NCBI GenBank assembly: GCA_009782955.1 | Contig: WRIB01000019.1 | Location: forward strand, 1-42,802 | DNA: 42,802 bases | DNA from: Treponema sp. | GTDB lineage: Bacteria > Spirochaetota > Spirochaetia > Treponematales > Breznakiellaceae | Direction of reading: 5' to 3' | Shown: positions 1 through 42,802 of the stretch, piece after piece | How the letters are laid out: each line of letters opens with the position of its first letter | How positions within the stretch are numbered: position 1 is the first letter of the stretch | Translations under genes and position numbers: made by a program | Notes under the pieces: model-generated | Told to the model about the DNA's origin: nothing | Database searches by the model: none | The model's input: only the letters and a program-made list of their open reading frames with translations

Positions 1-1607
1 TTTTGTAATATCCTTCAAGCTTTTTAAATAAAGCGTCCAGTTTAAGGCCGATTTTTAATTCTTTTTTTTTCACCCGCCGGTATCAGACGTGCTGCCAGCA
101 GCGGGGTAACGGTAAAGGAAACAACAATCGAAAAAATCGTAGAGATAACTATTGCATAAGCAAAATCGCCGAGGATTTGCCCTATTGGCCCTTTCATACT
201 GCCCAGAGGCAAAAACACTGCAACGTTGGTTCCCGTTGATGCGATAACAGCCATAATTACTTCCTTGGTTCCTTTGGAAGCGGCATCAACGCAGGGTAGA
301 CCGTTTTCCTTGTGCCGGAAAATATTTTCAAGAACGACAACCGAATTGGCAACCAGTGTACCAACGGCGCAGGAAAGTCCCATAAGAGAAAGTACGTTGA
401 TGCTGATGTTCATAAACTGCATAACAAAGAAGGTGGATATTATCGAAAACGGCATGGAGACGGCAATGATAATTGTCGAGCGCCAATCGTGTAAAAAGAA
501 CAAAAGAACCAGGCCGGTAAGAACAATACCAAGGACAAGGTTGCTTAATGTATCGTTCACGGAATTCCGGACAAAACCAGCATCCTCCCTGATAACATTA
601 AGACGTACCCTGTTCCCCGAATTTCGCTCTATCCTTGGAAGAAGCTTTATAATGCCGTCAACAACGCTGACACTGTTGGCGGTAGGATTTTTCGCTATCC
701 TCAACAGAAGGGCGTTTTCATTCCGGCCGCCTGCTTCTTTATCCAGAAAAATCGTTTTTTCGCGGACATGGGTTTGTGAATCAAAAACATCGGCAAGCTG
801 GCGGAGTTTAAAAACACCTGCACGGGTAGGTATGTCAATATCTTCAATTTCTTCTATAGAAGAGAATTCACCCTTAAAGCGCACGGGAATATCCTGATTA
901 TCGAAGACAAGGTTACCGCTTGGTACTTCCAAATTGGCCCGCGCAATAATACCGGCTATTTGTTCTACCGGCAGAAAGCGTTCAAATACAGACGTACTAT
1001 GCAGTTCAACGCGGATTTCCCTTTCTTCGCCTACCGAAAGTTCAACGTTGCCGACCCCTGTTACCTGGGAAAGCTGATCCTTGACCACTGTAGAGGCATA
1101 TTCGTACAGTTCCGTACCGCTCATGTCCCCTTCGATAATGATCTCCATAACCGGCATTGCGCTGGCTAAATCCACTTTGGAGACAACAGGTTTTCCCGCT
1201 CCGGCGGGAAAGTCGGCAGCAATGGCATCTACCTTATCCTTTACTTCCTGGACGGCGAGGTTTTCATCTTTTCCATCCTTAAACCGGATGATAATCATGG
1301 AAACACTGTCCATTGAATAGGAGGTTATGGAATCAATTTCGCCGATGGAAAAAATCTGGTCTTCTATTCTTTTGGTAATCTGGGTTTCTATGGACTGCGG
1401 ACTTGCCCCTCCGTATATTGTTTGTACAGATACTACAGGGACCGCTATGTCAGGCAATAAACTTACCGGCAGGGTAAAATAGGCAAGAAGTCCGAAAATT
1501 ATCAGGGCAAGGCAGCCCATAAGAATCGTTACCGGCCTTTTAATGGAAAGGTCAACAATGTGCGAACTCGCACCGAGGTTCGAATGAACCGAGGTTCCCC
1601 TCTGCAT
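1..1607 (-). CDS. RND family efflux pump, inner-membrane subunit (partial, frameshifted)
   Basis: This is the N-terminal half of an AcrB/MexB-type RND transporter, which uses the proton gradient to export drugs or other compounds through a periplasmic adaptor. It starts at ATG 1607 behind an AAGGAG site. Membrane helix 1 is at about residues 27-47 (RPVTILMGC onward), the porter domain follows, and helices 2-4 begin near residue 355. The open frame stops at 42-44 after 521 residues, where the family has about 1000. A run of nine A (minus strand, positions 62-70) lies just before the stop. Reading it as eight A continues in frame as EKKELKIGLKLDALFKKLEG to the window edge, which looks like the loop after helix 6 of the family. 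So the gene is frameshifted by mutation, by slippage, or by a sequencing error. It is downstream of the adaptor lipoprotein gene with an 11-base gap. Confidence 0.85.
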
Positions 1608-1618
1608 AACAGCTCCTT

Positions 1619-2725
1619 CTAATGCCCGGGTAGAATAGCCGGAACGATATTGAGCATGGACTCTTCGCTAATCCGGGTTACCCCTTCACTTACGATGATG
1701 TCCCCTTCGGAAAGGCCGCCGGTAATTTCCAGACGCAGGCCTTTTTCTTCTCCTGTCTGTACAGCAACCTGACGTGTCCGGGGTAGCGCTGGTTCCGGCT
1801 GCTCCGAAGATTCCGCAGGTGTCGAAGACACCGGTTTATCAATAACAAAAACAACTGGTCCTTTTTCGGTCTGTACAATTTCCCGGCGTGAAAGAACAAT
1901 TGCCTTTTCGTTTCGGTAAGTTTCAACAGCGATATCTACGTTTATTCCGCTGACTAACCTGTGGTTTCCGCCTGCAAAAGATGCAGTAACAGGAAAACTT
2001 TGTTTCTGGCTGTCCATAATCAGTGAAACCTGGGTTATGCGGCCTTCAATAATTTGCCCTTCCTGATTTCCGCGGGTAAGATCAATAAATGCCCGCGCTC
2101 CGGCCTGTATCCGCTCAATTTCTTCTGCTCCTACATACAGCCTTGCCTCAAAACCGGTACTGTTTGACACGGTAAAAAGTGGTGTTCCTGCCCGTACATT
2201 CTCGGTTGCACGAACATTTATTTGTGTAATCGTTCCCGATATGGGCGCTTTAACATACACCATGTCATTGGCAGCTCTGAGGTTTGTCGCACTTATCTCA
2301 TATTGCATTCTGACAGCGTCAAAATCCTGCCTGGAAACATCATTGCTTCTGAATAAAAAACTTGACCGGTTATAAGCAGCCTGGGCGTTTGAATAAGACA
2401 GGGATGCCTGCTGCAATACTCTGTTGTCTGACGAAAAGGACACAATAACAGCGCCCTGAACGACCGTATCGCCGACATTTACCGAAATGTTTCTGACCAC
2501 ATCGTCCAGGCCGGCAAAGGCTGTTGATTCCGAACTGGCCTGAATAAGGGCGGGATACTTCAGGTATACCGAAAAATCTTCTGTTTTAATTTCCCGTATA
2601 CTGACCGGCTGTCCGTTTTCTGCATGAAGCTGTTCCATGCTTGCCGCATCGTCTTTTTTCCCGCAGCCGGAAAAAACCAGAAGTGCCGAAAAACCAAGGA
2701 TAAAGCAAATCATTCTCCTTACCAT
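1619..2725 (-). CDS. RND efflux periplasmic adaptor lipoprotein (membrane fusion protein)
   Basis: This HlyD/AcrA-type adaptor links the RND pump to an outer-membrane channel. I chose ATG 2725, not the longer open frame from 2812, because GGAGG lies 7 bases upstream and the protein then starts with a signal peptide ending in the lipobox LVFSGC, giving Cys21 as the lipidated residue. The barrel-sandwich (lipoyl-like) halves surround a helical hairpin (SYSNAQAAYNRSS... and QDFDAVRMQYEIS), followed by VYVKAPISGTITQINV, the second lipoyl half typical of the family. The beta-barrel and membrane-proximal domains follow; a Pro/Glu-rich insert (SSTPAESSEQPEPALP) lies near the C-terminus. It is first in an operon with the RND pump and divergent from a TetR-family gene that probably represses it. 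Confidence 0.9.
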   Translation of the reverse strand: MVRRMICFILGFSALLVFSGCGKKDDAASMEQLHAENGQPVSIREIKTEDFSVYLKYPALIQASSESTAFAGLDDVVRNISVNVGDTVVQGAVIVSFSSDNRVLQQASLSYSNAQAAYNRSSFLFRSNDVSRQDFDAVRMQYEISATNLRAANDMVYVKAPISGTITQINVRATENVRAGTPLFTVSNSTGFEARLYVGAEEIERIQAGARAFIDLTRGNQEGQIIEGRITQVSLIMDSQKQSFPVTASFAGGNHRLVSGINVDIAVETYRNEKAIVLSRREIVQTEKGPVVFVIDKPVSSTPAESSEQPEPALPRTRQVAVQTGEEKGLRLEITGGLSEGDIIVSEGVTRISEESMLNIVPAILPGH

Positions 2726-2785
2726 AATTAAACCTCCAAAAAAATGTTCCAAAAACAAAAGATACAAAATAAACATTTTTAACAC

Positions 2786-2815
2786 TTGACATATATAAAA
2801 CAAATGTAACATAAT
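2786..2815 (+). promoter_or_regulatory. predicted promoter of the TetR-family gene
   Basis: TTGACA at 2786-2791 and CATAAT at 2810-2815 are spaced by 18 bases, giving a start of transcription near 2822 and a leader of about 70 bases. It lies in the divergent intergenic region shared with the efflux operon. Confidence 0.5.
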
Positions 2816-2899
2816 TTATTATTCGGTCAAGAGCTTTTTTTAAAAATAGACAGACCGTAAATACTGTTAAAGGTGTTACAAAGAGGAAAATATGTTACA
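2805..2899. promoter_or_regulatory. candidate TetR operator half-sites (TGTAACA / TGTTACA)
   Basis: TGTAACA at 2805-2811 is the exact reverse complement of TGTTACA at 2874-2880. A second TGTTACA at 2893-2899 overlaps the start of the regulator gene, 19 bases further on. A second inverted pair, CGGTC at 2824-2828 and GACCG at 2853-2857, lies between them. Both divergent promoters would fall in this segment. The assignment as operator is inference. Confidence 0.3.
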
Positions 2900-3503
2900 A
2901 AAATCAGGTAAACCAAATCGTCAGGTAGAGCGCACCAAATCATGGATTTTTGAAGCTGTTATGCTTTTAATGGACGAAAATTCCTACGATAAAATTACCG
3001 TCTCGGACATTTGCGAAAAAGCGGGCGTTGCGCGGCCGACTTTTTACCGCAACTATAATGATAAAGATGATGTTGTTTTTGAATACCTGATGAATTCTTT
3101 TGGTACTGAGTTATTGAATATGGAAAAAAGCCAAAAAGACGACAAGCAGGATATTATCGTACTTATGTTCGATTTTAAATTTATGACCAAACATCAGAAA
3201 AATCTGAAAAAAATCCTCGCCGTTGCCGATATCGAAAACCGTATTTTCCGCGAACTGCAGAAATATCCGATTTCCTTTATAAAACATTACAAGTCAAAAC
3301 TTACTACACATGAATACCTGGTATGCCGTTATAAATTGTGTTTTCAGATAACCGGCAGTCTAAGGGTAATTTTTGACTGGTTTGTAAACGATATGCCAAT
3401 GCCGATTGAAAGTATTGTGGAAATGCTTAATGCAATGAATATTCCCAAGGTTGTTCAATACCGCAATATTCCAAGCATTGTTGTGCGTATTAAAAAAGAA
3501 TAA
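2892..3503 (+). CDS. TetR/AcrR family transcriptional regulator
   Basis: The protein has 203 residues. The N-terminal helix-turn-helix is clear at about residues 29-65 (ITVSDICEKAGVARPTFYRNY followed by KDDVVFEYL), the canonical TetR signature. The C-terminal ligand/dimer domain is helical and not recognisably specific. The start ATG 2892 is preceded by AGAGGAAAAT. It is transcribed away from the RND efflux operon, the usual arrangement of a local repressor whose ligand is a pump substrate. Its 3' end converges on ftsY with a 26-base gap. Confidence 0.85.
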   Translation: MLQKSGKPNRQVERTKSWIFEAVMLLMDENSYDKITVSDICEKAGVARPTFYRNYNDKDDVVFEYLMNSFGTELLNMEKSQKDDKQDIIVLMFDFKFMTKHQKNLKKILAVADIENRIFRELQKYPISFIKHYKSKLTTHEYLVCRYKLCFQITGSLRVIFDWFVNDMPMPIESIVEMLNAMNIPKVVQYRNIPSIVVRIKKE

Positions 3504-3529
3504 TGGGGATAATCCGCAAAAAGCATTTT

Positions 3530-4444
3530 CTATAAGGCAAATTCCCCGGCAAAAACAGCTTTATCAAAAAGTTTAATGTTGTCGTAACGTTCTCCGTCGC
3601 AAACAAAAACCGTTGGAAGTTTTAATTCCGATGCAAGAGAAAAAACGATGCCACCCTTGGCGCTGGAATCGTATTTTGTAAGAATTACTCCGTCCAGAGC
3701 AACCGCTTCGTGGAAAATTTCTGCCTGGGCAAGTGCGTTACGGCCCGTTGTAGCATCCAGCACAAGCCATTTAATGCAGCGGTTATTGTCAGCACCCGGC
3801 TTTTCTCCGAGCTTATTTTCCAGCACACGGTCGATTTTTTTAAGTTCTTCCACCAAGGCAGTTTTTGTATGCATACGCCCTGCAGTATCGGTAATGATCA
3901 GATCTCCGCCGCCCGCAAGGGCAGCTTCCACAGCATCGTAGACGACTGCTGCCGGATCGCCTCCCTGTTGATGAGCCACCACGCGGATTTTTAACTTTTC
4001 GCCGTGGATCTTAAGTTGATTTATTGCACCGGCCCTGAATGTATCAGCCGCCGCAAGGATCGGTTTTTTTCCCATGGAAAAATAACGTGAAGCAAGTTTT
4101 GCGGCTGTTGTTGTTTTTCCCACTCCATTTACACCCAAAAGAAGAATTACCTTTATATCACTTTTTGATGTCTCTTTTTGACTATTCGATGTATATCCGG
4201 CCTGAGCATCCGGATCGGCAGAGAGGAGTTCGTCTTTCAGAAGTTGTACAAATTGTTCCATTAAATGTGTTTCTTCATGTATTTTTTCTTTTTTTGCAGC
4301 AAGTTCCAGACGTTCAACCAGTTTCATCGCAGGAGCTGCACCAAAGTCTCCCTCCACCAAAAGGTCGGCAAGGTCGTCGAAAAAGGTCTCCGGCAGAGAA
4401 TGGCCGAAACTGAAAAAACTTTTTACTTTACCGGCAAAATTCAT
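3530..4444 (-). CDS. ftsY: signal recognition particle receptor FtsY
   Basis: SRP GTPase that docks SRP-ribosome complexes at the SecYEG translocon. The 304 residues comprise a helical N domain (1-85) and a G domain: G1 GVNGVGKTT at 104-112, the insertion-box motif DTFRAGA at 134-140, G3 DTAGR at 186-190, G4 TKYD at 256-259 and SSAKGG just after it. The long acidic A domain of E. coli FtsY is absent, as in many spirochaetes and Gram-positives. The start ATG 4444 has GGAG about 7 bases upstream. It is the last gene of the minus-strand operon and follows the PEGA-domain gene after 11 bases. Confidence 0.96.
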   Translation of the reverse strand: MNFAGKVKSFFSFGHSLPETFFDDLADLLVEGDFGAAPAMKLVERLELAAKKEKIHEETHLMEQFVQLLKDELLSADPDAQAGYTSNSQKETSKSDIKVILLLGVNGVGKTTTAAKLASRYFSMGKKPILAAADTFRAGAINQLKIHGEKLKIRVVAHQQGGDPAAVVYDAVEAALAGGGDLIITDTAGRMHTKTALVEELKKIDRVLENKLGEKPGADNNRCIKWLVLDATTGRNALAQAEIFHEAVALDGVILTKYDSSAKGGIVFSLASELKLPTVFVCDGERYDNIKLFDKAVFAGEFAL

Positions 4445-4455
4445 ACTGTACTCCG

Positions 4456-6030
4456 TTATTCCCAGAGGGGAATAGATTCTTTACTTGCTGCATGGACATA
4501 GATACCCATACGAATCAGTGTTTCTGCAAGAAAAACTCCTGCAGCGATCCAGGAACCGATAGAGATATTATAGGAATAGCCGTACAATTGATTAAGGCCA
4601 TACGTAAAAAAAGCTACGGGCAATGCAACCCAAAAACGGCCGTAAGCGCTGTAGAATTCCCGCCGTTTGTCTTCTACGGGTTTATCATCCTTGCCGGGCA
4701 GTTTTCTCGGCTTAAGGGTAATGATGCGGACATCATCCCCAAAAACGCCTTTTACAATTACTTCTCCTGTAAGGCCATCGTCGGTTTCCACTCTAATATA
4801 CCGGTACTGTCCTATCGGCACATAAACAGAAAAAAACCGCTGCTGTATTTCAGCCTGAGGAAAATCGTGTCCGTTTTCATCCCCAATTGAATGTGTCTGA
4901 GTTCCATTTGTTGTCTCTTTTTCGTCTGCTGCTTTATCAATTTCATCAGCAGCCTCAACTGTATCCCCTTCTTCAGTCCTGGCCGTTATAATATTTCCGC
5001 CAAGATACATTGCTCCCATATAAAAAGAATCGCCCGGTCTGCCCAGGTTTATACCCAGCATTTCCATAATAAAAGGTTTCAGTACCAGGGCGATTTCTTC
5101 CGAATCTCCTCCTTCCAGCTCCATTTCTTTTTCGATGCTCTGGTAATTTTCAGCGCTGGCCCTGACAGTAACCGGACCGGGGGCAAGTTCGACCGTATCT
5201 CCGCTTTTTACAAGCCGTCCATTTACTTCCAGTTGTGCATCATCCGGTTCGGCAGTTAAACGAAGCTGAGCCGGAGGTGAATTTACCAGCGCTGTTAAAA
5301 AACGGCTTTTTAGCTCATCAGCTGCGGTATTTACATCTTCCTGTGAAAATATGGTTTCATCTTCATAAATAAAAGAAGCGCCGCGTGTAAACAAACGGAA
5401 CTCTGCAAAAATGCGTCCATACACAATGCGGAACTTTCCTTCCAAAAATGCATCAGCATTGTTGGTCCTTAAAAAAGCTTCTTCTCCCCCTCTTCCCGGC
5501 GGAACAGGAAAACTGCCTTTGGTATTTTGTTCGCTTATTATAAACAGGGGTTTATCTGCAATAAATGGTCTTTCTTTTTCCGCTGTTTTGTACGTCGCTT
5601 CCAATTCCCGTAATTCATGATCGATTCTTTTTATTTCTTTTTTATATTTCCAGTTTGCTGTTCCCTGGAACAACAAAGTATCTCTTTCTGCACGTTTTGC
5701 CGCAAGAGCGGCAGCCGCCTGATGACTTGCAGCTATTATGGCGAATTCTTCATAACGCGAGATTTCATCACTGTTCCTTACCCTGTGATGTATACGGCCG
5801 AAATCCAAAACAAGTTCTCTTTGCAAGACAGAACCGAGTATCTGCTGTCCCGGAGGAAGTTCAGAAACATCAAAAGCGGTAATACACAGAATAAATTCGT
5901 TGTTTACACTTTCGCGCTTTTCTTCTTCCTTTTTACCCAGAGCAAAAAGAGCGGAAGAACATACAAGGAAAAAAAACGCAAAGTAAATTGTACAACGGAA
6001 TTGTCTGTGTAACAGCTTTATCCTGCACAT
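4456..6030 (-). CDS. exported PEGA-domain protein of unknown function
   Basis: The 524 residues begin with a signal sequence (hydrophobic about 14-31, then GKKEEEKRE). A region rich in Ala, Lys and Glu at about 100-155 is probably helical or coiled coil. A PEGA-type beta domain lies at about 254-318 (LRLTAEPDDAQLEVNGRL and VTVRASAENYQSIEKEMEL); such domains occur in surface-layer and envelope proteins. An acidic linker follows at 350-390, then two likely membrane helices at about 466-485 and 490-512. So most of the protein is probably periplasmic, anchored by its C-terminus. Its ATG overlaps the 3' end of prfB by 13 bases, so the two are translationally coupled; ftsY follows. Function unknown; a role in the cell envelope is inference from the domain only. 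Confidence 0.8.
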   Translation of the reverse strand: MCRIKLLHRQFRCTIYFAFFFLVCSSALFALGKKEEEKRESVNNEFILCITAFDVSELPPGQQILGSVLQRELVLDFGRIHHRVRNSDEISRYEEFAIIAASHQAAAALAAKRAERDTLLFQGTANWKYKKEIKRIDHELRELEATYKTAEKERPFIADKPLFIISEQNTKGSFPVPPGRGGEEAFLRTNNADAFLEGKFRIVYGRIFAEFRLFTRGASFIYEDETIFSQEDVNTAADELKSRFLTALVNSPPAQLRLTAEPDDAQLEVNGRLVKSGDTVELAPGPVTVRASAENYQSIEKEMELEGGDSEEIALVLKPFIMEMLGINLGRPGDSFYMGAMYLGGNIITARTEEGDTVEAADEIDKAADEKETTNGTQTHSIGDENGHDFPQAEIQQRFFSVYVPIGQYRYIRVETDDGLTGEVIVKGVFGDDVRIITLKPRKLPGKDDKPVEDKRREFYSAYGRFWVALPVAFFTYGLNQLYGYSYNISIGSWIAAGVFLAETLIRMGIYVHAASKESIPLWE

Positions 6031-7134
6031 GACTTTAGGTATTCCTCGATAAACATATCGATATCTCCGTCCATTACGGCCTGGATATTACCTGTTTCCG
6101 CTTTGGTACGGTAGTCTTTTACCATAGTATAGGGCTGGAATACATAAGAACGTATCTGCATACCCCATGATATATCTTTTTTTTCCTGGGCAAAGCGTTC
6201 GTTATCTTTTTCTTTTTCCAGCCGGTAATGTTCATACAGCCGGGCTTTAAGCATACTCATGGCGGTAGCCCTGTTCATTGTCTGACTCCGTTCAGTCTGG
6301 CAGGCTACAACAATTCCGGTAGGAAGGTGAGTAAAACGTACGGCACTGTCGGTCTTGTTTACATGCTGGCCGCCGGCGCCGCCCGAACGATAGGTATCCA
6401 CACGGAGATCTTCGGGACGTACTTCCACTTCAATTGAATCATCCAGTATTGGAAAAACATAGGCCGATGCAAAAGAAGTATGCCGCCGGGCATTGGAATC
6501 AAACGGAGAAATTCGTACCAACCGGTGAACCCCGGATTCACCTTTTAGCCAGCCAAAAGCATAGTCCCCTTCGATCCTGCATGTAGCGGATTTTATGCCC
6601 CCTTCGGCTTCCAGCATATCAACTTCTTCTACAGAAAAACCGCGCCGCTCTGCCCAGCGCGAGTACATACGGTACAGCATTTTTGACCAGTCGCAGGCTT
6701 CTGTTCCTCCTGCCCCGGAGTGAATGGTAAGGAAGCATCCGTTTTGATCTACTTCACCGGACATCAGTTCCACTAGATTGAGTTTTTCATACCGTGACAC
6801 AAGCACATTAAGCGTCGACTCAATTTCCTGACTTTGGGATTCATCCTTTGCTTCATTGGCAAGTTCCAGCAGCGCCGAAAGATCTTCGGCTTCTGCCTTA
6901 AGATTTTTCCAGGGCTCATAGCGGTTTTTCAGGGCTTTAAGTTCTCCCATTACTTTTTCCGCTTTTGATGGATCGTTCCAGAATTCCGCTTTGCCTGATT
7001 CTTCTTCGAGCTGCTGAATGTGTTCTTTTAGTGTTTTTCCCGAACCTTTTTGAGGCTGTTCAAAGACGCCTCCAGGCATCGAGGATTTTTGCGGAAAGTT
7101 CAGCTACAGGGCTTCCCAATTCTAATAATATCAT
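6018..7134 (-). CDS. prfB: peptide chain release factor 2 (programmed +1 frameshift)
   Basis: RF2 ends translation at UGA and UAA. The GGQ motif is visible (RSGGAGGQHVNKTDSAVR) and the family core is complete. The uninterrupted frame seems to start at 7079, but the true start is ATG 7134 with GGAG 6 bases upstream. Twenty-four codons (MILLELGSPVAELSAKILDA then WRRL) lead to CTT TGA at 7065-7060. The ribosome must slip +1 there to continue as EQPQKGSGKT. An internal Shine-Dalgarno GGAGG lies three bases before CTT, exactly as in E. coli prfB. The joined protein is about 371 residues, the usual length. Low RF2 favours frameshifting, so the gene is autoregulated. It follows the Cas2-like gene by 27 bases. 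Confidence 0.95.
7060..7073 (-). promoter_or_regulatory. prfB programmed +1 frameshift site
   Basis: Minus strand reads GGAGG-CGT-CTT-TGA-A: stimulatory Shine-Dalgarno (7069-7073), three-base spacer, slippery CTT and in-frame TGA (7062-7060). The shifted frame continues into the RF2 core. This matches the known RF2 recoding signal except that A rather than C follows the stop codon. Confidence 0.93.
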
Positions 7135-7161
7135 TGGCAACTCCGTTATTCGATTACTTGG

Positions 7162-7512
7162 TTACCGGCGAACCGGCCGTGTTGGTCTCCGCACCGGTGC
7201 TGTCTGTACTGCCGGCGCCGGCTTAGACGCAGTTGTTTCTCCGCCCTTGGCAACAAGACGCCGCCATTTTTTTTCCTTCAGTGTCGAGAGCACCAGCGTT
7301 CCGTCTACGGGAAATTGAAATATTCGGATCCTGTCAAAAGCATCGGTAGAACGATCCAGATCCCGTTTCAGACGGTTAAGCGTTTCCGGTGATATGGCAG
7401 TAGATTCCCAGAGACCCCGCTGAACCTTGTCAAAACCGTACTGAATGAGTAATTCTGCAAGCTCTTTTGCCCTGCTCTCTCCGCCCGGATCAACAGCAAT
7501 GGAAACAAACAT
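7162..7512 (-). CDS. orphan Cas2-like protein with basic C-terminal tail
   Basis: The first 90 residues follow the Cas2 ferredoxin-like fold: an N-terminal strand ending in Asp8 (MFVSIAVD), a helix (SRAKELAELLIQYG), then FDKVQRGLWES, which matches the VQ-S-V-F/W-E motif of Cas2, a second helix (LNRLKRDLDRS), and DRIRIFQF, which matches the D-x-V-R-I-Y strand. The last 25 residues are a Pro/Arg-rich tail (PVRRPTRPVRR). No cas1, other cas gene or CRISPR repeat occurs in the window. The gene heads the prfB operon. Cas2 relatives include nucleases, integration adaptors and VapD-type toxins; which applies here is unknown. The start is fixed by the first strand; no Shine-Dalgarno is seen, and the -10 box lies 11 bases upstream. 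Confidence 0.75.
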   Translation of the reverse strand: MFVSIAVDPGGESRAKELAELLIQYGFDKVQRGLWESTAISPETLNRLKRDLDRSTDAFDRIRIFQFPVDGTLVLSTLKEKKWRRLVAKGGETTASKPAPAVQTAPVRRPTRPVRR

Positions 7513-7523
7513 ACGTAAGGTAT

Positions 7524-7552
7524 ATCATACCATTTTTAACCATAGTGGTAAA
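7524..7552 (-). promoter_or_regulatory. predicted promoter of the cas2-like/prfB/ftsY operon
   Basis: Minus strand TTTACC (7552-7547), 17-base spacer, TATGAT (7529-7524). The -10 box ends 11 bases before ATG 7512, so the transcript would carry only about five leader bases and no Shine-Dalgarno. Confidence 0.5.
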
Positions 7553-7587
7553 GGCTATAATTCCAAAGAATCAGGCAAATGGACATT

Positions 7588-9439
7588 TTACTCGACTTTA
7601 AACCGCGAAACTTCCTTTACCAACATACCTATATTTTCCCTGTTTTTAACACTCAACTCATTAACGCGATTTACTGCAATGTTAATTTGCTCCGCACCGG
7701 TGGCCATTTCGTTCATACCTCCAGTAATCTCCTGTGTTACCATTTCAAGATTTCTGCCTTCATTAATCACTTCTTTTGAACCGTCCAGCATTTCTGAAGA
7801 ACCGGATTTTACCTGATTAGTTATCTCGTTCACATGACTAATTGCATCCAGAACCTGCTTGCTCCCCTGGCCCTGCTCTTCCATGGCGTTGCGGATATTC
7901 TCTTCCTGGTCAGCAACAATTCTAACTCCGGAATCAATAGCTTCAAATTTTTTCAGTACATTATCTGCGGAAACTATGATCTTGTCGATAGACTCCTTAA
8001 TTTTCTTCAGCACACCGCTGATTGTCTTGGATTGTTCACCAGAACTCTCCGCCAGTTTACGGATCTCATCGGCAACTACCGCAAAACCTTTTCCGGCTTC
8101 CCCGGCATGGGCCGCTTCAATCGCCGCATTCATGGAAAGTAAGTTGGTTTGACTGGCAATATTTTCCATTACCAAATTGATTTCCAGCAAACCTTCCGAT
8201 TCCCGTGCAATTTCCTGTATATCCGAAGCCACATCCTGAAGCCCTGTACGACCTACCTCGGAAGCTTCCAGCAGACCCTTTACATTGGCATCGTTTTTTA
8301 CGAGGGTATTGGTTACCGATTGAATATTGGCCAGCATCTCTTCAATTGCAGATGACGACTGGGCAACGCTTAAATTCTGTTTTTCAACATGCGTATTTAG
8401 CTTGTCAATATTGATGGTGATCTGCTCCATGGTTGCATTTGTTTCAGTTACAGAAGCGCTTTGATTGATAACACGGCCCTGAATGTTTTGAATAGTGGCG
8501 GTAATCTCGTTAATTGCTGCAGCAGTCTCTGTCATATTGTTGGCAAGTTCGGTGCCGATTGCAGAGAGTACATTCGCTTCTTTTTTAATGGCAATAACCA
8601 TGTTTTTAATCTTTTCCAGAGTTAAATTAAAATAATAGGCCATAGCGCCAATTTCATCTTTACTGCCTACAGCAAGCACTCTGGTCAGATCCCCTTCTCC
8701 TTCGGAAATTTCCCTGAGCATTCCCACTGCAGTTTTAATGGGCTTTAGTACAACGAACCAATTACTTACAGAATTCAAAACAATAGAAATCAACAAGACA
8801 ATAAAAGCTGCAATAATAATTTTAACTATTTGCTCATCCCTGTTATGGGCAATAATGTCCTGTATAGAACTCATTTCTATACCGATAAATAATATCCCGA
8901 TTACAGTATTGGTATTGGGGGCAATAATCGGACTATATTCAGAAAGATAATCGCTGCCAAGAATAACAACTGTTCCCGTATATGATTTTTTGGACTCAAT
9001 GGTAACGAATGCAGCGCTCCCCGATCCAAGAAAAGTATCAACAGCCCGTTTTCCGGAATTATCGGTAATACTGGTAGCAATCCTGCGGTAATCATTTCCT
9101 TCTTTTACAAAAATTGTCGCTACTATACCCATACTTTCAGATAACGTGTCAATAATATCATATTGATATTTAAGTGAATTACCATTTTGATCTAAAAGAT
9201 CGTTATCTATAAAAAGAAAATCACCGTATACCTGATACAGCTCATGTTTAAATGAATTCATGTCGCCTCTTAGCTTATGTTGACCCATGAGGATTGCAGT
9301 TTCGAGACTCAATTTATCTATAGAAAAAACACTCATAACCGCCATCACCAAAATAGCGACAATTACAAAAATGGCCGAAATTCCCGATACTTTAACAAGC
9401 AAACCTTTGCCTGTTACTTTTTTATCATGTATAGAGCTC
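7588..9439 (-). CDS. methyl-accepting chemotaxis protein
   Basis: Transmembrane chemoreceptor of about 617 residues, counting the TTG start at 9441-9439 with AGGAG 7 bases upstream. Order: helix TM1 (about 17-39), a periplasmic single-Cache-like sensor (about 45-200, with [21 protein letters not shown] and [13 protein letters not shown]), TM2 (about 207-231), HAMP (about 232-285, with VLKPIKTAV and KDEIGAMA) and the coiled-coil signalling domain. The CheA/CheW contact hairpin is intact ([20 protein letters not shown], then [18 protein letters not shown]). No CheR-binding pentapeptide at the C-terminus. The ligand is not predictable. It lies directly downstream of two hybrid kinases in the same direction, after a 76-base AT-rich gap. 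Confidence 0.95.
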
Positions 9440-9517
9440 AAAACAGTTCTCCTATTTTATGGATAAACACGCATGAAATTTTATCATTTATTAGCTTATT
9501 TAAATATAATACAGATA

Positions 9518-12500
9518 TTATCCACTCTGCAACTCTGTTTTATCAATTAACCCAGAAAGCTTTTCTACAATTAACTCGTAATTCAAGTGATCAATATTAT
9601 CACGCAGCCAAACCGCCAACCCGTCGTCTGATTCATACTCATAGCTGTCAATTTCTGCCATTACCTCATCAATCTTTTCTATGTCATAGTTTTTACAGGC
9701 ATCCAGAACTTTATACAATAACTCCGTCTCCGGTTTGTCTTTCCTTGGCCTGGGGTTTTCCATACCCGTTCCAAGCAATTCTTCAATATCATCCACCAGC
9801 TTCCCGGCAGTTTCTATAAAAGCCCGGTTATTGGCGCTTACAAAGTTAAAGTCTCCGGCCTTTGCCGCTTCTTCCAGAGCTTCCGCCCTGGCGCCCACCA
9901 TGTCCGCATATATACCGTGACTGGAACCCTTTATTCCGTGAATGGTAATGGCATAATCGGCCAGACTGTTTTCACCTACCTCTTTTATCGTCTCAAGAAG
10001 CGGTCTGGTGTTTTTTGCGTAAGAGTCCAGTACCTTAATGAACAGTTCTTCGCGGCCGCCAAAATGATTGATACCTCTTGCAATATCCAAGCCGGTAATT
10101 GTCTTGTTGCCGATTCTTTTTTTATCGAATATCTGCTCGCTGACGCTGTTGTTTCGCCTGTCAATTCCACTTCGTCTTTCCTGCCCGCTACGGGTGTGTG
10201 GAAGTATTTGATTATCAACAAGCAATTTTTCCTGTTCCTTATCCCGTACCCATTCCCTGATAATAACATCAAGACGGGCTATTTCAACAGGTTTGGATAT
10301 AAAAGCCTGAAAACCCCTGCTCAAAAACATTTCCTCATTTCCTGTAATGGCATTGGCTGTCAGGGCAATGATAGGTATGGTTTTTGCATATTCGGTTCCG
10401 ATTTCTTCCCGTATTATTCTGGTGGCTTCGATTCCGTCCATGCCGGGCATCATGTGATCCATGAAAATCGCATTATATTTAACTTTTTCTTCTCTGATGG
10501 CATCTACGGCCAGTTGCCCGCTTTGTACACAGTCTACTTTCATCCTGTAAAGCGTAAAAATACCTTTTGCCACATCCAGATTGGTAGCATTATCATCCAC
10601 TACAAGCACATGCGCATAGGGCAGACTGATATGATCAAATTTCAAATTCTCGTCACGCCGGACTGCCGAAAAACGGAAATTTTTCAGACTGTTTACAACA
10701 TCAGAACCTATTATGGTATCGGATACATATTTTTGCTTTAGTTTAACCGTAAAAACACTGCCTTTCCCGTATTCGCTTTCAACATTGATCGAACCATCCA
10801 TCATTGCCGCAATTTTTCGTGCAATAGAAAGTCCGAGACCGGTTCCTTCGATTTTGCGATTTGATATTTCATCAATCTGGGAAAAATCGGAAAATAAATT
10901 TTTTATTTCATCAGGTTTTATGCCAATTCCGGTATCCCGGACAGAAGCCAGAAGCCATGCTTTGTCTTCTTCCCTGTCGTAGCTAATATTTAATTCTATA
11001 AATCCTTCTCTGGTATATTTACAGGCATTGGATAGAAGGTTGTTTAAAACCTGTTTAACCCTAAGCTCATCTCCATAAAGAAATGAGGGAAGATTTTCGT
11101 TTATTTCAAGCCTAAATTCAATTGGTTTTTCTCCTATATACATGATGCTTTGGGTAACAGTATCGTTTATCAAACTTGGTAAATCATAATCCGCTTCTAC
11201 GAGTTCAAGTTTTCCCGCTTCTATTTTGGAAATATCCAAAAGATCATTCACTGTAGAAAGGAGTGTAGAGCCGGCATTATATATCTTTTCAAGGTTCGCG
11301 TATGTTTTTTTATCTACCCCGCCTACTCCGAGAGCCAACTCGGACAGACCGATTACTGCATTAAGAGGGGTTCGCATTTCATGGCTCATTTTTGCAAGGA
11401 ATGTACTTTTGGCAAACGACGCCGCCTCCGCCATTTCCTTTGCGGTAACCAGTTCAGTTATGTTGATTGCGTGCTGTAAGTGTACCTTTTCACCATTGGG
11501 CCAGTTGATATAGCAGTCAGAATGGCGGATATGCCACTCGAATTCTTCATCATATTCATCCCAAACGATAATTGAATCTTTCTCTTCGTTAAGGCGATAA
11601 CACGGGCAGAAATCGCACATTTCGTCTTTATTGCGGAAGACTTTAAAACAATACGATCCAATCAAATCCTCATCCGTCTTTTCAAAAGCCTTCTTCATAC
11701 AATCGTTGACAAAAAGGATTTCACCGGTTTCAGGAACATTGGCATATATGAATGCGTCAATGCTGTTTAAAATGCTTTCCAAGGAATTGGTGGTTGCATT
11801 TCTGAGTTTATCCATCTCGTTACGAACCAAAGCATTTGCAATAAGCAGGCTGCCCGAACGTATAATGGACTGCTCTGTCTCAGTATATAACACTTCATCA
11901 TGGCAATTGTCATAACCGACATAACCCCAAAACTTGTCCCTTACGAACACAGGCACTACAAAGACAGAAAGTATTCCCTGAGGCGACAGCTGCTTTTGTT
12001 CTTCGGGAGTCATATTGCGTACCAGAGAGTTGACACAATCTCCCCGTGAAAGTATCTCCTCCCAGCCGGGAATACTTTCATCGTATGAAACATTTACTGT
12101 TAAATCTGTATTTATCTGCGATTCGGCGCCATTTAGCCATTCGTAAATTTGAGAACAATACAACTGCCCGTTAATGACATGGTTTTTCCACATACTTGAG
12201 CGGTCAGAACCCACTGCGCTTCCAATCATGCCCAAGCAACGACGCAAGTTATCATCAAAACTGTTATCTTCCGATTGAAGCAGTATACTTGCCGTTTGGT
12301 TTACTGTATTCAGCAGGGCATCACGCTTTTCGATTTCTTCCATCATTTCTTTGTGTTTGCGCAAATCCCTTCCATATCCCACAACTGCATAGTCTCCGTC
12401 ATAGATAACACGGACAAGCGTCACCTCCAGGAGAATCGGTGTGCCATCCAGTCTTTGCATTGTGGACTCAAAGACACAGATACCATTTTCAAACGCTTCT

Positions 12501-14821
12501 TTAAGACATTGGCTGGCATGATCCGCTGTTCGCATCCCGTTAGGCTGAAATTCAGGAGTAAGCTCCAAAAAATGTTCCATATACTCATCTTTATCATTCA
12601 TCCCAAAGAGTTTGAGAGCTTCTTCATTACAGTCGAATACTTTATAATTTTTATCCCACATATTGCAAATAAGCGGATTTTTATCCATTATAATTTTAAT
12701 GCGTTCATTCGCTTCCCACGCTACCTTTTCTGCGGCCTTGTGATCCGTAATGTCTCTCCCTATTCCAAGCGAACCTATTACCTTGCCATCATCCTGTATC
12801 AAAGGAGTACTGTTTATTTCAAATAATCTTTTGGTTAAATCAGGATAAGTAAGCCATTCTTCCATTTTCATTGCGGAGTTTTCATTTACTATCTTATTGT
12901 CTCTTGTTATAAACTTCCTGGCCATTTCCTGATCATGCGGATAGATTTCGATTGGGGTTTTACCGATTATTTCCGATTCGGTACGGCCGGCTAAATCTTC
13001 AAGGGCCTTGTTACAGCTTGTATACTTTCCGTTTACATCTTTGCTGAACACCAAATCGGGCAGGGACTTATATATAACAGAAAGAGTTGTAGCCTGTTTT
13101 TTATACAATCGCTTTGTTTTTTGGATTCTTATCAATACAATAGAAAGGGCTACAAGAAACGAAAAAAGCATGGCTGCAAATACGGACAGATATACAGAAC
13201 GCTGGTTGGCAAATCTTCTTGAATAATCATAAACACGGCTTGTCCAGCCTCTTACAATCATATCGGTATTGATGTAATTTTGGGCTTTACAAATTATTGA
13301 GCATAAAATTTCTTCGTTTTTATTCAGCCCGAAAAACGATTCTGTTGCCAGCCCATCGAAAATGATATTGGCTTTATATCCCGGCTTTTCACGATAATTT
13401 ATCTGGGAAAGAAGCATATTTTCGGATGTCATAAGCAAGTCGATATCATCTTTTTCCAATGCGTTCAACGCCTCATCATGATTATAATAGCGAATGGTAT
13501 TGGTACTGTTGGGGAACCATGTATTGTAAACCTTTTCGTAAGCGCTCCCTGCAACAACGCCTACAGTCGACCGCATTACCTGATGCATTTCAAGATTGGG
13601 ATAGTCCGATTTTGACAAAAGCGCATAATAGGAAATAGCATAGGGCTGGTCAGTCCACAGAAATACATTTTTCCGTTCTTCGATGTAAAACAATTCCGTA
13701 ACCAATGATACATCGCCAGTTTTAAGTTTTTCGAGTATCTCGGGCCATTTGGTATTTTTGGTAATCGCCACTTCAAACTCAATGCCGGTAAGCCTGCTTA
13801 CTTCCTCCAGAATATCCAGCGCAATTCCCTGGAATTCTTTATCCCTTTCATTGTAAAAAGAGACAGGATAGTTAGTCGGCTCCAGGGCAATAGGCACTTT
13901 GGAACCCTTTGCAGCCAGACCGTCCAGATAGGCTCTTTCTTCGCCGGTAAAGGATCTGTCAAGCTCATACTTTGCATAATCATGACTGCCTTTTCTGTAT
14001 AACTCATAAAGCTTATCAATCCCGCCTGCTTCGATATATTTATTCACAACAGAAATAACCGGCTGAAGTTCGGGATTTGCAGTGGTCATTGAAACCGGAG
14101 TATAAACAAGCGGAAAAAGGATATTGGAACGAATATCGGGATAATAAAGAAAATTGTAAGTTGCATTTGCGTCCATAACATACGCATCAATAATGCCGGA
14201 TTCGAGTTTTTCAGCTGCATCCTGGATGCTTTGTAAATTTATGATTTCAAACTTCAACGAGGAGTACATATTCAGAATGAATTGGGCGGTAATGGTACCT
14301 TCAAGAAAACCAATTCTGAGCCCATTAAGATCGCTTTCCGCCTCAATGTTTACGAAATCCCCGTATGTGAAAACACCCAGCGAACGTTCCGCAATAGGAT
14401 GTGTCATGTAATAATGTTGTATCCGTTCGGGCGTTGGGGTTAACTCTCCGGTAAAGTCAATCGATCCGCTGTCAATTCCGTTCTTTAAAACATCCCAGTC
14501 ATGCATGTCCGGAACAAACGGGATGCCGAAAAGCCCGGAAAGCTGTTCGCAGAATTTAACTGAAAATCCCGCATACGTACCGTCAGGCAGGGCAAATGCT
14601 TCTGTTGAAGGCTCCATCCCAAAAGAAAAACTTTGTCTGACGGTCTTAAGCGCTTCTATTGCAGCGATCTCCTCGGCTGTTACACCGGGAATATCACTAT
14701 ATGATTGAATGGAATTAATGTCAAAAGTTATTTCTCTTGTTTCCTCGGTACAGTTCGCAATTATCAGAAGAGAGATCAGGATTAAAATTACTATTTTTAT
14801 TGCATAACGGATATTATCCAC
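9518..14821 (-). CDS. giant hybrid sensor histidine kinase, BvgS-like (SBP-SBP-PAS-PAS-GAF-PAS-HK-REC-HPt)
   Basis: The 1767 residues start at GTG 14821. Order: N-terminal hydrophobic segment (about 6-24); two periplasmic solute-binding (SBP_bac_3) domains, about 57-290 and 305-545, as in BvgS; a membrane helix (about 555-578); two PAS domains (about 590-845); GAF (about 850-1010); a third PAS (about 1015-1130) with a cysteine cluster (CDFCPCYR); HisKA with phospho-acceptor His1147 in SHEMRTPLN; HATPase (DTGIGI, GTGLGLSIA); receiver with Asp1455 (FMDHMMPGMDG); and HPt with His1628 (IHGIKGSSHG). A complete phosphorelay is thus on one chain, and an unknown regulator must receive the phosphate. 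Its GTG begins two bases before the stop of the upstream kinase gene, so the two are co-transcribed. It is a paralogue of that gene. Confidence 0.95.
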   Translation of the reverse strand: MDNIRYAIKIVILILISLLIIANCTEETREITFDINSIQSYSDIPGVTAEEIAAIEALKTVRQSFSFGMEPSTEAFALPDGTYAGFSVKFCEQLSGLFGIPFVPDMHDWDVLKNGIDSGSIDFTGELTPTPERIQHYYMTHPIAERSLGVFTYGDFVNIEAESDLNGLRIGFLEGTITAQFILNMYSSLKFEIINLQSIQDAAEKLESGIIDAYVMDANATYNFLYYPDIRSNILFPLVYTPVSMTTANPELQPVISVVNKYIEAGGIDKLYELYRKGSHDYAKYELDRSFTGEERAYLDGLAAKGSKVPIALEPTNYPVSFYNERDKEFQGIALDILEEVSRLTGIEFEVAITKNTKWPEILEKLKTGDVSLVTELFYIEERKNVFLWTDQPYAISYYALLSKSDYPNLEMHQVMRSTVGVVAGSAYEKVYNTWFPNSTNTIRYYNHDEALNALEKDDIDLLMTSENMLLSQINYREKPGYKANIIFDGLATESFFGLNKNEEILCSIICKAQNYINTDMIVRGWTSRVYDYSRRFANQRSVYLSVFAAMLFSFLVALSIVLIRIQKTKRLYKKQATTLSVIYKSLPDLVFSKDVNGKYTSCNKALEDLAGRTESEIIGKTPIEIYPHDQEMARKFITRDNKIVNENSAMKMEEWLTYPDLTKRLFEINSTPLIQDDGKVIGSLGIGRDITDHKAAEKVAWEANERIKIIMDKNPLICNMWDKNYKVFDCNEEALKLFGMNDKDEYMEHFLELTPEFQPNGMRTADHASQCLKEAFENGICVFESTMQRLDGTPILLEVTLVRVIYDGDYAVVGYGRDLRKHKEMMEEIEKRDALLNTVNQTASILLQSEDNSFDDNLRRCLGMIGSAVGSDRSSMWKNHVINGQLYCSQIYEWLNGAESQINTDLTVNVSYDESIPGWEEILSRGDCVNSLVRNMTPEEQKQLSPQGILSVFVVPVFVRDKFWGYVGYDNCHDEVLYTETEQSIIRSGSLLIANALVRNEMDKLRNATTNSLESILNSIDAFIYANVPETGEILFVNDCMKKAFEKTDEDLIGSYCFKVFRNKDEMCDFCPCYRLNEEKDSIIVWDEYDEEFEWHIRHSDCYINWPNGEKVHLQHAINITELVTAKEMAEAASFAKSTFLAKMSHEMRTPLNAVIGLSELALGVGGVDKKTYANLEKIYNAGSTLLSTVNDLLDISKIEAGKLELVEADYDLPSLINDTVTQSIMYIGEKPIEFRLEINENLPSFLYGDELRVKQVLNNLLSNACKYTREGFIELNISYDREEDKAWLLASVRDTGIGIKPDEIKNLFSDFSQIDEISNRKIEGTGLGLSIARKIAAMMDGSINVESEYGKGSVFTVKLKQKYVSDTIIGSDVVNSLKNFRFSAVRRDENLKFDHISLPYAHVLVVDDNATNLDVAKGIFTLYRMKVDCVQSGQLAVDAIREEKVKYNAIFMDHMMPGMDGIEATRIIREEIGTEYAKTIPIIALTANAITGNEEMFLSRGFQAFISKPVEIARLDVIIREWVRDKEQEKLLVDNQILPHTRSGQERRSGIDRRNNSVSEQIFDKKRIGNKTITGLDIARGINHFGGREELFIKVLDSYAKNTRPLLETIKEVGENSLADYAITIHGIKGSSHGIYADMVGARAEALEEAAKAGDFNFVSANNRAFIETAGKLVDDIEELLGTGMENPRPRKDKPETELLYKVLDACKNYDIEKIDEVMAEIDSYEYESDDGLAVWLRDNIDHLNYELIVEKLSGLIDKTELQSG

Positions 14822-14822
14822 T

Positions 14823-17800
14823 CTATATCTCTGTTTTATCTATTATATCCGAAAGCTTTTCTGCAATCAACTCGTAATTCAAATGATCTATATTATCACG
14901 CAGCCAAGCCGCCAACCCGTCATCCGATTCATATTCGTAACTGTCAATTTCTGTCATTACCTCATCTATCTTTTCTATGTCATAATTTTTACAGGCTGCC
15001 AGAACCTTGGACAATAACTCTATCTCCACCTTGGCTTTCCTTGGCCTGGGGTCTCCCATATCTGTACCAACCAGTTCTTCAATATCATCCACCAGCTTTC
15101 CGGTAGCTTCTATAAAAGCCCGGTTATTGGCGCTTACAAAGTCAAAGTCTCCGGCCTTTGCCGCTTCTTCCAAAGCTTCCGCCTTGGCTCCTACCATGTC
15201 CGCATATATGCCGTGGCTGGAACCCTTTATTCCGTGAATGGTAATTGCATAATCGGCCAGGCTGTTTTCACCCACTTCTTTTATCATCTCCAGAAGCGGC
15301 CTGGTGTTTTTTGCATAAGAATCCAGTACCTTAAAGAACAATTCTTCGTTGCTGCCAAAACGCTTAATTCCCCTTACAATATCCAGGCCGGCAATTGTCT
15401 TGCCAAAACTTCGCCTGTTGCTTTCTCTCAACTCATCTGAAACAGAACTTTGATCTTTCTCACTGCCGGCATCAGGAAATGTTTGTCCGTCCAGGATTAC
15501 CTGTCTGTCAACATCCCACACCCATTCCCGGACAATAGCGTTAAGAGTGGCTGCTTCAATGGGTTTGGACATAAAAGCCTGAAAGCCATTATTCAAAAAC
15601 ATTTCCTTATTTCCCACAAGAGCATTGGCCGTCAGGGCAATGATTGGAATGTTTTTGGCATAATCCGTGTCTGTTTCCCGTATTATTCTGGTGGCTTCTA
15701 CTCCGTTCATCTCCGGCATCATGTGATCCATGAAAATCGCATTGTACTTCTGTTTTTCCGAACGAATTATATCAATGGCTTCTTGCCCGCTTGTTACACA
15801 ATCGACCTTTATCCCATAAAGCTGTAACAAACCTTTTGCCACATCCAGGTTTACAACATTGTCATCTACTACCAACACCTGTACATTAGGCAGCCTGTTA
15901 CGCGACAATCGTAAATTATGTTCGCTTTTGTAGGCAGAATACCGGAATTCTTTCAGGCTTTTCGCAATATCCGGACCAATTACCTTATCCGTAACAGCCT
16001 TTTGACGGATTTTTGCTATAAAAACACTTCCTTTTCCGTAATCACTTTCCACAGTTATTGTACCATCCATCAACTCGACCAGTCTTTTGGTAATGGAGAG
16101 ACCAAGGCCTGTTCCTTCAATCGTACGGTTGGATTCCGTGTTAATCTTGGAATAATCTGTAAATAAATTTCCTAAATTTTCCTTGCTAATGCCAATACCT
16201 GTATCCCGAACGGTGATATCTATCCAAACAGTTTTATCAGTCTGCATGGAATATATGCCCAGTTCTACCTTTCCTTCTTTGGTATATTTAAAAGCGTTGG
16301 ACAAAAGATTATTGATAATCTGTTTGATTCTTAAATCATCACCGTATAAATTCGCCGGAAGATTTTCGTCGATATTCAATATAAATTGTATGGGCTTTTC
16401 CCCTATATGCATAACGGTTTGGGTAACAGTATCGTTAATCATACTGGAGATATCATATTCAACCGGTACAAGCTCGAGTTTTCCTGCTTCTATTTTGGAA
16501 ATATCCAAAATATCATTAACCGTGGAAAGGAGGGTTAAGCCGGCATTGTATATTTTTTCCATGTTTCCAAGCACTTCCGAATTAATTTCGCCTGTTTCAA
16601 GAGTCAGTTCGGACAGACCGATAATCGCGTTAAGCGGGGTACGCATTTCATGACTCGTACTGGCCAGGAACCTGCTTTTGGCATTGCTTGCGCTTAAGGC
16701 TTCTTCAAACGCCGAATCCAGTTCGTCGGTAATTGTCTGAAGATTCCTTGTAATTTCGTAACGCAGTATTGCATAGGCGATTATCATACCGCCGGAACGC
16801 AAAACAGCTTGTTCGTTTTCGGGAAACAACCGTTCGTTGTGGCAGTCGTCATATCCAATAAAACCCCAGAATTGTTCCTGTACAAATACCGGCATCACAA
16901 AAATTGACAATACGCCCTGCGGTATTAAATGCGCCTGTTCCTTGGGAGGCATATCACGTACCAGTGTGTTAATGCAGTCGCCAAAAGACAACGCTTCTTC
17001 CCACCTTGGGAAGACCTCACTGTATGAAATATTAATTGTAAAGTCTTTACCGTGCTGCGGCTCGGCGCCTTCGGACCATTCGTATATCTGGGTACAGTGC
17101 AGTTCTCCGCTGATAAAATGATTTTTCCAAATGTAAATGCGATCGACATTCACGCTCTCGGCGATCATTCCCATACAACGTAATAAGTCATGTTCAAATT
17201 CATCGGTTGGTGCCCGCAGCAGAATACCGGCAGTAAGATTAACTACATCCAGCAGATTGCCAATTCGCCGCCGTTCATCCGTGATTCGCTGAAGATATAA
17301 TATATTGGCGCTAAGGGAATTTCGCATGTCCCGTATTGTCCGGGAAAGTATACCGATCTCGTCATCACGATCGGAGCCAAATATTTCGATATCCTCTTTT
17401 TTGGATTCCGATACGCTTTGAGTTAATCTGGAGAGCGGCATAAAAATAAGCCGCTTCATTAGGGTACTTTCCCCTGCCATGTATAAAAACACCGACAACA
17501 GGAGGGCTGCCACCAGAGGCAGCAGATTAATAATATCGGTAACCCCGTTCAGCAACTCGTTATTGTAAAAAATAACGACCGACCAATCCGAGTTAACGAT
17601 AGGCGCAATGGATACATGTTCATAAGTTCCCTTCGTCAGCTTGACAACTTTTGCATGTGCGTTACTGGTAAAATGACCAGTAATATCCTTTAGATAGTCT
17701 TTAACAACAGAGACGAGTACAGGATCATCATCTACATCATGTATATGTTTTTTGTCTTCTTCACCATAAAGTTCGGAATAAACGCTGTCCATCAGAATTA

Positions 17801-18485
17801 CACCGTGTTTATCAACAACATATCCTATAAGGTCTTTGTTGCCATAAGGATCAAACATCTCATTAACCAAAGCTTGAATTGGCAGCCCGGAACCAATTAC
17901 ACCTGCAATGTTTCCGTTTACCGTTAGCTTGTGATTTATCAGCAGTTGCCATGTATCTCCATATTTGTCGGTGTTTATATCCAGGATATAATCGCTTTCG
18001 GCCCTGATACAGTCGAAGAACCATGTGTCGCTCGGATTCAAAGGGTCAAGCTTGTTCAAGGGAGCAAAATCGCCAAATGCTGTTGTGTTGTCGATGTAAT
18101 ATCCGTCCAAACTTTCGCTGATTCCAAAATACAGATGTGCGGTTTGAAATATCTTTGTATAATCCATCATCTCGTTAAAAGCAACACTTTTTTTTACCTG
18201 ATCTTCTTTGTCGATAAACCAATTAATCATGGCGTTGGAACGAGCCATTTTTTGTACAAGGATAAGATCCTGGGCCATATAAGAATGGAACTTTTCCGCT
18301 GCTTCCATTGAATAGGAAAGTGCAAGATTTTTGGAAGCATTATTGCTGATAATTCTGATAAACAGGAAAGTAATTATCATAACCAAAAAGAGAGTAACAG
18401 AGAGAATACCTATGTTTGCGTAATGTGTCCGCCTGGCAATTTTGCTTGGTTGATGAGATACAGCCGATGAAATTGAATTGCTCAT
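14823..18485 (-). CDS. hybrid sensor histidine kinase (Cache-HAMP-GAF-HK-REC-HPt)
   Basis: The 1220 residues start at ATG 18485 behind GGAGGAGAG. Order: TM1 (about 26-48); a large periplasmic Cache-type sensor (about 50-325, with DTWQLLINHKLTVNGNIAGV and GYVVDKHGVILMDS); TM2 (about 330-350); HAMP (about 350-402); GAF (about 415-580); HisKA with His612 (SHEMRTPLN); HATPase (DTGIGI, GTGLGLSI); receiver with Asp920 (FMDHMMPEMNG); HPt with His1084 (IHGIKGSSHG) and a further 80-residue helical C-terminus. From GAF onwards it is paralogous to the next gene downstream, which has an extra PAS between GAF and HisKA. It is the promoter-proximal gene of the pair. Confidence 0.95.
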   Translation of the reverse strand: MSNSISSAVSHQPSKIARRTHYANIGILSVTLFLVMIITFLFIRIISNNASKNLALSYSMEAAEKFHSYMAQDLILVQKMARSNAMINWFIDKEDQVKKSVAFNEMMDYTKIFQTAHLYFGISESLDGYYIDNTTAFGDFAPLNKLDPLNPSDTWFFDCIRAESDYILDINTDKYGDTWQLLINHKLTVNGNIAGVIGSGLPIQALVNEMFDPYGNKDLIGYVVDKHGVILMDSVYSELYGEEDKKHIHDVDDDPVLVSVVKDYLKDITGHFTSNAHAKVVKLTKGTYEHVSIAPIVNSDWSVVIFYNNELLNGVTDIINLLPLVAALLLSVFLYMAGESTLMKRLIFMPLSRLTQSVSESKKEDIEIFGSDRDDEIGILSRTIRDMRNSLSANILYLQRITDERRRIGNLLDVVNLTAGILLRAPTDEFEHDLLRCMGMIAESVNVDRIYIWKNHFISGELHCTQIYEWSEGAEPQHGKDFTINISYSEVFPRWEEALSFGDCINTLVRDMPPKEQAHLIPQGVLSIFVMPVFVQEQFWGFIGYDDCHNERLFPENEQAVLRSGGMIIAYAILRYEITRNLQTITDELDSAFEEALSASNAKSRFLASTSHEMRTPLNAIIGLSELTLETGEINSEVLGNMEKIYNAGLTLLSTVNDILDISKIEAGKLELVPVEYDISSMINDTVTQTVMHIGEKPIQFILNIDENLPANLYGDDLRIKQIINNLLSNAFKYTKEGKVELGIYSMQTDKTVWIDITVRDTGIGISKENLGNLFTDYSKINTESNRTIEGTGLGLSITKRLVELMDGTITVESDYGKGSVFIAKIRQKAVTDKVIGPDIAKSLKEFRYSAYKSEHNLRLSRNRLPNVQVLVVDDNVVNLDVAKGLLQLYGIKVDCVTSGQEAIDIIRSEKQKYNAIFMDHMMPEMNGVEATRIIRETDTDYAKNIPIIALTANALVGNKEMFLNNGFQAFMSKPIEAATLNAIVREWVWDVDRQVILDGQTFPDAGSEKDQSSVSDELRESNRRSFGKTIAGLDIVRGIKRFGSNEELFFKVLDSYAKNTRPLLEMIKEVGENSLADYAITIHGIKGSSHGIYADMVGAKAEALEEAAKAGDFDFVSANNRAFIEATGKLVDDIEELVGTDMGDPRPRKAKVEIELLSKVLAACKNYDIEKIDEVMTEIDSYEYESDDGLAAWLRDNIDHLNYELIAEKLSDIIDKTEI

Positions 18486-18634
18486 CGGTATGCTCTCCTC
18501 CGGTTAATGGTTTTTAAAAGGACGGCAAGGTTTATAGATACAGGAACTTCCACCAGTAAAACTCCCTTAAATATGGATACATTAAACCCGCTTATGAGCA
18601 ATGGCTTGAGACTCCGGTGTTTACTCTTCCATAA

Positions 18635-18664
18635 AGTATATCACATTTCATGGAAATTTGTCAA
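18635..18664 (-). promoter_or_regulatory. predicted promoter of the hybrid kinase operon
   Basis: Minus strand TTGACA (18664-18659), 18-base spacer, TATACT (18640-18635) preceded by TGA, an extended -10. Transcription would start near 18628, giving a leader of about 140 bases before ATG 18485. I see no known riboswitch in the leader. Confidence 0.6.
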
Positions 18665-18734
18665 ATAAAATGTGAAAAACTGACACTTGACCCTCAGGGT
18701 TTTTTAATAGATGATAAAATTGGTAAAATTTCAG

Positions 18735-18765
18735 ACTGTTTCAAAACTTCAGTTTTTGGAACAGC
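18735..18765. repeat. dispersed palindrome, copy A
   Basis: Arms CTGTTTCAAAA (18736-18746) and TTTTGGAACAG (18754-18764) around the loop CTTCAGT form an 11-bp hairpin with one mismatch. AACTTCAGTTTTTGGAACA is identical to the reverse complement of copy C near 40187-40213. It lies between the kinase promoter and the tRNA-derived repeats. Probably an intergenic REP-like or MITE-like palindrome. Confidence 0.6.
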
Positions 18766-18781
18766 TACCTTAGATTTATGA

Positions 18782-18985
18782 CCAGTTACTGGGCGCTTAA
18801 CTAAGCGGCAAGGGTGTAACCATCCATACCCTTCGGGCAGTGCCAGAAGGCAGCGCCCGATACATTGAAGGCGCCTTTGAAATGGTGTAACATGGCACTG
18901 AGCGGAAGGATTATACGGCGGCTATTCGTGCCAGCGGAGCTGGCGACGCCTGGCAGTGTCACGCGGTGAAGCCACTGTATTATTT
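18782..18985 (+). repeat. tRNA-derived structured repeat, copy 1
   Basis: It begins (18782-18821) with 40 bases matching the leader and 5' half of the downstream tRNA-Val (32 of 40 by eye). Instead of an anticodon loop there follows a UUCG-capped hairpin (CCCTTCGGG), a small stem TGCC-AGAA-GGCA, and GCGCCC (18853-18858), which can pair with GGGCGC at 18791-18796 as an acceptor-like stem. Then come a 46-base block (18851-18896) also found at 19281-19326, the block CACTGAGCGGAAGGATTATA, a GC-rich hairpin, and CAGTGTCACGCGGTGAAGCC, which resembles the 3' anticodon-stem side of the tRNA. No protein-coding frame is shared with copy 2. Function unknown: decayed tRNA genes or a tRNA-derived RNA. Confidence 0.55.
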
Positions 18986-18990
18986 GAAAA

Positions 18991-19122
18991 CGGGTTACTG
19001 GGCGATTAACTCAGTGGCGAGAGTGCTACCAGGCGCCCTTCGGGACGCGCACTGAGCGGAAGGATTATATGGCGGCTGATCAGCCGCCAGCAGTGTCACC
19101 CGGTGAAGTCACTGCATTATTT
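18991..19122 (+). repeat. tRNA-derived structured repeat, copy 2
   Basis: Bases 18991-19030 match the leader and 5' half of the tRNA-Val (35 of 40 by eye), including D-arm and the 5' side of the anticodon stem. About 60 bases replace the anticodon loop: a UUCG hairpin (GCGCCCTTCGGGACGCGC), the block CACTGAGCGGAAGGATTATA shared with copy 1, and a perfect 18-base palindrome at 19071-19088. Then CAGTGTCACCCGGTGAAGTC resumes tRNA-like sequence, but the T-arm and 3' acceptor are missing. A 23-codon frame from ATG 19070 exists but its start is not conserved in copy 1, so an RNA-level role or plain decay is likelier. Confidence 0.55.
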
Positions 19123-19130
19123 GGGTATAA

Positions 19131-19220
19131 CCAGTTGGTGGGCGATTAACTCAGTGGCGAGAGTGTTACCTTCACACGGTAAAAGTCACTGGTTCGAATC
19201 CAGTATCGCCCACCAACTGG
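19131..19220. repeat. 16-bp perfect inverted repeat enclosing the tRNA
   Basis: 19131-19146 (CCAGTTGGTGGGCGAT) and 19205-19220 (ATCGCCCACCAACTGG) are exact reverse complements. They consist of the 7-bp acceptor stem extended by 9 bp in which the 5' leader pairs with the discriminator base, the encoded CCA and the 3' trailer. In the precursor the CCA end would therefore be buried in a helix until processed. Confidence 0.85.
19140..19215 (+). tRNA. tRNA-Val (anticodon CAC)
   Basis: Folds as a full cloverleaf by eye: acceptor GGGCGAT/ATCGCCC (7 bp), D stem ACTC/GAGT with loop AGTGGCGA, anticodon stem TTACC/GGTAA with loop TTCACAC, giving anticodon CAC, variable AAGTC, T stem ACTGG/CCAGT with loop TTCGAAT, discriminator A and encoded CCA. 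It reads GUG valine codons. The CCA and both flanks take part in a longer inverted repeat, and partial copies of the gene lie on both sides. Confidence 0.9.
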
Positions 19221-19247
19221 CAAATGCTTTTACATGAAAAAACATGA

Positions 19248-19275
19248 ACAGTTCAAATCCAGTTTCGCCCCGCCA
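19248..19275 (+). repeat. tRNA-Val 3'-half remnant
   Basis: The segment CAGTTCAAATCC then AGTTTCGCCCCGCCA matches the T-arm, acceptor and CCA end of the intact tRNA (CTGGTTCGAATCCAGT then ATCGCCCACCA) with a few changes. It has no 5' half beside it, so it is a fragment. Confidence 0.5.
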
Positions 19276-19280
19276 AAAAG

Positions 19281-19326
19281 CAGCGCCCGATATATTGAGG
19301 GCGTATTTAAAATATTGTAACATGGC
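19281..19326 (+). repeat. 46-base repeat shared with tRNA-derived copy 1
   Basis: CAGCGCCCGATATATTGAGG through CATGGC aligns without gaps to 18851-18896 (about 39 of 46 identical by eye). It directly follows the tRNA 3' remnant, as expected if a copy like copy 1 was broken or rearranged here. Confidence 0.6.
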
Positions 19327-19392
19327 GTAGGCCCAAGAATGTAAGTGTTTGCGAAAAAGACGAAGGGCCGCACACAGAACAGGAGTACTTTT

Positions 19393-20259
19393 TTGCCGCA
19401 AAAAGATTTTAATCCTGACAAAATAAAAGCGCTGGTCCTTGATCTGGATGGGACATTGCTCAGACCCGATAAAACTCTGAGCGGCAGAAACCTCTGTGCG
19501 CTCCAATCCTGTATGAAAAAAGACATTCAGATCATCCTGGCAACAGGACGGTCCGTAGGTTCGGCGGAAAAATACCGAAAACAGATAAACACTCAGGGTC
19601 CCCATATTTATTATAACGGGGCAGAAGTAATCGATATTAGTACGGGAAAGATGATCCACGCCCGGTATATTGATCCCCGGCCCATACTTTTTTGTGTTCG
19701 ACTGGCAAGACAAATGGGCCATTTTTTTCAGGTATATTTTCCCGAAGACGCTGCAGGGCACTCTCATAAGAATGGCCAGACCTTTGGTGAAATCCTCATG
19801 GCAGAACGCAAAACCGTTGAAGCAGAGAGGTATGAAAAATCATCAGGCATTGAAATTATTACCGGAGATCTAGAAGAGCATCTTAACCAGGTAAATGCTG
19901 TAATAAAAGGTATGTTTATTACAACTCAGGAAAACCATGAAAAGATACGTTCCTTATTGACTGAACAGTTCGGTGAGTCAATCTACATAGTCCAGTCTAC
20001 TCCGATTTTTCTGGAAGTTTTGGCTAAAGGCGTTTCAAAAGGTTCCGGCCTTAAACATGCATTGGATTACCTCCGCATAAACAAGGAAAATACAATAGCT
20101 TTTGGGGACGAAGAAAACGATTTGCCGATGTTTGAGGTGGCGGGCTTTTCGGCTGCTCCAGCCAATGCCAAAGAAACCATTCGTAAAGCCGCATTATTCC
20201 AAATACCTGCCGAAGCAGAAGATGGAGTTGCTGTTTTTCTGGAAAAGCATTTTGGGTAA
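19393..20259 (+). CDS. Cof-type HAD-superfamily phosphatase
   Basis: A haloacid-dehalogenase hydrolase of the Cof/YbiV type, which dephosphorylates sugar phosphates, FMN or similar small molecules. Motif I is LVLDLDGTLL, motif II ILATGRS, motif III Lys in KGSGLKHAL and motif IV IAFGDEENDLPMF; the C2 cap lies between motifs II and III. I chose TTG 19393 (about 288 residues) because AGGAG lies 7 bases upstream and the core starts soon after; the longer frame from GTG 19345 would run into repeat DNA. The exact substrate cannot be read from the sequence. The 3' end is followed by a hairpin and guaC. Confidence 0.88.
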   Translation: MPQKDFNPDKIKALVLDLDGTLLRPDKTLSGRNLCALQSCMKKDIQIILATGRSVGSAEKYRKQINTQGPHIYYNGAEVIDISTGKMIHARYIDPRPILFCVRLARQMGHFFQVYFPEDAAGHSHKNGQTFGEILMAERKTVEAERYEKSSGIEIITGDLEEHLNQVNAVIKGMFITTQENHEKIRSLLTEQFGESIYIVQSTPIFLEVLAKGVSKGSGLKHALDYLRINKENTIAFGDEENDLPMFEVAGFSAAPANAKETIRKAALFQIPAEAEDGVAVFLEKHFG

Positions 20260-20288
20260 AAACATTAAAGGCGTAAATCAGAGGCACC

Positions 20289-20315
20289 CGTTCCAAAATT
20301 TGACATTTTGGAACG
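20289..20315. repeat. dispersed palindrome, copy B
   Basis: Perfect 11-bp stem CGTTCCAAAAT (20289-20299) / ATTTTGGAACG (20305-20315) with loop TTGAC. It shares the GTTCCAAAA arms with copies A and C but not their CTTCAGT loop. It lies between the HAD gene and guaC, so it could act as a transcript end or processing signal; no U-tract follows. Confidence 0.6.
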
Positions 20316-20334
20316 GCTTCAGGGAGAATCAAAA

Positions 20335-21468
20335 ATGAAAATACGTGACGGTGTTAAAATTTCTTTTGCAGATGTTCTTATTGAACCCAAACGTTCTATC
20401 CTGGAAAGCAGACAGGATGCTGAATTAATCCGAAGATTTAAAACCAAACATGGCGCTGAATTTAAAGGAATTCCTATTATTGCTGCCAATATGGCAACCG
20501 GTAATTTTAATATGCTGAAGGAATTTATTAAATATAAAATGTTCGTGGCAATAGCCAAACATCATAATGAAGAATGGCGGCATATCGAAGGAAGAGAAGG
20601 AGTCATAGATTATTTTAAATATGGTTTTTATACCATTGGAATGAGTGATTATGAATTAAAGGAATTGATTCAATTTAATAGCGGATTGTCCGGCATTCTT
20701 CAGCCTTATTTAAAAATATGTGTAGATATTGCCAATGGTTATACCCAGCGTTTTGCGGATTTTGTAAGGGAAGTCAGGCAAAAGTTTCCTGCTAATGTTA
20801 TCATTGCAGGAAACGTATGTACTCCTGAAATGGTTCAGGAATTAATTCTTGCCGGTGCAGATTTTATTAAGGTAGGAATAGGCCCGGGTTCTGTGTGTAC
20901 TACTCGTCAAAAAACAGGCGTAGGTTATCCCCAAATTTCGGCTTCTCTTAATTGTGCAGAGGTAGCTCATGGATTGGATGCGGGAATCGTTTTGGACGGA
21001 GGAATGACCTGCCCCGGAGACATAGCGAAAGCTTTTTGTGCAAACACCGACATGGTTATGGTTGGGGGAATGTTTGCCGGAACAGATGAATGTGACGGTG
21101 AATTAATTACCAAATATATACATAGCGGCGAATACAAAAAAGAAACTGAAAATGTTTCAAATCACGGTTTATTTACTCCAATAGTAGAAGAAAAGACCTA
21201 TAAACGTTTTTACGGAATGTCTTCGGCCTACGCAAACAGTAAACATTCAGGAGGATTAAAAGATTACAGAACCAGCGAAGGCGGTGTTGAGGAAATTGAA
21301 TGTAAAGGTCCGGTAAAAACCATTATTGAGGATATTTTGGGCGGATTGCGTTCAGCATGCACTTATATAGGTTCCAGTTCAATAAAAAACATGGGCAAAT
21401 GCGGAACTTTTATCAGAGTATATAACCAAAAAGATTCACCCTTTACCCAGGATAAAATGAATATTTAA
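20335..21468 (+). CDS. guaC: GMP reductase
   Basis: Converts GMP to IMP with NADPH, returning guanine nucleotides to the purine pool. The TIM-barrel IMPDH/GMPR fold is clear: ANMATGNFNM near the N-terminus, the catalytic loop GIGPGSVCTTRQKTGVGYPQ with Cys188, then VLDGGMTCPGDIAKAF and MVGGMFAGTDE. There are no CBS domains, which separates it from IMP dehydrogenase, and the CTTRxKTGVGYPQ loop is typical of GMP reductase. I chose ATG 20335 (377 residues), with AGGGAG 8 bases upstream, over an upstream ATG at 20308 that lies inside the palindrome. Confidence 0.9.
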   Translation: MKIRDGVKISFADVLIEPKRSILESRQDAELIRRFKTKHGAEFKGIPIIAANMATGNFNMLKEFIKYKMFVAIAKHHNEEWRHIEGREGVIDYFKYGFYTIGMSDYELKELIQFNSGLSGILQPYLKICVDIANGYTQRFADFVREVRQKFPANVIIAGNVCTPEMVQELILAGADFIKVGIGPGSVCTTRQKTGVGYPQISASLNCAEVAHGLDAGIVLDGGMTCPGDIAKAFCANTDMVMVGGMFAGTDECDGELITKYIHSGEYKKETENVSNHGLFTPIVEEKTYKRFYGMSSAYANSKHSGGLKDYRTSEGGVEEIECKGPVKTIIEDILGGLRSACTYIGSSSIKNMGKCGTFIRVYNQKDSPFTQDKMNI

Positions 21469-21514
21469 TTTAGCCAAAAGAAACCGGTTTATAAAACAAT
21501 GTGCCGTGCTGCTG

Positions 21515-21543
21515 TTGACATTATTTTTTGGTTTCGGTATGCT
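21515..21543 (+). promoter_or_regulatory. predicted promoter of rpmB
   Basis: TTGACA (21515-21520), 17-base spacer, TATGCT (21538-21543). Transcription would start near 21550, leaving a leader of about 75 bases that contains the long hairpin at 21561-21601. Confidence 0.6.
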
Positions 21544-21560
21544 GATAATTCCAGTATTTT

Positions 21561-21601
21561 CTAGGAGTTTGTCGGGCTTCACAAGTCCAGCAGGCTCCTA
21601 G
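21561..21601 (+). promoter_or_regulatory. long hairpin in the rpmB leader
   Basis: The 41 bases fold into an almost continuous hairpin: CTAGGAG/CTCCTAG (7 bp), TTTGT/GCAGG (mostly G-U), one C-A mismatch, then GGGCTT/AAGTCC (6 bp) with loop CAC. It ends 22 bases before the start codon and 7 bases before the AAGGAAGG site. No U-tract follows, so it is not a simple terminator. It may be a leader for ribosomal-protein control or another dispersed palindrome. Confidence 0.6.
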
Positions 21602-21623
21602 TTGACTGTTAAGGAAGGATGTT

Positions 21624-21815
21624 ATGTCTCGTACCTGCGATATTTGCGGAAAACACACAATTACCGGCAATTCTGTCAGCCACGCCAAAAACCGTGTCCG
21701 GCGGGTCTGGAAACCAAACTTAAAGAAGGTCAAGACCGAAATAGATGGTTCCGCCGTTACCCTAAAAATTTGTACCCGTTGCCTAAAAAGTGATTATATA
21801 ACCAAAAAAGTATAA
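21624..21815 (+). CDS. rpmB: 50S ribosomal protein L28
   Basis: The 63 residues match L28: [10 protein letters not shown], then [19 protein letters not shown], then [12 protein letters not shown]. Cys5, Cys8, Cys50 and Cys53 form the zinc-binding set of the C+ form of the protein. The start is fixed by AAGGAAGG 6 bases upstream. It is a single-gene unit between guaC and a convergent phosphodiesterase gene. Confidence 0.95.
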
Positions 21816-21842
21816 TTTTGTCCAAATAGCCGTTTCCCGGCC

Positions 21843-22697
21843 CTAAATTTCCAATTCCAGGCCGTCGTAGGCTGGTGCTACTGCTATGGAAAGTCCCTGT
21901 TTTATTGCGAAATTCCGGCAATATTCCTCAATTTCCTGATGTGAATAATCATGACAGATATGGGTTAGATAAATCCGTTTTGCTTTCATGCGGACACCGG
22001 CATTAATAGCTTCTTCAAAAGAAAAATGTGTTTTATGAGGCCGAATCCGCAATCCCCCAATAATTGCTGTCAGTGGCGTACTAAGTTTATGCTGAGTTCC
22101 GCCTTCTGCGATCTGTGAGAATGTATCTTCGTCAATATGGCTGCAATCAGTCAGATAGACGACTCCACCTTTGGCACTGGTTTGGCCAGGGGCGGTGTTT
22201 ATTGTTGTTTCGTTAATTTTCCAGCCTAAAATATCAATGTTCCCGTGTTTTACCGGAAGTGGAATAAAAGTAAGCTTGCCAAGCTGTACCGGTCCTTTGA
22301 CAATTATAGGATTAACATGAGGTTTTCCTCCTCCCAGCTGAGTATTTTTAAAAATATAGGAAAAGCGTTCCTTGAATTCTTCAATGGTAAGCTTGTTCCC
22401 ATAAACGGGAATGGGTTTTCCCCAGCTTATTTGCCGTATGTCGTCCAGACCATGAATATGATCTGCATGGGCATGGGTAAGGAAAACCGCGTCCAGACTT
22501 TTCATCCTTGCCTGCAGGGCCTGCAGCCTGAATTCCGGCCCGGTATCTATAACTGCCCTTTCTCCATCAGACCCTTCAACATACAAAGAACAACGAAAAC
22601 GTTTGTCTCTGCTGTCTGAGGAAGTACAAACCGGACAACCACAGCCAATTACAGGAACCCCTTGAGAAGTACCCGAACCAAGAATAGTAATCATCAT
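21843..22697 (-). CDS. metallo-beta-lactamase-fold phosphodiesterase, PhnP-like
   Basis: The 284 residues show the fold typical of PhnP (phosphoribosyl cyclic phosphodiesterase): LGSGTSQGVPVIGCGCPVC at the N-terminus with a Cys cluster at 19, 21 and 24, the metal motif THAHADHIHG (His75, His77, Asp79, His80), a later LTDCSHID, and THICHDYSH near the C-terminus. It probably binds two metal ions and cleaves a cyclic or diester phosphate. No phn genes are present, so the substrate is uncertain. Two adjacent ATGs (22697, 22694) are possible. No Shine-Dalgarno is seen, and the -10 box lies 7 bases upstream, so the mRNA may be leaderless. Confidence 0.82.
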   Translation of the reverse strand: MMITILGSGTSQGVPVIGCGCPVCTSSDSRDKRFRCSLYVEGSDGERAVIDTGPEFRLQALQARMKSLDAVFLTHAHADHIHGLDDIRQISWGKPIPVYGNKLTIEEFKERFSYIFKNTQLGGGKPHVNPIIVKGPVQLGKLTFIPLPVKHGNIDILGWKINETTINTAPGQTSAKGGVVYLTDCSHIDEDTFSQIAEGGTQHKLSTPLTAIIGGLRIRPHKTHFSFEEAINAGVRMKAKRIYLTHICHDYSHQEIEEYCRNFAIKQGLSIAVAPAYDGLELEI

Positions 22698-22704
22698 GAT
22701 AATT

Positions 22705-22732
22705 AGTATGGAAAAGAATCAACAATTTTCAA
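22705..22732 (-). promoter_or_regulatory. predicted promoter of the PhnP-like gene (leaderless)
   Basis: Minus strand TTGAAA (22732-22727), 16-base spacer, CATACT (22710-22705). Only 7 bases separate the -10 box from ATG 22697, so transcription should start at or next to the A of the start codon. Confidence 0.45.
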
Positions 22733-22817
22733 GCGCAGATATACGCAAGGGCATCTATACAAAAAGAATTAATAGCCGTAGCAAAGAATAACACTTGTTC
22801 CTTGTTTACCACCTCTA

Positions 22818-22847
22818 TTGTAACTTTCCCGGATATTAGCGTATTAT
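22818..22847 (+). promoter_or_regulatory. predicted promoter of the HEAT-repeat gene (leaderless)
   Basis: TTGTAA (22818-22823), 18-base spacer, TATTAT (22842-22847) ending 6 bases before ATG 22854; an overlapping TATAAT lies at 22845-22850. No Shine-Dalgarno is present, so the mRNA is probably leaderless. Confidence 0.5.
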
Positions 22848-22853
22848 AATAGT

Positions 22854-24020
22854 ATGAAAAAGATAATAACACTCATTACGGTTTTTGTAGTTATTTCGGG
22901 AGCAGCTTTTGCTCAGGATCAGGAGCCGGATTTTTATACCCAGCAGCTGGACAGCCAGACAACCATAGAAGGTATAAAAAGGGTTGTGCAAACTGCTTTT
23001 GCAGAAGGGGTCAGCGACGAGTTTTATGTCCGCGCCCTGGACAAACTCGTTGGTTTCCTGCCCAATATATCAAGTGCATCCCAGAGAAAAGATGCAGATG
23101 ATCTGGGTATTCTCTTATCGGCAAAGCTGGGAGAAGACCAGTATGAAGCAGCAGGTCCAAATTTGTGGAAAGCTGTAGAATCATATGCCAACCCCCTGGT
23201 TCGGGCAGAAGCTCTTGCTTCTTTGGGTAAGGCTCAGGCGGTAGATTTTATTCCCCAGGTAGTTCAGCTTCTTTCGGACATCAATACCGATTCGGGACAA
23301 GACCCTATGGCCCGGGAACAGGTTGCATATGGAGCAATTATTGCTCTGGAAGAATACAAGGACAGTGCAGGTTATATTCCGGTCTTCTTTGTTACCGTAG
23401 GCTGGTATTCTGACCGAATAAAAAGCAGAGCCAGAGAAGCGCTGCCGAAAATAATGGATAATCCTACCGAGCCTTTAATTTCCGTAATCAAGGGCAGTTC
23501 CTATAACTATACGGCTAAATACGGAGCCCTTCAGGTTCTGGAAGAATCAGACGTTACAACTCAGCAAAAAGCCCAGGGCGCCGTAGCAGCCCTTTCCGAA
23601 GCATGGCGGGCCAATATCAGCCAGAGTTCCAGCAGAAGCACTATAATAAATATGCGGAAACTTTCTTTAAACATGATACGCCGCTACGGTACCGAAGATG
23701 CCAATGTTTATCCGCTATTGGAAAGATGTTACCGCGAAGGATCGGATCAGGAAGAGCAAATTGCCACTATTGCCGCTCTTTCTGCCCTGGCATCGGACGA
23801 TTCTGCCCGTATTCTTTCCGGTTTTCTTATGGATATTAACAACAGGCTTACCCGGGGAACCCTGACTCAGGAAGACGAAAGAATGGTTCGTGTAATAATC
23901 CCGGCCCTTGGCAATACAGGCCGCCCCGGAGCACGGAATGCCCTCCGTGCAACGCTTACGGCAGACTGGACCAGCACCGTTCATGTGCTGGCCAACGATG
24001 CCCTGAAGAAAATCCCATAA
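22854..24020 (+). CDS. exported HEAT-repeat protein of unknown function
   Basis: The 388 residues start with a signal peptide (MKKIITLITVFVVISGAAFA, cleavage expected before Gln21), so the mature protein is periplasmic or outer-envelope. The remainder is helical with HEAT/PBS-like repeats, for example NPLVRAEALASLGKAQAVDF, REQVAYGAIIALEEYKDSAG, RAREALPKIMDNPTEPLI, IATIAALSALASDDSARIL and a final RPGARNALRATLTADW. Such arrays mediate protein contacts; no catalytic motif is visible. It appears to be a single-gene unit with its own promoter and a strong terminator. Confidence 0.85.
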   Translation: MKKIITLITVFVVISGAAFAQDQEPDFYTQQLDSQTTIEGIKRVVQTAFAEGVSDEFYVRALDKLVGFLPNISSASQRKDADDLGILLSAKLGEDQYEAAGPNLWKAVESYANPLVRAEALASLGKAQAVDFIPQVVQLLSDINTDSGQDPMAREQVAYGAIIALEEYKDSAGYIPVFFVTVGWYSDRIKSRAREALPKIMDNPTEPLISVIKGSSYNYTAKYGALQVLEESDVTTQQKAQGAVAALSEAWRANISQSSSRSTIINMRKLSLNMIRRYGTEDANVYPLLERCYREGSDQEEQIATIAALSALASDDSARILSGFLMDINNRLTRGTLTQEDERMVRVIIPALGNTGRPGARNALRATLTADWTSTVHVLANDALKKIP

Positions 24021-24042
24021 TCAAAGAAACCTGTTAAATATC

Positions 24043-24076
24043 AAAGGCGTCCGGCAATGTTGTTGGACGCCTTTTT
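24043..24076 (+). terminator. rho-independent terminator of the HEAT-repeat gene
   Basis: GGCGTCC (24046-24052) pairs with GGACGCC (24065-24071), extended by AAA/TTT, followed by TTTTT (24072-24076). It lies 23 bases after the stop codon and separates this gene from potA. Confidence 0.88.
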
Positions 24077-24166
24077 ATACCTTGACATTATCCCGTAAAA
24101 ACCCCATTGTACGCTAAAGCAGATTTTTTTCTGACTCTTTATCTGCAGGAGGTTGAAGGGGCAGCA

Positions 24167-25294
24167 TTGATAGGTAGTGATGTGGTCATCGAAGGGGTCT
24201 CCAAATCCTTTGGTGACTTTACGGCTTTAAACAAGGTAAGCCTGAATATTCAAAAAGGTGAATTTTTTTCACTGCTTGGGCCTTCTGGATGCGGAAAAAC
24301 TACCTTGTTGCGGATCATTGCAGGTTTTGAAAGTCCGGACAGCGGTACAGTTACTTTTGACAAGAAGGATGTACTGGGTCTTCCCCCTAACCGGCGGCCG
24401 GCAAATACAGTCTTTCAAAGTTATGCCCTTTTTCCCCATTTATCAGTTTTTGAAAATGTAGCCTTTCCGCTTCGTCTTAAAAAAAAGTCAAAAACAAACG
24501 TAGACTTACAGGTAAAAGATTATCTTAAACTTGTTCAACTTGAAGATCATGCCGAAAAAAAGCCCAATCAGCTTTCCGGCGGCCAGAAACAGCGGGTTGC
24601 CATTGCCAGAGCGCTGATTAACGAACCACGGGTACTCCTCCTGGACGAGCCGCTTTCTGCACTGGACGCCAAACTCCGGCAGCATATGTTAATTGAACTG
24701 GACGAAATCCATGACAAAATAGGCATTACCTTTATTTATGTAACCCACGACCAGCAGGAAGCCCTGTCGGTATCCGATCATATTGCCGTAATGGATCAGG
24801 GAGATGTTTTACAGGTCGGCACTCCCCATGATATTTACGAAAGCCCTGCAACGAGTACTGTCGCCCGCTTTATCGGAGAGACAAATCTCTATGACGGTAC
24901 GGTTCTGACCAAAGAACTAATGTCCAGGCCGGAGACCGAATACATGGTAGAACTCGAAATTGCCGAACTTGGCAGAATAAAGGTTACCACGGTAGACGAA
25001 GTGGAGATCGGCCAAAAGGTAAGTTTTACCGTCCGACCGGAAAAGATCATGATCAGCACCGATATGCCGGCCAGCAAACGGGAAGATATTAATCTTTTCC
25101 AGGGTATGGTAGATGAACCGATATATTCCGGTTTCCAAACCAAGTTTTATGTAAATGTAAATGATAAAACAATGATCCGGGTAATCAAGCAGCATGCCAA
25201 TTATTCCGACGAAGGCCCTGATATAGTATGGAAAGATCAAGTGTTCCTTTCCTGGAGCGCCGATGACGGCTATATTCTGGGGATTAAAGAATGA
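24167..25294 (+). CDS. potA: spermidine/putrescine ABC transporter ATP-binding protein
   Basis: Energises polyamine import with PotB, PotC and PotD. All ABC motifs are present: Walker A GPSGCGKTT, Q-loop FQSYALFPH, signature LSGGQKQRVAIARAL, Walker B LLLDEPLSALD and H-loop THDQQEA; a TOBE domain follows (VSFTVRPEKIMIS). The open frame extends up to TTG 24107, but family alignment starts at about VVIEGVSKSFG. I favour TTG 24167 (AAGGGG 5 bases upstream, about 375 residues); GTG 24182 is also possible. An isolated TTGACA at 24082 may be part of its promoter. The stop overlaps the potB start (ATGA). Confidence 0.92.
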   Translation: MIGSDVVIEGVSKSFGDFTALNKVSLNIQKGEFFSLLGPSGCGKTTLLRIIAGFESPDSGTVTFDKKDVLGLPPNRRPANTVFQSYALFPHLSVFENVAFPLRLKKKSKTNVDLQVKDYLKLVQLEDHAEKKPNQLSGGQKQRVAIARALINEPRVLLLDEPLSALDAKLRQHMLIELDEIHDKIGITFIYVTHDQQEALSVSDHIAVMDQGDVLQVGTPHDIYESPATSTVARFIGETNLYDGTVLTKELMSRPETEYMVELEIAELGRIKVTTVDEVEIGQKVSFTVRPEKIMISTDMPASKREDINLFQGMVDEPIYSGFQTKFYVNVNDKTMIRVIKQHANYSDEGPDIVWKDQVFLSWSADDGYILGIKE

Positions 25295-26178
25295 GCGATC
25301 TTTCAAAGCGGAATTACGGCCCAATTTATTCACTGCCTATGGCAGCCTGGTTTACCATTTTCTTTCTTGCACCTCTGGGCATTATTGTCGTATATTCTTT
25401 TCTGAGAAAGGATCTCTATGGCGGGGTATTACCGGAGTTTTCCCTTGCCGCTTACAGAAGTCTTCTTAATCCCAACTTTCTTATTATCACCTTCAGGACA
25501 CTTGTTACTTCGGCTATTGCTACGGTAATTACAATTCTTATCGCCCTGCCCTGCGGTTATTATATGGCCCGCAGCAAGTATCAGACTTTTCTGCTGCTGC
25601 TGATTATTATTCCCTTTTGGACGAATTTTCTAATCAGGGTATTTGCATGGATGAACATACTGGGGAACAACGGTTTTCTTAATGAACTATTGCTGCGTTT
25701 TGGCATTATTAAAAATTACATCTCTTTTCTTTATAACCAGAAAGCGGTGATCCTTGTTTTGGTGTATATGTACCTTCCCTATGCCATACTGCCGCTTTTT
25801 TCCACCATCGATAAATTTGATTTTTCCCTTTTGGAAGCTGCAAGAGATTTGGGCGCCACAAAGATGGCGGCTATCAGGAAGGTACTGCTGCCGAACATCA
25901 AAAGCGGAATTTATACGGCGGTGCTTTTTACTTTTATACCAATCTTCGGAGCTTATGCGGTGCCTCTCCTGGTTGGGGGAAAAGATTCTTACATGCTTGG
26001 AAATGTTATAGCCGATCAGCTTACCAAAGCCAGAAACTGGCCGCTTTCTTCCGCCTTTTCGCTGGTACTTACCGTAATTACCACGGCAGGGGTTATTGTT
26101 ATGATGAACCTTCAGCGGCGGGAAGCAAAGATCAAGACGGATGAGTCAGGCATCGGCGATAACGGAGGAACGCTTTGA
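25291..26178 (+). CDS. potB: spermidine/putrescine ABC transporter permease
   Basis: Inner-membrane permease of 295 residues with about six membrane helices. The first is SLPMAAWFTIFFLAPLGIIV; the cytoplasmic coupling motif is LLEAARDLGATKMAAIRKVLLP (EAA loop), which docks on PotA. The ATG overlaps the potA stop as ATGA, so translation is coupled. The order potA-B-C-D is that of the classical polyamine operon. Confidence 0.93.
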   Translation: MSDLSKRNYGPIYSLPMAAWFTIFFLAPLGIIVVYSFLRKDLYGGVLPEFSLAAYRSLLNPNFLIITFRTLVTSAIATVITILIALPCGYYMARSKYQTFLLLLIIIPFWTNFLIRVFAWMNILGNNGFLNELLLRFGIIKNYISFLYNQKAVILVLVYMYLPYAILPLFSTIDKFDFSLLEAARDLGATKMAAIRKVLLPNIKSGIYTAVLFTFIPIFGAYAVPLLVGGKDSYMLGNVIADQLTKARNWPLSSAFSLVLTVITTAGVIVMMNLQRREAKIKTDESGIGDNGGTL

Positions 26179-27041
26179 ATGTCAGAAACGTGTTCCTTAA
26201 TTTGGTTACCTCTTTAAAACATCCCCCTGACGGAGAAGCAGCCCGTCATGCCCGCCGGGCATACCGTAAGCATTTTTCTTTTTCGCAAACCGTGTTTATC
26301 GCAGTAATTATTTTTATGTTTCTTCCCCTCTTTGTACTGATCCTCTATTCTTTTAACAGTTCCAAAGGAATGAACTGGACCGGCTTTTCTCTGGTTTGGT
26401 ATGAACAGCTTTTTTTCCGGTCAAGGGATCTTTGGCGGGCTTTCTGGCATAGCATTTATATCGCCTTTGCATCTGCTGCAAGCGCTACGGTTATAGGCAC
26501 TATGGGAGCTATAGGAATAAACTGGTATCGTTTTAAATTTCGCTCATATGTGCAGACCATTTCGTTCCTTCCCATGATTCTGCCGGAAATTATTATCGGG
26601 GTTTCTCTTTCCATTTTTTTTGCCCGAATTGGAATACAGCTGGGGCTTACTACAATTCTAATCGCCCATATCAGCTTTAATCTTCCTTTTGTTTTCCTTA
26701 TGGTTATGGCACGGCTGGATGAATTTGATTATTCGATTATCGAAGCGGCCCACGATTTGGGCGCCAATGAAATTCAAACCCTCCTTAAGGTAACGATTCC
26801 GGTTTGCATGCCAGGAATCGTGTCGGGGTTTTTAACCGCCGTTACTATTTCGCTGGAAGACTTTGTAATTACGTATTTTGTTACCGGTCCCGGTTCTTCC
26901 ACCCTGCCTATATACATTTATTCGTCTATCCGGTACGGCGTATCACCTGTAATCAATGCACTTTCCGTAGTTATGATCCTTGGTACGGTGATACTGACCT
27001 TTGCATTAAGAAATTTTCTTAAATATATAGCGGCAAAATAA
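26175..27041 (+). CDS. potC: spermidine/putrescine ABC transporter permease
   Basis: The second permease, 288 residues. The start is TTG 26175 with GGAGG 6 bases upstream, overlapping the potB stop (TTGA). About six membrane helices; the EAA motif is IIEAAHDLGANEIQTLLKVTIP, and the sequence SLEDFVITYFVTGPGSSTLP is characteristic of PotC. A roughly 30-residue basic N-terminal extension (KHPPDGEAARHARRAYRK) precedes the first helix. It forms a heterodimer with PotB. Confidence 0.93.
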   Translation: MNVRNVFLNLVTSLKHPPDGEAARHARRAYRKHFSFSQTVFIAVIIFMFLPLFVLILYSFNSSKGMNWTGFSLVWYEQLFFRSRDLWRAFWHSIYIAFASAASATVIGTMGAIGINWYRFKFRSYVQTISFLPMILPEIIIGVSLSIFFARIGIQLGLTTILIAHISFNLPFVFLMVMARLDEFDYSIIEAAHDLGANEIQTLLKVTIPVCMPGIVSGFLTAVTISLEDFVITYFVTGPGSSTLPIYIYSSIRYGVSPVINALSVVMILGTVILTFALRNFLKYIAAK

Positions 27042-27046
27042 CCGTT

Positions 27047-27068
27047 TGATCGCTTTGCAAAGCGGTCG
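27047..27068 (+). repeat. hairpin between potC and potD
   Basis: GATCGCTT/AAGCGGTC (8 bp with one G-U) around TGCA, inside which CGCTTTGCAAAGCG is a perfect palindrome. It lies just after the potC stop and about 35 bases before potD, where it could stabilise the upstream transcript or uncouple potD, whose product is needed in higher amount. Confidence 0.5.
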
Positions 27069-27101
27069 GATGTTATATTAATCCAGAACAAGGAGAAAAG
27101 G

Positions 27102-28163
27102 ATGAAGAAAAAAACACCTGTACCGGAGGCAGTTAAAATTATCTGCTTTATATGTATCATTGCCGGCAGCCTTGCGATAAGCGGCTGTTCGGGAAAAGAA
27201 AAGCTGTATATCTACAACTGGACTTATTATACTCCTCCTTCAATTATTGAAAAATTCGAAAAGGAATACGGAGTAAAAGTTATATACGACGAATTTGCTT
27301 CCAACGAAGAAATGTTCGCCAAACTTCAGGCCGGCGCCTCCGGTTATGATCTGCTTTTTCCTTCCGGGGATTATGTATCGATCATGATTAACCTGGGAAT
27401 GCTGGAAAAGATCGATAAATCCCTTATACCTAATTTGAGCAATGTATCCCCTGAAGTATTAAAGAGAACCTTCTATGATCCCAATATGGATTATTCCGTT
27501 CCGTATTTTTGGGGAGCTGCGGGGGTTATTGTAAACACCGCAAAAGTTCCTGTTTATGAAGAAAGCTGGTCAATCTTTGCCCGAACGGATCTTAAGGGCC
27601 GCATGGTTATGCTGGATGATATACGGGAAGTCCTTGGAAGTGCACTTTGCTATCTGGGATACTCGGCAAATTCAAAAAGCCCCTCCGAACTTGAGGCAGC
27701 CCGTAATCTGGTAATCAATTCCTGGAAACCAAACATTGTTAAATTCGACGCAGAAGCGTTTGGCAAAGGCTATGCCCAGGGAGATTTCTGGGTAGTCCAT
27801 GCCTATCCGGAAGTAGTGTTTGAAGAAATCGAAGGTGATGAGGAACTTTTAAAAAACACTGTGTTTTTTATTCCGCCGGAAGGAGGTTCCGCCTACATCG
27901 ACAGCATGTGCATTCTTAAGGGAGCAAAACATGTTGAATTGGCCCACAAGTTTATTAACTTTATCCACAGGCCGGATATTTATGCAGAGTTTACAGACTT
28001 TTTTGGATTCCCCGCTTCCGCCAATTCCAAAGCCGGCGCCTATAAGCAAGAGGCTCCCATCTTTACTGTGGAAGAAATTTTCAACACCGAGTTAAAAGAC
28101 GATCTTGGAGAAGCGCTTGAAATGTATAACAAAGCCTGGGAAACGATCAAGGTAGGATTATAA
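27102..28163 (+). CDS. potD: spermidine/putrescine-binding lipoprotein
   Basis: Solute-binding subunit of the polyamine importer, 353 residues. The signal peptide ends in the lipobox LAISGC (lipidated Cys29), so it is membrane-anchored. Family features include LYIYNWTYYTPPSIIEKFEKEYG, YDLLFPSGDYVSIMI, PYFWGAAGVIVNT and EGGSAYIDSMCI. The start has AAGGAGAAAAGG upstream. In T. pallidum a PotD orthologue (TP0655) is encoded in a similar potABCD cluster. It ends 9 bases before the convergent M20 peptidase gene. Confidence 0.93.
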   Translation: MKKKTPVPEAVKIICFICIIAGSLAISGCSGKEKLYIYNWTYYTPPSIIEKFEKEYGVKVIYDEFASNEEMFAKLQAGASGYDLLFPSGDYVSIMINLGMLEKIDKSLIPNLSNVSPEVLKRTFYDPNMDYSVPYFWGAAGVIVNTAKVPVYEESWSIFARTDLKGRMVMLDDIREVLGSALCYLGYSANSKSPSELEAARNLVINSWKPNIVKFDAEAFGKGYAQGDFWVVHAYPEVVFEEIEGDEELLKNTVFFIPPEGGSAYIDSMCILKGAKHVELAHKFINFIHRPDIYAEFTDFFGFPASANSKAGAYKQEAPIFTVEEIFNTELKDDLGEALEMYNKAWETIKVGL

Positions 28164-28172
28164 TCGGATACC

Positions 28173-29540
28173 TTATAATTGTTCCATAAGATTGGTGTAG
28201 AATTGCAGACAGTGTTCCAGATTCTCCAATGATATCCTTTCATCATGTCCGTGAATGCGTGAAAGTTCTTCGGGATTAAGGAGCATTGGACTAAAACGGA
28301 AAATATATTTCGACAAATTCTGATAATGCCGGGAATCGGTTGTTGCCAGCATAAGGAAGGGAAGAACGGGAATATCGGCAAAAACATTTCCCAGCGCCCC
28401 TTTAATCTCTTTCCAGCCGGGACTATTCCCCGTTTCCTGATCCGGCCCGCTCTCTACCGGATCGGTGCCCAAACTATGATCGGTTACGCTAACCCGATCA
28501 TCGGCAATTACCGTCTTGATCCGTTCAATGACTTTTTCTGTTGTCCAGGGCGGAAGCAGCCTTAAATTGATCACTGCCTTAACAGTGGAAGGCAGAACAT
28601 TATCTGCCGAACTTCCCTCCAGTTGAGTCATTGCTATAGTGGTACGTAACAGCGCTTTGGTTGCCGGGCTTACCCCGGCGGCTTTAAAAAACAGAGGCCC
28701 CAGCATTCGTGCATGTTTCATTACAAAAGCAGTAGTTCCGGAACTTTGAAGGCCAAGCTGCCTAAAAAACGCTTCTACTGCGGGAGTTAAATGCCATGGA
28801 AAAGGCTGTTGAGAAATACGGAGCAGTGCACGGGAAAGTATTGCTGCAGACTGTTCTTCCGGCGGCTGGGAAGCATGACCGGGTTTTTGATCGACCGAGA
28901 GATCGAGGCTAAGAAACCCTTTTTCTTCAATTCCTACCAAAGCCAAAGGTTTATTAACGCCTTTAATTTGATCTTTTGCTATGGGGGTACCTTCATCAAG
29001 AATAAAAGAAAACTGTAATCCTTTTTCTTCAAGCCATTCGGCTGTTTTTTTTGCTCCCAAAAGTCCGGTTCGCTCTTCATCTCCGCCCAGAACGATCCAA
29101 ATATCCCGCTTTGGTTTAAAGCCATTCCGGCAAAGTATTTCGGCGCTTTCCATCAGACTTATTACAATGTTCTTCATGTCCAGGGCGCCGCGGCCATAAA
29201 TATAATCGTCTTTTAATTCTGCACCGAAGGGATCAAAAGACCATTTTATTGTTTCGGCAGGTACTACATCATAATGGCCCAAAAGCAAAACAGGCGCACT
29301 ATCTGCGGCGCCGGTTTTTTCCGGAATATTCCCTGTACCAGGCCAGCGATACGCTATTGAATAAGGGGAAAAAACCGTTCGTTCTGCATATGTATGAAAA
29401 CACGGAAAAGTCTCTGCAAGATAATTCTGAAAATCAACAAGCGGCTTTTCAGCCGTATTGTCGCCTGCCTTTGCATTGCCCGGCCAGTCTGTCTTAATTC
29501 TGAGTGCAGTACGAAAATGTTCTATAAAATCATGATTCAT
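28173..29540 (-). CDS. M20 family metallopeptidase (carboxypeptidase S / PM20D1-like)
   Basis: A zinc-dependent exopeptidase or amidase of 455 residues. Metal and catalytic motifs are in order: LLLGHYDVVP (His, Asp), YGRGALDMK (bridging Asp), LGGDEERTGLLGA (catalytic Glu-Glu), FILDEGTP and a C-terminal TTDSRHY His ligand; the dimerisation lid lies between. The long form with LKDDYIYGRGALDMKN resembles the carboxypeptidase S / N-acyl amino acid hydrolase branch. There is no signal peptide, so it is cytoplasmic and probably trims peptides or acyl-amino acids. AAGGAA lies upstream of ATG 29540. It is last in a same-strand group after a small unknown gene. Confidence 0.88.
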   Translation of the reverse strand: MNHDFIEHFRTALRIKTDWPGNAKAGDNTAEKPLVDFQNYLAETFPCFHTYAERTVFSPYSIAYRWPGTGNIPEKTGAADSAPVLLLGHYDVVPAETIKWSFDPFGAELKDDYIYGRGALDMKNIVISLMESAEILCRNGFKPKRDIWIVLGGDEERTGLLGAKKTAEWLEEKGLQFSFILDEGTPIAKDQIKGVNKPLALVGIEEKGFLSLDLSVDQKPGHASQPPEEQSAAILSRALLRISQQPFPWHLTPAVEAFFRQLGLQSSGTTAFVMKHARMLGPLFFKAAGVSPATKALLRTTIAMTQLEGSSADNVLPSTVKAVINLRLLPPWTTEKVIERIKTVIADDRVSVTDHSLGTDPVESGPDQETGNSPGWKEIKGALGNVFADIPVLPFLMLATTDSRHYQNLSKYIFRFSPMLLNPEELSRIHGHDERISLENLEHCLQFYTNLMEQL

Positions 29541-29598
29541 AACTTTTTAATTCCTTTAAATTAAAACAGCTATTTCTAAACCGAAACGTTAAAAAGCT

Positions 29599-30156
29599 TC
29601 AATCGTTAAATGAAAGAGCCGCAGCAATTTTTGAGCGATAAGCTTTTTCGGTTATTTCGCCGTTCAAATAATCCTTAATAATAATTTTGATTACTTCGGG
29701 AAAAACCTTCCAGTAACGTTCAGTCCAGGCGCCTATTTCATTTCTTAGTTTTATATCATCAGCTTTGCTCATTTGGCCTGTAGAAAAACTTATAAATTGA
29801 TCGACCATTTCAAGGAGCATTTCGGGAGGAACACTCCCCGAAGGGTTGGCAGTTCTGTTTGGTATCCATGCGGCAGTCAGCTCGGCAATTTGTTCGTCGG
29901 TCAGTTCTGGCGCTTCCTGCCTGATAATGCGGACAGCCATGTTCCGCACCGTTTCCCGCATACCTTCAATACTGGCCCCTGCATTGATTTGGCCGGAAAG
30001 TTCCCGGGCCATTTTTTTTGGATCGGGCATACTGTCTCCAAACATATCCAGTTCACGGCGGCGGCGCACTACAGCAGCCGCCACCGCTTCTATGGACTTT
30101 CTGTCACATCGATTGAGGATATAATCCATTACCCGAACCAGTTCCGAATTAGCCAT
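29599..30156 (-). CDS. conserved hypothetical protein, 185 aa
   Basis: I do not recognise a family. The protein is soluble, charged and mostly helical: a basic stretch (VVRRRRELD) near residue 31, then MARELSGQINAGASIEGM, a segment LTDEQIAELTAAWIP, and a C-terminal KIIIKDYLNGEITEKAYRSK. No signal peptide or membrane helix. The frame is well filled and has normal codon use, so it is very likely real. It lies between an M20 peptidase (58 bases) and an MFS transporter (62 bases), all on the minus strand, without a clear Shine-Dalgarno. Confidence 0.65.
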   Translation of the reverse strand: MANSELVRVMDYILNRCDRKSIEAVAAAVVRRRRELDMFGDSMPDPKKMARELSGQINAGASIEGMRETVRNMAVRIIRQEAPELTDEQIAELTAAWIPNRTANPSGSVPPEMLLEMVDQFISFSTGQMSKADDIKLRNEIGAWTERYWKVFPEVIKIIIKDYLNGEITEKAYRSKIAAALSFND

Positions 30157-30218
30157 TTAATAACTCTGTCTTTATTGTAGTTCTTTAGCAACGATAAGTA
30201 TAGCGGACAAAAAAGGCA

Positions 30219-31406
30219 TTATGGCTGTGTAATGGCAGTCAAATTGGCTTTCTTCCTGAAAATAAAATATACAAGTACCATTACTCCGCTAATCGCAGAA
30301 TAAACGCCGAACATAAAACGGAATCCTGCAGCATGCACTATTGCTCCGCCGACTATGTTTCCAATCAGTGTGGGCAGACCCATACCAAGGGACAGATAAA
30401 CCGACATACCCAATCCCCGTTTTTCCGGCGGAAAAACACGGGTAAAAAAGTTAATTGCTGCAGGATGAAAAATACCAAAACATAAGGAATGAAGCAGTTG
30501 AGCAGCCACAATAACTGGCTTAAAAGGAAAAACCGCCAGAAGCAGAAGACGGACACAAACTCCGAAAACAGCCAAAGCCAACAAGGGAAGCGAACCAAAA
30601 CGGCGGATAATTACACGGGAAAAAACCATACAGGGAATTTCCGTCATCGACGCTATGGCAAACATAAGCCCTACCGCATTCCATTGAACTTCTTCGGTAA
30701 GGTACAGGGGAAAATATGTGTAAAAACCTACCATGGAAAAACGGCTGAAAAATACCAAAATAAAACCAATAGCAAAATAAACGGTAATAATTTTTCTCAT
30801 TCCAATTTTGGGAGTATCACTATTAACAGGACTTGCCTTGTTTGAAAGCTTCTCCTTTGAAAGCGGCAAAATAAAGACCGGTATTATTGATGCTGCAGAA
30901 ACAAGTGTTATCCAAAAAGCAATATTAACGGCGCTGACAGGCTTAAGGAACGGAGTCCATTGAAGCCAAAGTAATGTCAGAACAAAACTAATCGAGCCCC
31001 ACACCCGGATTCTGCCATAATTACCGGCAGTACCGATTTGAATGGTGGTTGCTGCATCCAAAAGGGATGTATTGGCTTTAAAACCAAATGCCAAAGATGC
31101 AATTAACAGAGCGCTAGCCAAAGGATGAATCAACAACGCCAGAGGAAAGGCAGACAAAGCCGGAATGACACAGGAAACAACAAGAAGAAGCCGGTACTTT
31201 TTTGTTTTATCCGCACAATAGCCGAATACAAGAGGCCCTGCTATACCTGCTCCTTCAAAGATACCAAGCAATACTCCTACAAGAATTGTGCTATATCCCA
31301 GATCACGAATCATAAGTGCGAGGAAAGGAGTAATAGCCGCATAGCTTACAGATGAAAAAAAGAACGATGGAATAAAACGGTTTTCGTTTACAGCAGAGGA
31401 CATCAT
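30219..31406 (-). CDS. MFS transporter (LacY/HcaT-like)
   Basis: A 395-residue protein with about 12 membrane helices in two halves. The loop 2-3 motif is seen as GPLVFGYCADKTKKYR, a variant of G-x-x-x-D-x-x-x-x-R. The pattern SVSYAAITPFLALMIRDLGY at the N-terminus is typical of the MFS_1-like group that includes nucleoside and phenylpropionate transporters. The substrate cannot be inferred. Its ATG overlaps the rarD stop (ATGA), so the two transporters are translationally coupled. Confidence 0.85.
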   Translation of the reverse strand: MMSSAVNENRFIPSFFFSSVSYAAITPFLALMIRDLGYSTILVGVLLGIFEGAGIAGPLVFGYCADKTKKYRLLLVVSCVIPALSAFPLALLIHPLASALLIASLAFGFKANTSLLDAATTIQIGTAGNYGRIRVWGSISFVLTLLWLQWTPFLKPVSAVNIAFWITLVSAASIIPVFILPLSKEKLSNKASPVNSDTPKIGMRKIITVYFAIGFILVFFSRFSMVGFYTYFPLYLTEEVQWNAVGLMFAIASMTEIPCMVFSRVIIRRFGSLPLLALAVFGVCVRLLLLAVFPFKPVIVAAQLLHSLCFGIFHPAAINFFTRVFPPEKRGLGMSVYLSLGMGLPTLIGNIVGGAIVHAAGFRFMFGVYSAISGVMVLVYFIFRKKANLTAITQP

Positions 31407-32329
31407 TTACTTAACACCTGTTCGACAGACAAAAATTCAGCAGACCTTTGTTCAGTATTTTGTAATTTTAATCTGCTGGTTTTTATCAATGAAATGCAAT
31501 ACAAAATTACCGCTATCCAGATACAGGCAAAAGCCCATAATTTTTCCGGCATAAATTCTTCTCCAAAAGCAAAAACTCCCAAAAAGAAAAGTATTGTCGG
31601 GTTAATAAATTGCAAAAAGCCAACTGCCGATAAAGGTAAAAGTTTTGCTCCTTTGGCAAAAGTATACAGGGGAAGCGCCGTTATTAACCCGCAAGAAACA
31701 AGCAGCAGCCACTCCGGAGGGGAATTGAGTTTTAAAAGCCCCTGCACCGGAAAAACAATTAAGGCAAGCCCCAATGGCAAAACAGCCAGAGTTTCTGCTG
31801 CCAGCGCTTCCATGGCGCCGGCTTTATTCTTTTTTTTAAAGAGCCCGTAAAACCCAAAGCTAATTGCCAGTAACACAGCTATCCAGGGAAATACACCGGA
31901 AAAAAGCGTTATCAAAAAAACCCCCAAAGCCGCAAAAGCAAAAGCTACCCACTGCAGCGGAACGAGTTTTTCTTTGAGGATTACCAGAGCAAGCAATACC
32001 GACACCAGCGGATTTATGTAATATCCCAAAGATGCATCTATGGTATTTCCGGTGTTCACTGCCCAGATATACAGTCCCCAATTTAAAGAAATGGTAATAC
32101 CGCAAAGGATGCTAAAAGGCCGTTTTTCCCTGTTGGTAAATAAAGAAAGCCATGTCTTGTTTCCTCTGGCAAATAAAATCAGGGCGGTAAAAACCAGGGC
32201 AAAGGTAATCCTGCAGCCCAGAATACGCAAAGGGCTGGTAAAGTTAAGGAGATGCCAGTAAAACGGCATAATGCCCCAAAACGTATAGGAAAAAACTTCG
32301 AGTAATATGCCTTTTCTGATTGAGTTCAC
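31403..32329 (-). CDS. rarD: EamA family transporter RarD
   Basis: The 308-residue protein has ten membrane helices in two EamA repeats. The N-terminus (KGILLEVFSYTFWGIMPFYWHLL) and the motif SLNWGLYIWAVNTGNTIDASLGYYINPLVSVLLA are hallmarks of RarD, thought to be a drug/metabolite-type exporter. The start is GTG 32329; the sequence TACAAT lies 5 bases upstream, and no Shine-Dalgarno is visible. It is divergent from a 550-residue unknown gene. Confidence 0.88.
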   Translation of the reverse strand: MNSIRKGILLEVFSYTFWGIMPFYWHLLNFTSPLRILGCRITFALVFTALILFARGNKTWLSLFTNREKRPFSILCGITISLNWGLYIWAVNTGNTIDASLGYYINPLVSVLLALVILKEKLVPLQWVAFAFAALGVFLITLFSGVFPWIAVLLAISFGFYGLFKKKNKAGAMEALAAETLAVLPLGLALIVFPVQGLLKLNSPPEWLLLVSCGLITALPLYTFAKGAKLLPLSAVGFLQFINPTILFFLGVFAFGEEFMPEKLWAFACIWIAVILYCISLIKTSRLKLQNTEQRSAEFLSVEQVLSK

Positions 32330-32387
32330 AATTTATTGTAACGCAATAAGCAAGGAAAAAATACTGTTCGGATTCAGAATCTTCAGC

Positions 32388-32416
32388 TTGCAAAACCCGG
32401 TTTCTTTTTATATAAT
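32388..32416 (+). promoter_or_regulatory. predicted promoter of the 550-aa unknown gene (leaderless)
   Basis: TTGCAA (32388-32393), 17-base spacer, TATAAT (32411-32416). The -10 box ends 8 bases before ATG 32425; no Shine-Dalgarno lies between. The TTG at 32416 overlaps the -10 box and is therefore not the start. Confidence 0.6.
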
Positions 32417-32424
32417 TGGGCGAT

Positions 32425-34077
32425 ATGGCAAATATGTTTCAAGGGGAGATGGACCCGGAAATTGCAGCCCTTCTTGGAGCAGATACTTCAGTAGCAGAAG
32501 CTCCCGGTGCCCCCCCGCCGACCTATTCCGCCCTTTTTAACGAAAAAAATGGATCGGAAGATGATGATAAAGCCGATGAAGCTGAGCTTGATCTGAATGC
32601 AGGGGGTTTCCCCGAAATAACGAAACGTTTTGAAGATAAACCTAACCCGGCCTTTGCAGATCCAAATTATTATAAAGCAGCTCTTTCCGGAGAAGGAGAC
32701 ATTGCCCAGCGGGTTCATAATATTCTACAAAAATATGTCAGTACCAAGGATCCAAAGGATAAAGGTGTGTACCGCCAACAGGTAACCACTGCCTTTTGGG
32801 ATTTTATGGCCAATGTAGCCCGGAAAGCGCCCGGAAAACTTCCTGATCCCAAAAAATATCTTCTGCGTTTTTATATGCTTCACCCGACTTTTCTTAACCC
32901 CGAACATCGGGACCTTTTTGCCAAAACGGTAATTAACAACGAGCTTAATCAACCGGTTTATTATCTGGATGAATGGTTAAAAGCAGTTGGAACCGGTGTA
33001 ATCCGGAATTCCCAGACAGACGAAGTCAGGGTTGCCAAATCAAATGCTTCGGCCAAATTACAGGCGCTTCTTGACAAAGCCAACGGTAAAAGAGATGGTG
33101 CCCGGAGCCTATTAAAAGCAAAAGATGAAGAACGAATCAACCTGGAGCGTGTCCTTAGGGAACGAGTCAAAGACATTACGGATCATTATCCGCTTGACGG
33201 TTTGCCTGATGTAAATTCCTGTTATACAGATATACAAAAAAAGTTATTTACCGAAGTTCATGAACTGCTTAAAAACCTTATGAAAAACGATCACGATTTG
33301 GATATGTATCTTCGGGATTTCTACCAGGCGGAAGCGGATGTCAGAACACTGGAAGGAAAAATAGCCGAAGAGGGAGGCGGGGCAGAAGTTGATGTGGGAG
33401 CGGTTGATACGGAATTTAATACTGTGCGGCAAATGGCCAAGATGACCATTGGCCGTCAGGGAAATCATTTCCCGATATTAACCAGTGAATATTTCCGCTG
33501 TACTCCCAACGACCTGGCTTACCGGGAAAATGTGATCGGCATGCTTGCAAAAATCGAAAGTATTGACCCGGAAGCTTTCTGCCGTTCCTATAAAAACAGG
33601 CTGAACCGTATTGCTCCGTATGTGGTTCTTGTTCCCAGTTACGGAGATTACGGAGTTTGCTGGGAGCCTTTTGACCGTTTTAACCGGGCTACAAGCCGCG
33701 GCCGTATTGCCCTGCCAATGTATCCAAAAAATCTTTTTATAGCCATTCTTGCAGCTGTGGCCGATCTGCGCTGGCAGGTTGCCAAAGAAAAAGCTTCTTA
33801 TTACTGGATGGAAGAAGGACTGACAGGACACTATTACCAGTGGTTCCAGAAGATGAAGCTGAAGGGAGATCTTAAGGATACCTTTATCGACGATTATATT
33901 ACCTGGATGACAAAAGAAAGTGAAGCAACCCAGAAACTTGACAAAGAAGTACGGGGCATTTTCTGGCGGCATATACCTTTCTCTCAGCCCGTTAAAGAAA
34001 AATTACGCGGCCGCAGTTATACTTACCAGGATCTTTACCAGCGCGATTTGAACCGCGCTATGTCTGATGGTTATTGA
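32425..34077 (+). CDS. conserved hypothetical cytoplasmic protein, 550 aa
   Basis: I do not recognise a family with known function. The N-terminal 65 residues are low-complexity and acidic (AEAPGAPPPTYSALF, then GSEDDDKADEAELDLNAGG), probably disordered. A helical domain follows, with heptad-like charged stretches (AKLQALLDKANGKRDGARSL, KDEERINLERVLRERVKD) that suggest coiled coil, another around EADVRTLEGKIAEEGGGAEV, then a more globular aromatic-rich C-terminal half (VPSYGDYGVCWEPFDRFNRA, then SYYWMEEGLTGHYYQWFQKM). No signal or membrane segment. I chose ATG 32425; ATG 32434 is possible. It converges on a small membrane-protein gene, overlapping its 3' end by 20 bases. Confidence 0.8.
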   Translation: MANMFQGEMDPEIAALLGADTSVAEAPGAPPPTYSALFNEKNGSEDDDKADEAELDLNAGGFPEITKRFEDKPNPAFADPNYYKAALSGEGDIAQRVHNILQKYVSTKDPKDKGVYRQQVTTAFWDFMANVARKAPGKLPDPKKYLLRFYMLHPTFLNPEHRDLFAKTVINNELNQPVYYLDEWLKAVGTGVIRNSQTDEVRVAKSNASAKLQALLDKANGKRDGARSLLKAKDEERINLERVLRERVKDITDHYPLDGLPDVNSCYTDIQKKLFTEVHELLKNLMKNDHDLDMYLRDFYQAEADVRTLEGKIAEEGGGAEVDVGAVDTEFNTVRQMAKMTIGRQGNHFPILTSEYFRCTPNDLAYRENVIGMLAKIESIDPEAFCRSYKNRLNRIAPYVVLVPSYGDYGVCWEPFDRFNRATSRGRIALPMYPKNLFIAILAAVADLRWQVAKEKASYYWMEEGLTGHYYQWFQKMKLKGDLKDTFIDDYITWMTKESEATQKLDKEVRGIFWRHIPFSQPVKEKLRGRSYTYQDLYQRDLNRAMSDGY

Positions 34078-34324
34078 TCTCCCGGTAGTTAATAGGGTGT
34101 TTTTTTAAATACAGTTTAATTGCTTTTTGATAAATCAAAAACGAAAGAATAAACGAAGATAATAAAACCAGCGGTAATCCGATAAAACTAACATTCTCCG
34201 GAATAATGGGAACCAATAAAATAGAATAAAACAGTATCAGCACAAAAAAACAGATTACTACTAAAAGTATATTAAAAACCGTGGCGCCGAGCATAAACAG
34301 TACCATTCGCCCTTTTGTTGCCAT
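34058..34324 (-). CDS. small two-helix membrane protein downstream of lspA
   Basis: The 88 residues contain two hydrophobic helices (about 8-37 and 44-66) and a basic, polar tail (KLYLKKHPINYREINNHQT). The start overlaps the lspA stop codon region (ATG 34324), so it is probably translated by coupling with the signal peptidase. No family is recognised. Its 3' end overlaps the convergent 550-residue gene by 20 bases. Confidence 0.7.
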   Translation of the reverse strand: MATKGRMVLFMLGATVFNILLVVICFFVLILFYSILLVPIIPENVSFIGLPLVLLSSFILSFLIYQKAIKLYLKKHPINYREINNHQT

Positions 34325-34848
34325 TATTCAGTCTCTTTGGTGGGTTTAGTTTCTTGGACCGGCATAAAAACAGTAATAAGAAGCAGAATTCCGAAAATTA
34401 CAACAAAAGAATCGGCCAGATTAAATGTGGGCCATCGCTCAAATCCAAAGAAACCGTAAAATTTTATACTGATAAAATCCACTACTCCATCCGGACGGAA
34501 AATACGATCTATAAGATTTCCAAGTCCTCCGCCAAGTATACCTGCAAGCGCCCAACGCTGTGCTGTGGTAAATTCATCAGATTTAAAGTAGTATGCTGCT
34601 AAAAAAATCAAAACAGCAACAGGAAGCAGTATAAACAGAACCGGTTTTAGCCAGTCAGGCAGACTATGTCCCAGGCTGAACGCAATAGCGGTATTCCGCA
34701 CATGGTAGATCCATACAATATCATTGTTAAATACATCGGAAATAAAGGTATTTTCGGGCCAGTTCTTTGCAATAAATGCTTTGGAAAGCTGGTCGGAGAT
34801 AAGTGCAAAAACAGTCAGTGAAATGGGCAGTAATTTTTTCTTGATCAT
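34324..34848 (-). CDS. lspA: lipoprotein signal peptidase
   Basis: Signal peptidase II, which cleaves prolipoproteins before the lipidated cysteine. The 174 residues have four membrane helices; the family motifs are DQLSKAFI (box I), RNTAIAFSLG (N-T/G-x-A-F box), GGGLGNLIDRIFRPDGVVDFI with the first catalytic Asp, and FNLADS with the second. AAAGGA lies upstream of ATG 34848. The window encodes at least two lipoproteins (the RND adaptor and PotD) that would be its substrates. Confidence 0.96.
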   Translation of the reverse strand: MIKKKLLPISLTVFALISDQLSKAFIAKNWPENTFISDVFNNDIVWIYHVRNTAIAFSLGHSLPDWLKPVLFILLPVAVLIFLAAYYFKSDEFTTAQRWALAGILGGGLGNLIDRIFRPDGVVDFISIKFYGFFGFERWPTFNLADSFVVIFGILLLITVFMPVQETKPTKETE

Positions 34849-34857
34849 ATTTTTCCT

Positions 34858-35646
34858 TTACAATCCTGTCGGAATATTGATAAATTCAGTGTCTATGTTC
34901 AATGCGACGGCGCATTCCGCCATTAATCTGCGGACTCCCCAAACTTCGGTAGCATAATGGCCGCCTGCAATCAAATTCATCCGCCCTTCCAGAGCCGGAT
35001 GGTATGTACCGTGACCGATTTCTCCGGTAATATAAAGATCCACTCCTTCTTCCAGAGCCTGTAGCGCTTCAAACGAAGCGCCGCCTGAAATTACCGCACA
35101 GTTTTCATTAATTTTTTTTCCAAACGGAAAAATTCCCAAAGGATTGTTTTCCATAAAGTTAATGGCTTTGGCCGCTTCATCTGTGGTTAATGGCTTTTTC
35201 AGTTTTCCCATATATCCGATTTTTTTCCCGTGATAAAGACCAAAAGGTTCGGGGGTTTCTATGCCTAAAAGTTCCGCAAGCGCCGCATTGTTTCCCAAAC
35301 GAGGGTGTTGATCCAGCGGCAGGTGAACCGCATAAAGGGCAATATTATTATCCAGTAAAAACTGAATACGATCACGATGATATCCTTTAAGAGGCAGGGA
35401 AGATCCCCAGAAAATACCATGGTGCACAAAAAGCAAATTACCGCCGGCTGCTGCACAACGCTTAAAACTTTCAAGACATGCATCTACGGCAAAAACTATT
35501 TTTGTAATTTTACAGCCGTCATTGTCGACCTGGAGACCGTTCATGGATGAATCAGCGCCCGCAAAACCTTCGATATCGAGTATTGATTTGAAAAATGTGT
35601 CCAGGGCCGCAGTGTTTTTTATTGCTGTACTATCTGCACTACTCAT
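34858..35646 (-). CDS. NIF3/YqfO family dinuclear metal-binding protein
   Basis: The 262 residues match the NIF3-like family, which binds two metal ions in a toroidal hexamer; some members are named GTP cyclohydrolase I type 2, but the in vivo role is unclear. Visible motifs: GLQVDNDG, LLFVHHGIFWG (metal His pair), HLPLDQHPRLGNN, GGASFEALQALEEGVDLYIT and AGGHYATEVWGVRRL. It is translationally coupled to the upstream hydrolase-fold gene (ATGA) and lies 9 bases before lspA. Confidence 0.9.
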   Translation of the reverse strand: MSSADSTAIKNTAALDTFFKSILDIEGFAGADSSMNGLQVDNDGCKITKIVFAVDACLESFKRCAAAGGNLLFVHHGIFWGSSLPLKGYHRDRIQFLLDNNIALYAVHLPLDQHPRLGNNAALAELLGIETPEPFGLYHGKKIGYMGKLKKPLTTDEAAKAINFMENNPLGIFPFGKKINENCAVISGGASFEALQALEEGVDLYITGEIGHGTYHPALEGRMNLIAGGHYATEVWGVRRLMAECAVALNIDTEFINIPTGL

Positions 35647-37139
35647 GGCTGGAGTATAGTCTGCACACCGGGAATTTGCCAGACCCCTCCGTGTTCAAGA
35701 TAGATATTGTTATCCAGAGCAGTCTTTACAAGGGGGATTCTTTGCGGTTCTGCAAGAACTGGAATTTCGTCCGTATCCTCGCTTTCCTCAGTCATAACAG
35801 CTGAGTTTTCCAAAACCAATACGGCAAAATTGGTGATAAGCGACGCTGTTAATTCCGGCCAATTACGGTCTGATTCCGTCTGCTCGGCGCCCCGGAACAA
35901 AGAACTAAAAATCGGGTAATAAATGGGACTGGCAGAATAGTCAAACGGGCCGGCGCCGGGAACAGCAGCAATAAGAGCGGCATTTCGGGAAGAGCGAAAG
36001 GCACGGAGTATTGTTTCATAACGGCCAGATTTTTCATCAATAACCCGGTCAGACAGTAAAAAGAGTACAGGTAAGCCGGGTCTGGGAATTTGTGTGATAT
36101 GGGTTATTTTTCGCGGTTTTAGCTTTTCGATATATTCATATACCTGGGGGAATAATCTGCTGAAAGGGTCCGTAGGAATCGGAAGCGGATCCGGCAGCGG
36201 ATCGCCTTCCAGCGATGAAAGTAAAGGAGCTTCAATTGTAACGATTCCGCATACCTGGGGGAAGGCGACGGAAAAATCATCCCGGCCTGCCAGCACTGTA
36301 AGGGCTGCTCCTCCGGCCCCATACCCGACCAAAAAAATCATATTTTTATCGGTGTTGTACATAAGGCTTGACAAGTTTCTGTTTTCATTTATTTCACGGA
36401 GGAGATAAAGGGTATCCAGCCTTCGGATTTCTTCCAATTTACGGCCTCCGGCATTGGCTTTTACATTATGTAAACCACGGCTTAGTGCATTGCCAAGCCG
36501 GTGAAGGCCGGAAATACCCAGTCGTACCGGCATTCCATTCCGATCGAAAAAAGGTGAATCAAATTTCAGCCGGGAACAGGTAAGTACTGTAAAACCCCGG
36601 TCCCGTAACGCCATACAAACTTCATCGGTTACGGTAAAAGAACCAGCTACTGGGGGTAATAGTATAAGTAAGGGTCTTAACTCAGGCCCTTCCTGAGGAT
36701 TTCTGTATTCTGCATCAGAGTCATAAATCCGTATATGTAGTTTTCCTCCCTGCAAAAATATGGTTTTTACCCCATTGGTACTAAGATCCGTATCCATGGG
36801 AGGAGCAAAATGGAGGGTAATCCATAAGGTAAAAGCAAAAGCTACAGCGGAGCCAAAAGTAAAAAGCAGCCCTTTGTCCCGGTAAGCATCGCTGTGCAGG
36901 CTGGAAAATAAAGCTAAAAAGTCTGACATATTGGCGATAACAAGACAAATCGCAAATAAAAGCAGGGGAATGCACTCCGGCCTGAAACCGTAGGCAGGAA
37001 AAATTCCGACAATAATACCAAGGGCAAGAAGGGGGCAAACTGTTAATCCATTCAGTTTCCATAACCCCCTGATCAGAGGTCTGATAATTGACAAAAACAG
37101 GAAAAAAGCCGCAAAGTATTCTAGTATTATCAATTCCAT
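35643..37139 (-). CDS. membrane-anchored alpha/beta-hydrolase-fold protein, catalytic residues missing
   Basis: The 498 residues have about four N-terminal membrane helices (6-22, 33-50, 57-80, 91-111), then a globular domain with the alpha/beta-hydrolase layout of the PAF-acetylhydrolase/dienelactone type: LILLPPVAGSFTVTDEVCMA (strand and oxyanion region), FLVGYGAGGAAL (nucleophile elbow), LPVLFLLSDRVIDEK (acid) and AAVPGAGPFDYSASP (usual His loop). The nucleophile Ser is replaced by Gly274 and the His by Pro398, so it is probably not an active hydrolase. It heads the operon with the NIF3 gene and lspA. The start has no Shine-Dalgarno; a -10 box lies 7 bases upstream. Confidence 0.8.
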   Translation of the reverse strand: MELIILEYFAAFFLFLSIIRPLIRGLWKLNGLTVCPLLALGIIVGIFPAYGFRPECIPLLLFAICLVIANMSDFLALFSSLHSDAYRDKGLLFTFGSAVAFAFTLWITLHFAPPMDTDLSTNGVKTIFLQGGKLHIRIYDSDAEYRNPQEGPELRPLLILLPPVAGSFTVTDEVCMALRDRGFTVLTCSRLKFDSPFFDRNGMPVRLGISGLHRLGNALSRGLHNVKANAGGRKLEEIRRLDTLYLLREINENRNLSSLMYNTDKNMIFLVGYGAGGAALTVLAGRDDFSVAFPQVCGIVTIEAPLLSSLEGDPLPDPLPIPTDPFSRLFPQVYEYIEKLKPRKITHITQIPRPGLPVLFLLSDRVIDEKSGRYETILRAFRSSRNAALIAAVPGAGPFDYSASPIYYPIFSSLFRGAEQTESDRNWPELTASLITNFAVLVLENSAVMTEESEDTDEIPVLAEPQRIPLVKTALDNNIYLEHGGVWQIPGVQTILQP

Positions 37140-37146
37140 TATTTAT

Positions 37147-37175
37147 AGTATAATAGTCTAATAGTCTTGCGTGAA
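37147..37175 (-). promoter_or_regulatory. predicted promoter of the hydrolase-fold/NIF3/lspA operon (leaderless)
   Basis: Minus strand TTCACG (37175-37170), 17-base spacer, TATACT (37152-37147), 7 bases before ATG 37139. No Shine-Dalgarno between the -10 box and the start. Confidence 0.4.
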
Positions 37176-37227
37176 GCCGCCGATTGTGATAAAGTAGGTA
37201 AGATAAAGTTTTAATAAGGAAAAATGG

Positions 37228-38721
37228 ATGTCGGCTCAGGAACTGGTTGTTGATGAGGAAAAAATTAAAAAAGCGGTTCAGTCAGGTATACCCTTGACAA
37301 TAACCACTTATACCCTTCCCCACGAAATAGAAGTTTATGTAGAACAGGTGTTAACCATTTTTCTTAAACAGGTAGACCAGGATAAGTTAAAAGACTATGT
37401 GGTTTATTGCGTTCAGGAACTGGCCGTTAATGCAAAAAAAGCCAATACCAAGCGGGTATATTTTTTAGAGCGGGGTCTGGACCTGAACAATCAGGATGAT
37501 TACAAACTGGGTATGACCACTTTTAAGGAAGACACGCTTACCAACATTGGGCATTACCTTCAGCTTCAGAAGGACAAAGGGCTTTATATAAAACTGATTT
37601 TCCAGGTCAGAAAGAACATTATCTATATTGAAATCCGAAACAATATTGCCATTACCAAAACCGAACTGGTTCGTATTCATGATAAATTGGCCCGTTCCAG
37701 GCAGTATAATAACCTGGAAGACGCCCTTTCCCAGGTTCTTGATGACTCGGAAGGCGCCGGCCTGGGACTGGTTATCCTCGTACTCATGCTTAAAAAGATG
37801 GGGCTGGACGAAGATTGTTTCGATATTATGGGAACCGAAACGGAGACCATTGCGCGAATTATTGTTCCTTTGGACAAGACAAGGCTGGAAAATCTTTCGG
37901 ACCTGTCCAAAACCATTGTAGACAATGTTAACTCCCTTCCGCAGTTTCCGGATAATATCGTATTGGTTCAAAGGATGATTGGCGATCCTAAATCAGAAAT
38001 GGCCGACATTGCCCGCCAAATTTCCATGGATCCGGCGTTAACAGCTGACCTTCTTAAAATAGTCAATTCTGCACAATACATGCTCGCGAAGAAAGTGGAT
38101 AATATCTCCGAAGCTGTCAAACTGGTTGGTATGCGAGGTATTAAAAACCTCCTTTTCTCTTACGGAACACAGAAAATACTGGGCGGCGATACTACCGAGA
38201 AAAAAGCTCTTTGGGAACACTCCTACAAAACGGCATTTTTTGCTTACAATCTGGCCAAGAACTTTAAAAAGGACCACAATCTTCTGGATGATGCCTATGT
38301 GGGCGGCATACTTCACGACATGGGCAAGATTATCTTTGCCAGTGTTCATCCTGAGCTTCTGGATAAAATAAAGGTTTTCTGTGCCGACAAAGGAATGCCC
38401 CCTTCTACTTTTGAGGATCTTTCCACGGGAATGAACCATGCAGAGATTGGCAGTATGGTGGCAGAAAAGTGGAATTTCCCTGAACAACTGGTTCATGCTA
38501 TCCAGTTCCACCACGATCCCCAGGCTGCTTCTCCGGAAGAACGGGATCTGATTTATACAGTTTACCTGGCCAATATGCTCTGTGAATATGAAGTCGGTAA
38601 TGTCAGTTTGGATCAATTTGATTCCCAGGTAATGGATAACTTTGGCATTACCTCAAAGAAACAAATAGATGCCTTGCTTGAACGTTTTTCCGATGGGTTT
38701 AAGAAAGAAAATCAGAATTAA
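37228..38721 (+). CDS. GHKL ATPase-like / HDOD fusion signalling protein
   Basis: The 497 residues combine two regulatory domains. The N-terminal half (about 1-215) resembles a histidine-kinase-type ATPase: N-box VQELAVNAKKAN and G2 box EGAGLGLVILVLMLKKMG are present, but the G1 box (normally DxGxG) reads RNNIAITK and no HisKA precedes it. The C-terminal half (about 230-480) is an HDOD domain: LPQFPDNIVLVQRMIGDPKS, ISMDPALTADLLKIVNSAQY, VKLVGMRGIKNLLFSYG; it retains HD in GGILHDMGKI. HDOD proteins act in signalling and regulation; substrates are unknown. ATG 37228 has AAGGA 7 bases upstream. It is divergent from the hydrolase-fold operon and convergent with pfk. Confidence 0.82.
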   Translation: MSAQELVVDEEKIKKAVQSGIPLTITTYTLPHEIEVYVEQVLTIFLKQVDQDKLKDYVVYCVQELAVNAKKANTKRVYFLERGLDLNNQDDYKLGMTTFKEDTLTNIGHYLQLQKDKGLYIKLIFQVRKNIIYIEIRNNIAITKTELVRIHDKLARSRQYNNLEDALSQVLDDSEGAGLGLVILVLMLKKMGLDEDCFDIMGTETETIARIIVPLDKTRLENLSDLSKTIVDNVNSLPQFPDNIVLVQRMIGDPKSEMADIARQISMDPALTADLLKIVNSAQYMLAKKVDNISEAVKLVGMRGIKNLLFSYGTQKILGGDTTEKKALWEHSYKTAFFAYNLAKNFKKDHNLLDDAYVGGILHDMGKIIFASVHPELLDKIKVFCADKGMPPSTFEDLSTGMNHAEIGSMVAEKWNFPEQLVHAIQFHHDPQAASPEERDLIYTVYLANMLCEYEVGNVSLDQFDSQVMDNFGITSKKQIDALLERFSDGFKKENQN

Positions 38722-38736
38722 GCTTTTTCCAATACT

Positions 38737-40095
38737 TTACAGCATTTCTTTATCGGTTTCTTTGAAAAACGTTGCCATGGGGTTGTTCACCATCAGGATT
38801 GGCTGATGGGTAGCATCCAGTGTATCACGCCAGAGACTGCCTTCGGGATCTACATGGCTGCGTTGGGAAACTACTGCTTTTATGGGCAAGTGTACAAATT
38901 CATTGTTTACAAGGCCAATGACACATTTGTTTTTTCCTGCTATGGCTGCGTGTGCTGCAGCATTTCCCAGCCGTTCGCAGTATATTGAATCACTGGGATT
39001 GGCCTGTGCCGAGCGAATCATGTAACTGGGATCGATATACTTTAAATTGATTTCAATATCTTTGTCGTCAAAATATTCGACAATTCTGTCCTTGACAAAC
39101 GTTCCTACATCGACCATTTTTACATTGCCTCCGGCATCGGTTTTTACTTCCTTTATTAATTGATCCTGCATTGCTCCTTCGGCGACAACAATTACCGCAT
39201 GTTTTGACCGCTTAAGCCGCGCTTCCAGATGATGGAGAAAACCGTTAGGGCCATCAAATTCAAAAGGGATTTCCGGAATTAGCACAAAGTTTACCTCATG
39301 ACTTGCCAGAGCAGTATGGGCAGCAATATACCCCGAATCCCGTCCCATTACTTTAACCAGCCCAATGCCGTTAATTTGAGAATGGGCTTCCATGTGGGCG
39401 GCAGTAACCACTTCTACGGCCTTTTCCACAGCAGTTTCAAAACCAAAGGATCTTTGTATAAAAGAAAAATCGTTATCCACTGTTTTGGGAATACCGATAT
39501 TGGCAATTTTAAGTTTACGCTTGCCTATTTCTTCCGCAATGTCCAGGGCGCCTCTCTGTGTTCCGTCTCCGCCTATGGTAAACAGCATATTAAGGTTCAG
39601 CCGTTCCATGGTATCGACAATTTGTATTACTTCCCTGCCGCCGCCGCGGGCGCTGCCCAAAAATGTTCCCCCCAGCTTGTGAATATCGTCCACTACATCG
39701 GGATTAAGTTCCTTGGTTCCAAAACGGTATTCGGGGAGGAAGCCTTTATAACCATAGCGAATACCGGTAATGCGCCGTACCCCGTAACGGTACCACAGGC
39801 AGCGTACAATAGCCCGGATAACATCGTTAATACCGGGACAAAGGCCTCCGCAGCTTACAATTCCTGCATGAACATGCTGGGGACTAAAGTAGATCATTTC
39901 CCGCGGCCCTGCAGCTTCCAGCAGTTGTTTCCGTTCTATACTCTCTTGCTTACCCGGTTTGGTTACTGTATCAAGACGGATATATTCATCGTCGTCTACA
40001 TAGTTGGCAATAAAATCCCCGCGGACTTTGGACAAGGAAATGGGGGATTTAATGGTACAAGCTCCCAGTGTTTCTATGGTAAAATCGAAGGCCAT
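38737..40095 (-). CDS. 6-phosphofructokinase, treponemal long type (donor ATP or PPi uncertain)
   Basis: Glycolytic enzyme that phosphorylates fructose 6-phosphate, 452 residues. Motifs: [14 protein letters not shown] (phosphate loop), [41 protein letters not shown] (substrate-binding MGR) and IPEIPFEF. It is often annotated as PPi-dependent. The position that decides the donor, Gly178 in GGDGT, is Gly as in ATP-using enzymes, whereas Lys204 in PKTVDND is the residue seen in the PPi group. This mixed pattern is known from a clade that includes an ATP-using Entamoeba enzyme. GGAGGAG lies 9 bases before ATG 40095. Confidence 0.92.
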
Positions 40096-40116
40096 GGTTT
40101 TTTACTCCTCCGCATA

Positions 40117-40145
40117 ACTATAAACCATTGCAGAGGATCATGCAA
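40117..40145 (-). promoter_or_regulatory. predicted promoter of the phosphofructokinase gene
   Basis: Minus strand TTGCAT (40145-40140), 17-base spacer, TATAGT (40122-40117), giving a leader of about 15 bases that contains the GGAGGAG site. Confidence 0.55.
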
Positions 40146-40184
40146 GTTAAACATAAACCCCAATTGATTGCTGAGACAGTCGAG

Positions 40185-40214
40185 CTTGTTCCAAAAACTG
40201 AAGTTATGGAACAG
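40185..40214. repeat. dispersed palindrome, copy C
   Basis: TGTTCCA (40187-40193) and TGGAACA (40207-40213) are the outer arms, with inner pairing imperfect, around AAAACTGAAGTTA. The reverse complement is identical to copy A over AACTTCAGTTTTTGGAACA. It lies in the 149-base gap between the phosphofructokinase and ABC-F genes; no U-tract follows. Confidence 0.6.
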
Positions 40215-40244
40215 CCTCAGTTATATACAATTACAAAAATAGTC

Positions 40245-41924
40245 TTAAATACGCAGCCGTCCCCCATGCTGGGACTCAGTACTGGCTGAGTAAGCCTGTG
40301 AACGGAGTGTTTTTACATTTTCGTCATTAAGGTAATCGTCAAAATTCATAATGCGATCGATAATACCTGTCGGAGACCCGGAGCCGGCAGGGGGAAGAAT
40401 TTCTACAATACGGTTTGCAATGGAACTGATAAATTCATGATCGTGTGAATTAAACAGCAGTACACCGGGAAAGGCGATAAGTCCATTGTTGAGTGCAGTA
40501 ATTGCCTCCAGATCCAAATGGTTGGTTGGCTCATCAAGAATTAATACATTTGCGCCGGAAAGCATCATTTTAGCAAGAAGACAGCGAACCCGCTCGCCGC
40601 CGGAAAGGACATTTACCGGCTTTAATGCTTCGTCTCCGGAAAAAAGCATACGTCCCAAAAAACCCCGTACGTATGTTTCGTCCTCGTCTGGAGAATACTG
40701 TTTAAGCCAGTCTGTAATTGATATGTCCGAAGCAAAGAACGCAGAGTTTTCTTTGGGAAAATAGGAAAAGCCTGCAGTTTGTCCCCAGTACACTCCCTGG
40801 GAAAGCTTTTCCGCAGCATTGCCGGATTCGCAGGCAGCAGCCATCTCAAAAAGGGCTGTCTTTGCCTGATGCTCTGCTCCGACAAAGGCAATTTTATCTC
40901 CTTTGTTTACGGTAAACGAAAAATCGCACAGGCCTGATGCGCTGTCGGAAATTTTTTCAAAACGCAGTACATTATTGCCGATTTCGCGGTTTTGCTTAAA
41001 ACCTACAAAAGGAAATTTCCTGCTGGTAACAGTTATGTTGTCCAGGTCCAGTTTTTCCAGTACTTTCTTCCGGCTGGTGGCCTGCCTGCTCTTGGCAACA
41101 TTGCTGGCAAAGCGCTGAATAAATTCCCGCAGTTCTTTGGCTTTTTCTTCGTTCCGTTTCTGTTGATCCCTGGCCTGTTTTTGCAGCATCTGACTCATCT
41201 GGTACCAGAAATCGTAATTGCCGCTGTACTGTATAATTCTGCCGAAGTCGATATCGCAAATGTGGGTACACACCGCATTAAGGAAATGTCTGTCGTGTGA
41301 AACAACGATCACAATATTGGGAAATTCAATTAAAAAATCTTCCAGCCAGGAGATCGATTCCAGGTCCAGGCCATTGGTTGGTTCATCAAGAAGCAGTATA
41401 TCCGGGCTGCCGAAAAGCGCCTGGGCAAGAAGTACCCTGACTTTTTTTGATTCATCCAGTTCCGACATGATCTTGTTGTGATCTTCTTCATCGAGCCCCA
41501 GACCCGAAAGAAGCTGTCCTGCCTGTGCTTCCGCTTCCCATCCATCCAGTTCTGCAAAGTCAGCTTCCAGTTCGCTGGCCCTCATGCCGTCTTCTTCGCT
41601 GAAATCTTCTTTTGCGTAAATGGTTTCCCTTTCTTTTTGAATCCGGTACAGTTTTGGATACCCCATAATTACCGTTTCTATTGCAGGGTATTTATCAAAA
41701 GCAAAGTGATCCTGACTCAGGACAGCCAGACGCTGGCCTTTGGAAACGGCAATTTCTCCCTTGTCGTATTCAGCTTCACCGGCAAGAATTTTAAGGAAGG
41801 TTGATTTACCTGCGCCGTTTGCACCGATTATTCCATAGCAATTGCCCGGTGTAAATTTTAGATTAACATCCTTAAAGAGGATCCGTTCTCCGTACGAAAG
41901 GCCAAGATTGGTAACAGTTATCAT
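40245..41924 (-). CDS. ABC-F ATPase, YbiT-type
   Basis: ABC-F proteins act on ribosomes in translation or antibiotic protection and have no membrane part. The 559 residues hold two ATPase domains. Domain 1: Walker A GANGAGKST (34-42), degenerate signature ELDESKK (155-161), Walker B LLLDEPTNGLD with Glu181, SHDRHFL. The linker has the conserved ASNVAKSRQATSRKKVLEKL. Domain 2: degenerate Walker A GAEHQAKTA (349-357), intact signature LSGGERVR (440-447), LILDEPTNHLD with Glu465, SHDHEFIS. E. coli YbiT is similar throughout, including FAFDKYPAIETVIMG. The tail SQAYSASTESQHGGRLRI is extra. The start ATG 41924 has no clear Shine-Dalgarno. Confidence 0.93.
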   Translation of the reverse strand: MITVTNLGLSYGERILFKDVNLKFTPGNCYGIIGANGAGKSTFLKILAGEAEYDKGEIAVSKGQRLAVLSQDHFAFDKYPAIETVIMGYPKLYRIQKERETIYAKEDFSEEDGMRASELEADFAELDGWEAEAQAGQLLSGLGLDEEDHNKIMSELDESKKVRVLLAQALFGSPDILLLDEPTNGLDLESISWLEDFLIEFPNIVIVVSHDRHFLNAVCTHICDIDFGRIIQYSGNYDFWYQMSQMLQKQARDQQKRNEEKAKELREFIQRFASNVAKSRQATSRKKVLEKLDLDNITVTSRKFPFVGFKQNREIGNNVLRFEKISDSASGLCDFSFTVNKGDKIAFVGAEHQAKTALFEMAAACESGNAAEKLSQGVYWGQTAGFSYFPKENSAFFASDISITDWLKQYSPDEDETYVRGFLGRMLFSGDEALKPVNVLSGGERVRCLLAKMMLSGANVLILDEPTNHLDLEAITALNNGLIAFPGVLLFNSHDHEFISSIANRIVEILPPAGSGSPTGIIDRIMNFDDYLNDENVKTLRSQAYSASTESQHGGRLRI

Positions 41925-41953
41925 GATAAACGCTCGTTAATAATAGTATGGTA

Positions 41954-41976
41954 AATTGAGATTGATTCATGGTCAA
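41954..41976 (-). promoter_or_regulatory. possible promoter of the ABC-F gene
   Basis: Minus strand TTGACC (41976-41971) followed after 17 bases by TACCAT. The -10 match is weak; it lies in the divergent gap with the transketolase gene. Confidence 0.3.
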
Positions 41977-42008
41977 GTCCATTATTTTGTCCCAAATATC
42001 AAAAAAAA

Positions 42009-42037
42009 CTTGACGTTCGTACTTAACAGTATAATAA
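42009..42037 (+). promoter_or_regulatory. predicted promoter of the transketolase gene
   Basis: TTGACG (42009-42014), 17-base spacer, AATAAT (42032-42037); an overlapping TATAAT at 42029-42034 would have only a 14-base spacer. A short hairpin (TTGGGGA / GTTCCCAA, 42051-42068) follows in the leader just before the GGAG site. Confidence 0.5.
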
Positions 42038-42081
42038 TAAAAAAATAATAATTGGGGAATAGTTCCCAAAGGAGTGTTTAC

Positions 42082-42802
42082 ATGCCTTGTACAGATTCGG
42101 AAATCCGGGATCTTTCCGGAATTGCCCGGGAACTGCGCTTGACTATTGTGGATGTTATGGCCTGGTCAGGCGGTGCTCATATCGGGGGATCACTTAGTAT
42201 TGTGGAGATCCTTACCCTTCTTTATTTTAAATATCTGAATGTCAGGCCGAATGAGCCTTTATGGGCGGAACGGGACAGATTTATACTTTCCAAGGGACAT
42301 GCGGCATCCGGTTTTATTCCTGTCTTGGCAAAGAAAGGATATTTTCCTCAGGAAGAATTAAAATCTTTTAATCACTTTGGTTCTCCTTTTGCCATGCATC
42401 CGGACAGCAATAAGGTAATAGGCTGCGATGCTTCGGCTGGTTCCCTGGGTCATGGTTTGGCAATGGCTGTGGGAATGGGTTTGGGTGCACGTTACCAGAA
42501 AAAGAGTTTTAAAACAGTGTGCCTTTTGGGAGACGGCGAATGCTGCGAAGGCAGTGTATGGGAAGCGGCAATGTCTCTTACTCATTTTAAACTGGGGAAT
42601 GTTATTACCATTGTAGACAGAAATAAATTGATGATAGACGGTACCACCGAAGATATAATGAAGCTGGAACCCTTTGCCGACAAATGGCGCGCCTTTGGGT
42701 TTAATGTAATCGAGGTTAATGGTCACGACCTTAAAGCCCTTTCCGTTGCAATGGACACCGGCTGGGCTGCAACCGACAAACCGGTTTTAATTCTGGCCAA
42801 CA
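42082..42802 (+). CDS. transketolase, N-terminal subunit (partial, runs off the window)
   Basis: Thiamine-diphosphate-binding half of a split transketolase of the non-oxidative pentose phosphate pathway. The frame starts at ATG 42082 behind AAAGGAG and stays open to the window end (240 codons), so it has no stop here. Motifs: SGGAHIGGSLSIVEIL, LSKGHAASGFIPVLA, AGSLGHGLAMAVGMGLGARY, the ThDP motif LGDGECCEGSVWEAAM followed by VDRNKLMIDG, and VIEVNGHDL. The unit is typical of the two-gene form (N subunit about 270-280 residues), so the C-terminal subunit is expected just downstream. ABC-F is divergent upstream. Confidence 0.92.
   Translation, partial: MPCTDSEIRDLSGIARELRLTIVDVMAWSGGAHIGGSLSIVEILTLLYFKYLNVRPNEPLWAERDRFILSKGHAASGFIPVLAKKGYFPQEELKSFNHFGSPFAMHPDSNKVIGCDASAGSLGHGLAMAVGMGLGARYQKKSFKTVCLLGDGECCEGSVWEAAMSLTHFKLGNVITIVDRNKLMIDGTTEDIMKLEPFADKWRAFGFNVIEVNGHDLKALSVAMDTGWAATDKPVLILAN

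Follow-up and report, generated by a model that had tools for sequence, protein, structure and literature searches.

Why should a working tRNA gene lie among pieces of itself? The question is raised by a stretch of 42,802 nucleotides from a Treponema sp. assembly (GCA_009782955.1, contig WRIB01000019.1, positions 1 to 42,802; hereafter the window), in which an intact tRNA-Val(CAC) gene is preceded by two tRNA-derived units and followed by a lone tRNA 3' part (Table 1). A preliminary description of this DNA had left three readings of the cluster open, namely tRNA gene decay, remnants of a tRNA-targeting element and a tRNA-derived RNA. The GAC and TAC tRNA-Val of the same genome are single genes on other contigs, as seen in a tRNA scan of that genome.

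Table 1. Features of the tRNA-Val(CAC) locus, in window coordinates
Feature	Position	Strand	Remarks
Unit 1, decayed tRNA-Val positions 1-31, outermost relic	18791..18821	+	
Unit 1, anticodon-loop E1 whose first hairpin region is expanded by a dispersed-block copy	18822..18959	+	
Dispersed intergenic repeat, copy 1 (the 46-base block of the preliminary description)	18842..18896	+	
Unit 1, tRNA-Val positions 34-52 (anticodon 3' side and variable loop)	18960..18977	+	
Unit 2, tRNA-Val positions 1-31, 1 difference from the intact gene	19000..19030	+	
Unit 2, E1 (two hairpins around CACTGAGCGGAAGGATTATA) in the anticodon loop	19031..19096	+	model R3, 59 bits at C19:19031-19097
Unit 2, tRNA-Val positions 34-52, up to the split in the T stem	19097..19114	+	
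Inner-segment leader, whose final 9 nt base-pair with the trailer start and lengthen the acceptor stem	19115..19139	+	
Intact tRNA-Val(CAC), the inner gene, with encoded CCA	19140..19215	+	Rfam tRNA, 68.8 bits
Trailer of the inner segment	19216..19250	+	
Positions 53-72 of the split outer tRNA-Val, its displaced 3' part	19251..19270	+	
Dispersed intergenic repeat, copy 2; similarity to other copies extends to ~19375	19272..19326	+	

Both units proved real, but their boundaries had to be moved, from 18782-18985 to 18791-18977 for unit 1 and from 18991-19122 to 19000-19114 for unit 2. Each starts with the 5' half of tRNA-Val and ends tRNA-like, as had been described; more precisely, positions 1-31 are followed by an insert and then by positions 34-52, so that the inserted segments, already said to sit where an intron would, occupy the anticodon loop in both. 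The conserved block noted as common to the units is equally borne out, with the 20-mer CACTGAGCGGAAGGATTATA exact in the two. Positions 1-31 of unit 2 match the intact tRNA with an E value of 3.7e-10, and unit 1, built on the same plan with more decay and an extra block, scores 43 bits (E 3e-9) against a covariance model made without it; it reads as a further, more decayed and still older layer of the same kind. Both units stop at the T stem (about position 52). The lone 3' half, present but with its start shifted from 19248 by three nucleotides, comprises precisely the part that they lack, which places the intact gene inside a split older copy.

When unit and 3' piece are read jointly, they describe an outer tRNA-Val cut at 33|34 by an insert and at 52|53 by a segment with the intact gene. 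The 136 nt between the split points (leader 25, tRNA 76, trailer 35) hold the tRNA as their sole content, and leader and trailer together lengthen the acceptor stem of the inner gene by 9 bp. Compared with this inner gene the outer copy has 3 changes, and compared with the tRNA type of congener G003 it has 1. The sequences directly support a reading in which an older tRNA-Val is split in its anticodon loop by a ~68-nt element (E1), and the same gene is split at the T stem (52|53) by a segment made of a leader, a complete tRNA-Val gene and a trailer. The double split leaves a 5' part upstream (unit 2), a T-arm half displaced downstream, and only the inner gene intact. The units would then be layers of broken tRNA-Val genes, with copies of a dispersed, mobile-like element in their anticodon loops.

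One further similarity had been reported, a 46-base block repeated at the locus. Two copies are indeed present, one within the insert of unit 1 and one right after the lone 3' half, but the match measures 55 nt at 84% identity and recurs on contig C25 of the same genome and in congener G004. We therefore rejected the block as part of the tRNA-derived unit; it is a second dispersed intergenic repeat of the genus, which explains this similarity without a link to the tRNA. Its copies, including the two in the window (18842-18896 and 19272-19375) and those at L030, L031 and L032, follow the pattern GCGCCCGA..ATTGAGGGCG ... GGCGTAGGCCC ... GGGCCGC and have unrelated neighbouring genes. The acceptor-like stem that had been drawn for unit 1 from GGGCGC and GCGCCC is not favoured either, since GCGCCC belongs to this block and pairs locally with TCGGGC in the predicted minimum-energy fold; on that fold we rejected a tRNA-mimic structure for unit 1.

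The insert of the units has a life of its own. E1 was first recognised as dispersed because the unit model also matched the insert alone elsewhere, and it proved to be a non-coding repeat of about 66-68 nt with two hairpins, sometimes in tandem with a repeat of ~68 nt. Its copies lie inside a tRNA-Pro T-loop element of the own genome, at position 7/8 of tRNA-Met genes, and between genes. A model built from 23 copies finds matches in 19 of 40 genomes, with no more than 29 per genome, the weaker matches not having been read singly. Changes on both sides were found in 9 of 12 predicted pairs, and the hairpins thus covary; for the middle stem (P2), the third, covariation was equalled by 143 of 2000 shuffles and is only suggestive. 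The covarying hairpins belong to the insert itself, but E1 is equally at home outside tRNAs. For the units, E1 and the T-loop elements alike, Rfam returned no family other than tRNA, either at gathering thresholds or at E<=1. A pattern scan for E1 gave no match in viral contigs, and in genome contigs it matched four spirochaete contigs only, three of them from one Treponema MAG; the named carriers are a spirochaete MAG and a Treponema MAG, and we infer that the family of the window belongs with termite-gut treponemes.

Several E1 copies occupy settings worth recording. In genus g1 (the own genome, G003 and G004) some E1-like matches stand directly upstream of an ATG; at L196 and L197 (own genome, C3 and C46), L213 (G004, C37) and L267 (G003, C15) the final hairpin, with AGGAGG, abuts the start codon, and some of these repeats may serve as 5' UTRs of genes. 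A second tRNA-Val(CAC) at L105 (also L164) carries an E1-like element in reverse orientation at position 6/7 of an otherwise complete gene, and this insert would need to be removed to yield a tRNA. At L012 (G009:C175:13-360) two inserts, after positions 44 and 67, interrupt the 3' half of the outer tRNA-Val, and the latter insert is an E1 copy (E1 model match at C175:277-344). At L264 and L274 (family f5, G021), E1 repeats, partly arrayed, lie within T-loop-like elements, a nesting of element in element.

The T-loop elements (model R2) turned up when the tRNAs of the own genome served as a control. They are structured sequences of ~130-150 nt, often in tandem, behind many tRNAs, and their far side usually carries a 17-19-nt copy of the 3' end of the host tRNA (from about position 56). 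In the own genome, where the copy measures 18-19 nt, they follow tRNAs for Gln, Ser, Leu, Tyr, Ala (two), Gly and Pro (L165-L172; contigs C13, C15, C84, C26, C24, C57 and C10), and in relatives they occur at L219-L247. R2 has matches in 39 of 59 relatives; in a phylum-wide set of 296 genomes, 43 have them. A tRNA lies upstream of 44 of the 46 matches that were read; in 39 the end of that tRNA is repeated over at least 12 nt (by script count), and 42 carry an antisense arm of at least 9 nt matching the same tRNA.

To place the locus in context, 59 relatives served for comparison of the region and 200 family genomes for comparison of the tRNA. Incomplete copies of the resident tRNA flank 34 of the 117 distinct tRNA-Val(CAC) loci read, these being loci in draft, mostly multi-contig genomes whose contigs often break at nested loci. 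Two classes were distinguished. In class A a cut after position ~27-29 of the outer tRNA accommodates a leader-tRNA-trailer segment, as exemplified by G050, where both outer halves are 100% identical to the inner gene and the arms GCGGCAAGCGCAACCC / GGGTTGCGCTTGCCG are flush with the cut; class B, the type of the window, is cut at 52|53 and carries an insert in the anticodon loop. At 13 loci the split parts on the two sides of the gene are complementary. All class B outer copies contain E1; no intact gene does. Two other tRNAs show the same design: at tRNA-Met locus L212 three 5' remnants stand upstream, two of which carry E1 in their anticodon loops, and three 3' remnants follow on the downstream side; at tRNA-Pro locus L209 the split falls at position 26, with matching arms CGATCCGATCGACA / TGTCGATCGGATCG.

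The extended acceptor stem of the window is also a recurrent feature. With a threshold of at least 6 contiguous bp beyond the acceptor stem, leader and trailer pair in 35 of 116 tRNA-Val(CAC) genes as against 2 of 109 other tRNAs; these two are L212 and L209, both of which, when read afterwards, proved nested as well; both had been chosen through their E1 matches, so that the two are no random sample. In tRNA-Val, pairing and partial copies co-occur (21/40 versus 3/74; Fisher p 3e-9, a value that overstates the number of independent events because tRNA-Val loci share descent). The ends of 17 segments pair with their own partner at a mean of -20.4 kcal/mol, and with a partner swapped in from another species at -8.6 kcal/mol (permutation p 5e-5). 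The arm sequences differ between species and the complementarity is species-specific; since own partners nevertheless pair strongly, pairing has been kept as sequence changed.

Local tandem duplication followed by decay would dispense with a mobile cassette: leader and tRNA 5' part would be copied upstream, 3' part and trailer downstream, by slippage at strong hairpins, with E1 arriving later. Hairpins promote slippage, the units in L131 and L212 are near-identical tandem copies, and the outer parts match their own inner gene exactly in L022, L087 and L097 and nearly or fully in G009, so that duplication on two sides could possibly have built part of the pattern at some loci. However, complementary split points on the two sides (27|28-30 or 52|53) would require coordinated events, the remnants of L212 are equal in number on both sides, and at 7 of 15 loci the outer parts are nearer the tRNA-Val of another genome than their own inner gene. 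As an account of the nests in general, we consider duplication unlikely.

Gain and loss at a fixed site bear on what the units are. A syntenic site behind a conserved gene is common to eleven genomes of genus g71. Two have units there (L084, L116), three have remnants (L086, L112, L159) and six have neither, and this is our main ground for reading the units as insertions and relics. In the genus of the window, congener G003 has an undisturbed tRNA-Val at an apparently orthologous locus, before what by eye is apparently the same HAD-type hydrolase gene; intact tRNA genes at the same places in relatives are what the preliminary description had associated with mere pseudogenes. The covariance-model search that it had proposed found full class B units in 9 of 200 family genomes, restricted to the window's genus and g71.

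These distributions weigh on the idea that the units, each a tRNA D-arm with E1 in the anticodon arm, are RNAs made and kept for a regulatory or decoy role. In its favour, the class B unit keeps 88% mean column identity between two genera, the E1 hairpins covary as described, and E1 at 33|34 together with a T-stem split co-occurs in the tRNA-Val of two genera and in a tRNA-Met. Yet a unit taken alone shows no better fold than shuffled sequence does (z -1.2), E1 occurs outside tRNAs too, and units are absent from most species at the syntenic site; given this patchiness and the fold, an RNA role is unsupported and we give it very little credence.

Nesting, recurring split sites, kept arm pairing, dispersal of E1 and presence or absence at one site are what we observe. 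They are probably best explained as stacked nested insertions, the fossil record of successive insertions and replacements at a tRNA-Val(CAC) hot spot, in which the units are dead relics, a combination of targeting-element remnants with decay that the comparative evidence favours among the three earlier readings. The leader-tRNA-trailer segment would be a small mobile cassette able to take the place of the resident tRNA with function preserved, putatively moved by a recombinase or by a structure-directed process, and the outer copies would be dead, not expressed RNAs with a job. Several findings pull against this explanation: the arms share no sequence between species, unlike transposon ends; no excised segment, circle or recombinase was seen; independent E1 insertions would not predict the strict association of E1 with class B outer copies; inner and outer copies in the window differ by few changes; and the nested loci lie in draft assemblies, often at contig breaks. 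A more general possibility, which we advance tentatively and rate as rather doubtful, is that this order of spirochaetes harbours a class of very small mobile elements, defined by structure and resident in tRNA genes. Equipped with a self-complementary leader and trailer, a tRNA gene would be a selfish cassette homing into and replacing its own kind, dependent elements would target anticodon loops (E1) and T-loops (R2, through its target-matched antisense arm), and the machinery would recognise structure instead of conserved end sequences.

The locus thus presents a working valine tRNA gene nested, in the manner of a Russian doll, in the remains of older copies of itself, an arrangement that recurs in many relatives and around two other tRNA genes. 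Insertion into tRNA genes is already known for large islands with their own integrase; here a bare tRNA gene with complementary arms lies repeatedly inside split copies of itself, and its sequence is sometimes nearer that of another lineage. Should the segment prove mobile, a gene for a housekeeping RNA can itself be selfish, and the nests would be a layered record of tRNA gene turnover. E1, a previously undescribed tiny hairpin element, and the T-loop elements add abundant structured sequences without an Rfam entry.

A literature search of open-access journal articles found no published description of nested tRNA genes or of E1 or T-loop elements in spirochaetes. Like bacterial tRNA group I introns, E1 sits in the anticodon loop of a tRNA gene; it differs in its size of ~66 nt and in a host copy truncated at the T stem, so that splicing out E1 alone could not give a tRNA, and no Rfam match to a group I catalytic core was obtained at gathering thresholds or at E<=1. 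With small palindromic repeats of the REP/BIME type (RAYT or IS200/IS605 derivatives), E1 has in common that it is short, dispersed, sometimes tandem and non-coding, with two hairpins forming imperfect palindromes, but E1 sits precisely in tRNA anticodon loops. Y1 transposases were the sole helper searched for, and they were rejected as such because their genes do not track E1 or R2; seven E1 carriers, most of them incomplete genomes, gave no Y1 match (G001, G002, G003, G004, G009, G010 and G012).

Islands in tRNA genes are another parallel, and the remnants might in principle be scars of deleted tyrosine-integrase islands that once occupied tRNA-Val and left att-like fragments. Such scars leave one fragment type on one side, whereas here both halves flank a whole gene, the inserts span only ~70-160 nt, the arms differ by species and directly abut the split, and the layering is repeated; we judge this origin distinctly improbable. 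Precedent for it exists nonetheless, since Islander-type islands insert into tRNA genes by means of tyrosine integrases, split them and leave displaced fragments (PMC4383910), and a mobile element was identified as the origin of an archaeal tRNA fragment lying ahead of an intact gene (PMC3293823). As in those islands, the target tRNA at our locus is split, the insert re-creates a complete gene and displaced fragments lie at the ends, but the insert is a whole tRNA with leader and trailer of ~120-160 nt without cargo (the 136-nt segment of the window contains no tyrosine recombinase gene, only the tRNA), remnants of both sides, 5' and 3', persist, and one such event is nested within another. 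The disrupted tRNA-Thr of Caldiarchaeum, a locus with introns and a 1.8-kb recombinase-coding insert, likewise has a 5' tRNA fragment that is followed by an intact tRNA of that type, the fragment being ascribed to insertion of a mobile element (PMC3293823); relative to it, the inserts described here are tiny, non-coding and nested.
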